From positions 1 through 64,000 of the forward strand of contig JAPPHZ010000044.1 in NCBI GenBank assembly GCA_028820935.1: DNA of 64,000 nucleotides, given 5' to 3'. The translations under genes and the position numbers were made by a program. Below the pieces are notes generated by a model. The model saw only the letters and a list, made by a program, of their open reading frames with translations, searched no databases and was not told the DNA's origin. Source of the stretch: a bacterium. Lineage in GTDB: Bacteria; Actinomycetota; Acidimicrobiia; Spongiisociales; Spongiisociaceae. Shown here in pieces: positions 1-64,000 of this stretch; position 1 is the stretch's first letter; the number at the start of each line of letters is the position of its first letter.

Positions 1-55
1 CCATCGTCCCAACATTCACATGCGGCTTATCCCGCACAAAACGCTCCTTAGCCAT
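1..55 (-). CDS. tuf: Elongation factor Tu, N-terminal fragment (runs off the window)
   Basis: The reverse strand from 55 reads MAKERFVRDKPHVNVGTM, which is the conserved N-terminus of bacterial EF-Tu just before the P-loop. EF-Tu delivers aminoacyl-tRNA to the ribosome as a GTPase. Only the first 18 codons lie in the window. A GGGGAG Shine-Dalgarno sits just upstream of the ATG. The three tRNA genes directly upstream on the same strand recall the tRNA-tufB arrangement of many bacteria, so co-transcription is likely. Confidence 0.9.
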   Translation of the reverse strand, partial: MAKERFVRDKPHVNVGTM

Positions 56-137
56 GACGATTCTCCCCTCGTGTAGCAAGTTGTTGACACATACGTTCGG
101 CGGGCCGGCCATCCCGCGCAGGACGACCGACCGCTCG

Positions 138-211
138 TAGCGGCGGGCAGACTTGAACTGCCGACCTCTCGATTATGAGTCGAGCGCTCTTACCGACTGA
201 GCTACGCCGCC
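138..211 (-). tRNA. tRNA-Met (CAT anticodon)
   Basis: The reverse strand folds as a cloverleaf. The 5' arm GGCGGCG pairs with CGCCGCT at the 3' end, with discriminator A. The D-stem is GCTC/GAGC, the anticodon loop CTCATAA sits between CTCGA and TCGAG, and the T-arm contains TTCAAGT. The 5' end pairs (G-U at position 1:72), so an elongator Met tRNA fits better than the initiator, which has a 1:72 mismatch. No CCA is encoded. Confidence 0.9.
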
Positions 212-252
212 AGGCATCACGGCAGGCGCGGACCACGTCCATCCACTTGCCG

Positions 253-326
253 AGCCCCCTTCCGGATTCGAACCGGAGACCTCCTCCTTACCATGGAGGC
301 GCTCTGGCCTACTGAGCTAAGGGGGC
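253..326 (-). tRNA. tRNA-Thr (GGT anticodon)
   Basis: The reverse strand has the acceptor GCCCCCT pairing with AGGGGGC. The anticodon loop ATGGTAA is flanked by CCTCC and GGAGG, and the T-loop is TTCGAAT. The anticodon GGT reads Thr. It lies between tRNA-Tyr and tRNA-Met in a tRNA string leading to tuf. Confidence 0.92.
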
Positions 327-359
327 CTGGTCGGGCGGACGACCAACCGTCCGCGCCGG

Positions 360-441
360 TGCCGGGAGAAGGATTCGAACCTCCGAAGGCATCGCCGGCA
401 GATTTACAGTCTGCTCCCTTTGGCCGCTCGGGCATCCCGGC
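360..441 (-). tRNA. tRNA-Tyr (GTA anticodon)
   Basis: The reverse strand has the acceptor GCCGGGA pairing with TCCCGGC and discriminator A. The anticodon loop CTGTAAA lies between GCAGA and TCTGC. A long variable arm, as expected for bacterial class II tRNA-Tyr, gives a total of 82 nt. It is the first tRNA of the Tyr-Thr-Met-tuf string. Confidence 0.93.
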
Positions 442-476
442 ACGGGTGGCAGACGCCACCGGTTTCTGGCGCAAGA

Positions 477-482
477 ATGCTA
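477..482 (-). promoter_or_regulatory. Possible -10 box for the tRNA-tuf transcript
   Basis: On the reverse strand TAGCAT lies about 35 nt upstream of the tRNA-Tyr 5' end, in the 85 nt gap after the HtpX gene. A TTGTTT sits 20 nt further upstream, which is longer than the ideal spacing. This is a position-based suggestion only. Confidence 0.3.
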
Positions 483-526
483 GTCGCTCCGATCCGCCGC
501 GGAAACAAGCACGCGGCGCCCGCCAA

Positions 527-1387
527 TCAGATCCGGTAGTACATGTTCTCGAGCCGGCGAACCCTCTCCTCGATGGGCGGATGGGTCGAGAACATCCGGC
601 CGGCTCCGGCAGGACGCCTCCGGCCGAACGCCTTTAGCGGGTCGGCGATGAACAGCTGGCTGACTGCCGGATTCACGTCCATCGGTATCCGTCCCGATGC
701 GCTTCCGATCTTCTGCAAGGCCCGCGCCAGGCTGAGCGGCTGGCCGGTCATCTCGGCGCCCGAGCGATCGGCCTGGTACTCGCGAGCCCGCGAGATCGCC
801 ATCCGGATCACCATGCCGGCCAGCGGCGCCAGGATCATTGCGGCCAGGGCCACCACCAGGCCGATCGCGTTGTTGTTGCGACGGCCTCCGCCCCCGAACC
901 AGAAGGCCATCCGGGCGAAGATGGACAGGGCGGCGGCGAGCATGGCGGCGATCGAAGAGATCAGGATGTCGCGGTTGCGGACATGGGAAAGCTCGTGGGC
1001 GATGACACCCTCGAGCTCGTCGTCCCGCATGATCTCGAGGATGCCCGTGGTGACGGCCACGGCGGCGTTCTTGGGATTGCGACCGGTGGCGAAGGCATTG
1101 GGCTGGGCGGAATCGATCAAGTGGATGGAGGGAACGGGCATGTTCGACGAGGCGGCCAGGCGGCGCACCATGCCGTAGACCTTGGGCAACTCCTGCTCGG
1201 TCACGGGCCGGGCCCGGCTCATGGCGAGGGCCATCTTGGCGGAGAAGAAGTAGGCGCCGAGGTTGAGCAGGGCTGCGAATCCCAAGCCGATGTATATGCC
1301 CTGGGAGCCACCGAACAGCGCCCATCCGAGCATCCAGACGAGCGCGCTCATCAGGCTCAGCAACGCGACCGTCTTGAGGTTGTTCAT
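527..1387 (-). CDS. htpX: HtpX-like M48 family membrane zinc metalloprotease
   Basis: This 286-residue protein has the length and plan of HtpX, an inner-membrane protease that degrades damaged membrane proteins. Two hydrophobic segments occupy about residues 5-50. The zinc motif HELSH is at 131-135, and further hydrophobic segments follow at about 145-195 before the REYQADR motif that supplies the third zinc ligand. The ATG start directly precedes the first membrane segment. It is the last gene of a minus-strand run and follows the MidA-like gene by 21 nt. Its presence next to nucleoside catabolism genes looks incidental. Confidence 0.9.
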   Translation of the reverse strand: MNNLKTVALLSLMSALVWMLGWALFGGSQGIYIGLGFAALLNLGAYFFSAKMALAMSRARPVTEQELPKVYGMVRRLAASSNMPVPSIHLIDSAQPNAFATGRNPKNAAVAVTTGILEIMRDDELEGVIAHELSHVRNRDILISSIAAMLAAALSIFARMAFWFGGGGRRNNNAIGLVVALAAMILAPLAGMVIRMAISRAREYQADRSGAEMTGQPLSLARALQKIGSASGRIPMDVNPAVSQLFIADPLKAFGRRRPAGAGRMFSTHPPIEERVRRLENMYYRI

Positions 1388-1408
1388 GGTGATCGGATCA
1401 TAACGGTG

Positions 1409-2491
1409 TCAAGACCGCAATCGGGTGGCCACCAGGACCCGGAAGTCGCCGAAACCTCGCGGGTGGAGCAGGGTCTCGATCTCCTTCACCCTCGACCGCA
1501 GACGGAGCCGCTCCATCGGGTCCCCATCCCGCGCCTCCGCCAGCTCCCGTCGGCGGAACTCGGCCCTCCTGGCGTCCAGCCCCAGCTCGGACAGGAACTC
1601 GTCCTGGCGGCAGAGCCTGGTCTGCATTCCCCGGTCAGACGCCACCCTGGCCAGGGCGGAGAAGTCGACGTCGGCGGTTATGTCCATAGAGCCCGGCTCG
1701 TCGAGCGGATGCTGGGAGAGGTGGTGCGCGCGATAGGTTCGCAGCGTCCCACCCCTGCGGCGGCGGGGCAGGAGTCCCTCCGAAGTGTCCCCGTAGTCGA
1801 TGACCACGACCGTGCCGGCCTCGATCAGGTCGATCATCCGCCCCATCCAGTTGCTAGCGGCCAGCTGGCACTCCACCACCCCACCCTCGGGAACGTCTGC
1901 GGCGTGCGCCTCCAGCCAGGCCAGGACCTCGGGACGGACCGGCGCCTCGACCAGCACCAGATCGGCGCCGTCGGACCCGACGCGGTGCTCGATCCAGCCC
2001 CCGTCCTCCGCACGTACCGCGATTGCCACGGGAAGGTTGTCCACGACCTCGTTGGCAATGACCACGCCCCGGAAGCGATCCGGTTCCCGGAGGTCGGGTA
2101 CCACCTCGACAACCGGGAGCGCCTGGCGGAGTGCCTGTCGGGCGGCGGGCGAGACCTCCAGCGCCACGGTACGGGGCGTCCAGTCCAGCGCCCCCAGCAG
2201 CGGAGACAGCAGGGTGCCCGACCCGGCGCCCACCTCCAGCAGGGTGAACCCGGCCGGGCGGCCCAGCCGCCGGAACTCCTGGTCCACGAAGCGGGCGAGC
2301 GTGGCACCGAACTCGCCGCTCGTCTCGGGGCTGGTCAGGAAGTCCCCCTCGGCCCGGGACCGCAGCGGCCCCGAGGCGAAGTACCCGCCGTCGGGGTCAT
2401 AGAGCGCCATCTCCATGAAGCGGTCGAACGGGATCGGCCCCTCACGGCGGATCAGGCGGCGGATCCGCTCCTTGAGCCCGCTTCGCTTCAC
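1409..2491 (-). CDS. MidA/NDUFAF7-like SAM-dependent methyltransferase
   Basis: This 360-residue protein matches the MidA/DUF185 family. Near the N-terminus (about 24-36) it has the segment ending ALYDPDGGYF. The SAM-binding loop LLEVGAGSGT is at 84-93, and the family motif ANEVVDNLPV follows in mid-protein. The human homologue NDUFAF7 methylates the complex I subunit NDUFS2 (NuoD family) during assembly. A complex I operon is present near the far end of this window, so the same role is plausible but not shown. A perfect TATAAT lies upstream on the same strand, so the gene may have its own promoter inside the larger operon. Confidence 0.85.
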   Translation of the reverse strand: MKRSGLKERIRRLIRREGPIPFDRFMEMALYDPDGGYFASGPLRSRAEGDFLTSPETSGEFGATLARFVDQEFRRLGRPAGFTLLEVGAGSGTLLSPLLGALDWTPRTVALEVSPAARQALRQALPVVEVVPDLREPDRFRGVVIANEVVDNLPVAIAVRAEDGGWIEHRVGSDGADLVLVEAPVRPEVLAWLEAHAADVPEGGVVECQLAASNWMGRMIDLIEAGTVVVIDYGDTSEGLLPRRRRGGTLRTYRAHHLSQHPLDEPGSMDITADVDFSALARVASDRGMQTRLCRQDEFLSELGLDARRAEFRRRELAEARDGDPMERLRLRSRVKEIETLLHPRGFGDFRVLVATRLRS

Positions 2492-2522
2492 TACGAACCC
2501 TCTAGTTGCTAGTTAACATAAA

Positions 2523-2528
2523 ATTATA
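2523..2528 (-). promoter_or_regulatory. Candidate -10 box (TATAAT) upstream of the MidA-like gene
   Basis: The reverse strand carries a perfect TATAAT in an AT-rich pocket, about 31 nt upstream of the MidA-like start codon. No clear -35 at 16-18 nt is visible. The pocket stands out sharply against the GC-rich surroundings. It is flanked by a 9 bp inverted repeat, CTCTAGTTG at 2500-2508 and CAACTAGAG at 2544-2552. Confidence 0.45.
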
Positions 2529-2563
2529 CTGACTAGAAACTATCAACTAGAGACTACAAACTA
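2529..2563. repeat. Heptamer array NNNACTA x5
   Basis: Five consecutive 7-mers each end in ACTA: CTGACTA, GAAACTA, TCAACTA, GAGACTA and CAAACTA. On the other side of the AT-rich core the heptamers appear in opposite sense (TAGTTGC, TAGTTAA at 2503-2516). The array fills the punA-midA gap and covers the last codons and stop of the upstream PNP gene. Confidence 0.6.
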
Positions 2564-3378
2564 GGAAGCAGGGCGTCGAAGAGCGCCCGGAGGTCTCCTG
2601 CCGCCCGGCCGGCGGTCTCGATGACCTCCTCGCCGGTGATCTTGCGGCCTGCCAACCCGGCGGCCCGGTTGGTGCACAGCGATATCCCCAGCACCTCCGC
2701 GCCCATGTGGCGGGCGGCGATGGCTTCCGGCACGGTGGACATCCCGATCAGGTCGGCGCCCAGAGTGATGGCCATCCTGATCTCGGCCGGGGTCTCGAAC
2801 ATCGGCCCGCGCCACCACATGTAGACACCTTCGTGCAGCGTGATCCCCACCGATGCGGCCGCTTCCTCAGCCCTCCGGCGCATCGCCGGGGAGTAGACGT
2901 CGGTCATGTCGGGGAACCGGGTTCCGAGACGCTCATCGTTGTCTCCCCGCAAGGGGCCGAGGGCGGTCGGGTTGATGTGGTCGGTCAGGAGCACGAGATC
3001 GCCCGGATCGACGCCGGGCGTACACCCGCCCGAGGCGTTGGTGAGCACCACCTTGCGGGCACCGGACATGATGGCCGCTCGCACCGGAAAGACGATCTCG
3101 GCCGGGCTGTAGCCCTCGAAGTGATGAACCCGGCCCGAGTAGAGCAACACCCGGTTGCCACCCATCTCGAGGGAGTAGGCCGTGCCGGCGTGGCCGGGCG
3201 CGGAGGGTTGCGGGAAGCCCGGTATCTCCGAGTAAGGGACCGCAACCGCCGCGTCGAGGGTGTCGGGATAGCCGCCGAGACCCGAGCCCAGTACGGCCAC
3301 CACATCGTGGCCGTCGCGTCCGGTGAGCCGGTTGAGGACCTCCGCCGCCTCGGCGAGACGCTGGTACAGATCGCCCAT
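2554..3378 (-). CDS. punA: Trimeric purine nucleoside phosphorylase (6-oxopurine type)
   Basis: This 274-residue PNP family 2 enzyme would cleave purine nucleosides with phosphate to give a free base and pentose-1-phosphate. Visible motifs, numbered from two codons upstream, are the phosphate loop GSGLGG (33-38), SGRVHHFEGY (83-92), GPMFETPAE (193-201), GMSTVPE (214-220) and CTNRAAG (237-243). The Asn in the last motif is the residue that selects inosine/guanosine-type bases in the family; MTA phosphorylases have Asp there. The ATG at 3378 is chosen over upstream GTGs because GGAGG lies 5 nt before it. It follows a second phosphorylase by about 33 nt in the same operon. Confidence 0.9.
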   Translation of the reverse strand: MGDLYQRLAEAAEVLNRLTGRDGHDVVAVLGSGLGGYPDTLDAAVAVPYSEIPGFPQPSAPGHAGTAYSLEMGGNRVLLYSGRVHHFEGYSPAEIVFPVRAAIMSGARKVVLTNASGGCTPGVDPGDLVLLTDHINPTALGPLRGDNDERLGTRFPDMTDVYSPAMRRRAEEAAASVGITLHEGVYMWWRGPMFETPAEIRMAITLGADLIGMSTVPEAIAARHMGAEVLGISLCTNRAAGLAGRKITGEEVIETAGRAAGDLRALFDALLPSL

Positions 3379-3411
3379 CACCACCTCCGTGTCCGCGACC
3401 GAACGGCCCGA

Positions 3412-4137
3412 TCAGCCGTCGATGAGGGCATCCAGTCCGATGTCGATCATCGCCTCCACCGCGTCGTAGACCACCTGACGGTGGGGATCGTAACCCCCCT
3501 CCTCCCTGTGTAGGGGATTCCCGTCCGCCACCAGCACGGCCCCGGTGGTCACCGAGTTGAGCGAGCCGTTGATGAACAGGGCGGCACACTCCATCTCGAC
3601 CGCGATAGCGCCCGCCCGGTGCCAGAACTCCAGGTCGCCCCCGAGCACCTCGCCGGGATAGAACAGCGAGTGGGTGAGCACCACGCCCTCGTGGGAGCGG
3701 CGCTCGCCGGCGGCCACCGCCCGGCGGATCGCGGTGACCACGTCCACCGAGGCGAGCGCAGGGAAGGGCGCGGGGACCATGGCGTCGGTGACACCGTCGG
3801 CACGGATGGCGCCGGTGACGATCACGAGATCGCCGTCCTCGACCTCGACGGCGAGACCACCGCAGGTTCCGGTCCGGATGATCCGGCGGACCCCGGCGCG
3901 GCTCAGTTCCTCGAACACGATGACTGCTCCCGGCGATCCCACCCCGTGCGAAGCCACGGCCACATCGACTCCCCGATGCGTCCCACCGTATGTCACGTAC
4001 TCGCGGAAGCTGCCCAGCAGGCGACGACCCTCGAGGCGCCGGGAGGCCAGCTCCGCCCGGGCGGGATCGCCCATGACCAGAACCCGCTCGGGTACTTCAT
4101 CCGGATCCACGCGAAGGATCGGGGTCAGTTCGGCCAT
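3412..4137 (-). CDS. Nucleoside phosphorylase, PNP/UDP family 1
   Basis: This 241-residue protein is of the hexameric phosphorylase type. The N-terminal phosphate motif VLVMGDPARAE lies at about 19-29, the RTGTCGGL loop in the middle and the ribose-contacting VEMECAALF in the second half. These features suit uridine phosphorylase or DeoD-like enzymes; the substrate cannot be fixed from sequence. It sits between punA and the aldolase-SDR fusion with gaps under 30 nt, so the operon has separate trimeric and hexameric phosphorylases that could serve different nucleosides and feed the same pentose-1-phosphate route. Confidence 0.85.
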   Translation of the reverse strand: MAELTPILRVDPDEVPERVLVMGDPARAELASRRLEGRRLLGSFREYVTYGGTHRGVDVAVASHGVGSPGAVIVFEELSRAGVRRIIRTGTCGGLAVEVEDGDLVIVTGAIRADGVTDAMVPAPFPALASVDVVTAIRRAVAAGERRSHEGVVLTHSLFYPGEVLGGDLEFWHRAGAIAVEMECAALFINGSLNSVTTGAVLVADGNPLHREEGGYDPHRQVVYDAVEAMIDIGLDALIDG

Positions 4138-4165
4138 CCAAACACCTCCTCGACCGGCAGCCTAT

Positions 4166-6139
4166 TCAGACCACCCGTTCGTTGCCTCCGTCCACGGGGA
4201 CCTGCGCCCCTGTGGTCACCGCGAAGGCATCCCCGCACAGTTCGACCACCACCCTGGCGACGGCGGCCGAGGTCACCTCGGCTAACAGGAGGTTCCGGGT
4301 CCGGTACTCGGCCTCGCTGAGCCCGTAGGCGGTAGCCCGCTGAGCGATCAACTCCTCGTCCCAGAGGCCGGTGTCGAACACCCCGTCCGGGTGGACCAGG
4401 TTGACCCGGATGCCGTCATCGGCCCACTCGAGAGCCGCCACCCGGGCCAGCTGGGTGACGGCCGCCTTGGAGGCGGAGTAAGCGGCCGCGCCGCGGCCGG
4501 GAGCGGCAACGTTCTTGGAAGCGATCACCACCACCCGGCCTCCCACCGGGGAGTAGGCCAGGAAGGGATGGACGGAGGCGAGGAGGGTGGCCACGGCATC
4601 CGTGTTGACGGCCAGCGTCGCCCGCCACCGGTCTTCCTCCAGTTCGCCGACCGGCTGGGCCTTGCCGAACACCCCGGCCGCCGGCACCACGATGTCGATA
4701 CCTCCGAACCGCTCCACCGCCGCATCGATCGCTGCCTGCTGGGCAGAGCCGTCAGTGACGTCCACCGCTATCCCCAGCCAGGCCGGACCATCGAAGGCGT
4801 CCACGACCGACCCGTCCAGGTCCAGACCGGCCACCGCGCATCCTTTCGACAGCAGAGCCGAAGCACAGGCCCGGCCGATGCCGGAGGCCGCTCCGGTCAC
4901 CACGGCCACCATGCCGGCGAACTCCGGCGGCTGCCCGGCCCGGCGCAGCTTGGCCTGCTCCAGATCCCAGTACTCGCAGTCGAACAGATGGCCCGCCTCC
5001 AGCGCCACGTACCCGCCCAGGTGATCCTCGGAGCGTTCGAGGACCGCCATCGTGTGGTGGTAGATGTCGGCGGCGACGCGGGAGGCCTTGGCGGTCTCAC
5101 CCACGGTCAGCAGGCCCAACTCCCTGTCCAGCACCACTCGGGGCGCCGGATCGAGCATGGTCAACTCGGTCCGGGCTCGGTCCCGGTTCTCCTCGAAGTA
5201 GCGGCGATAACCGTCCACGTAGGCGTCCACATCGGCGCCGACCATGGGAAACCGCTTGGTACGGATGACGTGGTCGGGAGTGAGCGGACCCCGGGTCGCC
5301 AGGCTCTCCAGGTCTGACCTGCCCACGAAGCGGGCCGCGGCTGCGTCCGTGTGGCGGGTCATGATCATCGGCTTGCCCGCCGCGGCCGAGATACGGCTGC
5401 GGAGCCGGGCCAGAGCGACCGGCGCCGCCGGAGGGAGAGCCGCCCCATCCCGGACCGGCGGTACCGGAGCGCGGGCGTCGAGCCAATCCTCGGCCCTGGA
5501 GATCAGCTCGACGTGTCGGCCGTAGGCCTCCCTGGTGCTGTCCCCGAAGGTGAACAGGCCATGGTTGAGCAACACCATTCCGGTGGCGTCCTGATGGTGC
5601 TGCTCGCGCCAGATCTCCACCACGAGCCGGGCAAGGTCGAAACCGGGCATGATGTAGGGCACCACCAGCACGTCCCTTCCGAAGACCTCCCTGATGCGCC
5701 CCTCCCCGTCAGCCAGATTGGTGAGGGTGACGATCACGTCCGCATGGCTGTGCTGGACGGCCGGGAAGGGCAGGAAGGCGTGCAGCAGGGTCTCCACCGA
5801 GGGCTGCGGGGCCGCCGGGTCGAGGCGGGCGGCGGACAGCTCCCGCATCATGTCCGGATCGGAGAGCCGGTCGAGCGCCAGCAGGTCGTGCAGCCGGCCG
5901 ATGGGAAGGGGCGTGAACCCCGGCGCCTCGATGGTGGCCAGGTCCCACCCCGAACCCTTCACGTAGAGGGCGTCGACGGTGCGCCCGGTTATGTCGCGAA
6001 ACGAGGCCTTGACGGATGTGTTGCCGCCGCCGTGGAGCACGAGGAAGGGATCGCTCCCGAGCAGGCGGGATCCGTAGACGCACTCTCCCAGCGAACCCTC
6101 GAATCCCGCCGCCTCAGCGTCGTCCCACCTGTCTTCCAT
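4166..6139 (-). CDS. Bifunctional class II aldolase / short-chain dehydrogenase (RhaD-SDR fusion)
   Basis: This 657-residue two-domain enzyme resembles the rhamnulose-1-phosphate aldolase/lactaldehyde dehydrogenase fusions (RhaE-like). The aldolase half has HGGGNTS (36-42), metal-ligand histidines H130 and H132 in HSHAD, and H193 in LNHGLFTFGD. The SDR half starts near 408 with TGAASGIG (415-422) and has Ser541 and YSASK (554-558). Class II aldolases cleave ketose-1-phosphates to DHAP and an aldehyde, which the SDR can then oxidise or reduce. Next to mtnA and nucleoside phosphorylases, the likely substrate is a 5-modified ribulose-1-phosphate rather than rhamnulose-1-phosphate. No rhamnose kinase or isomerase is present nearby. 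Confidence 0.88.
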   Translation of the reverse strand: MEDRWDDAEAAGFEGSLGECVYGSRLLGSDPFLVLHGGGNTSVKASFRDITGRTVDALYVKGSGWDLATIEAPGFTPLPIGRLHDLLALDRLSDPDMMRELSAARLDPAAPQPSVETLLHAFLPFPAVQHSHADVIVTLTNLADGEGRIREVFGRDVLVVPYIMPGFDLARLVVEIWREQHHQDATGMVLLNHGLFTFGDSTREAYGRHVELISRAEDWLDARAPVPPVRDGAALPPAAPVALARLRSRISAAAGKPMIMTRHTDAAAARFVGRSDLESLATRGPLTPDHVIRTKRFPMVGADVDAYVDGYRRYFEENRDRARTELTMLDPAPRVVLDRELGLLTVGETAKASRVAADIYHHTMAVLERSEDHLGGYVALEAGHLFDCEYWDLEQAKLRRAGQPPEFAGMVAVVTGAASGIGRACASALLSKGCAVAGLDLDGSVVDAFDGPAWLGIAVDVTDGSAQQAAIDAAVERFGGIDIVVPAAGVFGKAQPVGELEEDRWRATLAVNTDAVATLLASVHPFLAYSPVGGRVVVIASKNVAAPGRGAAAYSASKAAVTQLARVAALEWADDGIRVNLVHPDGVFDTGLWDEELIAQRATAYGLSEAEYRTRNLLLAEVTSAAVARVVVELCGDAFAVTTGAQVPVDGGNERVV

Positions 6140-6205
6140 CAGAATCTCCCAGGCCGTGCGGAGGCAAGACTAGAGACCGAGACCGAGACCGGTTGGCGGT
6201 CGTAG

Positions 6206-6499
6206 TCAGGCGATGCGGGTCATCCGGGTGACCACCACGGACTCGGTATGGTCCGCGATGGCGGCCAGGCCATCGGCGATGTGGGGTTCGTCGAGGTGAG
6301 CGTCGAGGTCGGCTTCGCTACGCCAGAGGGCGACGAAGCAGAAGAGCCCGGGTTCGCTGCCGACCACATGTAGCCGGTAGTCGAGGCAACCCTCCTCCTC
6401 ACGGGTGGGCGCGACCATCGCGATGAGCGCATCCCGCACGGTTTCCTCCGAGCCGGGAACGGCCCGCACCCGTGCTACGGCTGTGAGAGCGACCGCCAT
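6206..6499 (-). CDS. Small ABM-domain (antibiotic biosynthesis monooxygenase-like) protein
   Basis: This 97-residue protein has the single-domain ABM ferredoxin-like fold pattern. A beta strand (VALTAVARVRAVPG) leads to a helix, then EEGCLDYRLHV, the conserved FCFVALWRSEADLDAHL, and a terminal strand. Relatives are cofactor-free quinol monooxygenases or stress-response proteins such as YgiN; the substrate is unknown. The ATG at 6499 is preferred to a TTG three codons upstream, though no strong Shine-Dalgarno is seen. It lies between two SDR-containing genes of the nucleoside operon. Confidence 0.75.
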   Translation of the reverse strand: MAVALTAVARVRAVPGSEETVRDALIAMVAPTREEEGCLDYRLHVVGSEPGLFCFVALWRSEADLDAHLDEPHIADGLAAIADHTESVVVTRMTRIA

Positions 6500-6554
6500 G
6501 GATTTCAACTGTACCGCCCTTCCCGCCGGCGGACCGGGGTCGAACGAACAGGGT

Positions 6555-7337
6555 TCAATACCAGGTGTCGCCGCCGTCCACGTTGATGGCCTGTCCCCGG
6601 ATTATGTGCGCTGCGTCCGACAGCAGGAAGGCGATCACCCGGCCCACCTCCAGCGGCGTGATGCGCCTACCCAACTGCGCCGGGCCCATCGATCCCAGCA
6701 ACTCGTCGGCCGGGATGTCGAGCCGTGGCGAGAGCCACTCTGCCACCCCGGCCAGCATGGGGGTGTCGACCCCGCCCGGGCAGACCGCGTTGACGTTGAT
6801 GCCGTGCTCGGCCCACTCCATCGACAGGGACCTGGTGAGGCCCAGGACCGCCGACTTGGAGGCGTTGTAGGCGGCCATGTTGCGGTAACCCACCTTGCCG
6901 CAGTTGGACGCCACGTTGACGATGCTGCCCCCACCACGGGCCTTGAGCCGCTTCCCCACAGCCTGCGCGACCAGGAACGACCCCGTGACGTTGATCTCGA
7001 GCTGGCGGTTCCAGTCCGGGCCGGTCGCCTCCCAGGCCTCGTCAAGGGTCACCACCCCGGCGTTGTTGACCGCGCCGTCGATGCGGCCGAAGTGCTCCAC
7101 AGCGCCGTCCACCGCCCGTTCGACCTCGCCCGCATCGGAGACGTCCGCCCGGAAGGCGGCGATCGATGTCCCGGCCAACCCGACCCGGCGGGCCACCGCT
7201 CCGGCGCCATCCAGGTCGACATCCACCAGCGCCGGCATCCCGCCGGCTTCGAGGATGGCTCGAGTGATCCCTTCCCCGATCCCGCCGGCGGCCCCGGTCA
7301 CCAGGAAGACGCGTCCCTCGAGCCTGGTCGCGCTCAC
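6555..7337 (-). CDS. Short-chain dehydrogenase/reductase (SDR)
   Basis: This 260-residue classical SDR has the cofactor loop TGAAGGIG near residue 15, an NNAG motif, the catalytic YNASK, and a C-terminal INVDGG that closes the substrate pocket. Length and motifs are those of NAD(P)-dependent sugar or polyol dehydrogenases. The substrate is not identifiable from sequence. Placed beside an aldolase-SDR fusion and a second SDR, it could handle an aldehyde, alcohol or sugar made in the pathway. The spacing to the upstream SDR gene is 10 nt, which indicates co-transcription. Confidence 0.85.
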   Translation of the reverse strand: MSATRLEGRVFLVTGAAGGIGEGITRAILEAGGMPALVDVDLDGAGAVARRVGLAGTSIAAFRADVSDAGEVERAVDGAVEHFGRIDGAVNNAGVVTLDEAWEATGPDWNRQLEINVTGSFLVAQAVGKRLKARGGGSIVNVASNCGKVGYRNMAAYNASKSAVLGLTRSLSMEWAEHGINVNAVCPGGVDTPMLAGVAEWLSPRLDIPADELLGSMGPAQLGRRITPLEVGRVIAFLLSDAAHIIRGQAINVDGGDTWY

Positions 7338-7347
7338 GGGGATCGCC

Positions 7348-8148
7348 TCACCAGGTGGGATTGGCCATCACGCCGCCGTCCACCACCAGCTCCGCTCCGG
7401 TGATCCACCGGGCCAGGTCGGAGCAGAGGAAGACGCAGGCGTCCCCGATGTCCTCGGGGGTGCCGAGGCGCCCCAGCGGGCAGGCCGTCCCCCAGCGCCC
7501 CACCCCTTCGGGCCAGGCGTCTTCGATGCCGGGACGCGAGATCAGGCCGGGAGAGACCACGTTGACCCGAACCCCGGCGCTGCCGTAGGCCTGGGCCGCG
7601 GCCCGCGCATGCATGATCATCCCGGCCTTGGAAACGGAGTAGTGCCCGTGCCCGGGCGCCGGGTAGCTCCCCTCTATGGATGCAATGTGGACGATGGCGC
7701 CTCCCGAATCCTGGGCGGCCATGGCGGCCGCCGCGGCCTGTGTCAGCCGATGGGTGGCGGTGAGGTTGGTGTCGATCATCTCCGACCACTCGGGATCGGT
7801 CAGTTCGGCGAATCCGGCCACGGTCTGGACGGCGGCGTTGTTGACGAGGCCGTCGAGGCGGCCGTATCGCTCCAGGGTCATGTCCACGACCCGCCGGGGC
7901 CCGTCTGGGGTGGTCAGGTCGGCGGTCACCACCAGCGCGGGCTGTCCCGATCGGCCCTTGATGGGCTCGACCTGCGATGACCGTGTATGGGAGACCACCG
8001 TGGCGCCGGCCGCGGCCATCCTCGCGGCTATGCCGGCCCCGATGTTCCCCCCGGCGCCGGTCACGGCCACCACCCGGCCTTCCAGGGCGATCAGCTCGGC
8101 CGGCGACCGGCGATCCGAAGCCTGGGGGCCGGAGCTACTCCCTGACAT
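7348..8148 (-). CDS. Short-chain dehydrogenase/reductase (SDR)
   Basis: This 266-residue classical SDR has TGAGGNIG near the N-terminus, VNNAAVQT, the active-site YSVSK and a final VVDGG. It differs clearly from the neighbouring SDR (for example an alternative glycine loop), so the two are not a recent duplication. Its start overlaps the end of the cupin gene by 14 nt, a sign of translational coupling in the minus-strand operon. The function is inferred only at family level: an NAD(P)-dependent oxidoreductase acting on a small alcohol, ketone or sugar. Confidence 0.85.
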   Translation of the reverse strand: MSGSSSGPQASDRRSPAELIALEGRVVAVTGAGGNIGAGIAARMAAAGATVVSHTRSSQVEPIKGRSGQPALVVTADLTTPDGPRRVVDMTLERYGRLDGLVNNAAVQTVAGFAELTDPEWSEMIDTNLTATHRLTQAAAAAMAAQDSGGAIVHIASIEGSYPAPGHGHYSVSKAGMIMHARAAAQAYGSAGVRVNVVSPGLISRPGIEDAWPEGVGRWGTACPLGRLGTPEDIGDACVFLCSDLARWITGAELVVDGGVMANPTW

Positions 8149-8581
8149 AGCGGGCGATGAGGTAGGCGGCTTCCGGGTACAGATCTACCAGCTCGTCGAA
8201 GCTACCCAACTCGAATCCATCCTCACGGTAGGGCGGCGCCATGGTAGTTCCCACCAGCGACCAGTCTCCGGTGGTGCCGGCGCCCATCCACACTCCTCCG
8301 GGAACCGCCACGAAAGGACGCTCCCCCGCTTCCAGGTCGTCCCCGAGCAACAGGCGCCTCGCTCCACCGTCCGGTTCGAGCAGCAGCATCTCCACCGGAT
8401 GTCCTGCGTAGTGGTGCCAGAGTTCCGGCCCGTCCAGGCGATGGAGGGCCGAGAAGTCCCCCGGCTGCATCAGGTAGTAGATGGCGGTGCCGTTCTCGTC
8501 CCGCCAGGTCTGGGCCCACATTCCCCCCTCGGAAAGCAACGGCGCCAGACCCAGCAGCTCGGCTACTTCGGGGCCGGTCAT
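8135..8581 (-). CDS. DUF985 cupin family protein
   Basis: This 148-residue protein fits the DUF985/Cupin_5 family. It has an N-terminal LGLAPLLSEGGMWAQT segment, then TAIYYLMQPGDFSALHRLD, ELWHHYAGHPVEMLLL, FVAVPGGVWMGA and a terminal YPEAAYLIARYV. The family forms a beta-barrel that often binds a small molecule or sugar nucleotide, and its biochemistry is poorly known. It lies 10 nt after the deaminase-like amidohydrolase and overlaps the next SDR, so it belongs to the nucleoside operon. An isomerase or sugar-binding role is conceivable but unproven. Confidence 0.8.
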   Translation of the reverse strand: MTGPEVAELLGLAPLLSEGGMWAQTWRDENGTAIYYLMQPGDFSALHRLDGPELWHHYAGHPVEMLLLEPDGGARRLLLGDDLEAGERPFVAVPGGVWMGAGTTGDWSLVGTTMAPPYREDGFELGSFDELVDLYPEAAYLIARYVRE

Positions 8582-8591
8582 ACGACACTTC

Positions 8592-9899
8592 TCACTTGGC
8601 CAGCCGCCGGGCGCGCTCCGTCACCTCCGCCCTCACCTCGTCAACGTCCACGGTGAGCACCCGGCCCTCGTCGACCACCTGCTCCCCGCCCACCCAGACG
8701 GAGCGGACCGCCCTGGGCGATCCCGACCACACCAGCCGCGATACCGGATCGTCCTCGTCGGGCACCACCGGATGCAGAGCCGACTCCGACGGCGAGATCT
8801 GCACCATGTCGGCCCGGCAACCCGGCTCGATCCGGCCCAGGTCGGAGCGCCCGATGGCGTCGGCGGCCCCGGCCGTGGTCATGTGGAGCGCCTCGTGGGG
8901 TGGCATGAAGGCTGCATCCCCCCGGTCCAGCCGGGCCAGCCGGATGGCGGTGCGCATCTCCTCGAACAGATCGAGCCGGTGGTGCGAGGCCGGACCGTCC
9001 GTGGCGATCCCCACCTTCATCCCGGCCCGGATCATCGCGTCCACCCTGGCCAGGCCCGAGCCGTGCTTGGTGTTGGAACACGGGCAATGCGCCGCCCCCA
9101 CCCCGTGGCGGCCGAAGATCTCCATGTCCTCGTCCGACAGCCAGACGCAATGGGCGGCCAGCAACCTGGCCTCCAACATGCCGAGCGACTCCAGGTAGGC
9201 GGGCGCCGACCTGCCCCCGGACAGCTCCCGCACCGCCTTGTCCTCCCACTCCTGCTCGGCGACGTGGATGTGAACCAGCATGCCGTGCTCGCGGGCCAGC
9301 CGGGCCACCATCTCCAGGCATTCCCTCGACACCGACCAGGCGGCGTGAGGACCCAGGCCCACCTCGATCAACTCGCTGGAAGCCCACCGCTCACGGGTGG
9401 CGACCATCTCCTCCAGCTGTTCCTGCCAGGTGCCCATCCGGCCCAACTGGGCGTCCTCGATCACCGGAGCGGCCACCACACACCTGAGCCCCGCCTCGGC
9501 AGCCCCCCGAGCGACCGAATCCCCGAAGAAGTACATCTCCGATGACGTGGTGATGCCGTTGGAGAGAAGCTCGGCGGCGCCCATCAGCATGCCCACCCTC
9601 ACGTCATCCGGGGTCAGGCGCCCCTCCCGGGGCCACATCACCTCGTGAAGCCACCTGTCCACCGGCAGCCTCTCTCCGGCGCCGCGCAGCAGGATCATCG
9701 GCGTATGGGCATGGAGGTTGACGAATCCGGGCATCAGGATGCCGTCTATCCGGTGTACCGGGGTCCCGGCCCGGTCGGGCGCATCCGAGGCGGCGCCGGC
9801 CCAGACCACCCATCCCCCCTCCACGTCCACCACGCCTTGCGAGATGGGGGTCCGGCCCTCGGACATGGTGATCAGCAGATCAGCTTGGTAGCGGTCCAT
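8592..9899 (-). CDS. Amidohydrolase of the MTA/SAH/5'-deoxyadenosine deaminase type
   Basis: This 435-residue enzyme is an amidohydrolase superfamily deaminase. Metal ligands are visible as HAHT (about residue 63), HIHVAEQE in mid-protein, AHCVW, and ATDGPASHHRLDL, where the Asp is the catalytic base. This layout is that of MtaD/DadD and TrzN-like deaminases. The product of MTA or 5'-deoxyadenosine deamination (an inosine-type nucleoside) would suit the Asn-type PNP downstream. It is the first gene of the minus-strand operon, divergent from mtnA. Related guanine or s-triazine deaminases cannot be excluded. Confidence 0.82.
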   Translation of the reverse strand: MDRYQADLLITMSEGRTPISQGVVDVEGGWVVWAGAASDAPDRAGTPVHRIDGILMPGFVNLHAHTPMILLRGAGERLPVDRWLHEVMWPREGRLTPDDVRVGMLMGAAELLSNGITTSSEMYFFGDSVARGAAEAGLRCVVAAPVIEDAQLGRMGTWQEQLEEMVATRERWASSELIEVGLGPHAAWSVSRECLEMVARLAREHGMLVHIHVAEQEWEDKAVRELSGGRSAPAYLESLGMLEARLLAAHCVWLSDEDMEIFGRHGVGAAHCPCSNTKHGSGLARVDAMIRAGMKVGIATDGPASHHRLDLFEEMRTAIRLARLDRGDAAFMPPHEALHMTTAGAADAIGRSDLGRIEPGCRADMVQISPSESALHPVVPDEDDPVSRLVWSGSPRAVRSVWVGGEQVVDEGRVLTVDVDEVRAEVTERARRLAK

Positions 9900-9929
9900 C
9901 TACTCGCCCCCCGGTCAGCTGGGCTTGGC

Positions 9930-9979
9930 TGGTGGTCCGTCTGCGAAACATCCCGGCCACTCCGCACACGGACCACCCA
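9930..9979. repeat. Short inverted repeat resembling ends of the MITE-like element
   Basis: GGTGGTCCGT at 9931-9940 pairs perfectly with ACGGACCACC at 9968-9977. The left arm continues CTGCGAAACA, like the end of the element copy at 61476-61643 (GGTCTGTCTGCGAAACA). Its ~167 bp core is absent, so this may be a deletion remnant. It could equally be a hairpin of the divergent promoter region between the amidohydrolase gene and mtnA. Confidence 0.45.
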
Positions 9980-9980
9980 G

Positions 9981-9986
9981 TAGCAT
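9981..9986 (+). promoter_or_regulatory. Candidate -10 box for a leaderless mtnA transcript
   Basis: TAGCAT ends 7 nt before the ATG of mtnA, and no Shine-Dalgarno lies between them. This is the spacing expected when transcription starts on the A of the start codon, as is common for leaderless genes of actinobacteria. Confidence 0.45.
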
Positions 9987-9993
9987 AAATGTC

Positions 9994-11046
9994 ATGCAGC
10001 TACTCGGTGACCGTCCGCTCGATTGGATCGACGACGGGGTCTCGATGGTCGATCAGACCAGACTCCCCGACTCGTACGAGGTGATGCGGATCGAGTCGGT
10101 CCCCGACATGGTGGCCGCCATCCGCCGCCTGTCGGTGCGGGGCGCCCCCGCCATCGGCGTAGCCGGGGCTCTCGGGGTGGCGCTGGCCATCAACGCCCAC
10201 GGGACCTCCGGACCCGACTTCGACCGGGCGATCCACTCGCTACGGGAAGCCCGACCCACCGCAGTGAACCTGGCCCGGATGGTGGACAGGGTGGCCCCCC
10301 TCGCCGAGCAAGGTCTGGACCGCGTGCTCGACGAGGCGCTCGCCATACGCGACGAGGAGATCGCCGCATCCGTATCCATGGGAGAGTACGGGGCCGATCT
10401 CGTGACCGGGCTGGTCACCGAGCGGGCAGCAGCCCGGGCGATGACGATCTGCAACACCGGGGGGTTGGCGACCATCGAGCGCGGTACCGCACTGGCGGTG
10501 ATACAGACCTTGCACGAGCGGGGCACGCTGGCGGAGGCTCTAGCGCTCGAGACCCGGCCGCTCCTCCAGGGCGCCCGCCTCACCGCCTGGGAGTTGGCCC
10601 GCATGGGCGCTCCCCACCGGATCCTGGTCGACTCGGCCGCCAACTTCATGCTGGCCCGGCGTCAAGCCGACGTGGTCCTCACCGGCGCCGACCGGATCGC
10701 CGCCAACGGCGACACGGCCAACAAGATCGGAACCTTCTCCCTGGCTCTCGGCGCCCGGTACGCCGGGGTCCCCTTCATCGTGGTCGCCCCGGAGTCGACC
10801 GTGGACATGGACACTCCCGGGGGGGACGCCATCCCCATCGAGGACCGGGACGCCGGAGAGGTGGTGTCCGTCCGGGATCGTGCTACCGCTCCTGCGAATA
10901 CCGACGCCGCCAACCCGGCCTTCGACATCACGCCGCACGCCCTGATCACCGCGATCGTGACCGATCGGCGGGTGGTCAGGATTGATCGAGGTGATAGCCT
11001 CCGGTCGGTGCCGCTCGGGGAGCTTCGCCGACCGGCCACTGAGTAG
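9994..11046 (+). CDS. mtnA: S-methyl-5-thioribose-1-phosphate isomerase (aldose-1-phosphate isomerase, MtnA family)
   Basis: This 350-residue member of the eIF2B-like MtnA family converts aldose-1-phosphates such as methylthioribose-1-phosphate to the ketose-1-phosphate. The SVRGAPAIG substrate loop is at 47-55, the catalytic Cys153 in TICNTGGLAT, and the catalytic Asp233 in TGADRIAANGDTANKIGT. The ATG at 9994 is chosen over an upstream in-frame start at 9925 because it gives the normal family length and has a -10-like box at leaderless distance. It heads the plus operon with a nucleoside transporter and faces the phosphorylase/aldolase operon, linking phosphorolysis to aldol cleavage. Confidence 0.92.
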   Translation: MQLLGDRPLDWIDDGVSMVDQTRLPDSYEVMRIESVPDMVAAIRRLSVRGAPAIGVAGALGVALAINAHGTSGPDFDRAIHSLREARPTAVNLARMVDRVAPLAEQGLDRVLDEALAIRDEEIAASVSMGEYGADLVTGLVTERAAARAMTICNTGGLATIERGTALAVIQTLHERGTLAEALALETRPLLQGARLTAWELARMGAPHRILVDSAANFMLARRQADVVLTGADRIAANGDTANKIGTFSLALGARYAGVPFIVVAPESTVDMDTPGGDAIPIEDRDAGEVVSVRDRATAPANTDAANPAFDITPHALITAIVTDRRVVRIDRGDSLRSVPLGELRRPATE

Positions 11047-11101
11047 TCATCACCGTGACAGACACACCAGCGGAACGTCCGCTCTGAGGGAGGAGAAACC
11101 C

Positions 11102-12196
11102 ATGTCCAGACCCCTGAAGATCCTGGTGCTCATACTGGCGCTGGCCGTAGTGGGGGCCGCGTGCGGGGACTCCGGCGACGACGCGCCCGCCACCACAGCC
11201 GCGACCGCCACCACAGCCGCGCCGACCACCACGGCCGCGCCGACCACCACGATGGCGCCCGAGGATCCGATCAGCCTGATCTACGTGACCCCCAACCCGA
11301 TGGGCGTCAACAGCTTCCTGATCCTGGGCGAGGTCGGTACCAGGCGGGCGGCGGAGCGCCACGGTGGTACCTGGAAGACCTTCGAATCGGTGGACGACAC
11401 CACCCGGCGGGCCAACATAGAGGCGGCCATCGACGAGGCTCCGGACGTGATCGTGCTCACTACCTTCACGCTGACCGAGATGGCGGACGAGTACTCCAAG
11501 GCCAACCCGGACCAGCAGTTCATTCTCATCGACTCCTGCCCCGACGAACCGGCCCCCAACCTCCACTGCGGCGTGTTCCGCGAGCACGAGGGCGCCTACC
11601 TGCTAGGCGTTATGGCCGGCCACCTGTCGGAGGCGAAGAAGATCGGCTCCGTAGTGGCCCTCGATATCCCATTCTTCAAGCGCTGGTGGGAGAGCTTCTG
11701 GGTCGGCGCCCAGTCGGTGGATCCCTCGATCGAGAACTCGGCCGTGTTCATCGCCGGCGACAACCCGTTCTCCGACCCGGCCCGGGCCAAGGAACTGGCC
11801 CTCTCGCTGGCCGCGCAAGGACTGGACCACATCTTTGCCGTGGGCGCCGGTTCCAACGGTGGTGTGTTCGAAGCGGCGGCGGAAGCCGGATTCGTGTCCT
11901 ACGGCGTGGACATAAACCAGTGTCCGGAAGCCCCCGGGTACATAGTCGACAACAACATGAAACTCGTGGACGCGGTGGTCGACCAGCTCATCGAGCAGGT
12001 GCTGGCCGGTACCGCCGGACCGATGGTCGCCTTCGGTCTGGCCGAGGGTGGCACCGGCGTGATGGCCCTCCACCCCGACCTTGCCACCAGCGAGTGCCTG
12101 ATTGCCGATCATCCGGACATCGTCGCGGAGGTTGAGAAGGTCGCGGCGGGGATCATTGACGGCTCGATCGTGGTAACCGATCCGTTGTTCGGCTGA
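11102..12196 (+). CDS. BMP family ABC transporter substrate-binding lipoprotein
   Basis: This 364-residue lipoprotein has a hydrophobic signal and the lipobox GAAC (Cys21). An Ala/Thr/Pro linker of about 25 residues follows, then a BMP/PnrA-type periplasmic-binding domain (EHEGAYLLGVMAGHLSEA, VDINQCPEAPGYI). BMP proteins with this operon partner set bind purine nucleosides. GGGAGGAG lies upstream of the ATG. It is 55 nt after mtnA and is followed by its ATPase and two permeases, so the system probably imports nucleosides for the enzymes of the divergent operon. Confidence 0.88.
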   Translation: MSRPLKILVLILALAVVGAACGDSGDDAPATTAATATTAAPTTTAAPTTTMAPEDPISLIYVTPNPMGVNSFLILGEVGTRRAAERHGGTWKTFESVDDTTRRANIEAAIDEAPDVIVLTTFTLTEMADEYSKANPDQQFILIDSCPDEPAPNLHCGVFREHEGAYLLGVMAGHLSEAKKIGSVVALDIPFFKRWWESFWVGAQSVDPSIENSAVFIAGDNPFSDPARAKELALSLAAQGLDHIFAVGAGSNGGVFEAAAEAGFVSYGVDINQCPEAPGYIVDNNMKLVDAVVDQLIEQVLAGTAGPMVAFGLAEGGTGVMALHPDLATSECLIADHPDIVAEVEKVAAGIIDGSIVVTDPLFG

Positions 12197-12221
12197 TACC
12201 GGGTCCTGACCAACAACTGAA

Positions 12222-13745
12222 ATGAGCCTGGCCCTCGAGTTCCGAGGCATAACCAAGCGATTCCCCGGTGTCCTGGCGAACGACGCCATCGACATGAGGG
12301 TGGAGGCCGGACACATCCACGCCGTGGTGGGCGAGAACGGCGCCGGCAAGACCACGCTGATGTCGATCCTGTTCGGGCTGTATCCGGCCGACGCCGGGGA
12401 GATCCTGGTGAACGGTGAACCGGCCAGGTTCTCCTCGGCGCTCGAGGCCATCCGGGCCGGACTCGGAATGGTCCACCAGGCTTTCCGGCTCTTCCCCACG
12501 CTGAGCGTGGCGGACAACGTCGTGTTCCGGGAGGAGCCGACCCGGCGGGGCATGATCGACCGGGCCGCCGGCGTGGAGCGCGTAGGCGCCCTGGCGGAGC
12601 GGTACGGCCTGGCGGTCGACCCTAAGGCCGTGGTCGAGACGCTCCCGGTAGGGGTGCTGCAGCGGGTTGAGATCCTCAAGGCCCTCTACCGGGATGCCCG
12701 GATCCTGATCCTCGACGAGCCCACCGCCGTCCTCACCCCTCAGGAGCGGGACAAGCTCTTCGAGGTCATCCGGCGCCTGCGTGACGCCGGCCGCACCATC
12801 CTGTTTATCACCCACAAGCTCGGCGAGGTGATGGCCGTCTCCGACCGGGTGACAGTGCTCAGGGATGGCCGGTCGGTGGCGGACCTCGTGACCGCCGACA
12901 CCAACCCCACCGAGATTGCCCGGCACATGACCGGGAGGCAGGTCGATCTGGATCGCCGGGCATCCGCCCGCGAGGCGGGAGCCGACGTGCTGACGGTGAC
13001 CGATCTCACCGTGACGGGCCAGCACGGGCGGGACGCGGTCAAGAACGTGTCGCTGGAGGTGCGGTCCGGTGAGATCGTGGGCGTGGCAGGGATCGCCGGC
13101 AACGGCCAGAGCGAACTCATCGAGGCCGTGACCGGTCTCCGGGACGTGCCCGAGGGCTCGATCCACCTGAACGGGGACGACATGACCGCCTCCGAGGTAT
13201 CGACGCGGCGTCTTTCCGGGATGGCGTACATACCGGAGGATCGGTACGGGGTAGGTACCAGCCACCGGGCCACCGTATCGAACAACCTTCTCCTGGGCCA
13301 CCAGCGAAGGGACGGGTTCCAGAGCAGGGGGTGGTTCGACCGCAAGGTGGTACGGGATCACGCCAGACGCCTGATCGAGACCTACGGCATCCGATCCGGA
13401 CCCATCAGCTCCCCGGTATCGAACCTCTCGGGAGGGAACCTCCAGAAGGTGGTGGTGGCCCGGGAGATGTCCCATGGCGCCCCGCTGCTCATCGCCGAGC
13501 AACCCACCCGGGGCGTCGACATAGCGGCCATCGAGTTCATCCATGATCGCCTGATCACCTTCCGTGACGGGGGCGGGGCCGTACTGCTCATTTCGGCCGA
13601 ACTGTCAGAGATCCTGGCCCTGAGCACGCGAATCCTGGTGATGTTCGACGGGCGGATCGTGGCCGAACTGGATCCCGCGGAGGTCGACGAGGCCGGCATC
13701 GGCTACTACATGACCGGCGCCCACGAGGAGGGGCTCGGTGGCTGA
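12222..13745 (+). CDS. Nucleoside ABC transporter ATP-binding protein (double ABC)
   Basis: This 507-residue tandem ATPase is of the sugar/nucleoside (RbsA/YufO-like) type. The first cassette has Walker A GENGAGKTT and Walker B ILILDEPTA. The second has a degenerate Walker A (GIAGNGQSE) and the signature NLSGGNLQK. Degeneration of one site is usual in this family. It lies 25 nt after the binding protein and overlaps the next permease by 8 nt. It energises uptake of the BMP ligand. Confidence 0.9.
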   Translation: MSLALEFRGITKRFPGVLANDAIDMRVEAGHIHAVVGENGAGKTTLMSILFGLYPADAGEILVNGEPARFSSALEAIRAGLGMVHQAFRLFPTLSVADNVVFREEPTRRGMIDRAAGVERVGALAERYGLAVDPKAVVETLPVGVLQRVEILKALYRDARILILDEPTAVLTPQERDKLFEVIRRLRDAGRTILFITHKLGEVMAVSDRVTVLRDGRSVADLVTADTNPTEIARHMTGRQVDLDRRASAREAGADVLTVTDLTVTGQHGRDAVKNVSLEVRSGEIVGVAGIAGNGQSELIEAVTGLRDVPEGSIHLNGDDMTASEVSTRRLSGMAYIPEDRYGVGTSHRATVSNNLLLGHQRRDGFQSRGWFDRKVVRDHARRLIETYGIRSGPISSPVSNLSGGNLQKVVVAREMSHGAPLLIAEQPTRGVDIAAIEFIHDRLITFRDGGGAVLLISAELSEILALSTRILVMFDGRIVAELDPAEVDEAGIGYYMTGAHEEGLGG

Positions 13746-14850
13746 GCAGGCGCCGGGCGCCCCGGTCGGCCTCGGCTCGAAGATCGGGAACGTGGCGGGG
13801 CATCCCGCCCTGTTCTCGCTGGTTTTCGCCTTCGCCCTGGGCTGGGTGATCGTATCCTTGACAGGTGGGGATGCCTGGTTCGCCTACCGGGAGATGTTCG
13901 ACGGCGCGATCACGGGCTCGGGGCTGCGCAACACCCTGGCCAGGGCCATACCGATCGTAGGAATGGCCCTAGCCGTGTCGGTGGCATTCCGCTCGGGCGT
14001 CATCAACCTGGGTGGCGAGGGCCAGATGGTGGTGGGCGGCCTCGCCGGAACCGTCGTGGCCATCTACATGCCGGGACCGGGCCAACTGGTCATCCCGGTG
14101 GCCATGCTGGTCGGCGGCCTGGCCGGGGCCATTTGGGCCATGCTTCCCGCCCTGGGACAGACCCGGCTCCGACTACCCATCCTGATCACCAGCCTGCTGC
14201 TCAACTACGTGGCCCGGGCCATGACCGGCTACCTGGTGCGGTTCCGGCTCCTGGACGACAGCGTGACCCTCACCTCCACCGAGCAGGTTCCCGACACCGC
14301 CCGCATGCCCAAGATGCCCGTGTTCGGGGGCGTGAGCTACTCCCTCTTGCTGGTGGTGATCCTGGTCATCGTCATCTGGGTGGTGTACGGACGCAGCGTG
14401 TCGGGCTACGAAACCCGGATGGCCGGCCTGAACGGGCGCTTCGCCCGCTACGGCGGGATCCAGGTGGAGCGCCAGACGGTCTACGTGATGGTGGTGGCCG
14501 GCGCCATCGGCGGGGTGATCGGCACCCACATGATCCTGGGCGATGCCTACCGCTATATCGACGGAGAGCTGGTACTGAGCGGGCTGGCCTGGACGGGACT
14601 CCTGGTGGCGCTCCTGGCCAACAACCATCCACTCCTGATCCTGGCGGCCGGTCTCCTCTTCTCGGGCCTTCAGATCGGAGGACTGGCCATGCAACGCAAC
14701 GCCGAAGTCTCCTGGCGCCTCGCCCAGGTACTCCAGGCCCTGGTGATCGTGGCGGTGGCCAGCCGGCTCACCTTCACGTGGTTCAAGCGAAGAACCGGCC
14801 GGGACGTATCCGTCGGCGAGGTCGAGCCGGCCGGAGTCGGAGAGGTCTAG
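13738..14850 (+). CDS. Nucleoside ABC transporter permease 1 (BPD_transp_2 family)
   Basis: This 370-residue integral membrane protein has about eight to ten hydrophobic segments and the family signature GVINLGGEGQMVVGG near residue 85. The GTG start at 13738 overlaps the end of the ATPase gene, which supports coupled translation. It is the first of two permeases that would form the heterodimeric channel of the BMP-type importer, matching the NupP position in known nucleoside systems. Confidence 0.87.
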   Translation: MAEQAPGAPVGLGSKIGNVAGHPALFSLVFAFALGWVIVSLTGGDAWFAYREMFDGAITGSGLRNTLARAIPIVGMALAVSVAFRSGVINLGGEGQMVVGGLAGTVVAIYMPGPGQLVIPVAMLVGGLAGAIWAMLPALGQTRLRLPILITSLLLNYVARAMTGYLVRFRLLDDSVTLTSTEQVPDTARMPKMPVFGGVSYSLLLVVILVIVIWVVYGRSVSGYETRMAGLNGRFARYGGIQVERQTVYVMVVAGAIGGVIGTHMILGDAYRYIDGELVLSGLAWTGLLVALLANNHPLLILAAGLLFSGLQIGGLAMQRNAEVSWRLAQVLQALVIVAVASRLTFTWFKRRTGRDVSVGEVEPAGVGEV

Positions 14851-15768
14851 ATGTTCGACCAGCTCTTCGACGCCGCTCTCTTCGACTCTGTGATCCGAGC
14901 CATGATCCCGATCCTGCTGGCCGCGCTCGGAGGGATGATCTGCGAGCGGGCGGGCGTGTTCCAGATCGCGATGGAAGGGATGATGCTGTCCGGCGCCTTC
15001 GCGGCGGTGGCCGGCTCCTACCTGGCGGTCTACAGCGGCCTGGGAGTGGTGTTCGCGGTGGGCGCCGGGGTGCTGATCTCGCTCATGCTGGCCTTCGGTG
15101 CGGTGAGCAGGCGCGGCGACCCCATCGTGCTGGGTATCGCCCTGAACCTGATGGCCATCGGGCTGACCGGCTTCCTCCTTCCACAGATCTTCGGGGTGCG
15201 GGGAGTGTTCCAGCACGAACGCATCGACGGGTTGGAGCGGCTGGCCATCCCCGGACTGTCCGACATCCCCTGGATCGGGCCTGTCCTGTTCAACCAGACG
15301 ATCCTGGCGTACGTGGCCTTCCTGCTGGTGCCCTTCCTCTGGCTGGTCCTGTTCCGCACTCCCATCGGGCTGCGGCTGCGCGGGGTCGGGGAGCGTCCGT
15401 TGGCGGCCGAGTCCCTCGGGGTGAGCCCCATCGCCTACAAGTACGGGGCGGTGATCGCCTCCGGCGTGCTGTCCGGCCTGGCGGGCGCCCAGCTGGCGCT
15501 CGGGAACGTGGTGCAGTTCGCCGAGAACATGTCCAGCGGGCGAGGCTGGGTGGCGGTGGTGGCGGTCATGCTGGGCCGCGCCCATCCGTTCGCCGTGTTC
15601 GGCGCCAGCCTGCTGTTCGCGTTCGCTGAAGGGCTCGGGTTCCGGCTCCAGGGCAACGGGCTCCCGGTCCAGATCACCGACGCCCTACCGTTCCTGGTGA
15701 CCCTGATCGCCCTGATCGCCGCCCGCAAGCGCTTCGCCCGCCTCCTGGACCTCACCACCGGCGGCTAG
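14851..15768 (+). CDS. Nucleoside ABC transporter permease 2 (BPD_transp_2 family)
   Basis: This 305-residue membrane protein begins directly after the stop of permease 1. It shows the signature ERAGVFQIAMEGMML near residue 31, multiple hydrophobic helices and GRGWVAVVAVMLGRAHP, typical of the NupQ-like second permease. Its 3' end overlaps the convergent LysR gene by 84 nt. It closes the transporter operon that begins with mtnA. Confidence 0.87.
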   Translation: MFDQLFDAALFDSVIRAMIPILLAALGGMICERAGVFQIAMEGMMLSGAFAAVAGSYLAVYSGLGVVFAVGAGVLISLMLAFGAVSRRGDPIVLGIALNLMAIGLTGFLLPQIFGVRGVFQHERIDGLERLAIPGLSDIPWIGPVLFNQTILAYVAFLLVPFLWLVLFRTPIGLRLRGVGERPLAAESLGVSPIAYKYGAVIASGVLSGLAGAQLALGNVVQFAENMSSGRGWVAVVAVMLGRAHPFAVFGASLLFAFAEGLGFRLQGNGLPVQITDALPFLVTLIALIAARKRFARLLDLTTGG

Positions 15769-16680
15769 CCCCGAGTTTTCCGCCGGATCAAAGCTCTCCC
15801 GTGGGTTGCCGCCCCTGACCAACTCGATCAGGCGGGCAGCACGAGGATCGAGGTCCTCTCCCGACCTCCACACCGCTTCGATCGGCCGGATGGCCACCAG
15901 CGGTCCTTCCGTCAGGCCTGAGTCGTCCCCCGCGGTCGCCACCTGCCGGGGAAGCACTGTCCGGGCGTAACCGAGAACCGCCATCTGGCGGAGCACGGTG
16001 GGGTGAGCCGATTCGAGAGCCACCTCGGGATGGATGCCCATTCTGGCCAACCCGTCGTCGATGAGTTGGCGGGTGCGCGAACCGGACGGGTAGAGCGCCC
16101 AGCCCGCAGGCGTGGCAGGCCCCGATCCTGAGTCCGGAGAGCCGGCCATGTCATCCGGCAGCGAGTAGGCACGCATCTCCTCCTCGGCAATGGCCTCCGA
16201 GTTGTAACGGGAACCGGCCGGGCCGACCACGAGAGCCAGATCCACCCTGTATCGATCCAGCATGGACAGCAGTTCCGCCGACTCGCCGACCACCAGCTGG
16301 AGTTCGATCCCGGGCCGCTCCCGCTGCAAGCGGGACAGGCCGGGGGGAAGGGTGTAGAGACCGACGGTATCGATCAGCCCCACCCGGAGGGAGCCGACCT
16401 CCCCCCGCTGCCAGCTATCCAGCCACCGGAGCAGATCCCCGGTCTGGCCGATCACCTGATCCGCATAGCGCAGCACCCGCTGCCCGGCCTCGGTGAGCAC
16501 TCGCCGCCGCCCGTCCTTCCTGAACAACGGCACCCCCAGCCGTTTGGAGAGTTCGGCCAATGAATGGGAAAGGGCCGGCTGGCTGATGCCCAGCACCCAA
16601 GCCGCCTCCGTGAATGTTCCTTGGCGCTCCACCTCCTGGAGGTAGCGCAGGCTCCGGAAGTTCAGTACAGGCACATCCAT
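15685..16680 (-). CDS. LysR family transcriptional regulator
   Basis: This 331-residue LTTR has an N-terminal winged HTH (FRSLRYLQEVERQGTFTEAA, then ISQPALSHSLAELSKRLG, about 7-47) and a C-terminal effector domain. The C-terminal ~28 residues are encoded antisense to the second nucleoside permease. The regulator is convergent with the nucleoside operon and divergent from ino1, with a 91 nt shared intergenic region. It may control ino1, itself, or the nucleoside genes. Its ligand is unknown. Confidence 0.85.
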   Translation of the reverse strand: MDVPVLNFRSLRYLQEVERQGTFTEAAWVLGISQPALSHSLAELSKRLGVPLFRKDGRRRVLTEAGQRVLRYADQVIGQTGDLLRWLDSWQRGEVGSLRVGLIDTVGLYTLPPGLSRLQRERPGIELQLVVGESAELLSMLDRYRVDLALVVGPAGSRYNSEAIAEEEMRAYSLPDDMAGSPDSGSGPATPAGWALYPSGSRTRQLIDDGLARMGIHPEVALESAHPTVLRQMAVLGYARTVLPRQVATAGDDSGLTEGPLVAIRPIEAVWRSGEDLDPRAARLIELVRGGNPRESFDPAENSGLAAGGEVQEAGEALAGGDQGDQGHQER

Positions 16681-16771
16681 AACTCTTACCTATGGATTGT
16701 AGGGCCATCATTTATTTGACTGAATCAATCCGCACGCGAGACTTCAAGGGGTTCGAGCCGAGAGGAACCCT

Positions 16772-17839
16772 GTGAGCAAGATTCGGGTAGCGATCGTCGG
16801 GGTGGGCAACTGTGCATCCTCCCTAGTACAGGGTGTCGAGTTCTACCGCGACGCGGCCGCGGACGAGACCATTCCCGGCCTGATGCATCCGGTGCTGGGC
16901 GACTACAGCATCGACGACATCCAGTTCGTGGCCGCCTTCGACGTGGATGCCACCAAGGTGGGTCAGGACCTGTCCAAGGCAATCTCCGCCGGAGAGAACA
17001 ACACCACGGCCTTCGCCGAAGTCCCCCAGATGGACGTGACCGTGCAACGTGGACCGACCCTGGACGGGATCGGCGCCTACCTGACCGGCGTGGTGGAGGA
17101 ATCGGCGGCGCCCGAGGTAGACGTGGCCGAGGAGCTACGCAAGGCCCGCGCCGACGTGGTGGTCTCGTACCTGCCGGTCGGATCGCAGGAAGCCACCGAG
17201 TTCTATGCCCGCCAGGCCCTGGAAGCCGGCTGCGCCTTCGTCAACTGCATCCCGGTGTTCATCGCGCGCACCGAGGAATGGGCGGAACGCTTCCGCCGGG
17301 CCGGACTGCCGATCGTGGGCGACGACATCAAGTCACAGGTCGGCGCCACCATCCTGCACCGCACTCTCGTCAACCTCTTCCAGGATCGCGGAGTGAAGGT
17401 CGACCGGACCTACCAGCTCAATTTCGGCGGGAACACCGACTTCCTGAACATGCTGGAGCGGAGCCGCCTCGTCTCGAAGAAGGAGTCCAAGACCAAGGCG
17501 GTCACCAGCCAGATGGAGACCCGGCTTCCCGTCGAGGACATCCACGTGGGTCCCTCGGACCACGTCCCCTGGCTCACCGACCGCAAGTGGGCGCACATCC
17601 GCCTCGAGGGGACCGCCTTCGGGAACACCCCCCTCAATGCCGAGGTGAAGCTGGAGGTGTGGGACAGTCCCAACTCGGCCGGCGTGGTGATCGACGCCCT
17701 CCGCTGCGCCAAGATCGGTCTGGACCGAGGTATGGCTGGTCCGCTCTACGAGGCCAGCGCCTACTTCATGAAGTCACCACCCCGCCAGATGCGGGACGAG
17801 GTCGCCCGCGAGGCCCTCGAAGCCTTCATCGAGGGATAG
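16772..17839 (+). CDS. ino1: Inositol-3-phosphate synthase
   Basis: This 355-residue actinobacterial-type myo-inositol-1-phosphate synthase converts glucose-6-phosphate to inositol-3-phosphate with NAD+. It has the N-terminal Rossmann loop [13 protein letters not shown] (10-22), [10 protein letters not shown], and the family core [15 protein letters not shown] with [12 protein letters not shown]. The GTG start at 16772 is preceded by AGAGGA at good spacing. The product feeds phosphatidylinositol or mycothiol-like thiols in actinobacteria. It stands alone and ends in a strong hairpin. Confidence 0.93.
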
Positions 17840-17843
17840 ACCG

Positions 17844-17878
17844 CCGGGAGAGGGCATCCTCCTCTGCCTTCTCCCCGG
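17844..17878 (+). terminator. Strong hairpin after ino1
   Basis: CCGGGAGAGGGCA pairs with TGCCTTCTCCCCGG around a short loop, starting 5 nt after the ino1 stop. No T-run follows, so it is a terminator-like or RNA-end-stabilising hairpin rather than a canonical intrinsic terminator. Confidence 0.5.
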
Positions 17879-18192
17879 TACCGCTCGATTCACCTGGTCC
17901 TAGGTGGCCGGTGGCCAGTCGTGTTCGGTCAAAAGGCATGCATAGCCAGGCAAATCCACCAGCCAATGTGTTGTCTCGGGTTCGATGCCGAGCGGTTCCC
18001 CACACCCTCAAGCGGTGGAATCCATCCAACATGGCCTATCCGCGCGGCCTCTTGGATTCGGTCGGAGTCGATCAGTTTCGGTATTAGACCGCAGTTCTCG
18101 TAGCCCGGTCATGCCGTTTCTGATACGGTATTTCACGAGGTTTCGGCGGCGGGCCGCTCGGACCCGCCTGATTCAAAGGGAGGGGAGAGACG
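17879..18192. other. Intergenic region before the ThiY-like gene, no gene seen
   Basis: About 310 bases contain no convincing ORF. The ThiY-like gene has GGGAGGGGAGAG directly upstream as its ribosome binding site. I looked for TPP-riboswitch core elements (CUGAGA and the GGGUAAUACCGG-like P5 region) and did not find them. Small inverted repeats such as CCGT-TTCTGAT-ACGG near 18113-18127 are too weak to call. Confidence 0.5.
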
Positions 18193-19395
18193 ATGACGTA
18201 CCGGCCGGAGCAGGGGCGGAAGAGCATCGCCCGCAAGCTTTTCATTGGTCTGTCCGTTCTGTTACTGGTGGCAGTCGCGTGCGGGGAGAGCGAGCCTGAG
18301 GCCACATCGGCTGCCACTACCGCGGCGCCCGCCACCACCGCCGCTCCGGATACCACCGCGGCGCCCGATACCACCGCCGCTCCGGACACGACCGCGGCGC
18401 CCGATACCACTGCCGCTCCGGATACCACCGCGGCGCCCGATACCACCGCCGCTCCCCCGGAGCGGGCCACGGTCAGGATTGCCCTCGACTTCATACCCAA
18501 CACCAACCACGCCGGCATCTTCATCGCCCGTTCGATGGGCCTGTTCGAGCGTGAGAACCTGGATGTCGAGGTCGTTCCGTGGGCATTCACGGTCACGGGT
18601 GTTCTCGTCGAGGCAGGGGACGCCGACCTAGGTATCGCGTACCCACCCGATCTGCTCCGAGAGGTGGCACTCGGTTCGTCGCTGAAGATCGTGGCGGCCA
18701 TCATCCAGGAGAACAACGTGGCACTGGTCGTTCCTGCTGACTCTCCGTACCAGACAGCGGCCGACCTGGGCGCGGCCGAGTCGTACGGTGGCTATGGCAC
18801 GCCGCACGAGAGGCCGCTCGTCACCGAGATGCTCACCGCGGCCGGAGCTGCTACGCCAGGGGACTTCCAAGAAGTAGTGCTGCAAGGTGGAGCGATCGAG
18901 GCCCTGATCGAGGACCGCGTCGACTTCAGCGCGGTGTTCCAGGGGTGGAGCGAGATCGCCGCCCGGTTGCGCGGTACCGAACTCCGTCTCTTCCCCTACG
19001 TCGACTTCATTCCGGAGATTGTCTATCCGGACGTCGTCTTCATCGCCCGATCCGAGATGATCGAGCAGCAACCCGACGTACTCGCTAGGGCCCTGAAAGC
19101 TCTGGGTGAGGCATACACGTTCGCGGCGGAGAACCCCGACCAAGCGGCCGACATTCTCATCGGCGAGGTTACGGACCTCCAGCAGAGCGAGCCGCTGGTG
19201 AGGGAAAGCGCCCATTACCGGGCCGCCCAGTATCTCAATGACGACGGGGTCTGGGGCTGCGTGCAGACGTCTCACTTCGCTGGAATAGGTGGTCTACTCG
19301 AGCGGTCCGGCGTGCTTCTGGACGAGGAGGGCGAAGTGGTGACGGCACCCGAGTTCTCGGTGTACGCAACCAACGAACTCCTACCCGATTGTTGA
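18193..19395 (+). CDS. ThiY-like ABC transporter substrate-binding lipoprotein (NMT1/THI5 family)
   Basis: This 400-residue lipoprotein has a signal with lipobox LLLVAVAC, then a TTAAPD repeat linker (about 39-92), then a THI5-like domain opening with ALDFIPNTNHAGIFIA. That motif is shared with ThiY proteins, which bind formylaminopyrimidine. Continuing signatures include VEAGDADLGIAYPPDLL and GGYGTPHERPLV. It heads an operon with a permease, an ATPase, an amidohydrolase and TenA, so the ligand is probably a pyrimidine fragment of thiamine or a related heterocycle. The domain is unrelated to the other two linker lipoproteins of the window. Confidence 0.85.
   Translation: MTYRPEQGRKSIARKLFIGLSVLLLVAVACGESEPEATSAATTAAPATTAAPDTTAAPDTTAAPDTTAAPDTTAAPDTTAAPDTTAAPPERATVRIALDFIPNTNHAGIFIARSMGLFERENLDVEVVPWAFTVTGVLVEAGDADLGIAYPPDLLREVALGSSLKIVAAIIQENNVALVVPADSPYQTAADLGAAESYGGYGTPHERPLVTEMLTAAGAATPGDFQEVVLQGGAIEALIEDRVDFSAVFQGWSEIAARLRGTELRLFPYVDFIPEIVYPDVVFIARSEMIEQQPDVLARALKALGEAYTFAAENPDQAADILIGEVTDLQQSEPLVRESAHYRAAQYLNDDGVWGCVQTSHFAGIGGLLERSGVLLDEEGEVVTAPEFSVYATNELLPDC
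18349..18456 (+). repeat. 18 bp tandem repeat, 6 units, coding for DTTAAP
   Basis: Six in-register 18 nt units of the form GATACCACCGCGGCGCCC encode DTTAAP. The units differ mainly at synonymous third positions (GCG/GCC, CCC/CCG). They form the flexible tether between the lipid anchor and the binding domain, and such repeats can change copy number by slippage. Confidence 0.9.
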
Positions 19396-19442
19396 GACCT
19401 CGGCTGGGAGTGACGGTCCCGACCGGCAAAATGGGCTGACGT

Positions 19443-20309
19443 GTGCTGAAATCAGCGGGGAAGGGAGCGGATGAGCAGGTCTCGGAAGCGGCCGGCGCTT
19501 CTCAGGAGTTCGGGAGTTCCGGGTCACCTGATACCAGGCCCTCTCTTGTGCGAATGGGTTGGCCGCCTCTGGTTACCGTGCTGCTTGTCCTATCGGCATG
19601 GGAGTTCTTCGTTCGCTGGCAGGACATACGGCCGGCGGTCCTGCCGACCCCCACGGATGTTCTGGATGCGATGTGGGACGACCGTGCCAACCTGTGGGGC
19701 GCCACCTGGATCACGCTGCAGACGGTGTTTCTCGGATTCGGGTCTGCGCTGGTCTTAGCGGTCGTAATCGGGGTCCTAGTCGATAGCTTCGGCTGGGTGA
19801 GGCGCAGTATCTATCCGGTGATAGTGGTGTCCCAGACCCTGCCGATAGTCGCCATCGCGCCCCTCGTCGTGATCTGGTTCGGGTTCGGGATCTCGTCCCA
19901 TGCATTCGTGGTCGCCATGTACACCTTCTTCCCGGTGGCCGTCGCCCTCGCCCAGGGCTTGGCGTCCACGGACCAGGACGCTATGAACCTGCTGAGAACG
20001 ATGGGGGCAGGCCGGGTCCGTCTCCTTCTGAAGGTGCGTTTTCCTAGCGCGCTCTCACAGCTGTTTACGGGTGCCAGGGTGGCTATGTCGTTCGCGGTGA
20101 TTGCGGCGGTGATCGCCCAGTTCGTCGGAGCGGTCGAAGGCCTCGGGATCTACATGCTCACCATGAAGAACGCGTTACGGACGGACCTCGTCTTCGGGGC
20201 GGTGACGGTCAGCTCGGCTGTCACCCTTCTCCTGTTCGGAGGGGTGGTGGTCCTGCAGCGGCTCGTCATGCCGTGGTACCGGCCCAAGACGCAGGGAGAT
20301 GCCCGGTGA
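19443..20309 (+). CDS. ThiX-like ABC transporter permease
   Basis: This 288-residue BPD_transp_1 (SsuC/ThiX-type) permease has about six membrane segments after an unusual ~35-residue hydrophilic N-terminus. The EAA-like loop is visible as MGAGRVRLLLKVRFPSALSQ. The GTG at 19443 is the longest start; a shorter start cannot be excluded because the N-terminus has no family counterpart. It is 47 nt after the binding-protein gene and overlaps the ATPase gene by 4 nt. Confidence 0.85.
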   Translation: MLKSAGKGADEQVSEAAGASQEFGSSGSPDTRPSLVRMGWPPLVTVLLVLSAWEFFVRWQDIRPAVLPTPTDVLDAMWDDRANLWGATWITLQTVFLGFGSALVLAVVIGVLVDSFGWVRRSIYPVIVVSQTLPIVAIAPLVVIWFGFGISSHAFVVAMYTFFPVAVALAQGLASTDQDAMNLLRTMGAGRVRLLLKVRFPSALSQLFTGARVAMSFAVIAAVIAQFVGAVEGLGIYMLTMKNALRTDLVFGAVTVSSAVTLLLFGGVVVLQRLVMPWYRPKTQGDAR

Positions 20310-21103
20310 CCTTGGGAGGGGCGGGACAGGGAGGCCTGACGATCGAGGGTCTGACCAAGACCTTCCGTCCCAAGTCGGGTCCGGTCTTCGCCCTCGACGG
20401 TGTCGACATGTTGGTCGAGCCAGGGGAGTTCGTGACCTTGATCGGGCCTAGCGGGTGCGGAAAGAGCACCCTCTTCAACATCGTTGCCGGCCTCGAAGCG
20501 TTCGACTCGGGCCACATCCGGCTTGACGGCACCCCCAGCCATGATCGGCTGGGCGAGATCGCCTACATGTTCCAGAAGGACCTCCTCTTCCAGTGGCGGA
20601 CCGTCATGGGCAATGCCGTCCTAGGCCTCGAGATGGACGGCCTCTCCCGTAGGGAGGCGAGAGAGCGCATCGGCCCGTACCTCGAGCGCTTCGGGCTGTC
20701 CGAGTTCGCCGACGCCTACCCCGACCAACTGTCCGGAGGCATGCGGCAACGCGTCGCCTTCCTGCGGACGATGGTCCAGGAGAGGTCAATCATGCTGCTT
20801 GACGAGCCGTTCGGCGCGCTGGACAGCTACACGAGGACCAACCTGCAGCAATGGCTGATGGGGGTCTGGGAGGAGATCCGCACCACCGTGCTGTTCATAA
20901 CCCACGACGTCGCCGAGGCCGTGTACCTGTCGGACCGGGTGTACGTCATGACACCCCGCCCAGGTCGGATCCAGGCCGTGCTCGACATCGAACTACCGCG
21001 TCCACGGGAGGCCGGGATCGAGATTACGGACGCGTTCCTTCGCCTGGAACGCAACCTCAAAGCCGAGCTGCATCTGCATGGGAAAGAGGATCATGACGGT
21101 TGA
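20306..21103 (+). CDS. ThiZ-like ABC transporter ATP-binding protein
   Basis: This 265-residue ATPase is of the SsuB/TauB/ThiZ type. Walker A is GPSGCGKST, the signature LSGGMRQRVAF, and Walker B IMLLDEPFGALD. The GTG at 20306 shares bases with the permease stop (GTGA) and has GGGAG 8 nt upstream, so it is preferred to the longer start at 20273. It powers the pyrimidine-type importer. Confidence 0.9.
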   Translation: MTLGGAGQGGLTIEGLTKTFRPKSGPVFALDGVDMLVEPGEFVTLIGPSGCGKSTLFNIVAGLEAFDSGHIRLDGTPSHDRLGEIAYMFQKDLLFQWRTVMGNAVLGLEMDGLSRREARERIGPYLERFGLSEFADAYPDQLSGGMRQRVAFLRTMVQERSIMLLDEPFGALDSYTRTNLQQWLMGVWEEIRTTVLFITHDVAEAVYLSDRVYVMTPRPGRIQAVLDIELPRPREAGIEITDAFLRLERNLKAELHLHGKEDHDG

Positions 21104-22445
21104 AGCTGTCCTTGGAACAGGCAATGACTCCGTCATCCTGATCAGGAACGCGGCGGTCGTGACTCTGAACGAAGCGGGAGACATATTCCATGACGGCCAT
21201 GTCCTGGTAAGGGACGGAGTGGTGGAGTCCTGTGGCGCGGGGCCGGCCCCGGATGTCGACGGAACCCGAATAATCGACGCGATGGGCCTGGCGGTCATGC
21301 CGGGTCTCGTCGACCTACATTTCCACACCGACATCGAACGTGGTGGCTACTCAGAGTCTCTCGAAGTCGAGGAGGCCCTCTTCGAGCACTGGTACCCGAT
21401 GATGCGGAGTCTGGACGCCGAGACCGCATACGCGGGTGCCCTCCACAGCTATGTCCGGGCCCTTCGGGGCGGCATCACCATGGTCAATGACATGTTCCGG
21501 CATGTCGAGTCGCTCGCCCGGGCGGCACGGGAGGTCGGCATCCGCGCCACCCTCAGCAGCCTGGTGGCCCGGCCTGAGGATGGGTTGGACGTCCTCGAGG
21601 ACAACAGGGCTGCGTTCCATGCTTGCTCGGGCGACGTGGACGACCTGGTCCAGGTGGTCATGGGCATCGAGTGGATCCCCCTGGCCACGCCCGCCATGCT
21701 GCGCGAGGCGGCGAGCCTGGCCAGCGAACTCGATACCGGACTGCACCTCCATCTCAGCGAGTCGCAGGCAGAGGTCGAGACGTGCCTCAGCAAGTTCGGG
21801 GCCAGGCCGACCCAGGTTGCCTACGACCACGGGCTGCTGGGACCCCGGACTGTCGCGGCTCACTGCGTGTGGCTGACCGCCGACGACATCGCCTTGATCG
21901 CGGAGACCCGAACACATGTGTCCCACAATCCGGCTGCCAACTCGAAACTGGGAGAGGGGATCGCTCCTGCCGTCCGCCTACTGGAGGCGGGTGTCAACGT
22001 CGGGCTCGGACACGACTCGACAGAAGGCAACAACACCATGGACATGTTCGACGTAATGCGGACCGCGGCGTATCTGCAACGGGCCCGATATGCAAACCCA
22101 AAGCTCATGCCAGCGGACCAGATACTGAGAATGGGCACGGCCAACGGGGCGCGAGCCCTCGGGATCGACAGCGGCACCATCGAGCCGGGGCGCAAGGCGG
22201 ATCTGATCCTCGTGGAGGCCGAGATGGAGTTCTTCGACAGCCGGTCCCCCGCATACAGGGCCAACCTGGAACCCAGGCTGGTCTTCGCCACAAACGGGAA
22301 CATGGTCCGTACAGTGATCGTAGATGGGCGCATCGTGATGGAGGACCGGGTCATCAAGACCGTCGACGAAGCGAAAGTAGCGGAGCGAGCCCGCGAGGCG
22401 GTTGCGCGATTGACCCGGGACAGGGGATCGAAGGGATCATCGTGA
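21093..22445 (+). CDS. Amidohydrolase family protein in a thiamine-salvage-like operon
   Basis: This 450-residue metal-dependent hydrolase of the TRZ/ATZ or cytosine-deaminase-like branch has DLHFHTDIERGG, HLHLSESQAE, AHCVWLTADD and GLGHDSTEGNNTMDMFD. These correspond to the usual metal and proton-transfer sites. The ATG at 21093 is preferred to one five codons upstream because GAGG lies just before it. It overlaps the ATPase gene by 11 nt and TenA by 4 nt. In the known formylaminopyrimidine route a deformylase (YlmB) fills this position; here a deaminase-like enzyme does. Confidence 0.8.
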   Translation: MTVEAVLGTGNDSVILIRNAAVVTLNEAGDIFHDGHVLVRDGVVESCGAGPAPDVDGTRIIDAMGLAVMPGLVDLHFHTDIERGGYSESLEVEEALFEHWYPMMRSLDAETAYAGALHSYVRALRGGITMVNDMFRHVESLARAAREVGIRATLSSLVARPEDGLDVLEDNRAAFHACSGDVDDLVQVVMGIEWIPLATPAMLREAASLASELDTGLHLHLSESQAEVETCLSKFGARPTQVAYDHGLLGPRTVAAHCVWLTADDIALIAETRTHVSHNPAANSKLGEGIAPAVRLLEAGVNVGLGHDSTEGNNTMDMFDVMRTAAYLQRARYANPKLMPADQILRMGTANGARALGIDSGTIEPGRKADLILVEAEMEFFDSRSPAYRANLEPRLVFATNGNMVRTVIVDGRIVMEDRVIKTVDEAKVAERAREAVARLTRDRGSKGSS

Positions 22446-23089
22446 GTTGGACCCGACACATGATGGAGGAGACCGCGCCGCTCTTCGAGCGCATCTACGA
22501 GCATCCGTTCTTGGCGGAGCTACGGGCGGGAACCCTCGGCAATGACAGGTTGGCCTTCTACTTCGAACAGAACGTCCACTACATAGACGCAGTCCTGCGC
22601 TGTCGTGCAATCGTCGCCGCCAAGGCACAGAACGACGAAATCAGGGACTTCTTCCTTCGGAACACGCAGCTGATCCTCGACGAGTACTACCACCAGGAGG
22701 AAATGCTTCGCAAGCTGGGAGGTACCTTCGAGGCGCCGGTCGCACCGACCCTCTACGCCTACTCGCGGCACCTCTTCTATCTGGCCTTCGCTCGTGACCC
22801 GGTCGAGTATCTGGGATCCTTCCTACCCTGCCCCCTGAGTTACGATGCCATCGGCTTCCAACTCGCAGACGCCCCGCTCACTGAGTTCCAGGCTGACTGG
22901 TGGGAGTTCTACATGAGCGAGTCCCACCACACGCTCTGCCGGGACTACCGGGACTTCGTCGACCGCTACTCGCAAGGCCTGTCAGATGAGCGGCGCGCTC
23001 AGATGTTGGACAGCTTCCGCATCGGCGTGAACTACGAGTTCATGTTCTGGGACATGGCCTACACAAAGGAACGCTGGCCGCTCGGATGA
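22442..23089 (+). CDS. tenA: TenA family aminopyrimidine aminohydrolase / thiaminase II
   Basis: This 215-residue all-helical TenA has LAFYFEQNVHYIDAV near 37-51, the active-site Cys130 in GSFLPCPLSYDAIG (TenA_C class) and a C-terminal YEFMFWDMAY with the conserved Glu. TenA_C enzymes hydrolyse aminomethylpyrimidine to HMP for thiamine salvage. The GTG start is embedded in the stop of the amidohydrolase (GTGA). It ends the ThiXYZ-like operon and supports thiamine-fragment salvage as its role. Confidence 0.88.
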   Translation: MSWTRHMMEETAPLFERIYEHPFLAELRAGTLGNDRLAFYFEQNVHYIDAVLRCRAIVAAKAQNDEIRDFFLRNTQLILDEYYHQEEMLRKLGGTFEAPVAPTLYAYSRHLFYLAFARDPVEYLGSFLPCPLSYDAIGFQLADAPLTEFQADWWEFYMSESHHTLCRDYRDFVDRYSQGLSDERRAQMLDSFRIGVNYEFMFWDMAYTKERWPLG

Positions 23090-23158
23090 ACCCGCCGAGT
23101 CCCAGCGGGATGTCGGGGAGTTCGCCGATGTCCGAGCGAGCGGGCCTCGGGGGATTCC

Positions 23159-23815
23159 CTACGCGCCTTGTCCGCTCTGTAGGACTTCGACCTTCATAGG
23201 GGTGATGTGGTAGCTGTTGGTAGGCGCGAGCACATCCATCGGGCAAGTACTCATCGCCGCGAGCAGGTCTGTTTCGGCCCGAAAGGATATGCTGTCGCCT
23301 GGCCGGGTAACGGGCTGGTGTATACGCATCACCCGGGTCTCCGGGTCGGGCTGCGTGTTCATGAACACTCCGAGAGGGTCCGGGATCTCGGAGGGGGCCA
23401 CCCCGTGAGGTCCGAGAGCCTGCTGGAGCAGTTCGAAGCAACCGTCCTGGGGGGTGACGCCGTACATCTCGTACATTCCACGGTTGCACATCCTCCCGTA
23501 GAGGTCGTGTATCCCCTTAAGAGGTGAGGTGTCCTCGACGACGGTGGCGAGGACGCGGTATCCGGTGGACCAGATGGTGTTGCCCGGAGCCAGCCCAAGG
23601 GGGGGCTCGTACGTCGCGGTGTTGCGGATGTTCCTGGTACGGGTCCACGAGATCGAGTTCCGCTCGCGGAGGTCTTCCCGCGCGAACAGGACTAGGTCTC
23701 CTACCTGGCCGCCCTCGATGTCGGTTATACGGATGATCTGGCCGACGTCTACCGTCCAAGCCGTCGCGGCTTTGGCCGGGATCGTCTCCGAATAGATCAA
23801 CCGTGTGCCGCTCAT
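23159..23815 (-). CDS. DUF1989 / urea carboxylase-associated family protein
   Basis: This 218-residue protein fits the urea-amidolyase-associated (DUF1989) family. It has GQIIRITDIEGGQVGDLVLF near 25, ERNSISWTRTRNIRN, YGRMCNRGMYEMYG and TCPMDVLAPTN. The family often sits beside urea carboxylase or aminomethyltransferase-like genes and its reaction is not established. It converges on tenA with 69 nt between and is not in that operon. No urea carboxylase is seen in the window. Confidence 0.82.
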   Translation of the reverse strand: MSGTRLIYSETIPAKAATAWTVDVGQIIRITDIEGGQVGDLVLFAREDLRERNSISWTRTRNIRNTATYEPPLGLAPGNTIWSTGYRVLATVVEDTSPLKGIHDLYGRMCNRGMYEMYGVTPQDGCFELLQQALGPHGVAPSEIPDPLGVFMNTQPDPETRVMRIHQPVTRPGDSISFRAETDLLAAMSTCPMDVLAPTNSYHITPMKVEVLQSGQGA

Positions 23816-23917
23816 TCCTCCTCCGTGACCACGGGTGGGACGCCGATAGGAGTATACGAGACATCCCGCGCTCGCCCCCCTCGGGCTGGCTCAGGCTTCC
23901 TGCTACAACCGGCGGGC

Positions 23918-26245
23918 CTACTCGTCTAGAAGGGTGACGATCTCGGGAGCGTCGAAGGCGTGGTGCGCCGGGGGCGGTCCCGGCCATCGCTCCACCCGCA
24001 CCAGGCAGGTCTGGGCGATAGGCCCCTGAGCCAGGCTCGAGGTTCCGACGTCGGCGGTGAGCACGTTGGGGTTGCCGTGCAGGCAGGTGCCCTCCAGGCC
24101 GGGTCCGGCCCCCGGCGAGTACCAGGCCCCGGTCGCCAGCTGGACCACCCGGCGCCGGATCCGGTCGGTGATCGTCACACCGGCCAGGCAGGCGCCCCGC
24201 TCGTTGAACACGCGGACCACGTCGCCGTCCTCGATACCCCTCCGGGCGGCGTCATCGGGATGCATCCATAGCGGTTCGAGACCCGCGACCTTCGCTCCGC
24301 GGCTGTTCGACCCGTGGTCCAGCTGGCTGTGGAGCCGGGTGGAAGGCTGGTTGGAGATCATGTGCAGATCGGCCTCGCCGGTCGCCTCTCCCAGCCACTC
24401 GCCGGGGGGCATCCAGGCCGGATGCGGCGGGCAGTCCTGGTATCCGAAACCGGCGATCCGCCCGGAATAGAGCTCGATCCGGCCGGACGGCGTACCGAGC
24501 GGGTACCGGTCGGGATCCTCGCGGAACTCCTCCAGCAACACGCGCTTCGCCTCCCCACCCCCCAGCCCGCGGTCTATGAATCCGGCCTCCCAGAACTCCT
24601 CGAAGGTGGGGCTCCCGGGCTCGCTCCGCCGGTATTCCTCGTACAGGAACCGCACCCAGCCGTCCGCAGTCCGGCCCTCAGAGAACGCATCCCCGGTGCC
24701 GAGGCGGGCGGCTAGGGCGCTGAAGATGTCGTGGTCGTTCCTGGCGCCGCCGACGGGCTCGATGATCTTCTTCATGGCGAAGAAGTACGGGTCGTTGGGT
24801 TTCCCGCCGATGTCGTTGCGCTCCAGGGTGGTTGTAGTGGGCAACACGATGTCGGCGTGCTTGGCGGTGGCGGTCCAGAAGGGCTCGTGAACGATCACCG
24901 TCTCGGGACGCTGCCAGGCCTCGCGTAGGCGGTTGAGGTCCTGGTGGTGATGGAAGGGGTTGCCGCCCGCCCAGTAGACCAGGCGGATGTCGGGATAGGT
25001 GCGGGTTCCACCGTCGTACTCGTACTCCTCCCCCGGACCGGCCAGCATGTCGGTGATCCGGGCCACCGGGATGAAGGAATCGGCGACCGGCCGCCCGGGC
25101 TTGAAGCGGGGTAGCCACGCCCTCTCGAACCCGCTGCCGATCGCCGCCACCGCCCCGTAACCGATGCCGAAGCCGCCCCCGGGAAGGCCGATCTGCCCGA
25201 TGGCGGCGGCGAGGGCGACGGCCGCCCACATGGCGTGCTCGCCATGGTGAGCCCGCTGGAGCGACCAGCTGGCGTTGATCATGGTGCGCCCCGCTACCAG
25301 CGCACCGGCCAGCGACCTGATCCGCTCCGGCGGGATGGTGGTGATCGGGCCGGCCCATTCCGCGTCCTTGGGGACCCCATCAGTCTCGCCGGTGACGTAG
25401 GCGGCCAGGGTCTCCCAGCCCACGCAGTACCGTCGGACGAAGTCGCGGTCGTAGGAACCGTCCTCGATCAGGGTGTGGATGAGGGCCAGCATCAGGGCGA
25501 CGTCGGTGCCCGGCCGGATCGGCACCCATTCCGGGTCCACGTCGGCCACGACATCGCTATCGATGGGCGACACGTTCACGAAGCGGGCGCCCCGCTCGGC
25601 ACACCTCCGCAACCAGCCCCGCAGTTCATGGCGACCCACACCGCCGTAGTCCACCTGGCTGTTCTTCGCCGGAATGCCCCCGAACGCCACCATCAGGTCG
25701 GTCTCGGCGGCGATCACGTCCCACGAGGTGTGGGCCTTCTCGAGAGCCCACCACCGGCTCCCGACCACGTGGGGAAGGATGACCTCGGCAGCCGCCAGGC
25801 TGTAGCTGTTGACCGAGCGGGTGTAGCCGCTGATGGAGTTCAGGAAGCGGTGAAGCTGGCTCTGGGCATGGTGGAAGCGCCCGGCGCTGGCCCAGCCGTA
25901 GGAACCCGCGTAGATGGCCTCGTTGCCATGCTCGTTCCGCACCCGTTCGAGTTCTCCGGCCACCAGGTCAAGGGCGTGATCCCAGCCGACCTCCACGAAG
26001 CGCTCCCTGCCGCGCAGGTGAGTGGCGGCTCCCGGGCCGGCCGCCAGCCAACTCTCCCTGACCGACGGCATACCCACCCGGCACTGGTCGATGTCGGCCA
26101 GGGAGTTCCCTATCGGAGACGGATCGGGATCGTGGCGAAAGGGCCGTACCGCCTGGATCGCGCCGCCCGCGGCTTCGATCTCGTAGGCGCCCCAGTGGGT
26201 CACCGTCAGGCTCGAGGCGCCGCTATTCACGTCGGGTGTGATCAT
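23918..26245 (-). CDS. Molybdopterin-dependent oxidoreductase (BisC/TorA/DMSO reductase type)
   Basis: This 775-residue protein matches periplasmic or cytoplasmic S/N-oxide reductases lacking a 4Fe-4S N-terminus. It opens with THWGAYEIEA and has WDHALDLVAGEL, a likely Mo-ligand Ser in TRSVNSYSLAA, NPFHHHQDLNRL, and the C-terminal cofactor domain with NQPSTRLHSQLDHG. No Tat signal is visible, so it may act in the cytoplasm like BisC. The ATG at 26245 is chosen over a TTG at 26287; TACAAT 10 nt upstream suggests a near-leaderless transcript. No membrane or electron-transfer subunit is adjacent. Confidence 0.88.
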   Translation of the reverse strand: MITPDVNSGASSLTVTHWGAYEIEAAGGAIQAVRPFRHDPDPSPIGNSLADIDQCRVGMPSVRESWLAAGPGAATHLRGRERFVEVGWDHALDLVAGELERVRNEHGNEAIYAGSYGWASAGRFHHAQSQLHRFLNSISGYTRSVNSYSLAAAEVILPHVVGSRWWALEKAHTSWDVIAAETDLMVAFGGIPAKNSQVDYGGVGRHELRGWLRRCAERGARFVNVSPIDSDVVADVDPEWVPIRPGTDVALMLALIHTLIEDGSYDRDFVRRYCVGWETLAAYVTGETDGVPKDAEWAGPITTIPPERIRSLAGALVAGRTMINASWSLQRAHHGEHAMWAAVALAAAIGQIGLPGGGFGIGYGAVAAIGSGFERAWLPRFKPGRPVADSFIPVARITDMLAGPGEEYEYDGGTRTYPDIRLVYWAGGNPFHHHQDLNRLREAWQRPETVIVHEPFWTATAKHADIVLPTTTTLERNDIGGKPNDPYFFAMKKIIEPVGGARNDHDIFSALAARLGTGDAFSEGRTADGWVRFLYEEYRRSEPGSPTFEEFWEAGFIDRGLGGGEAKRVLLEEFREDPDRYPLGTPSGRIELYSGRIAGFGYQDCPPHPAWMPPGEWLGEATGEADLHMISNQPSTRLHSQLDHGSNSRGAKVAGLEPLWMHPDDAARRGIEDGDVVRVFNERGACLAGVTITDRIRRRVVQLATGAWYSPGAGPGLEGTCLHGNPNVLTADVGTSSLAQGPIAQTCLVRVERWPGPPPAHHAFDAPEIVTLLDE

Positions 26246-26344
26246 GACCCCTGTGATTGTACGAGGTGAGAAGACCCGGGCCACCAAGGAGCCCTCGCGG
26301 TCGGATTGACTCGAACGTCCACAGCTTCGTCGCCTGTACTAGGA

Positions 26345-26360
26345 TTATACTCCGATATAA
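26345..26360. promoter_or_regulatory. AT-rich palindrome in front of the mazEF-like pair
   Basis: TTATA at 26345-26349 and TATAA at 26356-26360 form an inverted repeat 6 bases before GGAGG of the antitoxin gene. It contains a -10-like TATACT. Autoregulatory operators of MazE-type antitoxins typically sit here; binding itself is an inference. Confidence 0.4.
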
Positions 26361-26375
26361 CACTCGGAGGTGTGG

Positions 26376-26633
26376 ATGCGCTCTGCTGTGCTGCGCCAGG
26401 TCGGTGGCTCGGTCATGCTCGCCGTGCCCCCGGCGCTTCTTGACGTGCTGGAGGTCCGCTCCGGCTCGACGGTGGACCTCGATGTCGATGGCGGACGTCT
26501 GATCGTCGTGCCCAGGCGTTCTCCGAGATACACGCTTGAAGATCTAATCGCGCAGTGCGACCAGACGGCCCCGCCCGACGATGAAGATCGGGCCTGGATT
26601 GACGGCGCCGCTCTGGGCAAAGAGCTGCTTTGA
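26376..26633 (+). CDS. MazE/AbrB-type antitoxin
   Basis: This 85-residue protein has the AbrB/MazE swapped-hairpin motif RQVGGSVMLAVPPALLDVLE followed by SGSTVDLDVDGGRLIVVPR. An acidic C-terminus of the type that wraps the toxin follows (TAPPDDEDRAWIDG). The ATG at 26376 is preferred to a GTG two codons upstream because GGAGG lies 5 nt before it. Its stop overlaps the toxin start. Confidence 0.85.
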   Translation: MRSAVLRQVGGSVMLAVPPALLDVLEVRSGSTVDLDVDGGRLIVVPRRSPRYTLEDLIAQCDQTAPPDDEDRAWIDGAALGKELL

Positions 26634-26965
26634 CCCGACGTGGGGAGATATGGCTCGTAGACCTCAACCCGACAGCAGGTCACGAACAGCGCGGTACGCG
26701 ACCAGTCATGGTCGTATCGCCCGCAGCCTTCAATGAACTGACCGGGACGCCCATCGTGGTGCCCATCACCACCGGCGGTCATTTCGCCCGAATGCGTGGA
26801 TTCACAGTCTCTCTCGAGGACGCGGAGACGCGAACGCGTGGAGTTATCCGCTGTGACCAACCCCGCGTCCTCGACCTGAGTGCCCGAAACGGCAGATTCC
26901 TCGAGACCGCGCCCACCGACACGGTGCAGGAGGTGCTCGCCCGCCTCTGGGCGATTCTCGGCTAG
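26630..26965 (+). CDS. MazF/PemK-type mRNA endonuclease toxin
   Basis: This 111-residue toxin has the MazF family pattern RRGEIWLVDLNPTAGHEQRGTRP (split over about residues 3-25), PVMVVSP, VVPITTG and RGVIRCDQPRVLD. It cleaves RNA in the cytoplasm and is neutralised by the upstream antitoxin. The start is a TTG whose bases overlap the antitoxin TGA stop. Both catalytic regions (Arg in RGTRP, Thr in PITTG) look intact. Confidence 0.88.
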   Translation: MTRRGEIWLVDLNPTAGHEQRGTRPVMVVSPAAFNELTGTPIVVPITTGGHFARMRGFTVSLEDAETRTRGVIRCDQPRVLDLSARNGRFLETAPTDTVQEVLARLWAILG

Positions 26966-26997
26966 CCGTCCTTCTCCGGTCAGGGTAGGTTCGGGGT

Positions 26998-28533
26998 ATG
27001 AGCGGGTACGACACGATCGTGGTCGGGGCGGGGTCGGCGGGCGCCGTCGTGGCGGCCCGGCTGAGCGAGGACCCCGATCGCCAAGTGTTACTGCTGGAAG
27101 CCGGATCCGACTACCGGTCTGACGAGACGCCGTGGCACATCCGCAGTCCCAACCCGGCGCAGATCATCTCCGACCCCCGCTACCACTGGCCGGAGTTGGA
27201 GGCCCGCCGCACCTCGGGGCAGGGACCGTCCCTCTACTGGCGGGGACGGGGCGTGGGAGGCAGTTCCGCCATCAACGGGCAGATAGCCATCCAGGCCATG
27301 CCGGAGGACTACGACCGGTGGGGGATCCCCGGCTGGTCGAGTGCGGATCTCCTGCCTGCCATCCGGCGCATGGAGACCGATCTCGACTTCGGGGACGCCC
27401 CCTATCACGGTGACTCGGGTCCCATTCCGGTGTACCGCACTCCCCCGGAAGATTGGGGCGCCGTCGACCGGGCGCTGCGCGACGCGGCGCTGGCCATGGG
27501 GCATCCGTGGCACCCCGATCACAACGCGCCGGGCTCGACCGGCGTCTCACCGTACGCCATCAACAGCCGGGGCGGCAAGCGGGTCACGACCAACGACGCC
27601 TATCTGGAACCGGCCCGCGGGCGCCCCAACCTGACCATCCGCGGCCGTGCCCGCGTGGACCGGGTGCTGGTATCGGGAAGCAGGGCCACGGGTGTCCGGG
27701 CGCGTATCGGGGACGAGACCCTCGAGGTGGCTGCCGCGGAGGTGATCTTGTGCGCCGGTGCCATCCACACCCCGGCCATCCTGCAGCGCTCGGGAGTCGG
27801 ACCCGCCCGCCTGTTGTCATCCCTGGGCGTCGACCTGGTGGCCGACCTGCCCGTCGGACTGGGGTTGCAGGAACACCCCGCCATCTGGTTGATGCTCGAC
27901 CTGCGCCGGCACGCCCGAGCGGCCTCGCCGGACGCCCGTCACACGAACTGCTGCGTGCGGTACAGCTCCGGAGTGGCAGGCGGGGTACCAAACGACATGC
28001 TGCTCCTCTCGATGAATCTCAGCGGATACGGCGATGAGGGCTTCGAGACCGGGCTGCTGGAGTTGTGCGTGTTCGAGAGCGACTCCCGGGGAGAGGTGGC
28101 CATACGCAACTCCGATCCGGACATCCAACCGAGGGTCGACTTCCGGATGCTCTCGGAACCCGGTGACCTGGCCCGTCTCAGGGACGGGGTCCGGCTTCTC
28201 GTCGAGATGGCGCGGACGGACCCGATCCGCGCAGTCGCCTCGGAAACCTGGCTCGGGCCCGACAGGCTGGAGATCGACTCGGTGGGGGACGAGGCCGCCG
28301 TCGATGCCTGGCTGATGCGCTCCTGCCTCGACGCCCAGCACGCCAGCGGCAGCTGCCGCATGGGGCTCTCGAACCGCCCGGAGACGGTCGTGGACGAGCA
28401 ATGCCGGGTACTGGGTGTCGATGGGCTGCGGGTGGTCGACGCGTCGATCATGCCCCAGACCCCCAGGGCCAACACCCACCTGCCCACCGTCACCATCGCC
28501 GAACAAGCGGCGTATCTGATCCGGAACGGGTGA
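26998..28533 (+). CDS. GMC family FAD oxidoreductase (choline dehydrogenase-like)
   Basis: This 511-residue flavoprotein has the N-terminal FAD-binding VVGAGSAGAVVAARLSEDP, the GMC signature RGRGVGGSSAINGQIAIQA, and CAGAIHTPAILQRSGVGPA. In the C-terminal catalytic region His residues are seen in DAQHASGSCRMG and TPRANTHLPT. It oxidises an alcohol with FAD; the substrate is unknown. It precedes the Dpp-type operon by about 150 nt on the same strand and may or may not be part of it. Confidence 0.88.
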   Translation: MSGYDTIVVGAGSAGAVVAARLSEDPDRQVLLLEAGSDYRSDETPWHIRSPNPAQIISDPRYHWPELEARRTSGQGPSLYWRGRGVGGSSAINGQIAIQAMPEDYDRWGIPGWSSADLLPAIRRMETDLDFGDAPYHGDSGPIPVYRTPPEDWGAVDRALRDAALAMGHPWHPDHNAPGSTGVSPYAINSRGGKRVTTNDAYLEPARGRPNLTIRGRARVDRVLVSGSRATGVRARIGDETLEVAAAEVILCAGAIHTPAILQRSGVGPARLLSSLGVDLVADLPVGLGLQEHPAIWLMLDLRRHARAASPDARHTNCCVRYSSGVAGGVPNDMLLLSMNLSGYGDEGFETGLLELCVFESDSRGEVAIRNSDPDIQPRVDFRMLSEPGDLARLRDGVRLLVEMARTDPIRAVASETWLGPDRLEIDSVGDEAAVDAWLMRSCLDAQHASGSCRMGLSNRPETVVDEQCRVLGVDGLRVVDASIMPQTPRANTHLPTVTIAEQAAYLIRNG

Positions 28534-28687
28534 CGTCGGTCCGCAGCCCGGCGCGGCGACCACGCCCGTGATACCCTGTCGCAGGACGGGTCGCGCCCAC
28601 CCGCCTCTGGCTGGATGTGGCCCCAATGATCCCCGTTGTGGCGAGAATCCGGACGCACGAGTCGAGCCGGGTGGGAGGGAGGTCCCG

Positions 28688-30391
28688 ATGTCGGACACGG
28701 AAGGAATCCTGGACAGGCAGATCTCGAGGCGGCAATTCATGGCCTACAGCGGCAAGTTCGGTGTGGCGGCCATGCTCGCCTCTCCGATGGTCGCGGCGGC
28801 ATGCGGAGGCGAGACGGCCTCCGGCGTGATGCGCTTCGGGCACCTCAACATCTTCGACACCCCGAACCCCGTGGTGACCGTGTCCACGCCCGACATGCAC
28901 TGGCTCGTCTACGACCGCCTGATGGAGTTCGACAACAACCTGTCACCGCAGCTTTCTCTGGCCACCAGCCGGGACCTGTCGAACGGAGGCGCCACCGTCA
29001 CCTACAAGATCCGCTCCGGGGTCGAGTTCCACGACGGCGAGCCCCTCACCTCGGCGGACATCAAGTACTCCTTCGAGCTGTACCGGGACACCAAGAAGGG
29101 CCTCTTCGGAGGGTTCTTCGAGCCGCTCGAGACGGTCGAGGCGCCTGATGACGAGACGGTCGTGCTCCACTTCTCAGGCCCTCCGGCCCTCGATCCGAGT
29201 GTCGGGGCGCCCATAATCCCGGCGCACATCTGGCAGGGCATGTCCCCCGAGGACATCGACATCTTCGGCAACGACGAGATGATCGGATCGGGAGCGTTCA
29301 AGCTGAACGAGTACACCCCGGATACCCGTCTGGTGCTGGACCGCAACAGCGACTGGTGGGGTTGGTCGTCCAACGACGGTCCCAAGACCGGCACCTTGGA
29401 GCAGATCATCAAGGTGCAGTTGGCGAACGAGGAGACCATCGCCAACTCGCTGCGTAACGACGAGATCGACGTGACGGGCACCCTCTCGTCGCCGGACATC
29501 TGGGCAGGCCTGCAGGGCGAGCCGAACGTCGTGGTGGAGGAGTATCCGGGACTCGTGCTGGACCACTTCGGGATCAACGTCTACGAGGATCCCGACAATC
29601 CGGGACAGCCGCATCCGAACTCCGGCGGCAACCCGCTGCTCCTCGATCCGGTGATCCGAGAGGCGATGTCATGGGCTATGGACCGTCAGCGCCTGGTGGA
29701 TCTGGTTCTCGGTGGTCGGGGCGAAAAAGGAACGGTGGTCCTACCGCCCGGTCTCGGCGACGCGTTCCTTGAGATCCCCGAGGGCGAGCAGGCCAACGGG
29801 AACCCCGCCAAGGCGCGGGAGATACTCGACGCGGCCGGCTATGTCGATCGGGACGGCGACGGTGTCAGGGAGAGCCCGGACGGCGAGAAGCTGAGCTTCC
29901 GGCTGTTCGCCTCCACGGTGATCGACCGGCTGCCCCTCTACGCCGAGCTCATCAAGCCGATGCTCGAGGACGTCGGCATGGAGATACAGGGCGTGTTCGG
30001 CGAGGACGACCCGACGCTGATCCAGCGGGTGTTCGTCGACGCCGACTGGGACATGTACACGTGGGTGTGGCAAACCCCGCCCGATGCGACCTTCATGCTG
30101 TCGGTGCAGTCGTGCGATCAGTTCGGGAACCTCTCGGACACCTACTACTGCGACGCCGAGTACGAGGCTTTGTTCAAGGCGCAGCAGACCGAGGGGAATC
30201 CCGCCCAACGACTGGACATGGTCAAGCAGGCGCAGCAGATCTTCTACGACTCGTTCGCCTACTGCGTGATGGCCTATCCCACCAAGCTCCAGGCCTATCG
30301 GGACGACAATCTGACCGGTTGGCCGTTCGTGAACAACGGGATCACCACCAACTGGTCGACGGAGACCTTCCTGATCGTCAGCGAAGCCTGA
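28688..30391 (+). CDS. Dipeptide/oligopeptide-type ABC transporter substrate-binding protein (Tat signal)
   Basis: This 567-residue SBP_bac_5 protein begins with a twin-arginine signal (SRRQFMA at about 13-19) followed by a hydrophobic stretch and a Cys that could be lipidated (VAAACGG). The binding-domain hallmark YKIRSGVEFHDGEPLTSADIKYSFE is present (spread over about 102-126). The ATG at 28688 has GGGAGGGAGG upstream. It heads a transporter operon whose later genes act on amides and nucleosides, so its ligand need not be a peptide. Confidence 0.87.
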   Translation: MSDTEGILDRQISRRQFMAYSGKFGVAAMLASPMVAAACGGETASGVMRFGHLNIFDTPNPVVTVSTPDMHWLVYDRLMEFDNNLSPQLSLATSRDLSNGGATVTYKIRSGVEFHDGEPLTSADIKYSFELYRDTKKGLFGGFFEPLETVEAPDDETVVLHFSGPPALDPSVGAPIIPAHIWQGMSPEDIDIFGNDEMIGSGAFKLNEYTPDTRLVLDRNSDWWGWSSNDGPKTGTLEQIIKVQLANEETIANSLRNDEIDVTGTLSSPDIWAGLQGEPNVVVEEYPGLVLDHFGINVYEDPDNPGQPHPNSGGNPLLLDPVIREAMSWAMDRQRLVDLVLGGRGEKGTVVLPPGLGDAFLEIPEGEQANGNPAKAREILDAAGYVDRDGDGVRESPDGEKLSFRLFASTVIDRLPLYAELIKPMLEDVGMEIQGVFGEDDPTLIQRVFVDADWDMYTWVWQTPPDATFMLSVQSCDQFGNLSDTYYCDAEYEALFKAQQTEGNPAQRLDMVKQAQQIFYDSFAYCVMAYPTKLQAYRDDNLTGWPFVNNGITTNWSTETFLIVSEA

Positions 30392-30439
30392 TCGTCCGGA
30401 CCACCGCGCCGGAGGTGACCGCTCGAGACGGACGCGGAT

Positions 30440-31492
30440 GTGACATCGTCACCTGAGCCGGGGACGGACACCGGCTCGGAACCGGTCGACGTCACGGCCT
30501 CGCGGACGGTTCGTTGGCGGTGGCTGCGCAGCTACCCGGCACGCCGCGTGCTGCAGGGGCTCATCACGCTGTTCGTGGTCGCCACCTTCAACTTCTGGCT
30601 CTTCCGGATGCTCCCCGGTGACCCGGCCCGGCTGATCGCCCGTGAGAGCCGGCTGAGCCCGGAGGCGTTCGAGCAGCTGCGGGAGTCGTTCGGCCTCAAC
30701 GAACCGGCTTGGTCGCAGTACCTGACGTATCTCACCAAGATCGTCCGGTTCGACACGGGTATCTCGTTCAAGGCTCGCATGCCGGTGACCGACCTGCTGA
30801 AGCCCGCCCTCACCAACACGCTGATCCTGACCGGAGCCGCGCTGGTGCTGATATTCGTGTTCGGCCTGGCCTTCGGCATCGTCGCCGGCTGGCGGAGGGG
30901 AACCCGGACGGACACGTCCCTGACGCTGACCGCGTTGACGCTGTGGAGCCTTCCCACCTTCTGGGTCGGTCTGATGCTGGTGCTGCTTTTCAGCATCAGC
31001 CTCGGCCTGCTTCCAGTGGCCGGGATACGGTCGGTAGCGGCCATCTACCGGACCCCCTTCGACGAGGTACGGGACGTGCTGGAACACCTGGTGCTTCCCG
31101 CCGCCACCATCGCCATCGTCAGCGTGGGCTCGATCGCGCTCATCATGCGGAACTCGCTGGCCGAGGTGGCGGACGAGGACTACATGCTGGCGGCCCGGGC
31201 CCGGGGCCTGCGGCCACGGACCATCCTGTGGCGCTACGGCGTGCGAAACGCCTTCCTGCCCACGTTCACACTCATGGCCCTCACGCTGGGCCTGCTCATG
31301 GCGGGAACCATCCAGACCGAGGTGGTCTTCTCGTGGCCTGGTCTGGGGCTGCTCATGTACGAGGCGGTCCAGGACCGCGATCTGCCGGTGTTGGAGGCGG
31401 CCTTCTTCGTGATCGCGGTCATCGTGGTGATCGCCACCACCATCGCCGACCTGTTCTACTCACGCCTCGACCCGCGGATCAGGTCGTCATGA
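30440..31492 (+). CDS. DppB-like ABC transporter permease
   Basis: This 350-residue permease of the peptide/nickel family has an N-terminal cytoplasmic region and a first membrane segment after RRVLQGLITLFVVATFNFWL. Following it are MLPGDPARLIARE and SLAEVADEDYMLAARARGL, the EAA loop. About six transmembrane segments are visible. The GTG at 30440 lacks a close Shine-Dalgarno. Its stop overlaps the next permease start (ATGA). Confidence 0.88.
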   Translation: MTSSPEPGTDTGSEPVDVTASRTVRWRWLRSYPARRVLQGLITLFVVATFNFWLFRMLPGDPARLIARESRLSPEAFEQLRESFGLNEPAWSQYLTYLTKIVRFDTGISFKARMPVTDLLKPALTNTLILTGAALVLIFVFGLAFGIVAGWRRGTRTDTSLTLTALTLWSLPTFWVGLMLVLLFSISLGLLPVAGIRSVAAIYRTPFDEVRDVLEHLVLPAATIAIVSVGSIALIMRNSLAEVADEDYMLAARARGLRPRTILWRYGVRNAFLPTFTLMALTLGLLMAGTIQTEVVFSWPGLGLLMYEAVQDRDLPVLEAAFFVIAVIVVIATTIADLFYSRLDPRIRSS

Positions 31493-32394
31493 GCGCCGAA
31501 GGCATCGTGCCGGACGCAGCCCCGACCGCGCAGGACCGCCCTGCCAATCAGACGACCGCTGTCTTGGGACAGCTATGGAGAACCGGCCGGGGAAAGATCG
31601 GCCTTATCCTGCTCGCCGTCTTCCTCGTCTACGGGGTAGCCGGGTACCTCGCCTACGAGAACCCGCCGGTGGCCGGGCAGACCGTCGAGGACCGGTTCCG
31701 GGCGCCGTCGGTCGATTACCTGCTCGGAACCGACAATCTGGGCCGTTCCGTTTGGGAGCAGCTGGCGGTGGGCGCCGGCATCTCCCTGGCCGTCGGGGTG
31801 GCGGCCACCGCCATCGCAATCCTCATGGGGAGCATCGTCGGGATAACCAGCGGCTACATCGGCGGCCGGTTCGACCAGTTCGCCATGGGCATCACCGACA
31901 TGTTCATCACCATCCCGGCGCTGCCGCTGATCATCGTCCTGGCCGCGGTGCTCTCCAGAGGACTGCCGACCATCATCGTGGTGATCGGGGTGACCAGCTG
32001 GGCGGTACCGGCCCGGCTCATCCGGGCAGAGGTCCTGAGCCAGCGGGAACGCACCTTCATCCTGCGGGCCAAGGCGATCGGGATGCGCCCGCTGCACATC
32101 ATGTGGACCCACGTGCTGCCCAACGTGGCGGGGATCGTGCTGGCCAACGCCATCCTGCTGACCGCCGCCGCCATCCTCACGGAGGCGGTGCTGGCCTTCC
32201 TCGGCCTCGGGGATCCGTCACTGATCTCGTGGGGGAAGATGCTCCAGAATGCGTTCAGTTCCGGGGCGACCTCGCTCGGATACTGGTGGGTGCTGATCCC
32301 GCCCGGCCTGCTCATCACGCTGCTCGTCCTGTCGTTCACGCTCGTGGGCAACGCCCTGACCGATGTCATCGATCCCCGGCGCCGGGCGGAGTAG
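31489..32394 (+). CDS. DppC-like ABC transporter permease
   Basis: This 301-residue partner permease has the family features FRAPSVDYLLGTDNLGRSVW and RAEVLSQRERTFILRAKAIG (the EAA loop). Five to six membrane segments are visible, ending VLSFTLVGNALTDVIDP. The ATG overlaps the DppB-like stop by 4 nt. Together the two permeases form the membrane channel. Confidence 0.89.
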   Translation: MSAEGIVPDAAPTAQDRPANQTTAVLGQLWRTGRGKIGLILLAVFLVYGVAGYLAYENPPVAGQTVEDRFRAPSVDYLLGTDNLGRSVWEQLAVGAGISLAVGVAATAIAILMGSIVGITSGYIGGRFDQFAMGITDMFITIPALPLIIVLAAVLSRGLPTIIVVIGVTSWAVPARLIRAEVLSQRERTFILRAKAIGMRPLHIMWTHVLPNVAGIVLANAILLTAAAILTEAVLAFLGLGDPSLISWGKMLQNAFSSGATSLGYWWVLIPPGLLITLLVLSFTLVGNALTDVIDPRRRAE

Positions 32395-32400
32395 GAAGCC

Positions 32401-33378
32401 ATGGCGCTCCTGAGCATCAGCGACCTCACCGTCGACTACCGGCGAGCGGGGCGGACCATAAGGGCCGCCGACGGGGTGAGCTTCGACATCGAGAGGGGCA
32501 GCGTGGTCGGCCTGGTCGGGGAGAGCGGCTCGGGCAAGTCGACCCTTGCCCTGGCGATGATGGGCCTGCTGCCGTCCAACGGCGCGGTGACCGGCGGATC
32601 GATCCGCTTCGACGGCGCCGAGATGACGGGGTTGGACGAGGTGCAGTGGCGCTCGGTTAGGGGCCGCCGGATGGGCATGGTGTTCCAGGGCGCGATGAAC
32701 TCGCTGAACCCGGTGCGGAGGGTGCTGGACCAGGTCTCGGAGCCGATACGCACCCATGATCCCGGCATCGACAAGGCGAAGGCCTCCGACCAGGCTCACG
32801 ACCTGCTTTCGCTGGTGGGTATCCCCGCCGATCGCCACAGGGCGTACCCGTACGAGTATTCCGGAGGAATGCGACAGCGGGCCGGGATCGCCATGGCCCT
32901 GAGCGGCGGGCCGGCGCTGCTGATCGCCGACGAGCCGGTCACAGCCCTCGACGTGATCGTCCAGGCCCGCATCCTCCGGTTGCTCGAGGACCTGCGCGAA
33001 GCCCTGGACCTCACGATCCTGTTCATCACCCACGACCTCGGTGTCGTGGCCCGCCTCTGTGACCGGGTGGTGGTGCTCTACGCGGCGCGGGCGGTGGAGG
33101 AGGGAACGGTCGACGAAATCTACGGACATCCGAAGCATCCGTACACGCGGGCCCTGCTCCAGTCGGTTCCCAACTTCGCGCGGGGCAGGGGAAAGTCCCG
33201 GGGGATTCCCGGGACCCCGCCATCTCTGGTGAGCCCTCCTTCGGGCTGCCGCTTCCATCCCCGATGCCCCGACGCCATGGAGATCTGCGCGACCCGGTCC
33301 CCCGGATGGACGCGGTTCGCGGGTGAGCAGGTGGCGACCTGCCATCTGTACGGCGAGGAGGGCCCCTCGAATGCCTGA
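32401..33378 (+). CDS. DppD-like ABC transporter ATP-binding protein
   Basis: This 325-residue ATPase has Walker A GESGSGKSTL, the signature YSGGMRQRAGIAMAL, and Walker B LLIADEPVTALD. The C-terminal oligopeptide-transporter motif CRFHPRCPDAMEIC may carry an Fe-S or structural cysteine cluster, as in DppD. It is 6 nt after the second permease and overlaps the DppF-like gene by 8 nt. Confidence 0.9.
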   Translation: MALLSISDLTVDYRRAGRTIRAADGVSFDIERGSVVGLVGESGSGKSTLALAMMGLLPSNGAVTGGSIRFDGAEMTGLDEVQWRSVRGRRMGMVFQGAMNSLNPVRRVLDQVSEPIRTHDPGIDKAKASDQAHDLLSLVGIPADRHRAYPYEYSGGMRQRAGIAMALSGGPALLIADEPVTALDVIVQARILRLLEDLREALDLTILFITHDLGVVARLCDRVVVLYAARAVEEGTVDEIYGHPKHPYTRALLQSVPNFARGRGKSRGIPGTPPSLVSPPSGCRFHPRCPDAMEICATRSPGWTRFAGEQVATCHLYGEEGPSNA

Positions 33379-34399
33379 CGCCGGTAACGGTTCGCCCCTC
33401 GTAGCGGTCCGCGAGCTGAATGTGCATTTCAAGCGTTCCCGGCGGGCCGGCCAGCCGGTCAGGGCCGTTGACGGCGTCGATCTCGACGTCTTCGCCGGGG
33501 AAACGCTGTGCATCGTGGGTGAATCGGGCTCGGGAAAGACGACCCTCGTTAGGGCGATCGGCCATCTGGCGCCCATCACATCGGGTTCGGTCCGGTTCGG
33601 CGATGTCGACGTGGCTCACTTGCGCAGGAGTGAATTGCGGACCATGCGGCGCCGGGTGCAGTACGTGTTCCAGGATCCGTTCGAGTCGTTCGACCGCCGG
33701 CAGTCGATCTTCTCGATCGTGGCCCAACCGCTGCGGGTGCACCAGCTCGCCGGTTCCCAGTCCGAACTCGAGGCTCGGGTTCACGAAGCCTTGGAGGAGT
33801 GCGGCCTCGAGCCGGCGGGCGAGTTCGCCAGGCTCTACCCGCACCAGCTGTCGGGGGGCCAGCGGCAGAGGGTTTCGATAGCAGCGGCGTTGGTGCTGCG
33901 ACCCGAGTTGCTGGTCGCCGACGAGCCGGTCTCCATGCTCGACGTATCGGTTCGTTCCGACATCCTCTCCCTGTTCGTGCGGCTCAAGCAGAGCCACCAG
34001 ATGACGCTGCTGTTCGTCACCCACGACCTGTCCGTCGCCTGGGAGATAGCCGATCGTATCGCGGTCATGTATCTGGGCAAGGTGGTGGAGGAGGGCTCCG
34101 CCGACCAGGTGATAGGCCGTCCCGCCAACCCGTATACGCACGCATTGGTCGGCGCCATTCCGGTACCGGATCCTCACGACGTGGCGCCGGAGCCGGGCGT
34201 CCGGGGGGACATCGGGGACATCGTCGGCATCCCGGAGGGTTGCCGTTTCCATCCCCGCTGCCCGTACGCGGACGAGCGCTGTCCGGCGGTGATTCCACCC
34301 CTCAGCCGGGTGGGCGAGGGCCACAGGAGCGCATGCGTCCGCAACGACGAACTCGACCTGGTGGCGCCCCACCGCCTCGCCACCGGATCGACCGGCTGA
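33371..34399 (+). CDS. DppF-like ABC transporter ATP-binding protein
   Basis: This 342-residue second ATPase of the heterodimer has Walker A GESGSGKTTLVRA, the signature LSGGQRQRVSIAAAL, Walker B LLVADEPVSMLD and a C-terminal CRFHPRCPYADERC. The ATG at 33371 lies within the end of the DppD-like gene. It completes a full five-protein importer (SBP, two permeases, two ATPases). Confidence 0.9.
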   Translation: MPDAGNGSPLVAVRELNVHFKRSRRAGQPVRAVDGVDLDVFAGETLCIVGESGSGKTTLVRAIGHLAPITSGSVRFGDVDVAHLRRSELRTMRRRVQYVFQDPFESFDRRQSIFSIVAQPLRVHQLAGSQSELEARVHEALEECGLEPAGEFARLYPHQLSGGQRQRVSIAAALVLRPELLVADEPVSMLDVSVRSDILSLFVRLKQSHQMTLLFVTHDLSVAWEIADRIAVMYLGKVVEEGSADQVIGRPANPYTHALVGAIPVPDPHDVAPEPGVRGDIGDIVGIPEGCRFHPRCPYADERCPAVIPPLSRVGEGHRSACVRNDELDLVAPHRLATGSTG

Positions 34400-34411
34400 C
34401 GGGAGGTCGGT

Positions 34412-35572
34412 GTGGGATCGGATGCCAAGGCGCTGGCGCAGGGGGTGGTCAATGCCTCCCGGCAGGACCTGGTCGCCTTGAGCCACACCATCCACGGATA
34501 CTCCGAGACGGCGTTCGAGGAGGCACGATCGGCGGCTCACGTGGCCGGATCCCTGGAAGAGGCAGGATTTGCCGTCGAGGTGGGCTACGGGGGGCTACCG
34601 ACTGCGGTCCGGGCGGTGGCCGGTAGCGGACCGCTCCGGGTGGTGATCTGTGCCGAATACGACGCCTTGCCCGGGATCGGCCATGCATGCGGCCACAACG
34701 TGATCGCCGCGGCGGCGGTGGGCGCCGGATTGGGGCTGGCCCCGGTAGCGGACGACGTCGGGCTCGAGGTGACGATACTGGGGACCCCCGCCGAGGAGGC
34801 GGGAGGGGGCAAGGTGCTGCTACTGGACGCCGGCGCCTTCGACTCCGTACATCTGGCCATGATGGTCCATCCTGCTCCCTTCGATGTGGCTGCACCTCCC
34901 GTGGTTGCCATCGAGTGGCTGGAGGTCTCCTACCAGGGCAAGGAAGCTCACGCCTCCGCGTTCCCGGAACAGGGAGTCAACGCGGCCGATGCCCTGGTGG
35001 TGGCACAGGTGGCGATCGGGCTGCTCCGCCAGCACGTGGCCGCAACCGACCGGGTTCATGGAATCGTGACCGAGGCGGGCACCGCCGCCAACATCATCCC
35101 GGCCCGGGGCGTGGCTTCGTACATGGTCCGGACTCCCCACATCGGCCAACTGGAGGCGCTGCGCCGCCGGGTGGAGGCATGCTTCGAGGCGGGCGCTCTG
35201 GCGACCGGGGCGGAGCTGACCATCGCCCGGCCGAATCCGCCCTACAGCCACCTGGAGCATCACGCCGGGCTGGCCGAGCGCTACCGGCGCAATGCGGAAC
35301 GCCTGGGTAGGACCTTCCACGACGGCGATGTCCCTCCCGTGTCGACCGACATGGGGAACGTATCGCTCGAGGTCCCGACCATCCATCCCTTCATAGGCAT
35401 CGACTCGCTGCCCGCGGTGAACCATCAGCCGGGGTTCACGGACGCCGCCGCCCGCCCGCCTGCCGACCGGGCGGTGATCGACGGTGCCATCTCCCTCGCC
35501 TGGACGGCGATCGACGCGGCGACGGATGAGCAGTTGGCGGGAGAACTCATGGCTGCTGATGGCCGGCGATAG
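34412..35572 (+). CDS. M20 family amidohydrolase (aminoacylase/AbgB-like)
   Basis: This 386-residue M20 peptidase-like hydrolase has the metal site EYDALPGIGHACGHN (about 76-90), GTPAEEAGGGK, and the dimerisation domain with KEAHASAFPEQGVNAADAL. Relatives hydrolyse N-acyl amino acids, indole-3-acetyl-amino acids or aminobenzoyl-glutamate. The GTG start is 12 nt after the DppF-like stop with GGGAGG upstream. Its place between an importer and nucleoside enzymes suggests it cleaves an amide in the imported compound. Confidence 0.87.
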   Translation: MGSDAKALAQGVVNASRQDLVALSHTIHGYSETAFEEARSAAHVAGSLEEAGFAVEVGYGGLPTAVRAVAGSGPLRVVICAEYDALPGIGHACGHNVIAAAAVGAGLGLAPVADDVGLEVTILGTPAEEAGGGKVLLLDAGAFDSVHLAMMVHPAPFDVAAPPVVAIEWLEVSYQGKEAHASAFPEQGVNAADALVVAQVAIGLLRQHVAATDRVHGIVTEAGTAANIIPARGVASYMVRTPHIGQLEALRRRVEACFEAGALATGAELTIARPNPPYSHLEHHAGLAERYRRNAERLGRTFHDGDVPPVSTDMGNVSLEVPTIHPFIGIDSLPAVNHQPGFTDAAARPPADRAVIDGAISLAWTAIDAATDEQLAGELMAADGRR

Positions 35573-36920
35573 GTCGGCGGTCTTCTACCGGAGCCCCGGC
35601 GACGAGTACCCGCTGTTCGTCCGCGCCAGAGGTTGCCGGCTCTGGGACGACACCGGTCACGAGCTGGTGGACCTGACCAGCGGTGTCTCGGGAGCGGCCA
35701 TCATCGGCCAGGGCCGGGAGGACGTCGCCCGAGCGATGGCCGAGCAGGTGAGGCGCGTCTCCTACATGCACACCGTGGCCGGGACCAACCTCGCGCAGGA
35801 GCAGCTGGCGGCCAGGCTGGCGGACCTGGCTCCCGAGGGCACGGACAGGGTCATGTTCAGTTCGGGGGGTAGCGAGGCCAACGAGATCGCCCTACGTATC
35901 GCCCGCCAGTATCACCTGGCGCGCGGCGAACCCTCCAGGTGGAAGGTCGTGAGCCTGGCGCCGAGCTATCACGGCGCCACCGCCGGCGCCCTGTCGATGA
36001 CCGGTCGTTGGGACATCAGCCGGAGCTACGCGCCCTACCTGTTCAGGACCTGCAAGGTCCCCGCCCCGGTCACGTACCGGGGTCCCTACCGCGATCTGGC
36101 GCCCGAGGAGGCGGCGGCCCGGGCGGCCGGCGCGCTGGCCTCCGCCATCGAGAGCGAGGGACCCGACTCCGTCTCCGCCTTCATCGCCGAGCCGATCGCT
36201 CTCTCCACCGGAATGGCGGTCCCGCCGGACGGCTACTGGCACCTCGTCCGCGACGTGTGCGACCGCTACGGCGTCCTCTTCATCGCGGACGAGATCGTGA
36301 CCGGCATGTGGCGCACCGGTCGCTTTCTGGCACTCGACCATGCCGGCGTGTCGGCAGACATCACCACCCTGGCCAAGGGCTTGGGAGGAGGCTACGCCCC
36401 GCTGGGCGCCACCCTGATCAAGGGCTCGGTTGCCGACACCATCGCTGCGGAGAACCGCCGGATGGCCGAGGTCCACACCTACAGCGGGAGCGCCCAGTCC
36501 TGCGCGGTGGGCCTGGCGGTACTGGACATCATCGAAGAGGACGGGTTGGTGGAGCAGGGCGCGAAGAAGGGCGGGCTGCTGGCGGACCTGCTGTCCGACG
36601 AGATTGAGGATCTCCCCTGGGTGGGTGACGTGCGCGGCCGCGGGCTCCTTCGGGGGATCGAACTGGTGGCTGACAGGCAACGGCGAACTCCCCTACAGGA
36701 CCGGGCCGCGGTCGGCACGGCACTCCCGGAGGCCATGTGGCGGCGCGGATACCTCTCGCGGGCGATGCGACACGGAAGCGCCCTGGTCGGTGACGTGATC
36801 ACCGTCGCGCCGGCGCTCACGATCGAAGTCGATGAACTCGAGAGGGGTATCCTCGCCCTACGCTCCTCGGTCCTGGAGCTCGGACCCACCTGGGATGATC
36901 TGGTCCCCGACGAATCATGA
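35559..36920 (+). CDS. Class III PLP-dependent aminotransferase
   Basis: This 453-residue fold-type I transaminase has SSGGSEANEIALRIAR, the substrate-loop SYHGATAGALSMTG, IADEIVTGMWRTG with the conserved Asp, and the PLP Lys in TTLAKGLGGGYAPLGA. Members transfer an omega-amino group from beta-alanine, GABA, ornithine or similar amines. The ATG at 35559 overlaps the M20 gene by 14 nt; ATG at 35526 is an alternative. It is followed without a gap (ATGA) by a nucleoside phosphorylase. Confidence 0.87.
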   Translation: MAGDRSAVFYRSPGDEYPLFVRARGCRLWDDTGHELVDLTSGVSGAAIIGQGREDVARAMAEQVRRVSYMHTVAGTNLAQEQLAARLADLAPEGTDRVMFSSGGSEANEIALRIARQYHLARGEPSRWKVVSLAPSYHGATAGALSMTGRWDISRSYAPYLFRTCKVPAPVTYRGPYRDLAPEEAAARAAGALASAIESEGPDSVSAFIAEPIALSTGMAVPPDGYWHLVRDVCDRYGVLFIADEIVTGMWRTGRFLALDHAGVSADITTLAKGLGGGYAPLGATLIKGSVADTIAAENRRMAEVHTYSGSAQSCAVGLAVLDIIEEDGLVEQGAKKGGLLADLLSDEIEDLPWVGDVRGRGLLRGIELVADRQRRTPLQDRAAVGTALPEAMWRRGYLSRAMRHGSALVGDVITVAPALTIEVDELERGILALRSSVLELGPTWDDLVPDES

Positions 36921-37717
36921 GCACCTTCGACAAGTCGGCTATCGACAAGGACGCACGGCAGTACGCCACCCGGATCAGGCGTGGAGACGTGGGCCGCTAC
37001 GTGCTCCTACCGGGAGACCCGGCCCGGGTCGATCGGATCGCGAACCATCTCGACGATGTAGAACCGGTGGCGGACAGCCGGGAGTTCCGGACGATCACGG
37101 GCAGGTACCGGGACATCAAGGTCAGCGCCACCTCCACCGGCGTCGGGTGCCCCTCCGCCTCCATTGCCGTCGAAGAACTGGTGAACGTCGGGGCCACCCA
37201 CTTGATCAGGGTGGGCAGCACCGCAGGTATCCAGCCCGGAATCAGGACGGGAGGCATCGTCATCAACACCGGAGTGCTCCGCAACGACGGCACCTCTCGG
37301 GCCTACGTACCGGACACCTACCCGGCGATCGCCGACCACTTCCTGGTCCACGCTCTGATCGGGGCGGCGCAGGAGCGGCGGCAGCAGGCCGGTTTCGGGT
37401 TGCACATCGGCCTCGGCGCCTGTGACGACGCCTTCTACGCGGAGACACCCGAGTGGATCGAGCGCCACGCGAGGCTCGGGCTGCTGAACATCGAGATGGA
37501 GAGCTCCGCAATCCTCACGGTTGCCCAGCTCCGCGGGGTCCATGCGGCGATGGTGTGCGGCGTGTCCGGGAGCCTGGTGGAGGCCGACTTCGACTATGAC
37601 CGGGGCGAGCACGGCAACCAGCGCCTCGTGGAGGCCTGGGAGAACGCGATCACTATCGCTCTGGAGGCGATCGTCCGCCACGACACGGAACACTCCGATC
37701 CGTCGACCGCAGGATGA
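36917..37717 (+). CDS. Uridine-phosphorylase-type nucleoside phosphorylase
   Basis: This 266-residue PNP/UDP family 1 enzyme has LLPGDPARVDRIA near 29-41, the phosphate-binding THLIRVGSTAGIQPG, and the ribose/base motif LNIEMESSAILTVAQLRG. These are closest in style to Udp (EMES rather than the DeoD MEAA pattern). It would release a base and pentose-1-phosphate. It overlaps both the aminotransferase and adenosine deaminase genes by 4 nt, so the three are translationally linked. Confidence 0.85.
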   Translation: MSTFDKSAIDKDARQYATRIRRGDVGRYVLLPGDPARVDRIANHLDDVEPVADSREFRTITGRYRDIKVSATSTGVGCPSASIAVEELVNVGATHLIRVGSTAGIQPGIRTGGIVINTGVLRNDGTSRAYVPDTYPAIADHFLVHALIGAAQERRQQAGFGLHIGLGACDDAFYAETPEWIERHARLGLLNIEMESSAILTVAQLRGVHAAMVCGVSGSLVEADFDYDRGEHGNQRLVEAWENAITIALEAIVRHDTEHSDPSTAG

Positions 37718-38823
37718 ACGAGGGACCGGCGTCCGGCCCCCTTGACCGCTTGATCGCGGGGATGCCCAAGGCCGAGTTGCACATCCACCTTGAGGGGTCC
37801 GTCCAACCGGCCACGGCTGTCGAGTTGGCCCGGCGCCACGACCTCGTCCACACGCTTCCTACCACCGACCCGGCCCGGCTCGCCGACTGGTTCGAGTTCA
37901 CGGACTTCGCGGACTTCATCCGGGTGATCACGGCCGTCCAGAAACTGATCCGGACAGCCGATGACTTCGCGCTGGTCGCCTACCAGGCGGGCGCCGCAAT
38001 GGCGGAACAGAACATCCGCTACAGCGAGTTGACGGTTTCCCCCTACAACCACACGCACATCTTCGACAAGGGACTGAGCATCGGCGCGATCCTCACCGGA
38101 CTGGAGGAGGGGCGGAGGAGCGCCAAGGCGGACTTCGGCGTCGAGATGCGTTGGGTGTTCGACATCGCCAGGAACTTCTGCTTCTCCGGCCCGGGCGGCG
38201 TCTACGACCCCCATCCGGCCGAGACCACGCTCCGTTACGCGCTCGAGGGACAGGAAAACGGTGTGGTGGCGCTGGGAATCGGAGGCAACGAGGAGGGGCG
38301 CCCTCCGGAACCGTTCGCGCATGCCTTCCGCGAGGCCGGACGGCAGGGCCTCGGACGCGTCCCCCACGCCGGAGAGTCGCTGGCGCCCTGGGCTGCCGGA
38401 CACGTTCGTGGATCGATCGAAGCACTCGGGGCGGATCGCATCGGTCATGGCATCGGGGTGATCAAGGACCCCCACCTCCTCGCCATGTTGCTGGACCGCG
38501 CCATACCACTCGAGGTATGTCCCACCAGCAACCTGAGAACCCGGGTCTGCGAGCGCCTCGCGCTACACCCCTTCCCGCACCTCGACGGGATGGGCTTGAA
38601 GATCACGCTCAACAGCGACGATCCGCCCATGTTCGGGAACACCCTGAACGACGAGTACCGGCTGTTGTCCACCGGATTCGGCTACGGACCGGCGGACCTG
38701 GCCCGGATCGCCCGCAACGCCTTCACGGCCGCCCTGCGCGAGCCCGCTCTACGCCGGTCGTTTCTCGATGAGTTCGACGCATGGGCCCGCACGCACGGCA
38801 TCGAGGCAACCTCAGCAAGTTGA
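37714..38823 (+). CDS. Adenosine deaminase family protein
   Basis: This 369-residue enzyme has the adenosine deaminase signatures PKAELHIHLEGS (18-29, two zinc His), GIGGNEEG, VPHAGES (zinc His and catalytic Glu region), RIGHGIG, and LNSDDPPMFG near the end. It deaminates adenosine or a 6-substituted or 5-modified relative. The ATG overlaps the phosphorylase stop. It ends the Dpp-type operon and converges on ackA with 17 nt between. Confidence 0.9.
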   Translation: MNEGPASGPLDRLIAGMPKAELHIHLEGSVQPATAVELARRHDLVHTLPTTDPARLADWFEFTDFADFIRVITAVQKLIRTADDFALVAYQAGAAMAEQNIRYSELTVSPYNHTHIFDKGLSIGAILTGLEEGRRSAKADFGVEMRWVFDIARNFCFSGPGGVYDPHPAETTLRYALEGQENGVVALGIGGNEEGRPPEPFAHAFREAGRQGLGRVPHAGESLAPWAAGHVRGSIEALGADRIGHGIGVIKDPHLLAMLLDRAIPLEVCPTSNLRTRVCERLALHPFPHLDGMGLKITLNSDDPPMFGNTLNDEYRLLSTGFGYGPADLARIARNAFTAALREPALRRSFLDEFDAWARTHGIEATSAS

Positions 38824-38840
38824 TGGCCCGCGAGGCCCTA

Positions 38841-40034
38841 TCAAGACAAGCGGTCGTTGACGAGGCGGGCCGTGTCCCGGGCTATCAGGGATTCCTCGTC
38901 GGTGGGGATCACCAGGATGTCAACAGGGCCGGCGTCGGTGGAGATGCGCCTCTCCCCCTCGCCACGGTTACGGGCGGGATCCACGACCAGGCCCAGCGTC
39001 TCCAGACCGCTCAGGATGAGGTGGCGAACCTCATGGCTGTTCTCCCCGATGCCGCCGGATAAGACCACCCCGTCGCACGGCGCCACCTGAACCAGGAAGG
39101 CGCCTAGGTACCGGCGGACCCGGTGGGCGAAGGTCTCCACGGCCAGAGCGGCAGCCGGATCGCCGGCCCGGGCGCGGCGGGCAACCCGGCGAAAGTCGGA
39201 CGATGTCCCGCTCAGGCCGAGTAGACCTCCCTCCCTCTGGAGCCCTCGCCGGATCTCGGAGACAGGCAACCCGGCCTCCAGGAGGTGGAACACCACCGCC
39301 GGATCGATGTCGCCGCTCCGGGTGCCCATTACCAGCCCCTCCAACGGCGTCATCCCCATGGAAGTGTCGACTGCCTTCCCGTCCCGGATGGCGCATGCCG
39401 AGGCTCCGGCGCCGAGATGCAGGGTCACAAGGTTGGGTCGGGAGTTTTCCAGCAACCGGCCGGCTCGCTCCGCCAGGTACCGGTGGCTGATCCCGTGGAA
39501 CCCGTAACGCCTCACCCCGAAGTCCCGCCACCAGCGCTCGGGGACCGCGTACCGGTAGGCGTGCGGGGGGAGCGTGGAGAAGAAGGCGGTGTCGAATACC
39601 GCCACGCCCACCGCTCCCGGCAGGAGCTCGCGGGCGGCCCGGATACCCGCCAGGTTGGCCGGGTTGTGGAGCGGGGCGAGTGTGCCCAGGGACTCGACCT
39701 CCGCGATGACCGAGCGGTCGATGACCACGGACTCGGCAAAACGGTCACCTCCGTGCACGACCCGGTGGCCCACCCCCACGATCTCGGCCGGGTCGCCGAT
39801 CGCCGGTGGAGACCCCCACCCGGCCAGGGCCTCCACGATCGCCGCCACCCCCTGCCGGTAGTCCCCGACCTCCAGTTCGACCTCATACTCCCGGTCCCCC
39901 GCAGTGTGGAGGTGTCTCGGCAGATCCCCACCGACGCCATCGATGATCCCACCCGCGAGGAGATCCTCCGGCCCCTGCCCGTACAGCTTGTACTTGATCG
40001 ACGAGCTACCGCAGTTGATAACCAGTACTGGCAT
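38841..40034 (-). CDS. ackA: Acetate kinase
   Basis: This 397-residue ASKHA-fold enzyme has the N-terminal VINCGSSSIKYKLY (5-18), GHRVVHGG, VAVFDTAFFSTLP, YRYAVPERWWRDFGVRRYGFHG, and HLGAGASACAIRDGKAVDTSMGM (split over about 205-227). It interconverts acetyl phosphate and acetate with ADP/ATP. No phosphotransacetylase is nearby. Instead it lies 43 nt downstream of the UGSC selenoprotein on the same strand. In glycine-reductase systems, selenoprotein-derived acetyl phosphate is used by acetate kinase, so the pairing is suggestive. Confidence 0.93.
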   Translation of the reverse strand: MPVLVINCGSSSIKYKLYGQGPEDLLAGGIIDGVGGDLPRHLHTAGDREYEVELEVGDYRQGVAAIVEALAGWGSPPAIGDPAEIVGVGHRVVHGGDRFAESVVIDRSVIAEVESLGTLAPLHNPANLAGIRAARELLPGAVGVAVFDTAFFSTLPPHAYRYAVPERWWRDFGVRRYGFHGISHRYLAERAGRLLENSRPNLVTLHLGAGASACAIRDGKAVDTSMGMTPLEGLVMGTRSGDIDPAVVFHLLEAGLPVSEIRRGLQREGGLLGLSGTSSDFRRVARRARAGDPAAALAVETFAHRVRRYLGAFLVQVAPCDGVVLSGGIGENSHEVRHLILSGLETLGLVVDPARNRGEGERRISTDAGPVDILVIPTDEESLIARDTARLVNDRLS

Positions 40035-40077
40035 CTGATTCCTTGCGGCGCTCCCTAGACGGGCGTCCTCAGGAGGG

Positions 40078-40593
40078 TTATCCGGCCGTCAACGCGTCGA
40101 GGATGGCGGGAAAGGCCGCTTCGGCGAGAGCCCCCATCTCCTCGTCGGTCCGCTGCTGGATCGGATGGTCGGTGAGCACCCGGAGGGGGTGCATGCCCAG
40201 AGCCTTGCCTTGCGCGTCGGCCGCCTGCGCGAAGCGGTCGGAAGCCACGAAAACGCCCGGCACGCCCAGGTCTTCCAGATCGACTATGTCGTGCACACTG
40301 CACGACGCGCAGGAGCCTCAGTCGGCCAGGGCTTCGATCACCGCCCCGCATTCGGCGGCGATCTGCCGGCGAAGGTCGAGCGGCGCCGGCTTGGAGAAGG
40401 TGGGCTTGCGATAGTGCCGCACCGCCACCCCCATCTCGGTCAGCAGTTCGTCCAGCCTCCTGAGGAACACGTCACCACGAGGCTTGGAGATATCCAGCAG
40501 GCCGACCGTTCCGGTCGCGATGTCGGCGGGACGAGGGCTGATGGGCCGCTCCCCGGTGGTTCTCTCGCTGGTCGGATCCAACAGTGTCGTCAT
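40078..40593 (-). CDS. UGSC-motif selenoprotein (in-frame UGA = Sec92)
   Basis: Two same-frame ORFs are separated only by TGA at 40318-40320. Read through, they give a 171-residue protein with ALAD-Sec-GSCASCSVHDI in the middle, the defining motif of the UGSC (seleno)protein family. The N-terminal GTVGLLDISKPRGDVFLRRL and RKPTFSKPAP segments, and the downstream GVPGVFVASDRF, fit that family in both halves. A SECIS-like hairpin begins 11 nt after the UGA. AGGGG precedes the ATG. It sits 9 nt after a thioredoxin-like partner gene and just before ackA. A redox role is inferred from Sec and CxxC; the reaction is unknown. Confidence 0.88.
40288..40306 (-). promoter_or_regulatory. SECIS-like hairpin directly after the UGA codon
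   Basis: In the transcript, GUCGUGCA pairs with UGCACGAC (8 perfect base pairs) around a three-base GUG loop. The stem starts 11 nt after the UGA and the loop lies at positions 23-25 counted from its U. Bacterial SECIS elements sit at this distance and carry a G at the start of the apical loop for SelB binding. It lies inside the coding sequence for ASCSVHD. Confidence 0.75.
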
Positions 40594-40602
40594 GAAGCAC
40601 CC

Positions 40603-42045
40603 CTAATGGTCGATCGCCACGGTGGTTATCTCCGAGCCGGCCCTGCCACCGACCCAGCCCGAGATTATCGCCGAGAATCCTCCCGCGTCCCCGCCCGCAT
40701 GGACGAACCACAGACCTTCGGGGCCGAACTTCGGAATCTCCTCCCGCCGGTCCGCCAGCCAGGGCGGCATGCCCTCGGCTGCCCCGCCCGCCCCGGCCAC
40801 CATCTCCGAGGTCGGCAGCGTGAGCAGCGAGTGGATCTCCTCGCCCAGACGGGCCTTCGTCCAACCCGCCCGCCGAAAGAGCCGGGCATGTTCGGGGGAG
40901 ACTACGACGATCGCTTCGGACATTCCCGCCAGCTTCGGGTGCGCGACCATCCGCAGCTGCAGCGCCAGGGTCCTGGCGAGCGACTCGGGAGTGCGGGACT
41001 TCTGGTCGACCACCTCGATCGGTCCGTGGGCGGCGAAGAGCGTAACCGTGGACTCCTCGGGCGCGAAGCCCCGCTGGACGGCCAGAGACTCCCAGGGAGA
41101 GCCTTCCTCGTCCTCCGGGAAACAGAACGCGAGCTTGCTCGGGCTGCCGAAGGTCGCCTGATCGACTCCACCGGGACGGGCGCCGCCGACGTTGCGGACC
41201 ACCAGGTTGAGAGCCCGCCCGATGGTGAGGTTGGCCCGGTTGCCCTGGCCGAGCACGTTGACTCCCGAGTTCATCCCGATCTGCCTCCGCACCGGCCCGT
41301 TGACGATCAGCACCGGCCCTGAGAAATAGGTGGTGGCCGACACCCCGTGGATGTTGAAACCGCGCCCGGCCGCCGCCTCCACCGCGGCCAGCACCACCGG
41401 CAGGTATTCGGGCCGGCAGCCGGCCATCACCGCGTTGATAGCCACCTTCTCCACCGTGCATTCGGCCAGATCGGGTGGGAGGGTGCATAGCACCTGGTCG
41501 GGAGGAAGATCGGTGCCCTCCAGCATCCGCGCCACCCGCTCCTCGGTCGGAGGAACGACAGGAAGGCCGTCCGTCCATCCCCGGGCGAAGGCGGCCTCCA
41601 CGGGATCCTCGGCAGTCCCGAGTTCGATGCGCTGCGACAACATGGCATGGGGCGAATGGCGCCGGAGAAGCCTCTGGTAGTTGTCGGGCAGCATCGTGTC
41701 CGAGCCGCATCCAGGCCGCTGTTCCGGAAGTCCGGCCCCCAGGCCGATCGCTCCGGTTACGCGTTCCCATCCGGAGCGGTACCACCCGGCCTGCTCGTCG
41801 GCCACCTCACCGTCCTCGATCCGGTACACGGTGGGGGTCGTCTCGGTATCGAGACGCCACGAGATGTCCAACTCCCCGTCGTGGACCACCTCGAAACCCT
41901 CGGGAAAGCCGGCTTGATCCTGGGAGACGATCACCACGCCGTCCTCCCGCCCGGCGATTTCAGCCAGCACGGGCACCACCAGATGGCAGGTCTCGCAGTC
42001 ATCCTTGACCACCACCAGCAATCCGTCAGCGATAGGCAGGCTCAT
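40603..42045 (-). CDS. Thioredoxin-like domain protein associated with the UGSC selenoprotein
   Basis: This 480-residue protein has an N-terminal thioredoxin-like segment, LLVVVKDDCETCHLVVPVL, with a CxxC (C17, C20). A long C-terminal region of about 350 residues is not assignable to a known enzyme by eye. It includes GWTDGLPVVPPTEERV, NAVMAGCRPEYLPVVLAAV, SATTYFSGPVLIVNGP and FVHAGGDAGGFSAII. It ends 9 nt before the selenoprotein, so the two are surely co-expressed. The arrangement suggests that its CxxC exchanges electrons with the Sec/Cys site. The C-terminal region might bind the substrate; this is inference. Confidence 0.7.
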   Translation of the reverse strand: MSLPIADGLLVVVKDDCETCHLVVPVLAEIAGREDGVVIVSQDQAGFPEGFEVVHDGELDISWRLDTETTPTVYRIEDGEVADEQAGWYRSGWERVTGAIGLGAGLPEQRPGCGSDTMLPDNYQRLLRRHSPHAMLSQRIELGTAEDPVEAAFARGWTDGLPVVPPTEERVARMLEGTDLPPDQVLCTLPPDLAECTVEKVAINAVMAGCRPEYLPVVLAAVEAAAGRGFNIHGVSATTYFSGPVLIVNGPVRRQIGMNSGVNVLGQGNRANLTIGRALNLVVRNVGGARPGGVDQATFGSPSKLAFCFPEDEEGSPWESLAVQRGFAPEESTVTLFAAHGPIEVVDQKSRTPESLARTLALQLRMVAHPKLAGMSEAIVVVSPEHARLFRRAGWTKARLGEEIHSLLTLPTSEMVAGAGGAAEGMPPWLADRREEIPKFGPEGLWFVHAGGDAGGFSAIISGWVGGRAGSEITTVAIDH

Positions 42046-42194
42046 AGATTATCCCGTGGGTTGCGATCAGCCCAGCGTACCCGCGCTCCCGGCAGCGGAT
42101 ACCTTGCCGGGGTCTGAGGCCGAGCGTCCCGTCCTTAGAATGGCCTACGGCTCAGGTTTCGAGATCGACCTCGTGGAGAGGAAGAGTCACCACC

Positions 42195-43337
42195 ATGATG
42201 AAGCGAGCTATCCCACTCCTCAGCGTGCTGGTACTGGCGGTCCTTGCTTGCTCAGGCGACGGGGAAGCCACCACGACGCCGGCCGAGACCACAGCCACGT
42301 CCGCGGGAGAGGTGGCGACAACGGTCGCGGAGGTGACCGTGGCAACACCGCCCACCGGAGGCACCCTGGCCCGGGTTCAGAACCGCGGCGCCTTGCGTTG
42401 CGGGGTTGGCGACAGCGCGATCGGTTTCGCGGAGCCCCAGGAGGACGGCTCGTACAACGGCTTTGACGCCGACTTCTGCCGTACGGTAGCCGCCGCGATA
42501 TTCGGCGACGCCGACGCCGTGGAGTTCGTCGGCACCACCTCCGCCGAGCGGTTCACCGTGCTGGCCGCCGGCGGGGTCGACGTGCTGTTCCGTACCACCA
42601 CCTGGACCCAGAGCAGGGACACGGAGCTGGGCGGCGACTTCGGCCCCACCACCTTCTACGACGGCCAGCGGATCATGGGCAAGGCCGAACTCGGGTTCAC
42701 CGACGCATCGACGGTGGCTGACGTGGACGGCGCCCGGGTCTGCGCCAACGCCGGTACGACAACCGAGAAGAACATCACCGAAGGCGCCCGGGTTGCCGGC
42801 GCCGAGATCGAGCTGGTGACCACCGAAGGAACTCCCGAGGCGATGGAACTGTTCCGCGGAGGTTCGTGCGACCTCATCACCTCGGACGGGTCACGGCTGT
42901 TCGGTGAGCGCTTCTCGGCCGTAGCGAACGGGGAGATCAGCGAGGGCGAATGGATCATCTTCCCGAAATCCCCGATCTCGAAGGAACCCCTCGGTCCCAT
43001 GTACCGCCAGAACGACAGCCAGTGGGCGGACATCATCAACTGGACGGTGTACGCGCTGGTGATCGCCGACGAGAAGGGCATCACCTCGGCCAACGTCGAA
43101 GAGATGGTGGCGAATCCGCCCGATCCGGAGGCGGGCCGGCTACTCGGCGTGGGCGAGGACGAGCTGCAGACAAAGATGGGGCTTCCGGCCGATGCCTTCG
43201 CACAGGCCATTCGCGCGGTCGGCAACTACGACGAGATCCATGTGCGGAACCTGGGGCCTCTGGGCATCACCCGAGCCGGTTCGATCAATGCCCGGTGGAC
43301 CGAGGGCGGCCTGATCTACGCACCGCCCGCCCGCTGA
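42195..43337 (+). CDS. General amino-acid ABC transporter substrate-binding protein (AapJ/BztA-like), orphan
   Basis: This 380-residue lipoprotein has the lipobox VLAC and a Thr/Ala-rich linker. The SBP_bac_3 domain has the AapJ pattern NRGALRCGVGDSAIGF, YNGFDADFCRTVAAAIFGD, FRTTTWTQSRDTELGGDF and GGSCDLITSDGSRL. It should bind polar L-amino acids. No permease or ATPase follows, so partners must be encoded elsewhere. It is divergent from the UGSC operon with 149 nt between. Confidence 0.87.
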   Translation: MMKRAIPLLSVLVLAVLACSGDGEATTTPAETTATSAGEVATTVAEVTVATPPTGGTLARVQNRGALRCGVGDSAIGFAEPQEDGSYNGFDADFCRTVAAAIFGDADAVEFVGTTSAERFTVLAAGGVDVLFRTTTWTQSRDTELGGDFGPTTFYDGQRIMGKAELGFTDASTVADVDGARVCANAGTTTEKNITEGARVAGAEIELVTTEGTPEAMELFRGGSCDLITSDGSRLFGERFSAVANGEISEGEWIIFPKSPISKEPLGPMYRQNDSQWADIINWTVYALVIADEKGITSANVEEMVANPPDPEAGRLLGVGEDELQTKMGLPADAFAQAIRAVGNYDEIHVRNLGPLGITRAGSINARWTEGGLIYAPPAR

Positions 43338-43434
43338 GGGCGTCTCTCTAACGGAGAACCATCGTCCGCCACGCGGTTGTCAGCAAATTATATCTGTAAA
43401 ATCTGTATCAGTCTGTTTTATGTCACACTCATGC

Positions 43435-43440
43435 TATAGT
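43435..43440 (+). promoter_or_regulatory. Candidate -10 box in an AT-rich island before the HNH gene
   Basis: TATAGT sits in a conspicuous AT-rich stretch (about 43378-43470) unlike the GC-rich surroundings. No good -35 is visible at the proper distance. It is the best promoter candidate for the HNH gene, whose start lies about 105 nt further on. Confidence 0.35.
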
Positions 43441-43546
43441 ATACGAACAAATATACGGATACCTACTCGACTTCGCGGACGACGACACAGCCCAACCCGC
43501 CGGGGCGCACATCGCCTCGCCAGGCAGGTCGCATGTCAGTGAGTTG

Positions 43547-44815
43547 ATGTCGCGTTACCAGAGGGAGCGGCAACGCGTCTACGACCGCGCCGACCACATG
43601 CTCTCGAGCTCGCGCTACGCGCATGCGGAAGTCGAGTGTGCCAAGGCCGAGGCCGCACTTGTCCGCGGCGAGGCCCAGATTAGCCGGGCCCGGGGGGACC
43701 AGCTGCGGTGGCTCAAGGCCATGTTGTGGCGCCACGGCCCGGCCCGTTACGGGTACCGGAACCCGGTCGATATGGTGGTTTCCCGCCTGGATGTGCACCG
43801 TGACCTCGCCCGCGAACTGGTCTATCTGGCGCAGCGGTTGGACGATGAGCGCATTGAGCGGATGCGCCAGGGTGCGGTCTCCTTTGTGCGGGTGCTCGAA
43901 GAGACCCGGCTCCAGGATGCGGGAGCGTCTGTGGAGGAGATCGCCCGGACCCGGGACTTGGGACTCGACGAGGTCAGGCGCATCCTCCAGCAGTATCAGC
44001 GCACGACGAGCGCAGACGAGAAGCGAGTATTCGACAGCCAATACGTGGCGTTCCAACCTTCGCTCGACGGAACTCATGTGAGAATGAACGGACGGCTGGG
44101 CCCGATGGAGGCGGAGATCTGCCGCCAGGGTCTCGACCGCCGCGGCGAACGAGTCATACCTGCCGGGGCGGAGCGTCCTGACACAGGACAGCGGCGGGCG
44201 CTGGCCCTAACCACCCTCTGCCAGGACGAACTCGACCGGGAGCCCACCAGCACCGGGACCACCGCCGAGAAGGTCCGAGCGGCCCGCAACCGGCGCGAAC
44301 CCGTCCTAATGGTCGTCGCCAACAACTCCCTCGCGGAGATGTCTGGCTTCGAGCAGGGCACAGCGATGCTGGCCGGTGGAAGGGTCGGACCGAGCACCGT
44401 CGACCTCGTCGGATGCGTCGGCCGCATCGAGGCCATCACCGTAGACGGACAAGACATCGTCCGGCACGGGTCGAGATCCGGTACCCCACCGGCGCTGCGC
44501 CGGGCTGTATTGGCCCGCGACAACGGATGCACCATCGACGCCTGCAACTCGGTCTACCGGCTGGAGGTTCATCACATCGTCCCGAAGTCCAAGGGCGGCG
44601 ATAACACCCCCGAGAACCTCACCACCCTCTGCTGGTGGCACCACCACGTAGCCATCCACCGCCAAGGCATGCAGATCGACCCCCAATCCCCACCCCGACG
44701 CCGACGGCTCCTACCCACCCCCACCAGCTGCGGCCACCAACCACCCGAACCCGACCCCTATACGTTGGCGATACTGCGAGCCCTCCACGCCGCCACCAAC
44801 CGAGCCCCTCCGTAA
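43547..44815 (+). CDS. DUF222 (13E12 repeat) HNH endonuclease domain protein
   Basis: This 422-residue protein has the actinobacterial DUF222/13E12 plan. A long helical N-terminus (coiled-coil-like, about 1-150) leads to PSLDGTHVRMNGRLGPMEAE, LALTTLCQDEL, then a C-terminal HNH domain with ARDNGCTIDACN, LEVHHIVPKSKGGDNTPENL and TLCWWHHHVAIH. Such genes occur in many copies, spread like mobile sequences in actinobacteria, and their function is not settled. The ATG at 43547 follows a TTG one codon earlier. A hairpin follows the stop. Confidence 0.87.
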   Translation: MSRYQRERQRVYDRADHMLSSSRYAHAEVECAKAEAALVRGEAQISRARGDQLRWLKAMLWRHGPARYGYRNPVDMVVSRLDVHRDLARELVYLAQRLDDERIERMRQGAVSFVRVLEETRLQDAGASVEEIARTRDLGLDEVRRILQQYQRTTSADEKRVFDSQYVAFQPSLDGTHVRMNGRLGPMEAEICRQGLDRRGERVIPAGAERPDTGQRRALALTTLCQDELDREPTSTGTTAEKVRAARNRREPVLMVVANNSLAEMSGFEQGTAMLAGGRVGPSTVDLVGCVGRIEAITVDGQDIVRHGSRSGTPPALRRAVLARDNGCTIDACNSVYRLEVHHIVPKSKGGDNTPENLTTLCWWHHHVAIHRQGMQIDPQSPPRRRRLLPTPTSCGHQPPEPDPYTLAILRALHAATNRAPP

Positions 44816-44817
44816 TC

Positions 44818-44840
44818 CCGGTCCCCGTCCCAGGGACCGG
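44818..44840 (+). terminator. Hairpin after the HNH gene
   Basis: CCGGTCCC and GGGACCGG form a perfect 8 bp stem around a 7 nt loop, 2 nt after the stop. No U-tract follows, so this is a terminator-like structure of moderate certainty. Confidence 0.45.
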
Positions 44841-45087
44841 ACCCCGGTAAACCACCCCGAAAGCCCCGAAGGCCCGCCCCGCGGCGTGGCCAACGCACGT
44901 CGTCCTGGCCGGCTCCCCCCAGGCAGCCCGATCAGGTCGGTACGTCGCGCCGTGGACACCGGAAACACGGAGACGCCGCCCGATCTCGCCGCAGATCGGA
45001 CAGAACCTCCCTGCTCGTTGACACAGATATGCCACACGGCTACGGTCATCCCATCCGATGGCAAACCCGCCTGGAAGGTCATTATCA

Positions 45088-45348
45088 ATGGGTGATACCG
45101 AAACACGACTTATAAGCCTCGTAAACAGAAACATAGAGGTGGATGGCCAAGCCCTTGACATTCCAAGTGACCTGAAAGTCAGCCTTGTGAACGCCGGCGT
45201 ATCGTCGATGGATATCATCGCTCTGGCCAAGCTTGTCTCCCTGGAGTTCAACGTTGAGTTCACCGTTGAGGAGTGCGTCTCGCTCAGGACGCTGAGAGAG
45301 GTTGTGGACTTCCTTGACAGCAAGGCAGCCTCAGCCACAAGTTCGTAA
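45088..45348 (+). CDS. Acyl carrier protein-like protein (orphan)
   Basis: This 86-residue protein has an ACP pattern: an N-terminal helix, then LKVSLVNAGVSSMDIIALAK, where a Ser in GVSSMD occupies the phosphopantetheine position. EFNVEFTVEECVSLRTLREV and a final helix follow. It would carry an acyl or aminoacyl group on a thiol arm. GGAAGG lies 9 nt before the ATG. No ketosynthase, ligase or transferase for it is adjacent, and its codons are visibly less GC-rich than those of its neighbours, so lateral acquisition or a broken cluster is possible. Confidence 0.75.
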   Translation: MGDTETRLISLVNRNIEVDGQALDIPSDLKVSLVNAGVSSMDIIALAKLVSLEFNVEFTVEECVSLRTLREVVDFLDSKAASATSS

Positions 45349-45567
45349 TACTCGCGCTTGTGTGGGGTCATCGGGAAGTACCTCTCCGATAGCCGCTTGG
45401 GGGCGGCGCAACAGCGAGCAGCTTGCTGGTTCGTATCGGTAGTCGAATCGGCTTCTGACCGCTCTTCATTCGGTATCGGACTCGTACCAGGATGCTCTGA
45501 AACGCCCTGGTCGCAGTCCTAGCGGCGAGAAGTAGCCTCTGGCCGAGCGCTTGCCAGGGAGATAACG

Positions 45568-46377
45568 ATCGAGCAGCCCGAGAACGAGCTCTATACCCAC
45601 GGGTACCACGAGGCCATTGTCAGCACCTTTGCGCGCCGCACGGCCGAGGAGTGCGCCGCTTTCCTGCTACCGCACCTGCGTGCGGGCGCAGTGGTGCTCG
45701 ACATGGGTTCGGGGCCGGGGACCATAACCGCCGGGCTGGCCCGACGGGTGGGGCGCGTGATCGGCTTGGACGCCTCCGAGGAGATGGTGGAGGCGGGCCG
45801 GAGCCTGGTGGAGGACCGAGGGATCGACAACGCCACCTTCCGGCTCGGTTCGGCCTATGACCTTCCCTGGAGGAACGGCTACTTCGACGTGGTCTACGCC
45901 CACCAGTTGCTCCAGCATCTGGCCGAACCCGTGCGGGCCTTGCGAGAGGCCCGGCGGGTCCTCAAGCCCGGAGGCCTGCTGGCGGTACGCGAGGCCGACT
46001 ACGGAACGATGGTCCACTCCCCCACGGATCCGGTTCTCATCCGGTGGCGCGATCTGTATCACCAGGTGACCTCGGCCAACGGGGGCGAGGCCGACGCCGG
46101 GCGCTTCCTGCTGTCCTGGGTCATGAGGGCGGGGTTCGCCGACCCGGTCGTCACGACGCGGACCACGACCTACGCCACTCCTGACGAACGCATCGCCTGG
46201 GGCGGCCTGTGGGAGGTGCGAATCATCGAGAGCGACTTCGCCGAGCACGCAACCAGACACGGGTTGGCGACGCGCGCCGAACTGGTCGAGATATCCGCCG
46301 CGTTCCGGCGCTGGACCGGCCGACCGGACGCCTTCTGGGCATTCCTCCACGCCGAGGTGCTGGCCGGCAACCCGTGA
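45568..46377 (+). CDS. Class I SAM-dependent methyltransferase, apparent ATC start
   Basis: This protein of about 269 residues has the SAM loop VVLDMGSGPGTITAGLARR, IGLDASEEMV, FRLGSAYDLPW, and the motif VYAHQLLQHLAEPVRALREA. The longest ORF with a standard start begins at GTG 45691, which would delete the conserved segment ELYTHGYHEAIVSTF and begin inside the SAM loop strand. The reading frame is open back to a TAG at about 45526 with no ATG, GTG or TTG. AGGGAG followed after 6 nt by ATC at 45568 gives the expected length. Either ATC is used or the start was lost. Confidence 0.7.
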   Translation: MEQPENELYTHGYHEAIVSTFARRTAEECAAFLLPHLRAGAVVLDMGSGPGTITAGLARRVGRVIGLDASEEMVEAGRSLVEDRGIDNATFRLGSAYDLPWRNGYFDVVYAHQLLQHLAEPVRALREARRVLKPGGLLAVREADYGTMVHSPTDPVLIRWRDLYHQVTSANGGEADAGRFLLSWVMRAGFADPVVTTRTTTYATPDERIAWGGLWEVRIIESDFAEHATRHGLATRAELVEISAAFRRWTGRPDAFWAFLHAEVLAGNP

Positions 46378-46409
46378 CCATCCTCGTGTAGGGCGGGATC
46401 GGGACTCTC

Positions 46410-46772
46410 CTAACCCGTATCGCCGAAGAGTTCTCGCTCGAGGTGGTCAAGGAACCCGGCCGGATCCTTGCGCAGGGAGGCGATCAACTTCCTGTCCGCG
46501 GCCACGCGCCAGGTTCCCTCATCCCCCACCAGCACGGCCGGTAGGGACCCGGCCGTAGCCAGCTGTGACTCGGTCGCCACGTCCCGGTGGATCAACTCGA
46601 TCGGCACGGCGCTCGACCGGCAGGCTTCGCGCCATGATCGCTTGCCGAAGGCGTTCCAACCGTGGGTCAGCTCGCACAATCCGCAGTCGCTCCGGCCCAG
46701 GACCTTGTCCACGGCGTAACGCAGCTCACCCGACAGCCCGCCGTCCGCGTTGTAGATTCCGACGACCCTCAC
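46410..46772 (-). CDS. Conserved hypothetical protein with CxxC motif
   Basis: This 120-residue protein begins MRVVGIYNADGGLSGELRY, then has RSDCGLCELTHGWNAFG, a stretch reminiscent of a thioredoxin-like fold, and ends with LRKDPAGFLDHLERELFG. The motif C31-x2-C34 could be redox-active or metal-binding. I recognise no named family. It is convergent with the methyltransferase gene and divergent from the deacetylase. Confidence 0.65.
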   Translation of the reverse strand: MRVVGIYNADGGLSGELRYAVDKVLGRSDCGLCELTHGWNAFGKRSWREACRSSAVPIELIHRDVATESQLATAGSLPAVLVGDEGTWRVAADRKLIASLRKDPAGFLDHLERELFGDTG

Positions 46773-46990
46773 TTGGCACCTCTTGAAACGCAGGTCTTGA
46801 ACCTGCCCCTGTCCTCGAAACGATAGGCGCCACTGTGGCTATGAATTGCAACACCTGGCCATGCCACCTCACGAACTTCGAGGCGCGACCAGGCCTCCCG
46901 GGCATAGAATCGCGACATGGCCGGCAGGGGATCCGCGTCGCTTTGCTGACCGTCAGCGTCCGTGAATCAGCAAACGTGAAGGAGGAGAGG

Positions 46991-47818
46991 ATGGACCCGA
47001 AATGGCCCGGTGGCAAGGCTGTGGCCGCCTTCTTCTCGTTCGACCTCGACGGCGAGTCGTGGCTGCTCTCCGTTGACCGGCGCAATGCCGGCCTCCCGAT
47101 CACCATGTCACAGGCCGCGTACGGCCCCAAGGTCGGCGTCTACCGTATCCTCGACGTCCTGGCCGAACTCGAGGTCCCGTCCACCTTCTTCGTACCCACG
47201 TGGGTGGCCGAGCGTTATCCGGCTGCGGTTGAAGCGATCCTCTCAGGTGGACACGAACTCGGCTTGCACGGCCACGTGCACGAGCGTCCGGACCTCCTGT
47301 CCGAAGAGGAGGAGATCGAGGTCGTGGAACTCAGCATCCGGATCCTCACGGAGATGTCGGGCCGAGCGCCCATCGGCCACCGCGCGCCGGTGGCCGAGAT
47401 CAGCCCGGCAACCAACCGCATCCTCGCCGAGAGGGGCGTCGAGTACACGTCGAACTACATGGACTCGGTCATTCCGTACTTCCACGACATCGACGGTCTC
47501 TCGCTTCTCGAACTGCCGATGCACTGGGCAGCCGACGACTGGGGATTCGCGATGGTCTCACCCAATGCCTACCCCGCACCGCACGTCAATCCGGTCACGA
47601 CCAATGACCACGTCGTGTCCGTGTGGTCGTGCGAACTCGAAGGGATCCGGGAGGTGGGTGGACTGTTCACCCTCGTCAACCACCCCCAGGTCACAGGCCG
47701 TCCATACCGGATCGACACGTTGCGGCGGACCATCATGCTCGCCCGCGAGATGGACGCATGGATCGCAAACGGGGAAGAGATCAACGCTCATTGGAGGTCG
47801 CTGCCAGCGCCGGGGTAA
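46991..47818 (+). CDS. Polysaccharide deacetylase (NodB/PuuE-like)
   Basis: This 275-residue NodB-homology hydrolase has FFSFDLDGESWLL with the metal Asp pair near 17-19, PSTFFVPTWVAERYP, GGHELGLHGHVHERPD with the metal His residues, and GHRAPVAEISPATNRIL. The style is nearer to the cytoplasmic allantoinase/peptidoglycan deacetylase branch than to secreted chitin deacetylases, and no signal peptide is present. GGAGGAGAGG lies directly before the ATG at 46991. The substrate is unknown. Confidence 0.82.
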   Translation: MDPKWPGGKAVAAFFSFDLDGESWLLSVDRRNAGLPITMSQAAYGPKVGVYRILDVLAELEVPSTFFVPTWVAERYPAAVEAILSGGHELGLHGHVHERPDLLSEEEEIEVVELSIRILTEMSGRAPIGHRAPVAEISPATNRILAERGVEYTSNYMDSVIPYFHDIDGLSLLELPMHWAADDWGFAMVSPNAYPAPHVNPVTTNDHVVSVWSCELEGIREVGGLFTLVNHPQVTGRPYRIDTLRRTIMLAREMDAWIANGEEINAHWRSLPAPG

Positions 47819-47874
47819 GCGCTACCTTTCTCCTCTTGTGACGTTGGCGACAGCGATCGCTGATCCGCCTTTCG

Positions 47875-48300
47875 CTACGGGCCGGCAATCGGCATCTCAG
47901 TGATCCGGTCCTTGTGGACGGCGAACATGAACGGTCCTGATCGCTCACAGGCCTTAGTGATTCGTGGGAGGTTCCTTAGGTATCTTGCGGCCATCTCCTC
48001 ACCGGTGAGGCTCTGGTTGGCGATATAGAAGCAGCGAACTCCGTGGGTTATCAGCGCTTGCCGGTTCTCACGGACCAGCCGGATTCGCTTGTCCTTGGTC
48101 AATGCAACCCAGCCGCTATCTCCAGCGAGTTCTAGCCACTCAGGATCGGTTACCTCCTCATCTCGCGGCCTGCCGTAGTGTTCGACCAACGTAATCAGGC
48201 ACAAACCAGCCTCGCGGAGGATCCCGGGGACCTTGACCGAGCCCAGGCTACGATCGAGAAAGAGCCTAGGCAGCCCGTCTGGATGCGACACGTAATGCAT
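47875..48300 (-). CDS. VapC45-like PIN domain toxin
   Basis: This 141-residue protein opens with LPRLFLDRSLGSVKVPGIL, with the first acidic residue of a PIN-like site. It has EEVTDPEWLELAGDSGWVAL followed by TKDKRIR, where further acidic residues lie, and ends in a basic C-terminus. The start at ATG 48300 gives the size of VapC45 (about 140 residues); a longer start upstream would read through the antitoxin. It overlaps the upstream antitoxin gene by 35 nt. It is expected to be an RNase held inactive by that partner. Confidence 0.72.
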   Translation of the reverse strand: MHYVSHPDGLPRLFLDRSLGSVKVPGILREAGLCLITLVEHYGRPRDEEVTDPEWLELAGDSGWVALTKDKRIRLVRENRQALITHGVRCFYIANQSLTGEEMAARYLRNLPRITKACERSGPFMFAVHKDRITEMPIAGP

Positions 48301-48988
48301 CCTCCAAGTGAGAGGTCGGCACCCCGAACTCGGCCGTGAGTTCGCTGAGGGATTCCCCGGCCTGGAAGCGCTGGAGTACATCCTCAACCCGACATCCCCC
48401 GCGCGCGAAGATGGGAGCACCCGATGAACGCATCGGGTCAACGACGACCTCGGCCTCCCGATAGACGGGGACTCGGAAGAGTTCGACGTAGCCATCGGGC
48501 GCATAACTGAAGCCGCGGAGGTACTCCTCAATCACCTTCGCGAATAGGCACTGGCCACTTCGTATGACGACCAGTTCTCGTGCGGCTTGAGCGGCCTCAG
48601 CGTCGGGATGGCGCTCCGAGTAGTCGTATAGCAGTTCGGCTCCATCCGTGTACAGCTTCCTGGAAGCGAGAGCGTGGTGGATACCGAGTCCCTTCTGTAA
48701 CTCCCGGAGCGCGGGGCGGATACGTTGCATGGGAACCCCGCTCTTGCGGATAGCGGCTAGAACCGTCGCCTCGGTCAGGCCGACAAAGGGTATAGAAGGG
48801 CGTCTCGGCCCATAAACATCCAGGTACGTAATGATGGGCTCTCCCCTAACCACCGGACGTTTTGGAGGCCTCCTTACGTAGCCTCGGGCCCACGTAGACA
48901 GCGTCGAGACTGGCACATCAATGATGCGCGCAGCCTCGGCGATGGTGTACAGGGGGTCTTCAAACCTGTAGAGATCAAGAGTGGTGAT
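48266..48988 (-). CDS. VapB45-like (DUF433/HTH) antitoxin, apparent ATC start
   Basis: This protein of about 240 residues has an N-terminal helix-turn-helix (YTIAEAARIIDVPVSTLSTW) and a C-terminal DUF433-like domain (GGCRVEDVLQRFQAGESLSE, EFGVPTSHLEDALRVA), the layout of VapB45. The first standard start, GTG at 48916, would cut the HTH in half. The frame is open upstream to a TAG without ATG, GTG or TTG. GGAGG followed 6 nt later by ATC at 48988 restores the normal length of about 240. It is paired with the overlapping PIN toxin. Confidence 0.7.
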   Translation of the reverse strand: MTTLDLYRFEDPLYTIAEAARIIDVPVSTLSTWARGYVRRPPKRPVVRGEPIITYLDVYGPRRPSIPFVGLTEATVLAAIRKSGVPMQRIRPALRELQKGLGIHHALASRKLYTDGAELLYDYSERHPDAEAAQAARELVVIRSGQCLFAKVIEEYLRGFSYAPDGYVELFRVPVYREAEVVVDPMRSSGAPIFARGGCRVEDVLQRFQAGESLSELTAEFGVPTSHLEDALRVASRRAA

Positions 48989-49085
48989 GGGTCCCCTCCG
49001 TCGTCGGCCCTATTCAAGCATCGACGAGGTGCCTTTCCCGGCAAGGTCGTCGGATCGCATGTCCGCCCGATCGGTACTGGACTCG

Positions 49086-50852
49086 TCAGAACGCCCAGAG
49101 GCGGGGAATGAAGATAGAGGACAGGATCCAGAAGAGGATGTTGAGCGGCATCCCGGCGCGCAGGAAGTCGGTGTACTTATATCCCCCGGGGTTGTAGATC
49201 ATGGTGTTGGTCTGGTAGCCGACCGGCGTGGAGAACCCGGTGGAGGCGGCAAACGTGATGGCCATGAGGAACGGCCGGGGATCCACTCCGATCTGCTCGG
49301 CGGTGGAGATGGCGATCGGAGCCAGTAGCACCGCCGCGGCCGCGTTGCTCATCGTCTCGGTCATGAGGGCGGCCAGCAGGTAGATGGCCGCCAGGACCGC
49401 CACGGGTCCCAGATCCCCCACCAACCCGACTGCGAATTCGGCCATGACGCCCGCCACCCCGCTGGTGTTCATGGCGATGCCCAAAGGGAGTACTCCGGCC
49501 AGAAGGAAGATGACCTGCCAGTTGATGGCGTGGTAGACCTCCTCCGGGCGGAGAATGCGGGTCATCACCAGGGCGACACAGCCGAGAAGGGCGGCGGCCA
49601 GGATCGGGAGGACATCGAAGGCGGCCAGACCTACGACCGCCACGAGTATCCCGATGGCCAGCGGGGCCTTGCGCCGCAGGACCGAGCCGGGCACTTCGTT
49701 GAGGACGATGAAGTCGCTGCTGTTGCGCATCTCCCGTATCGCCGTTTCCTGCGCCTGTACCAGCAAGGAGTCACCCACGTCGAGTTTGATCGATCTGAGC
49801 TTGTCGTTGATGGTCTCGCCCTTGCGCTGCATCGCCAGCACCAGCGCCCGGTAGCGGCTTCGGAAGTCCAGGTCCTTGAGCGTGCGCCCTATCAGTGCCG
49901 AATCAGGTGCTACCAGGACTTGGACGAGGCGCAGGTCCTCGGTCTGGAGGGTCTCGTCGCGCAAGGTGAAGTCAGCGTCTATCCGCAGCCCCATCGTGCC
50001 GCGGAGGCGTATCAGGTCCGGCAGGGAACAATGCACGAGCAGCACGTCCTCGGGCTGGATGACTCGGCGGAGGGGAGCCCATCCTTCCTCGCCCGCATCA
50101 AGGACCCGCAGGACCGTTATGTCGTGGTCCTCGCCCAGCTTGCTGTCAAGCACCGAGCGGCCCACCAGCGGGGAATTGTGTCGGACCCTCAGCTCTGTCA
50201 CGTACTCGCCCAGGTGATACGCGTCCGCCAGTTCCTTCACCTGGCGGTCGGGCAACAACCACCGTCCGAAGAGCAGGAAGAAGGCAACTCCCGCCACGAA
50301 GAGGATCAGCCCCATCCGGGTGAACTCGAACATGCTGAACGACCCGTACCCGGCCTGCTCGGAGATCGAACTGACCAGGAGATTGGTGGAGGTGCCGATC
50401 AGAGTGCACACCCCGCCGAACTGGGAGGCGTAGGAGAGGGGTATCAGGAGCTTGGAGGCCGATAGCCGCCGGCGGTTGGCGAGGAGGGTCACCAGGGGTA
50501 TGAACACGGCAACCGCGGCCGTGTTGTTCACGAAGGCCGACATGATGGTGATCGTCACCATGATGACCACCAGAGCCGTGTAGTGGTTCCGGCTGAACCG
50601 CACCATGAGCCGTCCCACCGCTGCGGTGGCGCCCGTTTTCTGCACCCCGGCGCCCAGGACGAACATGCAGGCCACGGTCAGGGTCGCCGGGTTGCTGAAG
50701 CCGGAGAATCCCTCCTGGAGCGTCACCAGACCGAGGACCAGCAGCACTCCCAGCCCGAGCATGGCCACGATGTCCAGGGGGTACTTCTCGGAGATGAACA
50801 GCGCCACGATCCCGACGAGAATGACCACCACCAAGATGCCCTCGACGGTCAT
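49086..50852 (-). CDS. SLC13 family permease with two TrkA-C (RCK_C) domains
   Basis: This 588-residue membrane protein consists of two blocks of about five or six hydrophobic helices (1-200 and 400-588). The conserved SFVNNTAAVAVFIP- and IGTSTNLL-type loops are present. Between the blocks is a cytoplasmic region with two TrkA-C modules (NSPLVGRSVLDSKLGEDH and DSALIGRTLKDLDFRSRY). Members transport sulfate, dicarboxylates or other anions. The gene starts 45 nt after nuoN on the same strand, so it may be transcribed with the complex I operon. Confidence 0.85.
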   Translation of the reverse strand: MTVEGILVVVILVGIVALFISEKYPLDIVAMLGLGVLLVLGLVTLQEGFSGFSNPATLTVACMFVLGAGVQKTGATAAVGRLMVRFSRNHYTALVVIMVTITIMSAFVNNTAAVAVFIPLVTLLANRRRLSASKLLIPLSYASQFGGVCTLIGTSTNLLVSSISEQAGYGSFSMFEFTRMGLILFVAGVAFFLLFGRWLLPDRQVKELADAYHLGEYVTELRVRHNSPLVGRSVLDSKLGEDHDITVLRVLDAGEEGWAPLRRVIQPEDVLLVHCSLPDLIRLRGTMGLRIDADFTLRDETLQTEDLRLVQVLVAPDSALIGRTLKDLDFRSRYRALVLAMQRKGETINDKLRSIKLDVGDSLLVQAQETAIREMRNSSDFIVLNEVPGSVLRRKAPLAIGILVAVVGLAAFDVLPILAAALLGCVALVMTRILRPEEVYHAINWQVIFLLAGVLPLGIAMNTSGVAGVMAEFAVGLVGDLGPVAVLAAIYLLAALMTETMSNAAAAVLLAPIAISTAEQIGVDPRPFLMAITFAASTGFSTPVGYQTNTMIYNPGGYKYTDFLRAGMPLNILFWILSSIFIPRLWAF

Positions 50853-50897
50853 GTCAGCCCATCACTGGAGACGGTGGCAGGAGTTGAAGCGCGTACA

Positions 50898-52388
50898 TCA
50901 GATGCCGGTGGTTACCACCTTGGCCAGGTCGGCGAAGACTCCGGCGAACTCGAACGGGAGGATGCCGGCCACCACCACGAAGATCGCCGAGATGCCCAGG
51001 GCCAGGGCCAGCGAGCCGCTCAGCGGGCGAGTGGCTGTGTCGGTCCCCTCGGGTACGTGATCCATCCACATGGTCTTGCCGATCCGGGCGTAGTAGACGA
51101 GGGCGATCACCGCGTTGACCGCCGCGATCACCGCCAGGGTGGTAGCCCAGGCATTGCCGGGGCGCAGGATGGCGAGGAACATGGCGAACTTGGCGTACCA
51201 GCCGGCCAGGGGCGGGATGCCGGCCAGGGAGAAGAAGAACATGGCGCCCAGCACGGCGAGGCGGGGGGCGTAGCGCCACATCCCGGCCCAGTCGTCGATC
51301 ATGGTGCTGCCGGTGCGGCGGGCGCCCGCGATCACCACCCCGAAGGCCCCCAGGTTCATGAATGCGTAGATGATCACGTAGACGATGGTCGCCGACGCCG
51401 CCTCCTGGATCACCGCCGGATCGTTGCTCACGGCCGCGGCCGCGAACGGCACCAGGATGAAGCCCCCCTGGGCGATCGACGAGTAGGCCAGCATGCGCAC
51501 CACGTTGTCCTGGCGTAGCGCCGTCAGGTTGCCCAGCGTCATCGACAGCGCGGCCAGCACCCAGAGGGCCGGGCCCCATATCTCGGTCACCGACGGCAGC
51601 GCCTTGTAGCAGAGCAGCAACAGCCCGACGAAGCCGGCCGCCTTCGAGCCCACCGACAGGTAGGCCGTAACGGGCGTGGGAGCGCCCTCGTAGGTGTCCG
51701 GCGCCCAGAAATGGAAGGGCACCGCCGTCACCTTGAAGCCGAAGCCCACCAGGGTGAAGAGCACGGCCAGCCGGAAGGCCCCGCTGTCTAACAGGTCGGC
51801 CCCGGCCTCCCGGATGCCCTCGTAGGTGACCGAGCCGGTCAGTCCGTAGAGGAACGACATGCCGTACAGCAGGATGGCGGTGGACAGCACCCCGAGGATG
51901 AAGAACTTCAGTGAAGCCTCGTTGGATTTGGCGTCGCCCTTTCGCCATCCGGCCAGCAGGAACAGGGGCCCGGTGACCAGCTCGAGACCGACGAACAAGG
52001 TGATCAGATCTCTTGAAGATGCCATCACCAGCGAGCCCAGGATCGAGGTGAGCATCAGCAGGTAGTACTCGCCCTGGTAGTAGCGGTCGCTCTCGATATA
52101 GGACACCGACATCAAGAGCACCAGGTAGCCGCCCACGATGAACACCGCCTTGAGGACCAGGGCGAACCCGTCCACCACGTAGAGCCCCCCCAACATCGAC
52201 CTGGTCTCGGGACCGTCACCGAAGGCCAGCGTCAGGAGCGGCACCGCCGCCAGCGCCAGGCCCAGCACCCCGGCGAAGGCGGTCCAGTACTTGCGGGGAC
52301 GCGGCAGCGCCACGTCGAGCGCCAGCACCACCAGGATGGTGGCGGCTACGACCAGCTCAGGCGCGAGCGCGTGGTAGTCGAGGTCCAT
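50898..52388 (-). CDS. nuoN: NADH-quinone oxidoreductase subunit N
   Basis: This 496-residue antiporter-like membrane subunit of complex I has around 13-14 hydrophobic helices. It includes LITLFVGLELVTGPLFLLAG and DTYEGAPTPVTAYLSVGSKA with the conserved Lys of the proton channel. Its start lies 3 nt after the nuoM stop. It is the last nuo gene of the operon. Confidence 0.93.
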   Translation of the reverse strand: MDLDYHALAPELVVAATILVVLALDVALPRPRKYWTAFAGVLGLALAAVPLLTLAFGDGPETRSMLGGLYVVDGFALVLKAVFIVGGYLVLLMSVSYIESDRYYQGEYYLLMLTSILGSLVMASSRDLITLFVGLELVTGPLFLLAGWRKGDAKSNEASLKFFILGVLSTAILLYGMSFLYGLTGSVTYEGIREAGADLLDSGAFRLAVLFTLVGFGFKVTAVPFHFWAPDTYEGAPTPVTAYLSVGSKAAGFVGLLLLCYKALPSVTEIWGPALWVLAALSMTLGNLTALRQDNVVRMLAYSSIAQGGFILVPFAAAAVSNDPAVIQEAASATIVYVIIYAFMNLGAFGVVIAGARRTGSTMIDDWAGMWRYAPRLAVLGAMFFFSLAGIPPLAGWYAKFAMFLAILRPGNAWATTLAVIAAVNAVIALVYYARIGKTMWMDHVPEGTDTATRPLSGSLALALGISAIFVVVAGILPFEFAGVFADLAKVVTTGI

Positions 52389-52391
52389 CCA

Positions 52392-53975
52392 TCAGCCCCC
52401 GAAAGCGGTCCGGGCCAGGTTGACAACGGCGTCAGTGGTGGCCCCCAAAACGATCCGCGGGTAGACGCCGATGGCGACGATGGCCACGATCAGCGGCGCC
52501 CAGGCCAACCACTCGGTGGGCCCCACATCGTTGAACTCGTGGTCGGACCACTCGGCCTTGGGCTCGCCCAGGTTGACCCGCTGGAGCATCCATAGCATGT
52601 ACCCGGCGGTGAGGACGGTTCCCATGGCGCCGATCACCATGTAGGTCTGGAACTGGCTCAGGCTGAGCCCGGCGAGGGGACGGTAGGCGCCCAGGAGCGA
52701 CATGAACTCGCCCCAGAACCCGGCCAGGCCGGGCAGTCCCAGCGAGGCCATGGCGGTGAAGGCGAAGATGCCGCCCATCCAGGGCATGAGCTTCTGGTTG
52801 CCGCCCAGGCGGGCGATCTCGCGGGTGTGGTAACGGTGATGCATCGAGCCGGCCAGGAAGAAGAGCAGGCCGGTGATCAGGCCGTGGGCGACCATGCCGA
52901 TCAGCGAGGCGTTGAAGCCCACATCGGTCATGGTGGCTATGCCCAGCATGACGAAGCCCATGTGCCCCACCGAGGAGAAGGCGATCAGGCGCTTCACGTC
53001 GGTCTGGGCCAGGCAGGCCAGGGAGCCGTAGATGATGCCGATCACCGCCAGCAGGCCGATGAAGGGCGCCCACTCCCGCGCCATGTCGGGGAGGATCGGG
53101 ATGCTGATCCGGAGGAAGGCGTAGGAACCGAGCTTCAGCAGGATCGCCGCCAGGAGCACCGAGCCGACCGTCGGCGCGGCCGTGTGGGCGTCGGGGAGCC
53201 AGGTGTGGAAGGGCCACATGGGCACCTTCACGGCGAAGCCCAGGAACATCGCCCCGAACACCAGGAAGGCGAACGTGCCGCTCCCGAAGGCGTTCCGCGA
53301 TCCGAGCTCGATCAGGGTCGGGATGTCGAACGTGTTGTGCCCGAGGAAGTCGCCGGACCGGAAGTAGAGGGCGAGGAAGCCGAGCAGCATGAAGGCCGAG
53401 CCGAACAGGGTGAAGATGAAGAACTTGATGGCCGCGTAGAGCCGCATCGTCACCGTCCGGCCCAGCACCGGGATGCGGCGCTTGGCGCTGTCCCCCCAGA
53501 TCCCGATCATGAAGTACATGGGCAGCAGGACCAGTTCGAAGAAGATGAAGAAGAGAACCAGGTCGAGCGCCACGAACGTACCGTTCATGCCGGTGGCCAG
53601 GAGCAGTATCAGGGCGAGGAAGCCCCGGACGTTGCGGGGCTCGTCCCAGTGGTCCCACGAGTAGATGACAGCCAGCACGGTCACCACCGCCGACAGGACC
53701 AGGAGCGGCAGGCTGATGCCGTCCACCCCGATGTGGTACCGGGCGCCTATGGCCGGGATCCAGCTCTGGGAGACCTCGAACTGGAACTTCTCCGACCCTC
53801 CGTAGTTGAAGTTGGCGGCCACCGCGACGGCCAGCACCGCGGTCAGTCCGGTGGTGAGGAGGGCCAACCACTTCTGGGCGTCCTCCCGGGCCTTCGGCAC
53901 GGCGAACAGGGCTAGCGCGCCCGCAGCGGGCAGGAACACGATGAGGCTGAGCCCCGCGGATTCGAACCAGTCCAT
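52392..53975 (-). CDS. nuoM: NADH-quinone oxidoreductase subunit M
   Basis: This 527-residue antiporter-like complex I subunit has about 14 hydrophobic helices. The quinone/proton-channel motif FFIFFELVLLPMYFMIGIWG has the conserved Glu, followed by KVPMWPFHTWLPDAHTAAPT and TDVKRLIAFSSVGHMGFV. It lies 43 nt after nuoL. Length and motifs are normal for the family. Confidence 0.94.
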   Translation of the reverse strand: MDWFESAGLSLIVFLPAAGALALFAVPKAREDAQKWLALLTTGLTAVLAVAVAANFNYGGSEKFQFEVSQSWIPAIGARYHIGVDGISLPLLVLSAVVTVLAVIYSWDHWDEPRNVRGFLALILLLATGMNGTFVALDLVLFFIFFELVLLPMYFMIGIWGDSAKRRIPVLGRTVTMRLYAAIKFFIFTLFGSAFMLLGFLALYFRSGDFLGHNTFDIPTLIELGSRNAFGSGTFAFLVFGAMFLGFAVKVPMWPFHTWLPDAHTAAPTVGSVLLAAILLKLGSYAFLRISIPILPDMAREWAPFIGLLAVIGIIYGSLACLAQTDVKRLIAFSSVGHMGFVMLGIATMTDVGFNASLIGMVAHGLITGLLFFLAGSMHHRYHTREIARLGGNQKLMPWMGGIFAFTAMASLGLPGLAGFWGEFMSLLGAYRPLAGLSLSQFQTYMVIGAMGTVLTAGYMLWMLQRVNLGEPKAEWSDHEFNDVGPTEWLAWAPLIVAIVAIGVYPRIVLGATTDAVVNLARTAFGG

Positions 53976-54018
53976 GTCGCTCGTCCTTCCTCTGTCTTCT
54001 CTCGAGTTCCCTTACCGC

Positions 54019-56085
54019 CTAGGTGACAAGCACGAAGGCCACTACCAGCAGCAGGGCGCCCACCACGAAGGCTCCTGCGTATTGCTGCACCTTGCCGCTC
54101 TGGAGGAGCCGCAGCTTCCCGCCGACACCTCCCGTCCCGCCCGCCGCGGCGTTGAGCAACAGGTCGATGCCCTGCTGGTCCAGGCGGCCGTAAACCAGCC
54201 CTCCCAGCCAGGCGGTGACCGCGCCGACGCCGTTGATGACCGCGTCGATGACGTAGCCGTTCACCCAGTCGACGGCCCGGGCCAGAGGACCCTTGATCGG
54301 GTTGACCACACCTTTCATGTAAAGGTCGTCGATGTAGTACTTGTTGTGGAGGAGCGGGTACAGCACCGGGATCCGGAGCCGGTCCCGCGCCTGCTGGGTC
54401 TCAGCGTCCGGAGCGAACAGCCTCCAGCCCAGGGCTATGCCCGCCACCGCCGCGATCAGGCCGTAGGCGGCCAGATCCCACTCGATCGCCTTGGGGTGGT
54501 AGTCCCCCATGGGGACGATGCGGGCGCCCACCCAGTCCGTGAAGTTGCGGATCGGACCCCACGACACGCCGGGGATGTTGAGCAGGCCGGCGATCACGCT
54601 GGGAACCGCCAGGGCCACCAGCGGGGCGGTCATGACCGGGGGGGACTCGTGGGGATGGCCATGGCCCTTGTAGGTGCCGAAGAAGGTCAGGGCGACGGTG
54701 CGGGTCATGTAGAAGGCGGTCACGAACGCGCCCAGAATCGCCACCCACATGAACGCGGTGTACCCCTCGTGGCCGAGCGTGGCGAGGATCTCGTCCTTGG
54801 ACCAGAAGCCGGCCAGCGGTATCACGCCGGCCAGCGACAGCGAGCCCACCACGAAGGTCCAGAAGGTGACCGGCATCTCCTTGCGCAATCCCCCCATGTC
54901 GCTCATGTTGTTGGAGTGGACCGCGTGGATCACCGAACCGGCACCCAGGAAGAGCAAAGCCTTGAAGAAGGCGTGGGTGAACAGGTGGAACAGGCCGGCC
55001 GTGTACCCGCCGACCGCCACCGCCGCCATCATGTAGCCCAGCTGGGAGACGGTGGAATAGGCCAGCACCCGCTTCAGGTCGTCGGCCACGAGGGCCAGGA
55101 AGCCGAGCACGAACAGGGTGATCACCGCGATGGTCACCATCCAGGGCCGGGCCTCGGTCGCCATCTGCTGGTAGAGAGGGAAGGTCCGGGCCATCAGGTA
55201 GATGCCGGCGGTGACCATGGTGGCGGCATGCATCAGGGCCGAGACGGGGGTGGGGCCGGCCATGGCGTCCGGTAGCCAGACATGCAGGGGAAACTGGGCC
55301 GACTTGCCCATCGCCCCGAAGAAGAGCAGCAGGGCGCCGGCCACCGCTACCCCTCCCAGCAGGTCGCTGTGGGCATCGGCCGCCGCGCTGAGCGCCGAGA
55401 AGCGGAACGTGCCCAGCGCCGGCACCAGGAGGATCGTCCCGAGGATCAGACCCACGTCGGCCACTTTGTTGGTCAGGAAGGCCTTCACCGCCGCGTCGCT
55501 GTTCTCCTTCTCCTCCCAGTAGTGGCCGATCAGCAGGTAGCTCGCCAGACCGACCCCCTCCCAGCCGATGATCAACTGGATCAGGTTGGGCGCTCCCACC
55601 AGGACCAGCATCGAGCCGGCGAACAGCGACAGGGAGGCGAAGAACCACGGCACCCGGATGTCGCCCTTCATGTAGCCGTGTGCGTAGACGAAGACCAGGA
55701 AGCCCACGAAGGCCACCACCCAGTACATCATGATCGACAGGCCGTCCACCACGAACCCCAGCTCGAACGACAGGTTGCGATCGGTGATCCCGAGGGTGCC
55801 GATCTCCGCGATGGTGAGGTTCACCTCGCGGTAGATGCCTCCGGTCATGTTCTGGACGAACAGCACGCTGGCCCACAGGAGGTTGACCCCCATGGCGCCG
55901 ATGGCCAGCTCGGCGCCGAGTCCCTTCATGCGCTTGCCCACCAGGATGATCGCCAGGAAGGCCGCGAAGGGCAGCACCAGCATGATCCAGGCGGTCTCGG
56001 CGAAGAAACCGCCGGACGACAGGTCGCCCGCTCCGCCGTCCCCGGCGGCCAGGATCAGGGGTGCCGAGGCCACCGCGCTCACCAT
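54019..56085 (-). CDS. nuoL: NADH-quinone oxidoreductase subunit L
   Basis: This 688-residue subunit carries the long C-terminal lateral helix typical of NuoL. Visible motifs are LIGWEGVGLASYLLIGHYWE, QFPLHVWLPDAMAGPTPVSA and DDLKRVLAYSTVSQLGYMMA. About 16 hydrophobic segments are visible. Its ATG overlaps the nuoK stop by 7 nt. The family-normal length shows no truncation. Confidence 0.94.
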   Translation of the reverse strand: MVSAVASAPLILAAGDGGAGDLSSGGFFAETAWIMLVLPFAAFLAIILVGKRMKGLGAELAIGAMGVNLLWASVLFVQNMTGGIYREVNLTIAEIGTLGITDRNLSFELGFVVDGLSIMMYWVVAFVGFLVFVYAHGYMKGDIRVPWFFASLSLFAGSMLVLVGAPNLIQLIIGWEGVGLASYLLIGHYWEEKENSDAAVKAFLTNKVADVGLILGTILLVPALGTFRFSALSAAADAHSDLLGGVAVAGALLLFFGAMGKSAQFPLHVWLPDAMAGPTPVSALMHAATMVTAGIYLMARTFPLYQQMATEARPWMVTIAVITLFVLGFLALVADDLKRVLAYSTVSQLGYMMAAVAVGGYTAGLFHLFTHAFFKALLFLGAGSVIHAVHSNNMSDMGGLRKEMPVTFWTFVVGSLSLAGVIPLAGFWSKDEILATLGHEGYTAFMWVAILGAFVTAFYMTRTVALTFFGTYKGHGHPHESPPVMTAPLVALAVPSVIAGLLNIPGVSWGPIRNFTDWVGARIVPMGDYHPKAIEWDLAAYGLIAAVAGIALGWRLFAPDAETQQARDRLRIPVLYPLLHNKYYIDDLYMKGVVNPIKGPLARAVDWVNGYVIDAVINGVGAVTAWLGGLVYGRLDQQGIDLLLNAAAGGTGGVGGKLRLLQSGKVQQYAGAFVVGALLLVVAFVLVT

Positions 56086-56384
56086 CGCATCAGGTCCAGT
56101 TGGTCGATGTTGCCCGAGGCGCGGTTACGGAACACCAGGAGGATGATGGCCAGGCCGATCCCGACCTCGGCGGCGGCGATGGTGATGACGAAGATGGCGA
56201 AGATCTGGCCGTGGGCGGCGGCCGTGTTCCAGAACGCCTCGAACGCGATCAGGTTGATGTTCACCGCAGCCAGCATGAGCTCGACCGCCAGCAGGACCGT
56301 CACGGCGTTGCGGCGCGACAGCAGGCCGTACACCCCGATCGAGAACAGGAGCGCCCCCAGGACCAGGAACTGGGTCAGGACCAT
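56079..56384 (-). CDS. nuoK: NADH-quinone oxidoreductase subunit K
   Basis: This 101-residue three-helix subunit has NAVTVLLAVELMLAAVNINL, containing the conserved intramembrane Glu, and AAAEVGIGLAIILLVFR with the second Glu. The ATG at 56384 is chosen because it gives the normal length; the frame is open further upstream. It overlaps nuoL. Confidence 0.93.
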   Translation of the reverse strand: MVLTQFLVLGALLFSIGVYGLLSRRNAVTVLLAVELMLAAVNINLIAFEAFWNTAAAHGQIFAIFVITIAAAEVGIGLAIILLVFRNRASGNIDQLDLMRW

Positions 56385-56406
56385 GCCGGGCTCCGGCGGA
56401 TCGGGG

Positions 56407-56973
56407 TCATACCCGGGCTCCCTCCTCCTCCTCGGCGGGGGTGAGGTCCTTGCGGGCAAGGGTGATCCCGCCGATGAGGGCCGCCAGCAGGACGAAGCCG
56501 ACCGCCTCGAACGGGATCAGGTAGCGGTTGATGAACCCCTCGCCCAGGATCCCGGTGGCGGTGGCCCGGCCCACCGCGGGGAGCGGGTCGCTGAAGCCGC
56601 CCATCTGAGTGGCGACCGCGTTGATGAGCCAGAAGGTCACCGCGAACACCCCGAGCGCGGCGACCGCAGCGGGCCAGCGGGTGTCGTGGCTGAGGTTGGT
56701 CTCCCGCCCGATCGGAGCCCGGGTGATCATGATGCCGAACAGGAAGAGCACCACCACCGCGCCGATGTAGACCAGGACCAGCACCCAGGCCACGAACTCG
56801 GCCGACAGGAGGATGAACAGCCCGGCCGAGGCGGCCAGGGCCAGGACCAGGAACAGGGCGGCGTGGACCACGTTCCGGCTGGTCACAACCCGGAGCGCCG
56901 CTATCACCATTGGGATCGCCATGGCCAGGAAGGCCCAGTTGACGGGTTCGGCGATCCACTCGGAAAAGGTCAT
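56407..56973 (-). CDS. nuoJ: NADH-quinone oxidoreductase subunit J
   Basis: This 188-residue subunit has five hydrophobic helices. SRNVVHAALFLVLALAASAG and LVYIGAVVVLFLFGIMI (the pi-bulge helix TM3) are typical. An acidic tail follows. It lies 22 nt before nuoK and 43 nt after nuoI, in operon order. Confidence 0.92.
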   Translation of the reverse strand: MTFSEWIAEPVNWAFLAMAIPMVIAALRVVTSRNVVHAALFLVLALAASAGLFILLSAEFVAWVLVLVYIGAVVVLFLFGIMITRAPIGRETNLSHDTRWPAAVAALGVFAVTFWLINAVATQMGGFSDPLPAVGRATATGILGEGFINRYLIPFEAVGFVLLAALIGGITLARKDLTPAEEEEGARV

Positions 56974-57016
56974 CCGACCCGTCCTGCCGTTTGGCCGTCA
57001 CGGGCCGGCGCCGCGG

Positions 57017-57538
57017 TCACGACTGGGCCCCCAGGCCCTTGGGCACCGTCTCCATCCAGTCCTGGAGGCGATCCATGTCGTGCATCATCGGCCCCATGTC
57101 GTACTCCGAGTACTCGTACTCGGGAGTCCAGAACAGGGCGTCGAAGGGGCAGACCTCCACGCAGATACCGCAGTACATGCAGAGGGCGTAGTCGATGTCG
57201 AAGCGGTCCAGGGTGGCCCGGGCTCTAGGCCTCCCGCCGGGACGGGACGGTGGCTTGATCTCCTTGTGGCCCTCGATGTAGATACACCAGTCGGGGCAGG
57301 ACCGGGCGCACAGCATGCACACCGTGCAGGCTTCCTGCTCCAGGGCGATGACCCCCCGTGCGCGGGGAACGGGGGTCTCCTTGACCTTGGGGTAGTTGAC
57401 GGTGGACCGCAGGCCCACTCGCCCGCCGGACAGGTTGAATGCCCAGGTCCGGAGCATGGTCGTGAAGGTGACCCGCAGGCCGGCCAGCATGCCGAGCTTG
57501 GGCACCTTGGTGAGCGAGGGCAACCGGGGGAGTTTCAT
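57017..57538 (-). CDS. nuoI: NADH-quinone oxidoreductase subunit I (2 x 4Fe-4S)
   Basis: This 173-residue ferredoxin-like subunit has two complete 4Fe-4S motifs, C71-C74-C77-C81 and C120-C123-C126-C130. They relay electrons (N6a/N6b) towards NuoB. It lies directly after nuoH. In a complex lacking NuoEFG this subunit is the likely electron entry point, perhaps from a ferredoxin. Confidence 0.94.
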   Translation of the reverse strand: MKLPRLPSLTKVPKLGMLAGLRVTFTTMLRTWAFNLSGGRVGLRSTVNYPKVKETPVPRARGVIALEQEACTVCMLCARSCPDWCIYIEGHKEIKPPSRPGGRPRARATLDRFDIDYALCMYCGICVEVCPFDALFWTPEYEYSEYDMGPMMHDMDRLQDWMETVPKGLGAQS

Positions 57539-58534
57539 TTATAGCACCACCTTCAGTACCGCGGTCACGATGATGTTCACGATCGCTATCGGAATCAACC
57601 ACTTCCAGGCCAGGGTCTGGAACTGGTCCTCCCTCAGCCTGGGGAGGGTCCACCGCAACCAGATCATCAGGAATACCAGCACACCGACCTTGGCGAACAG
57701 GATGATCGGCGAGAAGAGGGTCTCGGGATTGATGCCCCACAAGCCGTAGCCACCCAGGAACAGCGTGGCGGCGATCACCGACATCGAGAACATGTTGGCG
57801 AACTCGGCCAGGAAGAAGAACAGGAACCGGAACCCCGAGTACTCGGTTACGTAGCCCATCACCAGTTCGGATTCGGCGATCGGCATGTCGAAGGGGAGAC
57901 GGGTCAGCTCGGCCAGGGTGGCGATCATGAAGATCGCGAAACCGATGAACTGGGTCAGGAGGAACGGCCAACCCTGGGCCACCTGCGCCGACACGATGCC
58001 CTGCATCGACATCGTTCCGGCCTGGATCACCACCCCGACCGTGGCGAGCACCAGCGGCAGCTCGTAGGCGATCAACTGGCCGGCCGCCCGGAGCCCTCCG
58101 ATCATCGAGTACTTGTTGGCCGACGACCATCCGGCCATGAGCACGCCGATGGTGCTGACCGACGAGATGGCCAGGGCGTAGAAGATCCCGACCTCCAGGT
58201 CGCGCACGATCCCGTAGCGGGGCGAAGGGTGGATGGGCACGATCACCAGCAACGCCATCGTCCCCAGCATCACCAGGGCGGGCGCCCACTTGAAGACGGG
58301 GCGGTCCGCCTCCTCGGGGATGATGTCCTCCTTCTGGATGAACTTCACCCCGTCGGCGATCAGCTGGGCCCACCCGAACCGCCCGCCGGCGAAGTACGGG
58401 CCCACCCGGCTCTGCATGTGGGCGGAGAGCTTCATCTCGGCATAGCCGATCACCATGCCGATCACCGGGACCACCGCCGCCGCCACCGCCAGCTTGATGG
58501 CCAGCAACCACCAGAACGTCAGCTCCAGGCTCAT
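57539..58534 (-). CDS. nuoH: NADH-quinone oxidoreductase subunit H
   Basis: This 331-residue subunit has eight or so hydrophobic helices. It contains SRVGPYFAGGRFGWAQLIAD (a quinone-site loop) and ELTRLPFDMPIAESELVMGY, which carries the conserved acidic cluster, with EYSGFRFLFFFLAEF. The ATG overlaps the nuoD stop by 4 nt. This tight join shows that nuoEFG are missing between nuoD and nuoH without any scar. Confidence 0.94.
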   Translation of the reverse strand: MSLELTFWWLLAIKLAVAAAVVPVIGMVIGYAEMKLSAHMQSRVGPYFAGGRFGWAQLIADGVKFIQKEDIIPEEADRPVFKWAPALVMLGTMALLVIVPIHPSPRYGIVRDLEVGIFYALAISSVSTIGVLMAGWSSANKYSMIGGLRAAGQLIAYELPLVLATVGVVIQAGTMSMQGIVSAQVAQGWPFLLTQFIGFAIFMIATLAELTRLPFDMPIAESELVMGYVTEYSGFRFLFFFLAEFANMFSMSVIAATLFLGGYGLWGINPETLFSPIILFAKVGVLVFLMIWLRWTLPRLREDQFQTLAWKWLIPIAIVNIIVTAVLKVVL

Positions 58535-59715
58535 CGGTCGACGTCTCCGAGCACGAAGTCGAGCGACCCCATGATGGCGATGAAGTCGGGGACCAGGGCT
58601 TCCTCAAGGATCCAGGGCAGGATCGAGAGGTTGGAGAACGAGGCGGACCGGATCTTGAGGCGGTACGGCCCGAGACCACCCAAGGACACCAGGTGATAGC
58701 CCATCTCGCCCTTCGGGTTCTCGGCCCGAACGTAGGTCTCGCCGGCCGGGACCTTGATGATCCGGGGTACCTTGGCCTGGAGCGGACTCGACGGCAGGCC
58801 GTCGATGGCCTGGGTGATGATGCGGCACGATTGGCGGATCTCCTGGAGACGCACCCACCACCGGTCCCAGCAGTCACCGTTGCGACCCACCGGGACATCG
58901 AAGTCGAAGTCGGCGTAGGGCAGGTAGTCCGACACCTTTCTCAGGTCGAACCCGACGCCCGAGGCTCGCAGGTTGGGTCCGGAGACCCCGTAGGAGGCCG
59001 CGATGTCGACCGGCAGGACCCCGACATCCTTGGTGCGCGCCAGGAACACCTCGTTGCCCGCCACCAGGTTCTCGATCTCGTCGCACGTGGCGAGCACCTT
59101 CGTCATTGCATCCCTGGTCTCGGCCAGGAAGCCGGAAGGTATGTCCATACCGGCCTTCTTGGTGACCGGGCCGGCTGCGTAGACGGGCTTGACCCCCCCG
59201 AGACGGTTGAAGTTGGGGTGGAAGCGGCCTCCGGTGACCGACTCCAGCAGGTCCAGCACCCTCTCCCGTTCCCGGAGGGCGAAGAAGAGCGGCGTGGCGG
59301 CGCCCAGCTCCAGCGGGTAGGAGGCCATGAACACCAGGTGGGAGGAGATCCGCGCCATCTCGGTCAGCACCAGCCTGATCCACTGCGCCCGGGGCGGGGC
59401 CTCGACACCCATCAGGCGCTCGGCCGCCACCACGAACGGGACCTCGTTGGCGAACCCCGACACCCAGTCGATCCGGTTGATGATGGTGATGATCTGCGGG
59501 TAGGTGCGAACCTCCGACAGCTTCTCGTAGCCCCTGTGCATGTACCCGATGACCGGGCGGACGTTGGTGGCCCGCTCGCCGTCGACCGTCGCCACCAAAC
59601 GCAGCACGCCGTGCGTGGAGGGATGCTGGGGACCTATGTTGAGGGTCATGCCCTCCGTCTCCAGCTCGACCGAGACGGCTGCCTCCGACAGGTGATGAGC
59701 GAAAGTACCTTGCAT
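58531..59715 (-). CDS. nuoD: NADH-quinone oxidoreductase subunit D
   Basis: This 394-residue 49 kDa-type subunit forms the quinone cavity. It has LNIGPQHPSTHGVLRLV near 25, IGYMHRGYEKL, RAQWIRLVLTEMARISSHL and SGPNLRASG, and ends in a family-typical LDFVLGDVDR. The ATG at 59715 fits the family start; the open frame upstream runs through the repeat element and should not be counted. No good Shine-Dalgarno is seen because the element abuts the start codon. The MidA-like gene at 1409 may modify this subunit. Confidence 0.93.
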   Translation of the reverse strand: MQGTFAHHLSEAAVSVELETEGMTLNIGPQHPSTHGVLRLVATVDGERATNVRPVIGYMHRGYEKLSEVRTYPQIITIINRIDWVSGFANEVPFVVAAERLMGVEAPPRAQWIRLVLTEMARISSHLVFMASYPLELGAATPLFFALRERERVLDLLESVTGGRFHPNFNRLGGVKPVYAAGPVTKKAGMDIPSGFLAETRDAMTKVLATCDEIENLVAGNEVFLARTKDVGVLPVDIAASYGVSGPNLRASGVGFDLRKVSDYLPYADFDFDVPVGRNGDCWDRWWVRLQEIRQSCRIITQAIDGLPSSPLQAKVPRIIKVPAGETYVRAENPKGEMGYHLVSLGGLGPYRLKIRSASFSNLSILPWILEEALVPDFIAIMGSLDFVLGDVDR

Positions 59716-59882
59716 CAGTGGTCTGCCTGTGAAATGGCGCCGTGATATGTGCCGCCAGCGGCGTTCCTCGCAAGGCCCGCTGACGAAGGCGTACCCGCAG
59801 CGGTACGTTGAGGAGGCGGAACGCAGCGAGGGGCGTCGCTGGCACGCAGAGCACGGCGGAGGTTTTGCAGGTAGACCACTAG
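59716..59882. mobile_element. MITE-like element, copy A, filling the nuoC-nuoD gap
   Basis: This ~167 bp element has ends AGTGGTCTGCCTG and CAGGTAGACCACTAG that are imperfect inverted repeats. Its core is nearly identical, in opposite orientation, to the copy at 61476-61643, including a run of about 46 identical bases (roughly 59763-59808 here). It has no coding capacity. It spans exactly from the nuoD start codon to the nuoC stop codon. Confidence 0.75.
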
Positions 59883-60478
59883 TTCCCAGGGTTCTCGGTT
59901 GACGGGCTGCCGTCCTCGGGCATGTCCTCGACATCAACCTTGCCGGGCCAGGGCTTCACTTCCCTGCTCAGCAACGGGAAGTCCTTGCGGAGTGGGTAGC
60001 CCTCGAAGGAGTCGGGCAGGTAGAGCTTGGTGAGATCCGGATGGCCCACGAAATCGATGCCGAACATCTCGGCGGCCTCCCGCTCGTGCCAGTTGGCGCC
60101 GGGATAGACATCGGCCACGCTCGCGATGGATGGTAAGTCGTGGTCGAGGTCGGTCGAGATTATGGCCAGGTTGCCGTCAGACAGGTCGGAGACCGCGCAC
60201 AGCAGCTCGTAGCGCTCCTCCACCGGTTCGTCGGGCTCATCACCCACCGCCACCTCGTTCGTCCAATCGGTGGCGGACAGCCAGGACAGGAACACCAGAC
60301 CCAGGTCACCGGAGGTAACGGTCAGGGCCTCCTTCCAGGCCGAGGGCGCCACCCGCACCTTGACGGTCCCGTGGGCCACCTCGGCCCGGCCGCCCACCGC
60401 TGCGGCCACCCGGTCGGCGAACTCCTCGAGCGCGTCGGCTGCTTCGGAGACGGCGTTCTCAGACGGGCTGGCGGTCAC
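59879..60478 (-). CDS. nuoC: NADH-quinone oxidoreductase subunit C
   Basis: This 199-residue 30 kDa-type subunit has the motif [20 protein letters not shown] and [15 protein letters not shown] near the C-terminus. Its start overlaps nuoB by 20 nt. The stop codon TAG is provided by the terminal CTAG of the MITE-like element, so the natural C-terminus may have been altered slightly. The final ~20 residues are acidic and unlike the conserved core. Confidence 0.92.
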
Positions 60479-60959
60479 GCTGCTTCCACTTGTCGCGCAC
60501 GTCCTCGTCCTTGATCTTCTGCTGCAGCAGGACGATCCCGTCCATCAGGGCCTCCGGCCGGGGAGGGCAGCCGGGGACATAGACATCCACCGGAATGATC
60601 TGATCCACCCCCTTGGTGACCGAGTAGGAGTCCCAGTAGGGGCCGCCGCAGTTGGAGCAGGAGCCCATCGATATCACGTACTTGGGCTCGGGCATCTGCT
60701 CGTAGAGGCGCTTGATAGCCGGGGCCATCTTGTCGGTCACGGTTCCGGCCACCACCATCAGGTCGGCCTGCCGCGGCGAGGCGGGCAAGGGGATGATCCC
60801 GAAGCGCATGAAGTCGTAGCGCGGTCCGGAGGCGGCCATCATCTCGATGGCGCAGCAGGCCAGGCCGAACTGGAACAGCCAGAGCGAGTAGCGGCGGGAC
60901 CAGTTGAGCAACCACGAAACCGGTTTCAGGCCCCCGAAGCGATCAGCGACTACTCCCAC
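60459..60959 (-). CDS. nuoB: NADH-quinone oxidoreductase subunit B (N2 cluster)
   Basis: This 166-residue PSST-type subunit has the four ligands of the terminal N2 4Fe-4S cluster: the Cys pair 35-36 in LACCAIEMM, Cys101 in MGSCSNCGG and Cys131 in [11 protein letters not shown]. The GTG at 60959 overlaps the nuoA stop by 10 nt and gives the normal length; an upstream reading would run antisense-like through nuoA. It passes electrons to quinone at the interface with NuoD. Confidence 0.94.
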
Positions 60960-61315
60960 CGGAGCACCCCTTTGCGCACCGCGTACAGGAGCCCTTCGAG
61001 GAGCGTCAGGATGAAGACGGTGATGGCTATAACCCCCGGCATGCCGAGTTCCTCGGACACCACCGCCCACGGGAAGATGAACACCGCCTCCACGTCGAAC
61101 AGCACGAACAGCAGGCCGAAGATGTAGTAGCGGACGAAGGTCTGGTTCCAGCCCTCCCCGACCGCGTCGACACCGCACTCGTAGGTGGCGACCTTTTCCC
61201 GGGTGGGGTTGGAGGGCCGCACCAGGTAGGTGATCCCCAGCGTGAGGGCCACCAGCAGGACTCCGAATGCGGCGAATGCAGCCACCGCGACGTAGTCCTG
61301 GAAGTATTCGCTCAC
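60950..61315 (-). CDS. nuoA: NADH-quinone oxidoreductase subunit A
   Basis: This 121-residue three-helix subunit has [13 protein letters not shown] (the conserved TM1-2 loop with Cys), [20 protein letters not shown] and a third helix. It is the first gene of the 11-gene nuo operon. A MITE-like element copy lies about 160 bp upstream. Confidence 0.94.
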
Positions 61316-61428
61316 GGTCGTTCCACCCGTCGCCTTGGTCGCCCTGTTCCCGGCCGTTCGAGTCCGGTTCCGCCCCTCCTCAGCCGGTCGGTGCTGGGAC
61401 CACGGTCGCGGCGGCTCGAACCCTGGCG

Positions 61429-61434
61429 AGTATA
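61429..61434 (-). promoter_or_regulatory. Candidate -10 box for the nuo operon
   Basis: TATACT on the reverse strand lies about 114 nt upstream of nuoA, between nuoA and MITE copy B. The -35 region is weak (a CAAT-containing stretch at the right distance). Apart from this and the element copy, the 400-base gap 61316-61715 shows nothing else. Confidence 0.35.
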
Positions 61435-61475
61435 GGTACCAACCCGAGACGGATTGAATTCACGCCGCCTTTGAC

Positions 61476-61643
61476 CTAGTGGTCTGTCTGCGAAACAAAC
61501 GGGTGCTCTGGCGGCCATCGGCGCCCCGTCGCTTCGTTCCGCTTCCTCTACGTACCGCTGCGGGTACGCCTTCGTCAGCGGGCCTTGCGAGGAACACCGC
61601 TGCCTCGCCATACCACACCGCCATTACACAGACAGACCACTAG
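61476..61643. mobile_element. MITE-like element, copy B, upstream of nuoA
   Basis: This ~168 bp element has perfect 15 bp terminal inverted repeats CTAGTGGTCTGTCTG and CAGACAGACCACTAG. Its core matches copy A in reverse orientation, at very roughly 75-80% identity overall by eye. CTAG at both ends could be a target duplication. It lacks a transposase, as expected of a non-autonomous element. Confidence 0.78.
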
Positions 61644-61715
61644 GACGAAATGCGGTGCCGAGCCGAGTCCGGCACGCCCTCATCCGGGTGACCGGTGAAC
61701 CGCTAGCGTTCGGGG

Positions 61716-62837
61716 GTGACCGAGACCGCCCCGCTCCGGATCCCGGACTACTCGGGAGGATCCCTGCCCAACCTCGTCGCCGAGTTGGAATGGCGGCTGA
61801 CCGGGTCGGCGCCCTCCGCTCGACTCCATCCCCACCTGTCCGACCGGATCCCCGACGCGGCCAGCTACGTCCTGCTGATGATCGACGGGCTCGGCGCCCA
61901 CCAACTGGACCACCGTAGGGCCTCGTCCCTGGCGGCGGCCCGGCAGGGAACGCTGGACGCCCCGTTCCCGACCACCACCACGGTCAGCCTCGCCACAGTG
62001 GCGAGCGGGCTCCCTCCGAGCCGGCACGGCGTGATCGGACACTTCATGCTGCTGGACGACCACCCCCATCCGGTCAACGTGCTCCGGTGGGTGGACAGCA
62101 CCGGCCGTCCCGTCCCCGTCCGGAGCCACACCATTCCGAGCCCCAACCTGTGGGAGCGACTGGCGGCCGCAGGCATCGAGCCCATCACCGTGCAACCGCG
62201 CGGCTACTCGGATACTCCCCTTACCCGCGTCCTGTACCGGGGTTGCCGCTTCGAAGGGGTCGACGGCATGTCTGATTTCGTCCAGGCGGTGCTGGACCTG
62301 GCTCCCGTTCCCGGACGCCTGGTGTTCGCCTACTTCCCGGACGTGGACATCTCGGCCCACGTGCATGGGTTCGGCAGCGAGGCCTACGCAGATGCCCTCT
62401 CCCAGGCAGCCAATGCCTGGGAGCGCCTCTCCGTCCTGCTTCCTCCCCAAGTCCGGATGGTGGGAACGGCGGATCACGGGCTGGTTTCCATCGAGAAGGC
62501 CGGCAAGCACCGAATCCGGAGGCGTCACCATCCTGACCTGGTGCTCTATGGCGATCCACGCTCTCTCTACGTCCGGGGCCCCGCCAGTCGGATCGAGACG
62601 CTTGGAGCCGAGATCCCGGCTACCTGGTACCCGGCAAGGCGCATCGAGTCCTGGTGGGGTCCACCCGGCGACCCGGCGGAGGATGCGGCTCGGCGGGCGA
62701 GGCCGGACGGCGCCTTCCTGGCTGACGCCGGCCGGGTGCTACTCCCCGGCCACATGGACCGGCGCATGGTGGGGTATCACGGCGGCCTGGACCCCCGCGA
62801 GGTCAGGATCCCTTTGCTGGTGGCCGCCGCGACCTAG
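61716..62837 (+). CDS. Alkaline phosphatase/nucleotide pyrophosphatase superfamily protein
   Basis: This 373-residue Phosphodiest-type hydrolase has VLLMIDGLGAHQL with the metal Asp, FPTTTTVSLATVASGLPPS with the catalytic Thr region, YFPDVDISAHVHG and GTADHGLVS, where Asp and His metal ligands occur. Relatives cleave nucleotides or phosphodiesters. No signal peptide is visible. The GTG start has GGGG upstream. It overlaps the convergent deacetylase by 4 nt. Confidence 0.82.
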   Translation: MTETAPLRIPDYSGGSLPNLVAELEWRLTGSAPSARLHPHLSDRIPDAASYVLLMIDGLGAHQLDHRRASSLAAARQGTLDAPFPTTTTVSLATVASGLPPSRHGVIGHFMLLDDHPHPVNVLRWVDSTGRPVPVRSHTIPSPNLWERLAAAGIEPITVQPRGYSDTPLTRVLYRGCRFEGVDGMSDFVQAVLDLAPVPGRLVFAYFPDVDISAHVHGFGSEAYADALSQAANAWERLSVLLPPQVRMVGTADHGLVSIEKAGKHRIRRRHHPDLVLYGDPRSLYVRGPASRIETLGAEIPATWYPARRIESWWGPPGDPAEDAARRARPDGAFLADAGRVLLPGHMDRRMVGYHGGLDPREVRIPLLVAAAT

Positions 62838-64000
62838 TGGGTGCAGATGGGCTCGAAGCGCATGCCCTGACCCGACATCTGCTGGAGGGCCAGATCCAGT
62901 CCCTGCACGGTGCGCGTACGATCGCCGCCGCCGTCGTGCATCAGGATGATGCCACCATCGACCGCGCCCGCCACGATCCGTCGGGCGATCATGTCCGGGG
63001 TCAGGTCGAGCCAGTCGTTGGCGCTGGCGCTCCACATGATCACATCCAGGCCCTGCTCCTCCGCTCTCTGCCGGGCGAGATCGTCAATCGCCCCGTAGGG
63101 AGAGCGCATGCAGGCGGTTGCGTTGGCTCCGAGGATCTCCTGGGCCCGCTCGAGCGTCCGGTCTATCGCCTCGCCCGACAGCTTCGTCAGGTTCTCGTGA
63201 TTCCAGGTGTGGTTGGCCACCGTGTGGCCCTCGAGCAGGATCCTGTTCAGCACGTGGGGAAAGCGCTCGACCATCGCCCCGACCACGAAGAAGGTGGCGC
63301 GTGCCCCGTATCGCCGCAGCAAGTCGAGCACCTCGGCGGTATGCACCGGATGTGGGCCGTCGTCGAAGGTCAGGTAGACCACCGGACCGGAGGGCGGACC
63401 GAGGTCGAGGGAGCGGATCGTGGCGGTGATCTCGTAGTCGGCAGGCTGATCGGCGGTGGAGACCACCTCCAGCAGCCAGGTCGCGTTCGCCGGCAGGACG
63501 AGGGAGGCCCGTCTCGGCCGCTCTCCCGGCAAGCCGGCCACGTCCTCACCCAGCCCGGCGTCCAGCCACACGCCGTCGGGCGCGCCCAGCGTGAAGGTGT
63601 ACTGGACGTCGGCCAGCGCATCTATCACGTACGGCAGGCGGTCGCCGGGCGCGACCGTACCGGCGATAGTGATCAGGTCCTCGCCGGGTGGGAAGTCGAT
63701 GGTCATGCCGGTCGGCGCCGGTACCGGATCCTCGCCCTCGAGGACGTCCTCCGTAGCGGGCCCGGTCTTCTCGGGCGTGGCCTCCACATCCGGCTCGGCA
63801 TCGGGCTCCACCGGCGTCGCCGGGTCGTCGGTGACGGGCCCGGCCTCCGGCTCGACCACCTCCGGCGACTCCTCGATGACCGGTTCGGGTACGGCCGGCT
63901 GCGCCTCCGCCTCGGTCAGCTTGTCGGCGGCCGGGGCAGCGGTAGTGGACGGCGCAGAGGACGTTGGGGCGGGTTCGGGGTCCGCAGGCCGGGTGGATGG
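62834..64000 (-). CDS. Secreted-type polysaccharide deacetylase with Pro/Glu linker (5' end beyond window)
   Basis: The frame is open to the window edge, giving at least 388 residues. The visible N-terminal part is a low-complexity Pro/Glu/Ala/Thr linker, then a small beta domain resembling pre-peptidase C-terminal domains (LITIAGTVAPGDRLPYVIDA, LPANATWLLEV). The NodB catalytic domain then begins at VVYLTFDDGPHPVHTAEVL. It has GHTVANHTWNHENL with the metal His pair and RSPYGAIDD. The true start and any signal peptide are outside. It probably trims acetyl groups from a cell-wall or other polysaccharide. Confidence 0.83.
   Translation of the reverse strand, partial: PSTRPADPEPAPTSSAPSTTAAPAADKLTEAEAQPAVPEPVIEESPEVVEPEAGPVTDDPATPVEPDAEPDVEATPEKTGPATEDVLEGEDPVPAPTGMTIDFPPGEDLITIAGTVAPGDRLPYVIDALADVQYTFTLGAPDGVWLDAGLGEDVAGLPGERPRRASLVLPANATWLLEVVSTADQPADYEITATIRSLDLGPPSGPVVYLTFDDGPHPVHTAEVLDLLRRYGARATFFVVGAMVERFPHVLNRILLEGHTVANHTWNHENLTKLSGEAIDRTLERAQEILGANATACMRSPYGAIDDLARQRAEEQGLDVIMWSASANDWLDLTPDMIARRIVAGAVDGGIILMHDGGGDRTRTVQGLDLALQQMSGQGMRFEPICTH

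Follow-up and report, generated by a model that had tools for sequence, protein, structure and literature searches.

UGSC-containing selenoproteins were reported in 2008 from ocean metagenomes, and a thioredoxin fold was suggested for them (PMC2398784). A fusion protein, 'UGSC/Unknown_1', in which UGSC is joined to a conserved domain of no assigned function, is also given there. The family is modelled in Pfam (PF24696) and NCBIfam (NF041046), and was still listed without a function in 2026 in the available part of PMC13188914. No function is stated anywhere in the available text of the literature searched, which includes both of these papers. The other described proteins with which UGSC can be compared are GrdB (PF07355, TIGR01918) and PrdB (TIGR04483), which, like UGSC, have Sec within a UxxCxxC motif at the same point of an apparently homologous domain. 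In the available text of publications naming both UGSC and GrdB, no connection is drawn between them.

Here we describe a UGSC gene within a window of 64,000 nucleotides, the whole stretch of DNA analysed. Nothing in it departs from what defines the UGSC family, with which it shares a full-length match, Sec in the UGSC motif, a SECIS-like hairpin and homologues with Cys. What is added here is a partner gene, a predicted fold and a relation to GrdB and PrdB. The partner, its fusions to UGSC and the GrdB/PrdB relation make of a functionally orphan family an enzyme that can be tested.

The UGSC gene and its relatives

The gene, read from the minus strand (40593..40078), encodes a protein of 171 amino acids with Sec at residue 92 in the motif UxxCxxC (UGSCASC). 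As claimed in a preliminary description, two open reading frames (40318-40593 and 40078-40296) share one frame and are parted only by the TGA at 40318-40320, which would be selenocysteine codon 92; the minus strand is a point added here, and it makes the plus-strand translation of the region irrelevant. The read-through product (MTTLLDPT...ALADUGSCASCSVHD...LTAG) has a single TGA, with U92 within LADUGSCASC, and UGSC at residues 92-95 conforms to the [UC]GSC of the family. It matches PF24696 over its full length at 1e-43 (149.9 bits against a cut-off of 25) and NF041046, also over its full length, with 151.2 bits against a cut-off of 125, which confirms the family to which it had been assigned. 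No family besides these was found in Pfam up to E = 10 or in NCBIfam up to 0.001. Given the family matches and the earlier description, the recoding of the UGA is a new instance of an already known family. The expectation that standard annotation would miss the gene is right in that an ORF caller does split it, but NF041046 models exactly the UGSC (seleno)proteins, which have been described since 2008 (PMC2398784).

Across 84,980 species genomes, 80 UGSC loci were found, in records named Acidimicrobiia, Ilumatobacter, Pseudomonadales, Chloroflexi, Myxococcota, Deltaproteobacteria and others, the closest named records being Acidimicrobiia MAGs with 91-95% identity. Relatives read through the UGA rather than ending at it: the TGA is present at the Sec codon in all 80 loci, and it is also kept by ten full genes from genomes elsewhere in the genus, family and order. 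More distant members within the phylum (L138, L152, L156 and L157) have Cys at this position. The in-frame UGA therefore aligns with a Cys of homologues, which is a criterion for bacterial selenoproteins. One fusion of the kind described below, L159 (G229:C25), lacks both Sec and Cys at the active position, where it reads GDMGTSS.

A conserved hairpin and the selenocysteine machinery

A hairpin of eight pairs with a GUG loop, GTCGTGCA-GTG-TGCACGAC, begins 11 nt after the UGA (40288-40306, minus strand), exactly where the preliminary description had placed it. A bacterial SECIS is expected to be a stem-loop that follows the UGA directly and bears a G in its small apical loop (PMC1088965), and the GUG loop and conserved stem agree with this, though a search of Rfam matched no SECIS family to the hairpin. 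The 53-nt stretch has an ordinary folding energy (z = -0.49), so it is conservation rather than energy that argues for the hairpin. Among 67 distinct 48-mers, derived from 81 genes, the UGA is kept in every one, the weakest of the eight pairs holds in 58 and the other seven in 66-67. The pair between the third positions of Ser97 and His101 is G-C in 56, G-U in 7 and A-U in 4, and every A is matched by a U (shuffle p 0.0004, uncorrected for relatedness). Codon 97, in the stem, is only ever TCG, TCA or ACG (Thr), Ser99 is AGT in 66 of the 67 and Val100 is GTG in 64, while just outside the stem Ser94 uses five codons; two are used for Cys95. In a count over 20 sequences 98.8% of the cells were paired and three were altered on both sides; the covariation is confined to one pair and in this count is modest relative to the shuffle control (29/500). 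The pattern indicates a constraint on the hairpin over and above that on the protein sequence, at the level of codons, with one compensatory pair.

The genome from which the window comes (3.3 Mb, 51 contigs, 97% complete) had been predicted to encode SelA, SelB, SelD and tRNA-Sec elsewhere, and all four were found. The tRNA-Sec is at C14:31188-31278 (76.6 bits; tRNA-SeC(tca) according to ARAGORN); the second hit to exceed the cut-off is a serine tRNA. On contig C10 selA (429 bits) is just upstream of selB (285 bits, or 321 with its C-terminal piece). The selD gene (380 bits, C36:58143-59072, L033) has an in-frame TGA (GGGUASKLG), such that the selenophosphate synthetase would itself be a selenoprotein here. 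Judged from the sequences, it is almost certain that the UGSC gene encodes a genuine selenoprotein with UGA 92 decoded as Sec.

A near-obligate partner gene

Upstream of UGSC, and unremarked in the preliminary description, is the gene for a protein of 480 residues, P480 (40603..42045, minus strand), which ends 9 nt before the UGSC start. P480 is present at 78 of the 80 loci. At 73 of the 78 it lies upstream of UGSC in the same orientation, no more than 240 bp away, and at about 20 loci the two genes overlap by 4 nt. Ilumatobacter nonamiensis YM16-303 (L076) is a cultured bacterium with the pair. In a sample of 297 genomes from the phylum, the C-terminal domain of P480 was found in all 22 that have UGSC over the Pfam cut-off and, with a strong score, in only one further genome (hypergeometric P ~2e-32, uncorrected for phylogeny). 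Cys-containing and very divergent UGSC genes also adjoin this domain, and in L021, L025, L158 and L159 the two are in one chain. By this computation the pairing of UGSC with P480 is near-obligate. The Unknown_1 part of the published fusion is probably the same C-terminal domain. There is no conserved third gene around the pair, only lineage synteny on mixed strands, and the idea that UGSC and P480 are related to each other was rejected by profile comparison.

P480, of which the genome has one copy, has no family name in Pfam or NCBIfam and found nothing among PDB sequences. An AlphaFold2 model (pLDDT 89) suggests two domains. The first 100 residues (41746..42045, minus strand) have a thioredoxin fold, with Foldseek probability 1.00 to thioredoxin/ResA, and relatives give weak Pfam Thioredoxin/TraF matches in this domain; the cysteines of its C17-E-T-C20 motif are invariant in 46 sequences. 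The C-terminal domain (about residues 145-479; 40609..41613, minus strand), with the motif WTDGLPVVPPT, is the part that distant families have next to UGSC or in one chain with it. It has no model in Pfam or NCBIfam and so is missed by annotation. Foldseek found no confident match for this 330-residue domain, the best being fumarate hydratase (probability 0.63, TM 0.23). Among the residues conserved across 21 divergent members are Asp159, Pro162, Pro166, Thr197, Ala202, Val206, Ala208-Gly209, Ala271, Gly276-Arg277-Ala278 and Gly292, whereas Cys210 is not universal. The thioredoxin domain is absent from distant families and is therefore no universal donor.

Six genomes (G299, G231, G172, G192, G251 and G320) have matches to the thioredoxin domain of P480 with an in-frame TGA; these are probable Trx-like selenoproteins without the C-terminal domain. 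On the other side of P480 is a divergently oriented gene for an amino-acid-type ABC substrate-binding protein (42195-43337, plus strand), with no adjoining permease genes; it is beside P480 in the closest relatives only.

Predicted fold and relation to GrdB and PrdB

The AlphaFold2 model of UGSC (pLDDT 95.7) has five strands with beta and alpha elements alternating, and Sec92 is at the start of the helix that follows strand three. Its best PDB matches by Foldseek are SsuE and flavodoxin. The predicted fold is thus flavodoxin-like and lacks the topology in which thioredoxin-fold selenoproteins hold their Sec, which disagrees with the published suggestion.

When 38 diverse UGSC sequences were aligned by hhalign to 21 Sec domains of GrdB/PrdB, taken from genomes within the same class, the probability was 93.6, the E-value 2e-7 and the score 52.9, against at most 21 for 40 column-shuffled profiles. 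Sec is placed on Sec, and a downstream HP motif is also aligned. A narrow UGSC alignment gave weak similarity to GrdB/PrdB (probability 2-14), so the claim of homology rests on the diverse one; narrow-profile comparison with the PDB was uninformative. Since the PDB holds no sequence relative of GrdB or of PrdB-like proteins, the relation is one of sequence profiles, not of structures compared. On this computation UGSC would be a remote homologue of the GrdB/PrdB Sec domain.

There are also differences. UGSC is without the N-terminal part of GrdB and has no match to PF07355, TIGR01918 or TIGR04483. Its partner is P480, not GrdE or PrdA, neither of which is found beside UGSC, where the neighbours are P480 and an acetate kinase, and it has no fixed link to GrdA or GrdC/D. 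A thioredoxin-type supply of electrons may be common to both.

A possible two-component reductase

The pairing, the fusions, the relation to GrdB/PrdB and the thioredoxin domain lead us to propose a two-component seleno-reductase. UGSC and P480 would form one enzyme, electrons would pass through the thioredoxin domain of P480 and the reaction would be a reduction. In this scheme UGA 92 would be decoded as Sec by means of the hairpin and the SelA, SelB, SelD and tRNA-Sec of the genome, and a small substrate would be bound by the C-terminal domain of P480. It would be attacked there by the selenol of UGSC, which would be held at the N-terminal end of a helix in the flavodoxin-like, GrdB/PrdB-related fold. 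A selenenyl-sulfide with Cys95 (UxxC) would then form, to be reduced by the CxxC of the P480 thioredoxin domain; the Sec-Cys bond may also be reduced by thioredoxin or thioredoxin reductase. For the scheme as a whole, with the Sec-decoded UGSC as the Sec subunit, P480 as the other subunit and the cycle as set out, we think the balance tips slightly in favour.

At one distant locus (L168, G049:C2:62000-81500) there are two UGSC fusions without the thioredoxin domain, together with a thioredoxin-reductase-like gene with CASC (TIGR01292, 283 bits, below the cut-off of 343), two SsuA-like binding proteins and ABC importer genes of the SsuA/taurine/nitrate type. The content of this cluster supports what may be a catabolic use of UGSC/P480. 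Binding proteins of the SsuA/taurine/nitrate type take very different compounds.

More tentatively, and with slightly less than even confidence, UGSC and the C-terminal domain of P480 could represent a widespread, undescribed class of two-component selenoenzyme. This class would have its Sec domain in common with glycine/proline reductase, a different substrate subunit and, in the clade of the window, a built-in thioredoxin domain, and would serve to degrade an imported small molecule reductively in Acidimicrobiia, Chloroflexi, Pseudomonadales and other groups, mostly uncultured.

Of the other explanations, the one that survives best is that UGSC/P480 serves detoxification as a selenium-dependent peroxidase or disulfide reductase and is not a catabolic reductase. 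Most bacterial UxxC selenoproteins are indeed regarded as thiol-based redox proteins in the available text of PMC2398784 and PMC13188914. We nevertheless consider it unlikely, as there is no peroxiredoxin, GPx or OsmC match in Pfam or NCBIfam, and the importer genes in distant clusters fit uptake and breakdown better.

Somewhat less likely still is a glycine-reductase-like activity in which UGSC/P480 makes an acyl phosphate that the adjacent acetate kinase converts to ATP. In its favour, the kinase gene (38841..40034, minus strand) follows UGSC in the same orientation after a gap of 43 nt, and no other acetate kinase was found in the genome. UGSC also has its relation to GrdB, and the genome encodes Sec-containing GrdA and GrdB with a GrdE/GrdG-like protein. 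However, the kinase adjoins UGSC only in the window's own lineage, at 8 of the 80 loci, on which ground we rejected it as a general partner, and by PF07355 UGSC is no GrdB. As the genome has GrdA, GrdB and the GrdE/GrdG-like protein, on another contig, the kinase could serve acetyl phosphate from these proteins instead.

That UGSC acts alone as a thioredoxin-fold thiol oxidoreductase, as suggested when the family was described, with the neighbouring gene incidental, would account for the resemblance of UxxC to CxxC. This seems improbable when the predicted sheet of UGSC is five-stranded, alternating and flavodoxin-like, the thioredoxin fold is in P480 rather than in UGSC, and the partner is present in 22 of 22 genomes and fused in some. 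A true stop, whether through pseudogene, decay or sequencing error, has only the splitting of the gene by the ORF caller in its favour. The UGA is present in 80/80 loci, the genome has the complete Sec machinery, relatives carry Cys at this residue and synonymous codons are frozen within the hairpin, and this reading is to all practical intents refuted.

Other Grd- and Prd-type genes in the genome

Contig C38 (L117, L171, L178, L179) has a GrdB-type gene with an in-frame TGA (TIGR01918, 410 bits), adjoined by the GrdE/GrdG-like gene; a GrdA gene, whose TGA falls within CFVU, is some 50 kb distant. By their sequences these genes appear to constitute a glycine/sarcosine/betaine-reductase-type system in an Acidimicrobiia-related genome. 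At C50:24098-24457 (L134, L172) there is a PrdB-like selenoprotein with a UPVC motif (TIGR04483, 148 bits, below the cut-off of 300), followed by an enoyl-CoA hydratase-like gene. Similar PrdB-like genes with TGA are found in many relatives of the class (L118-L137).
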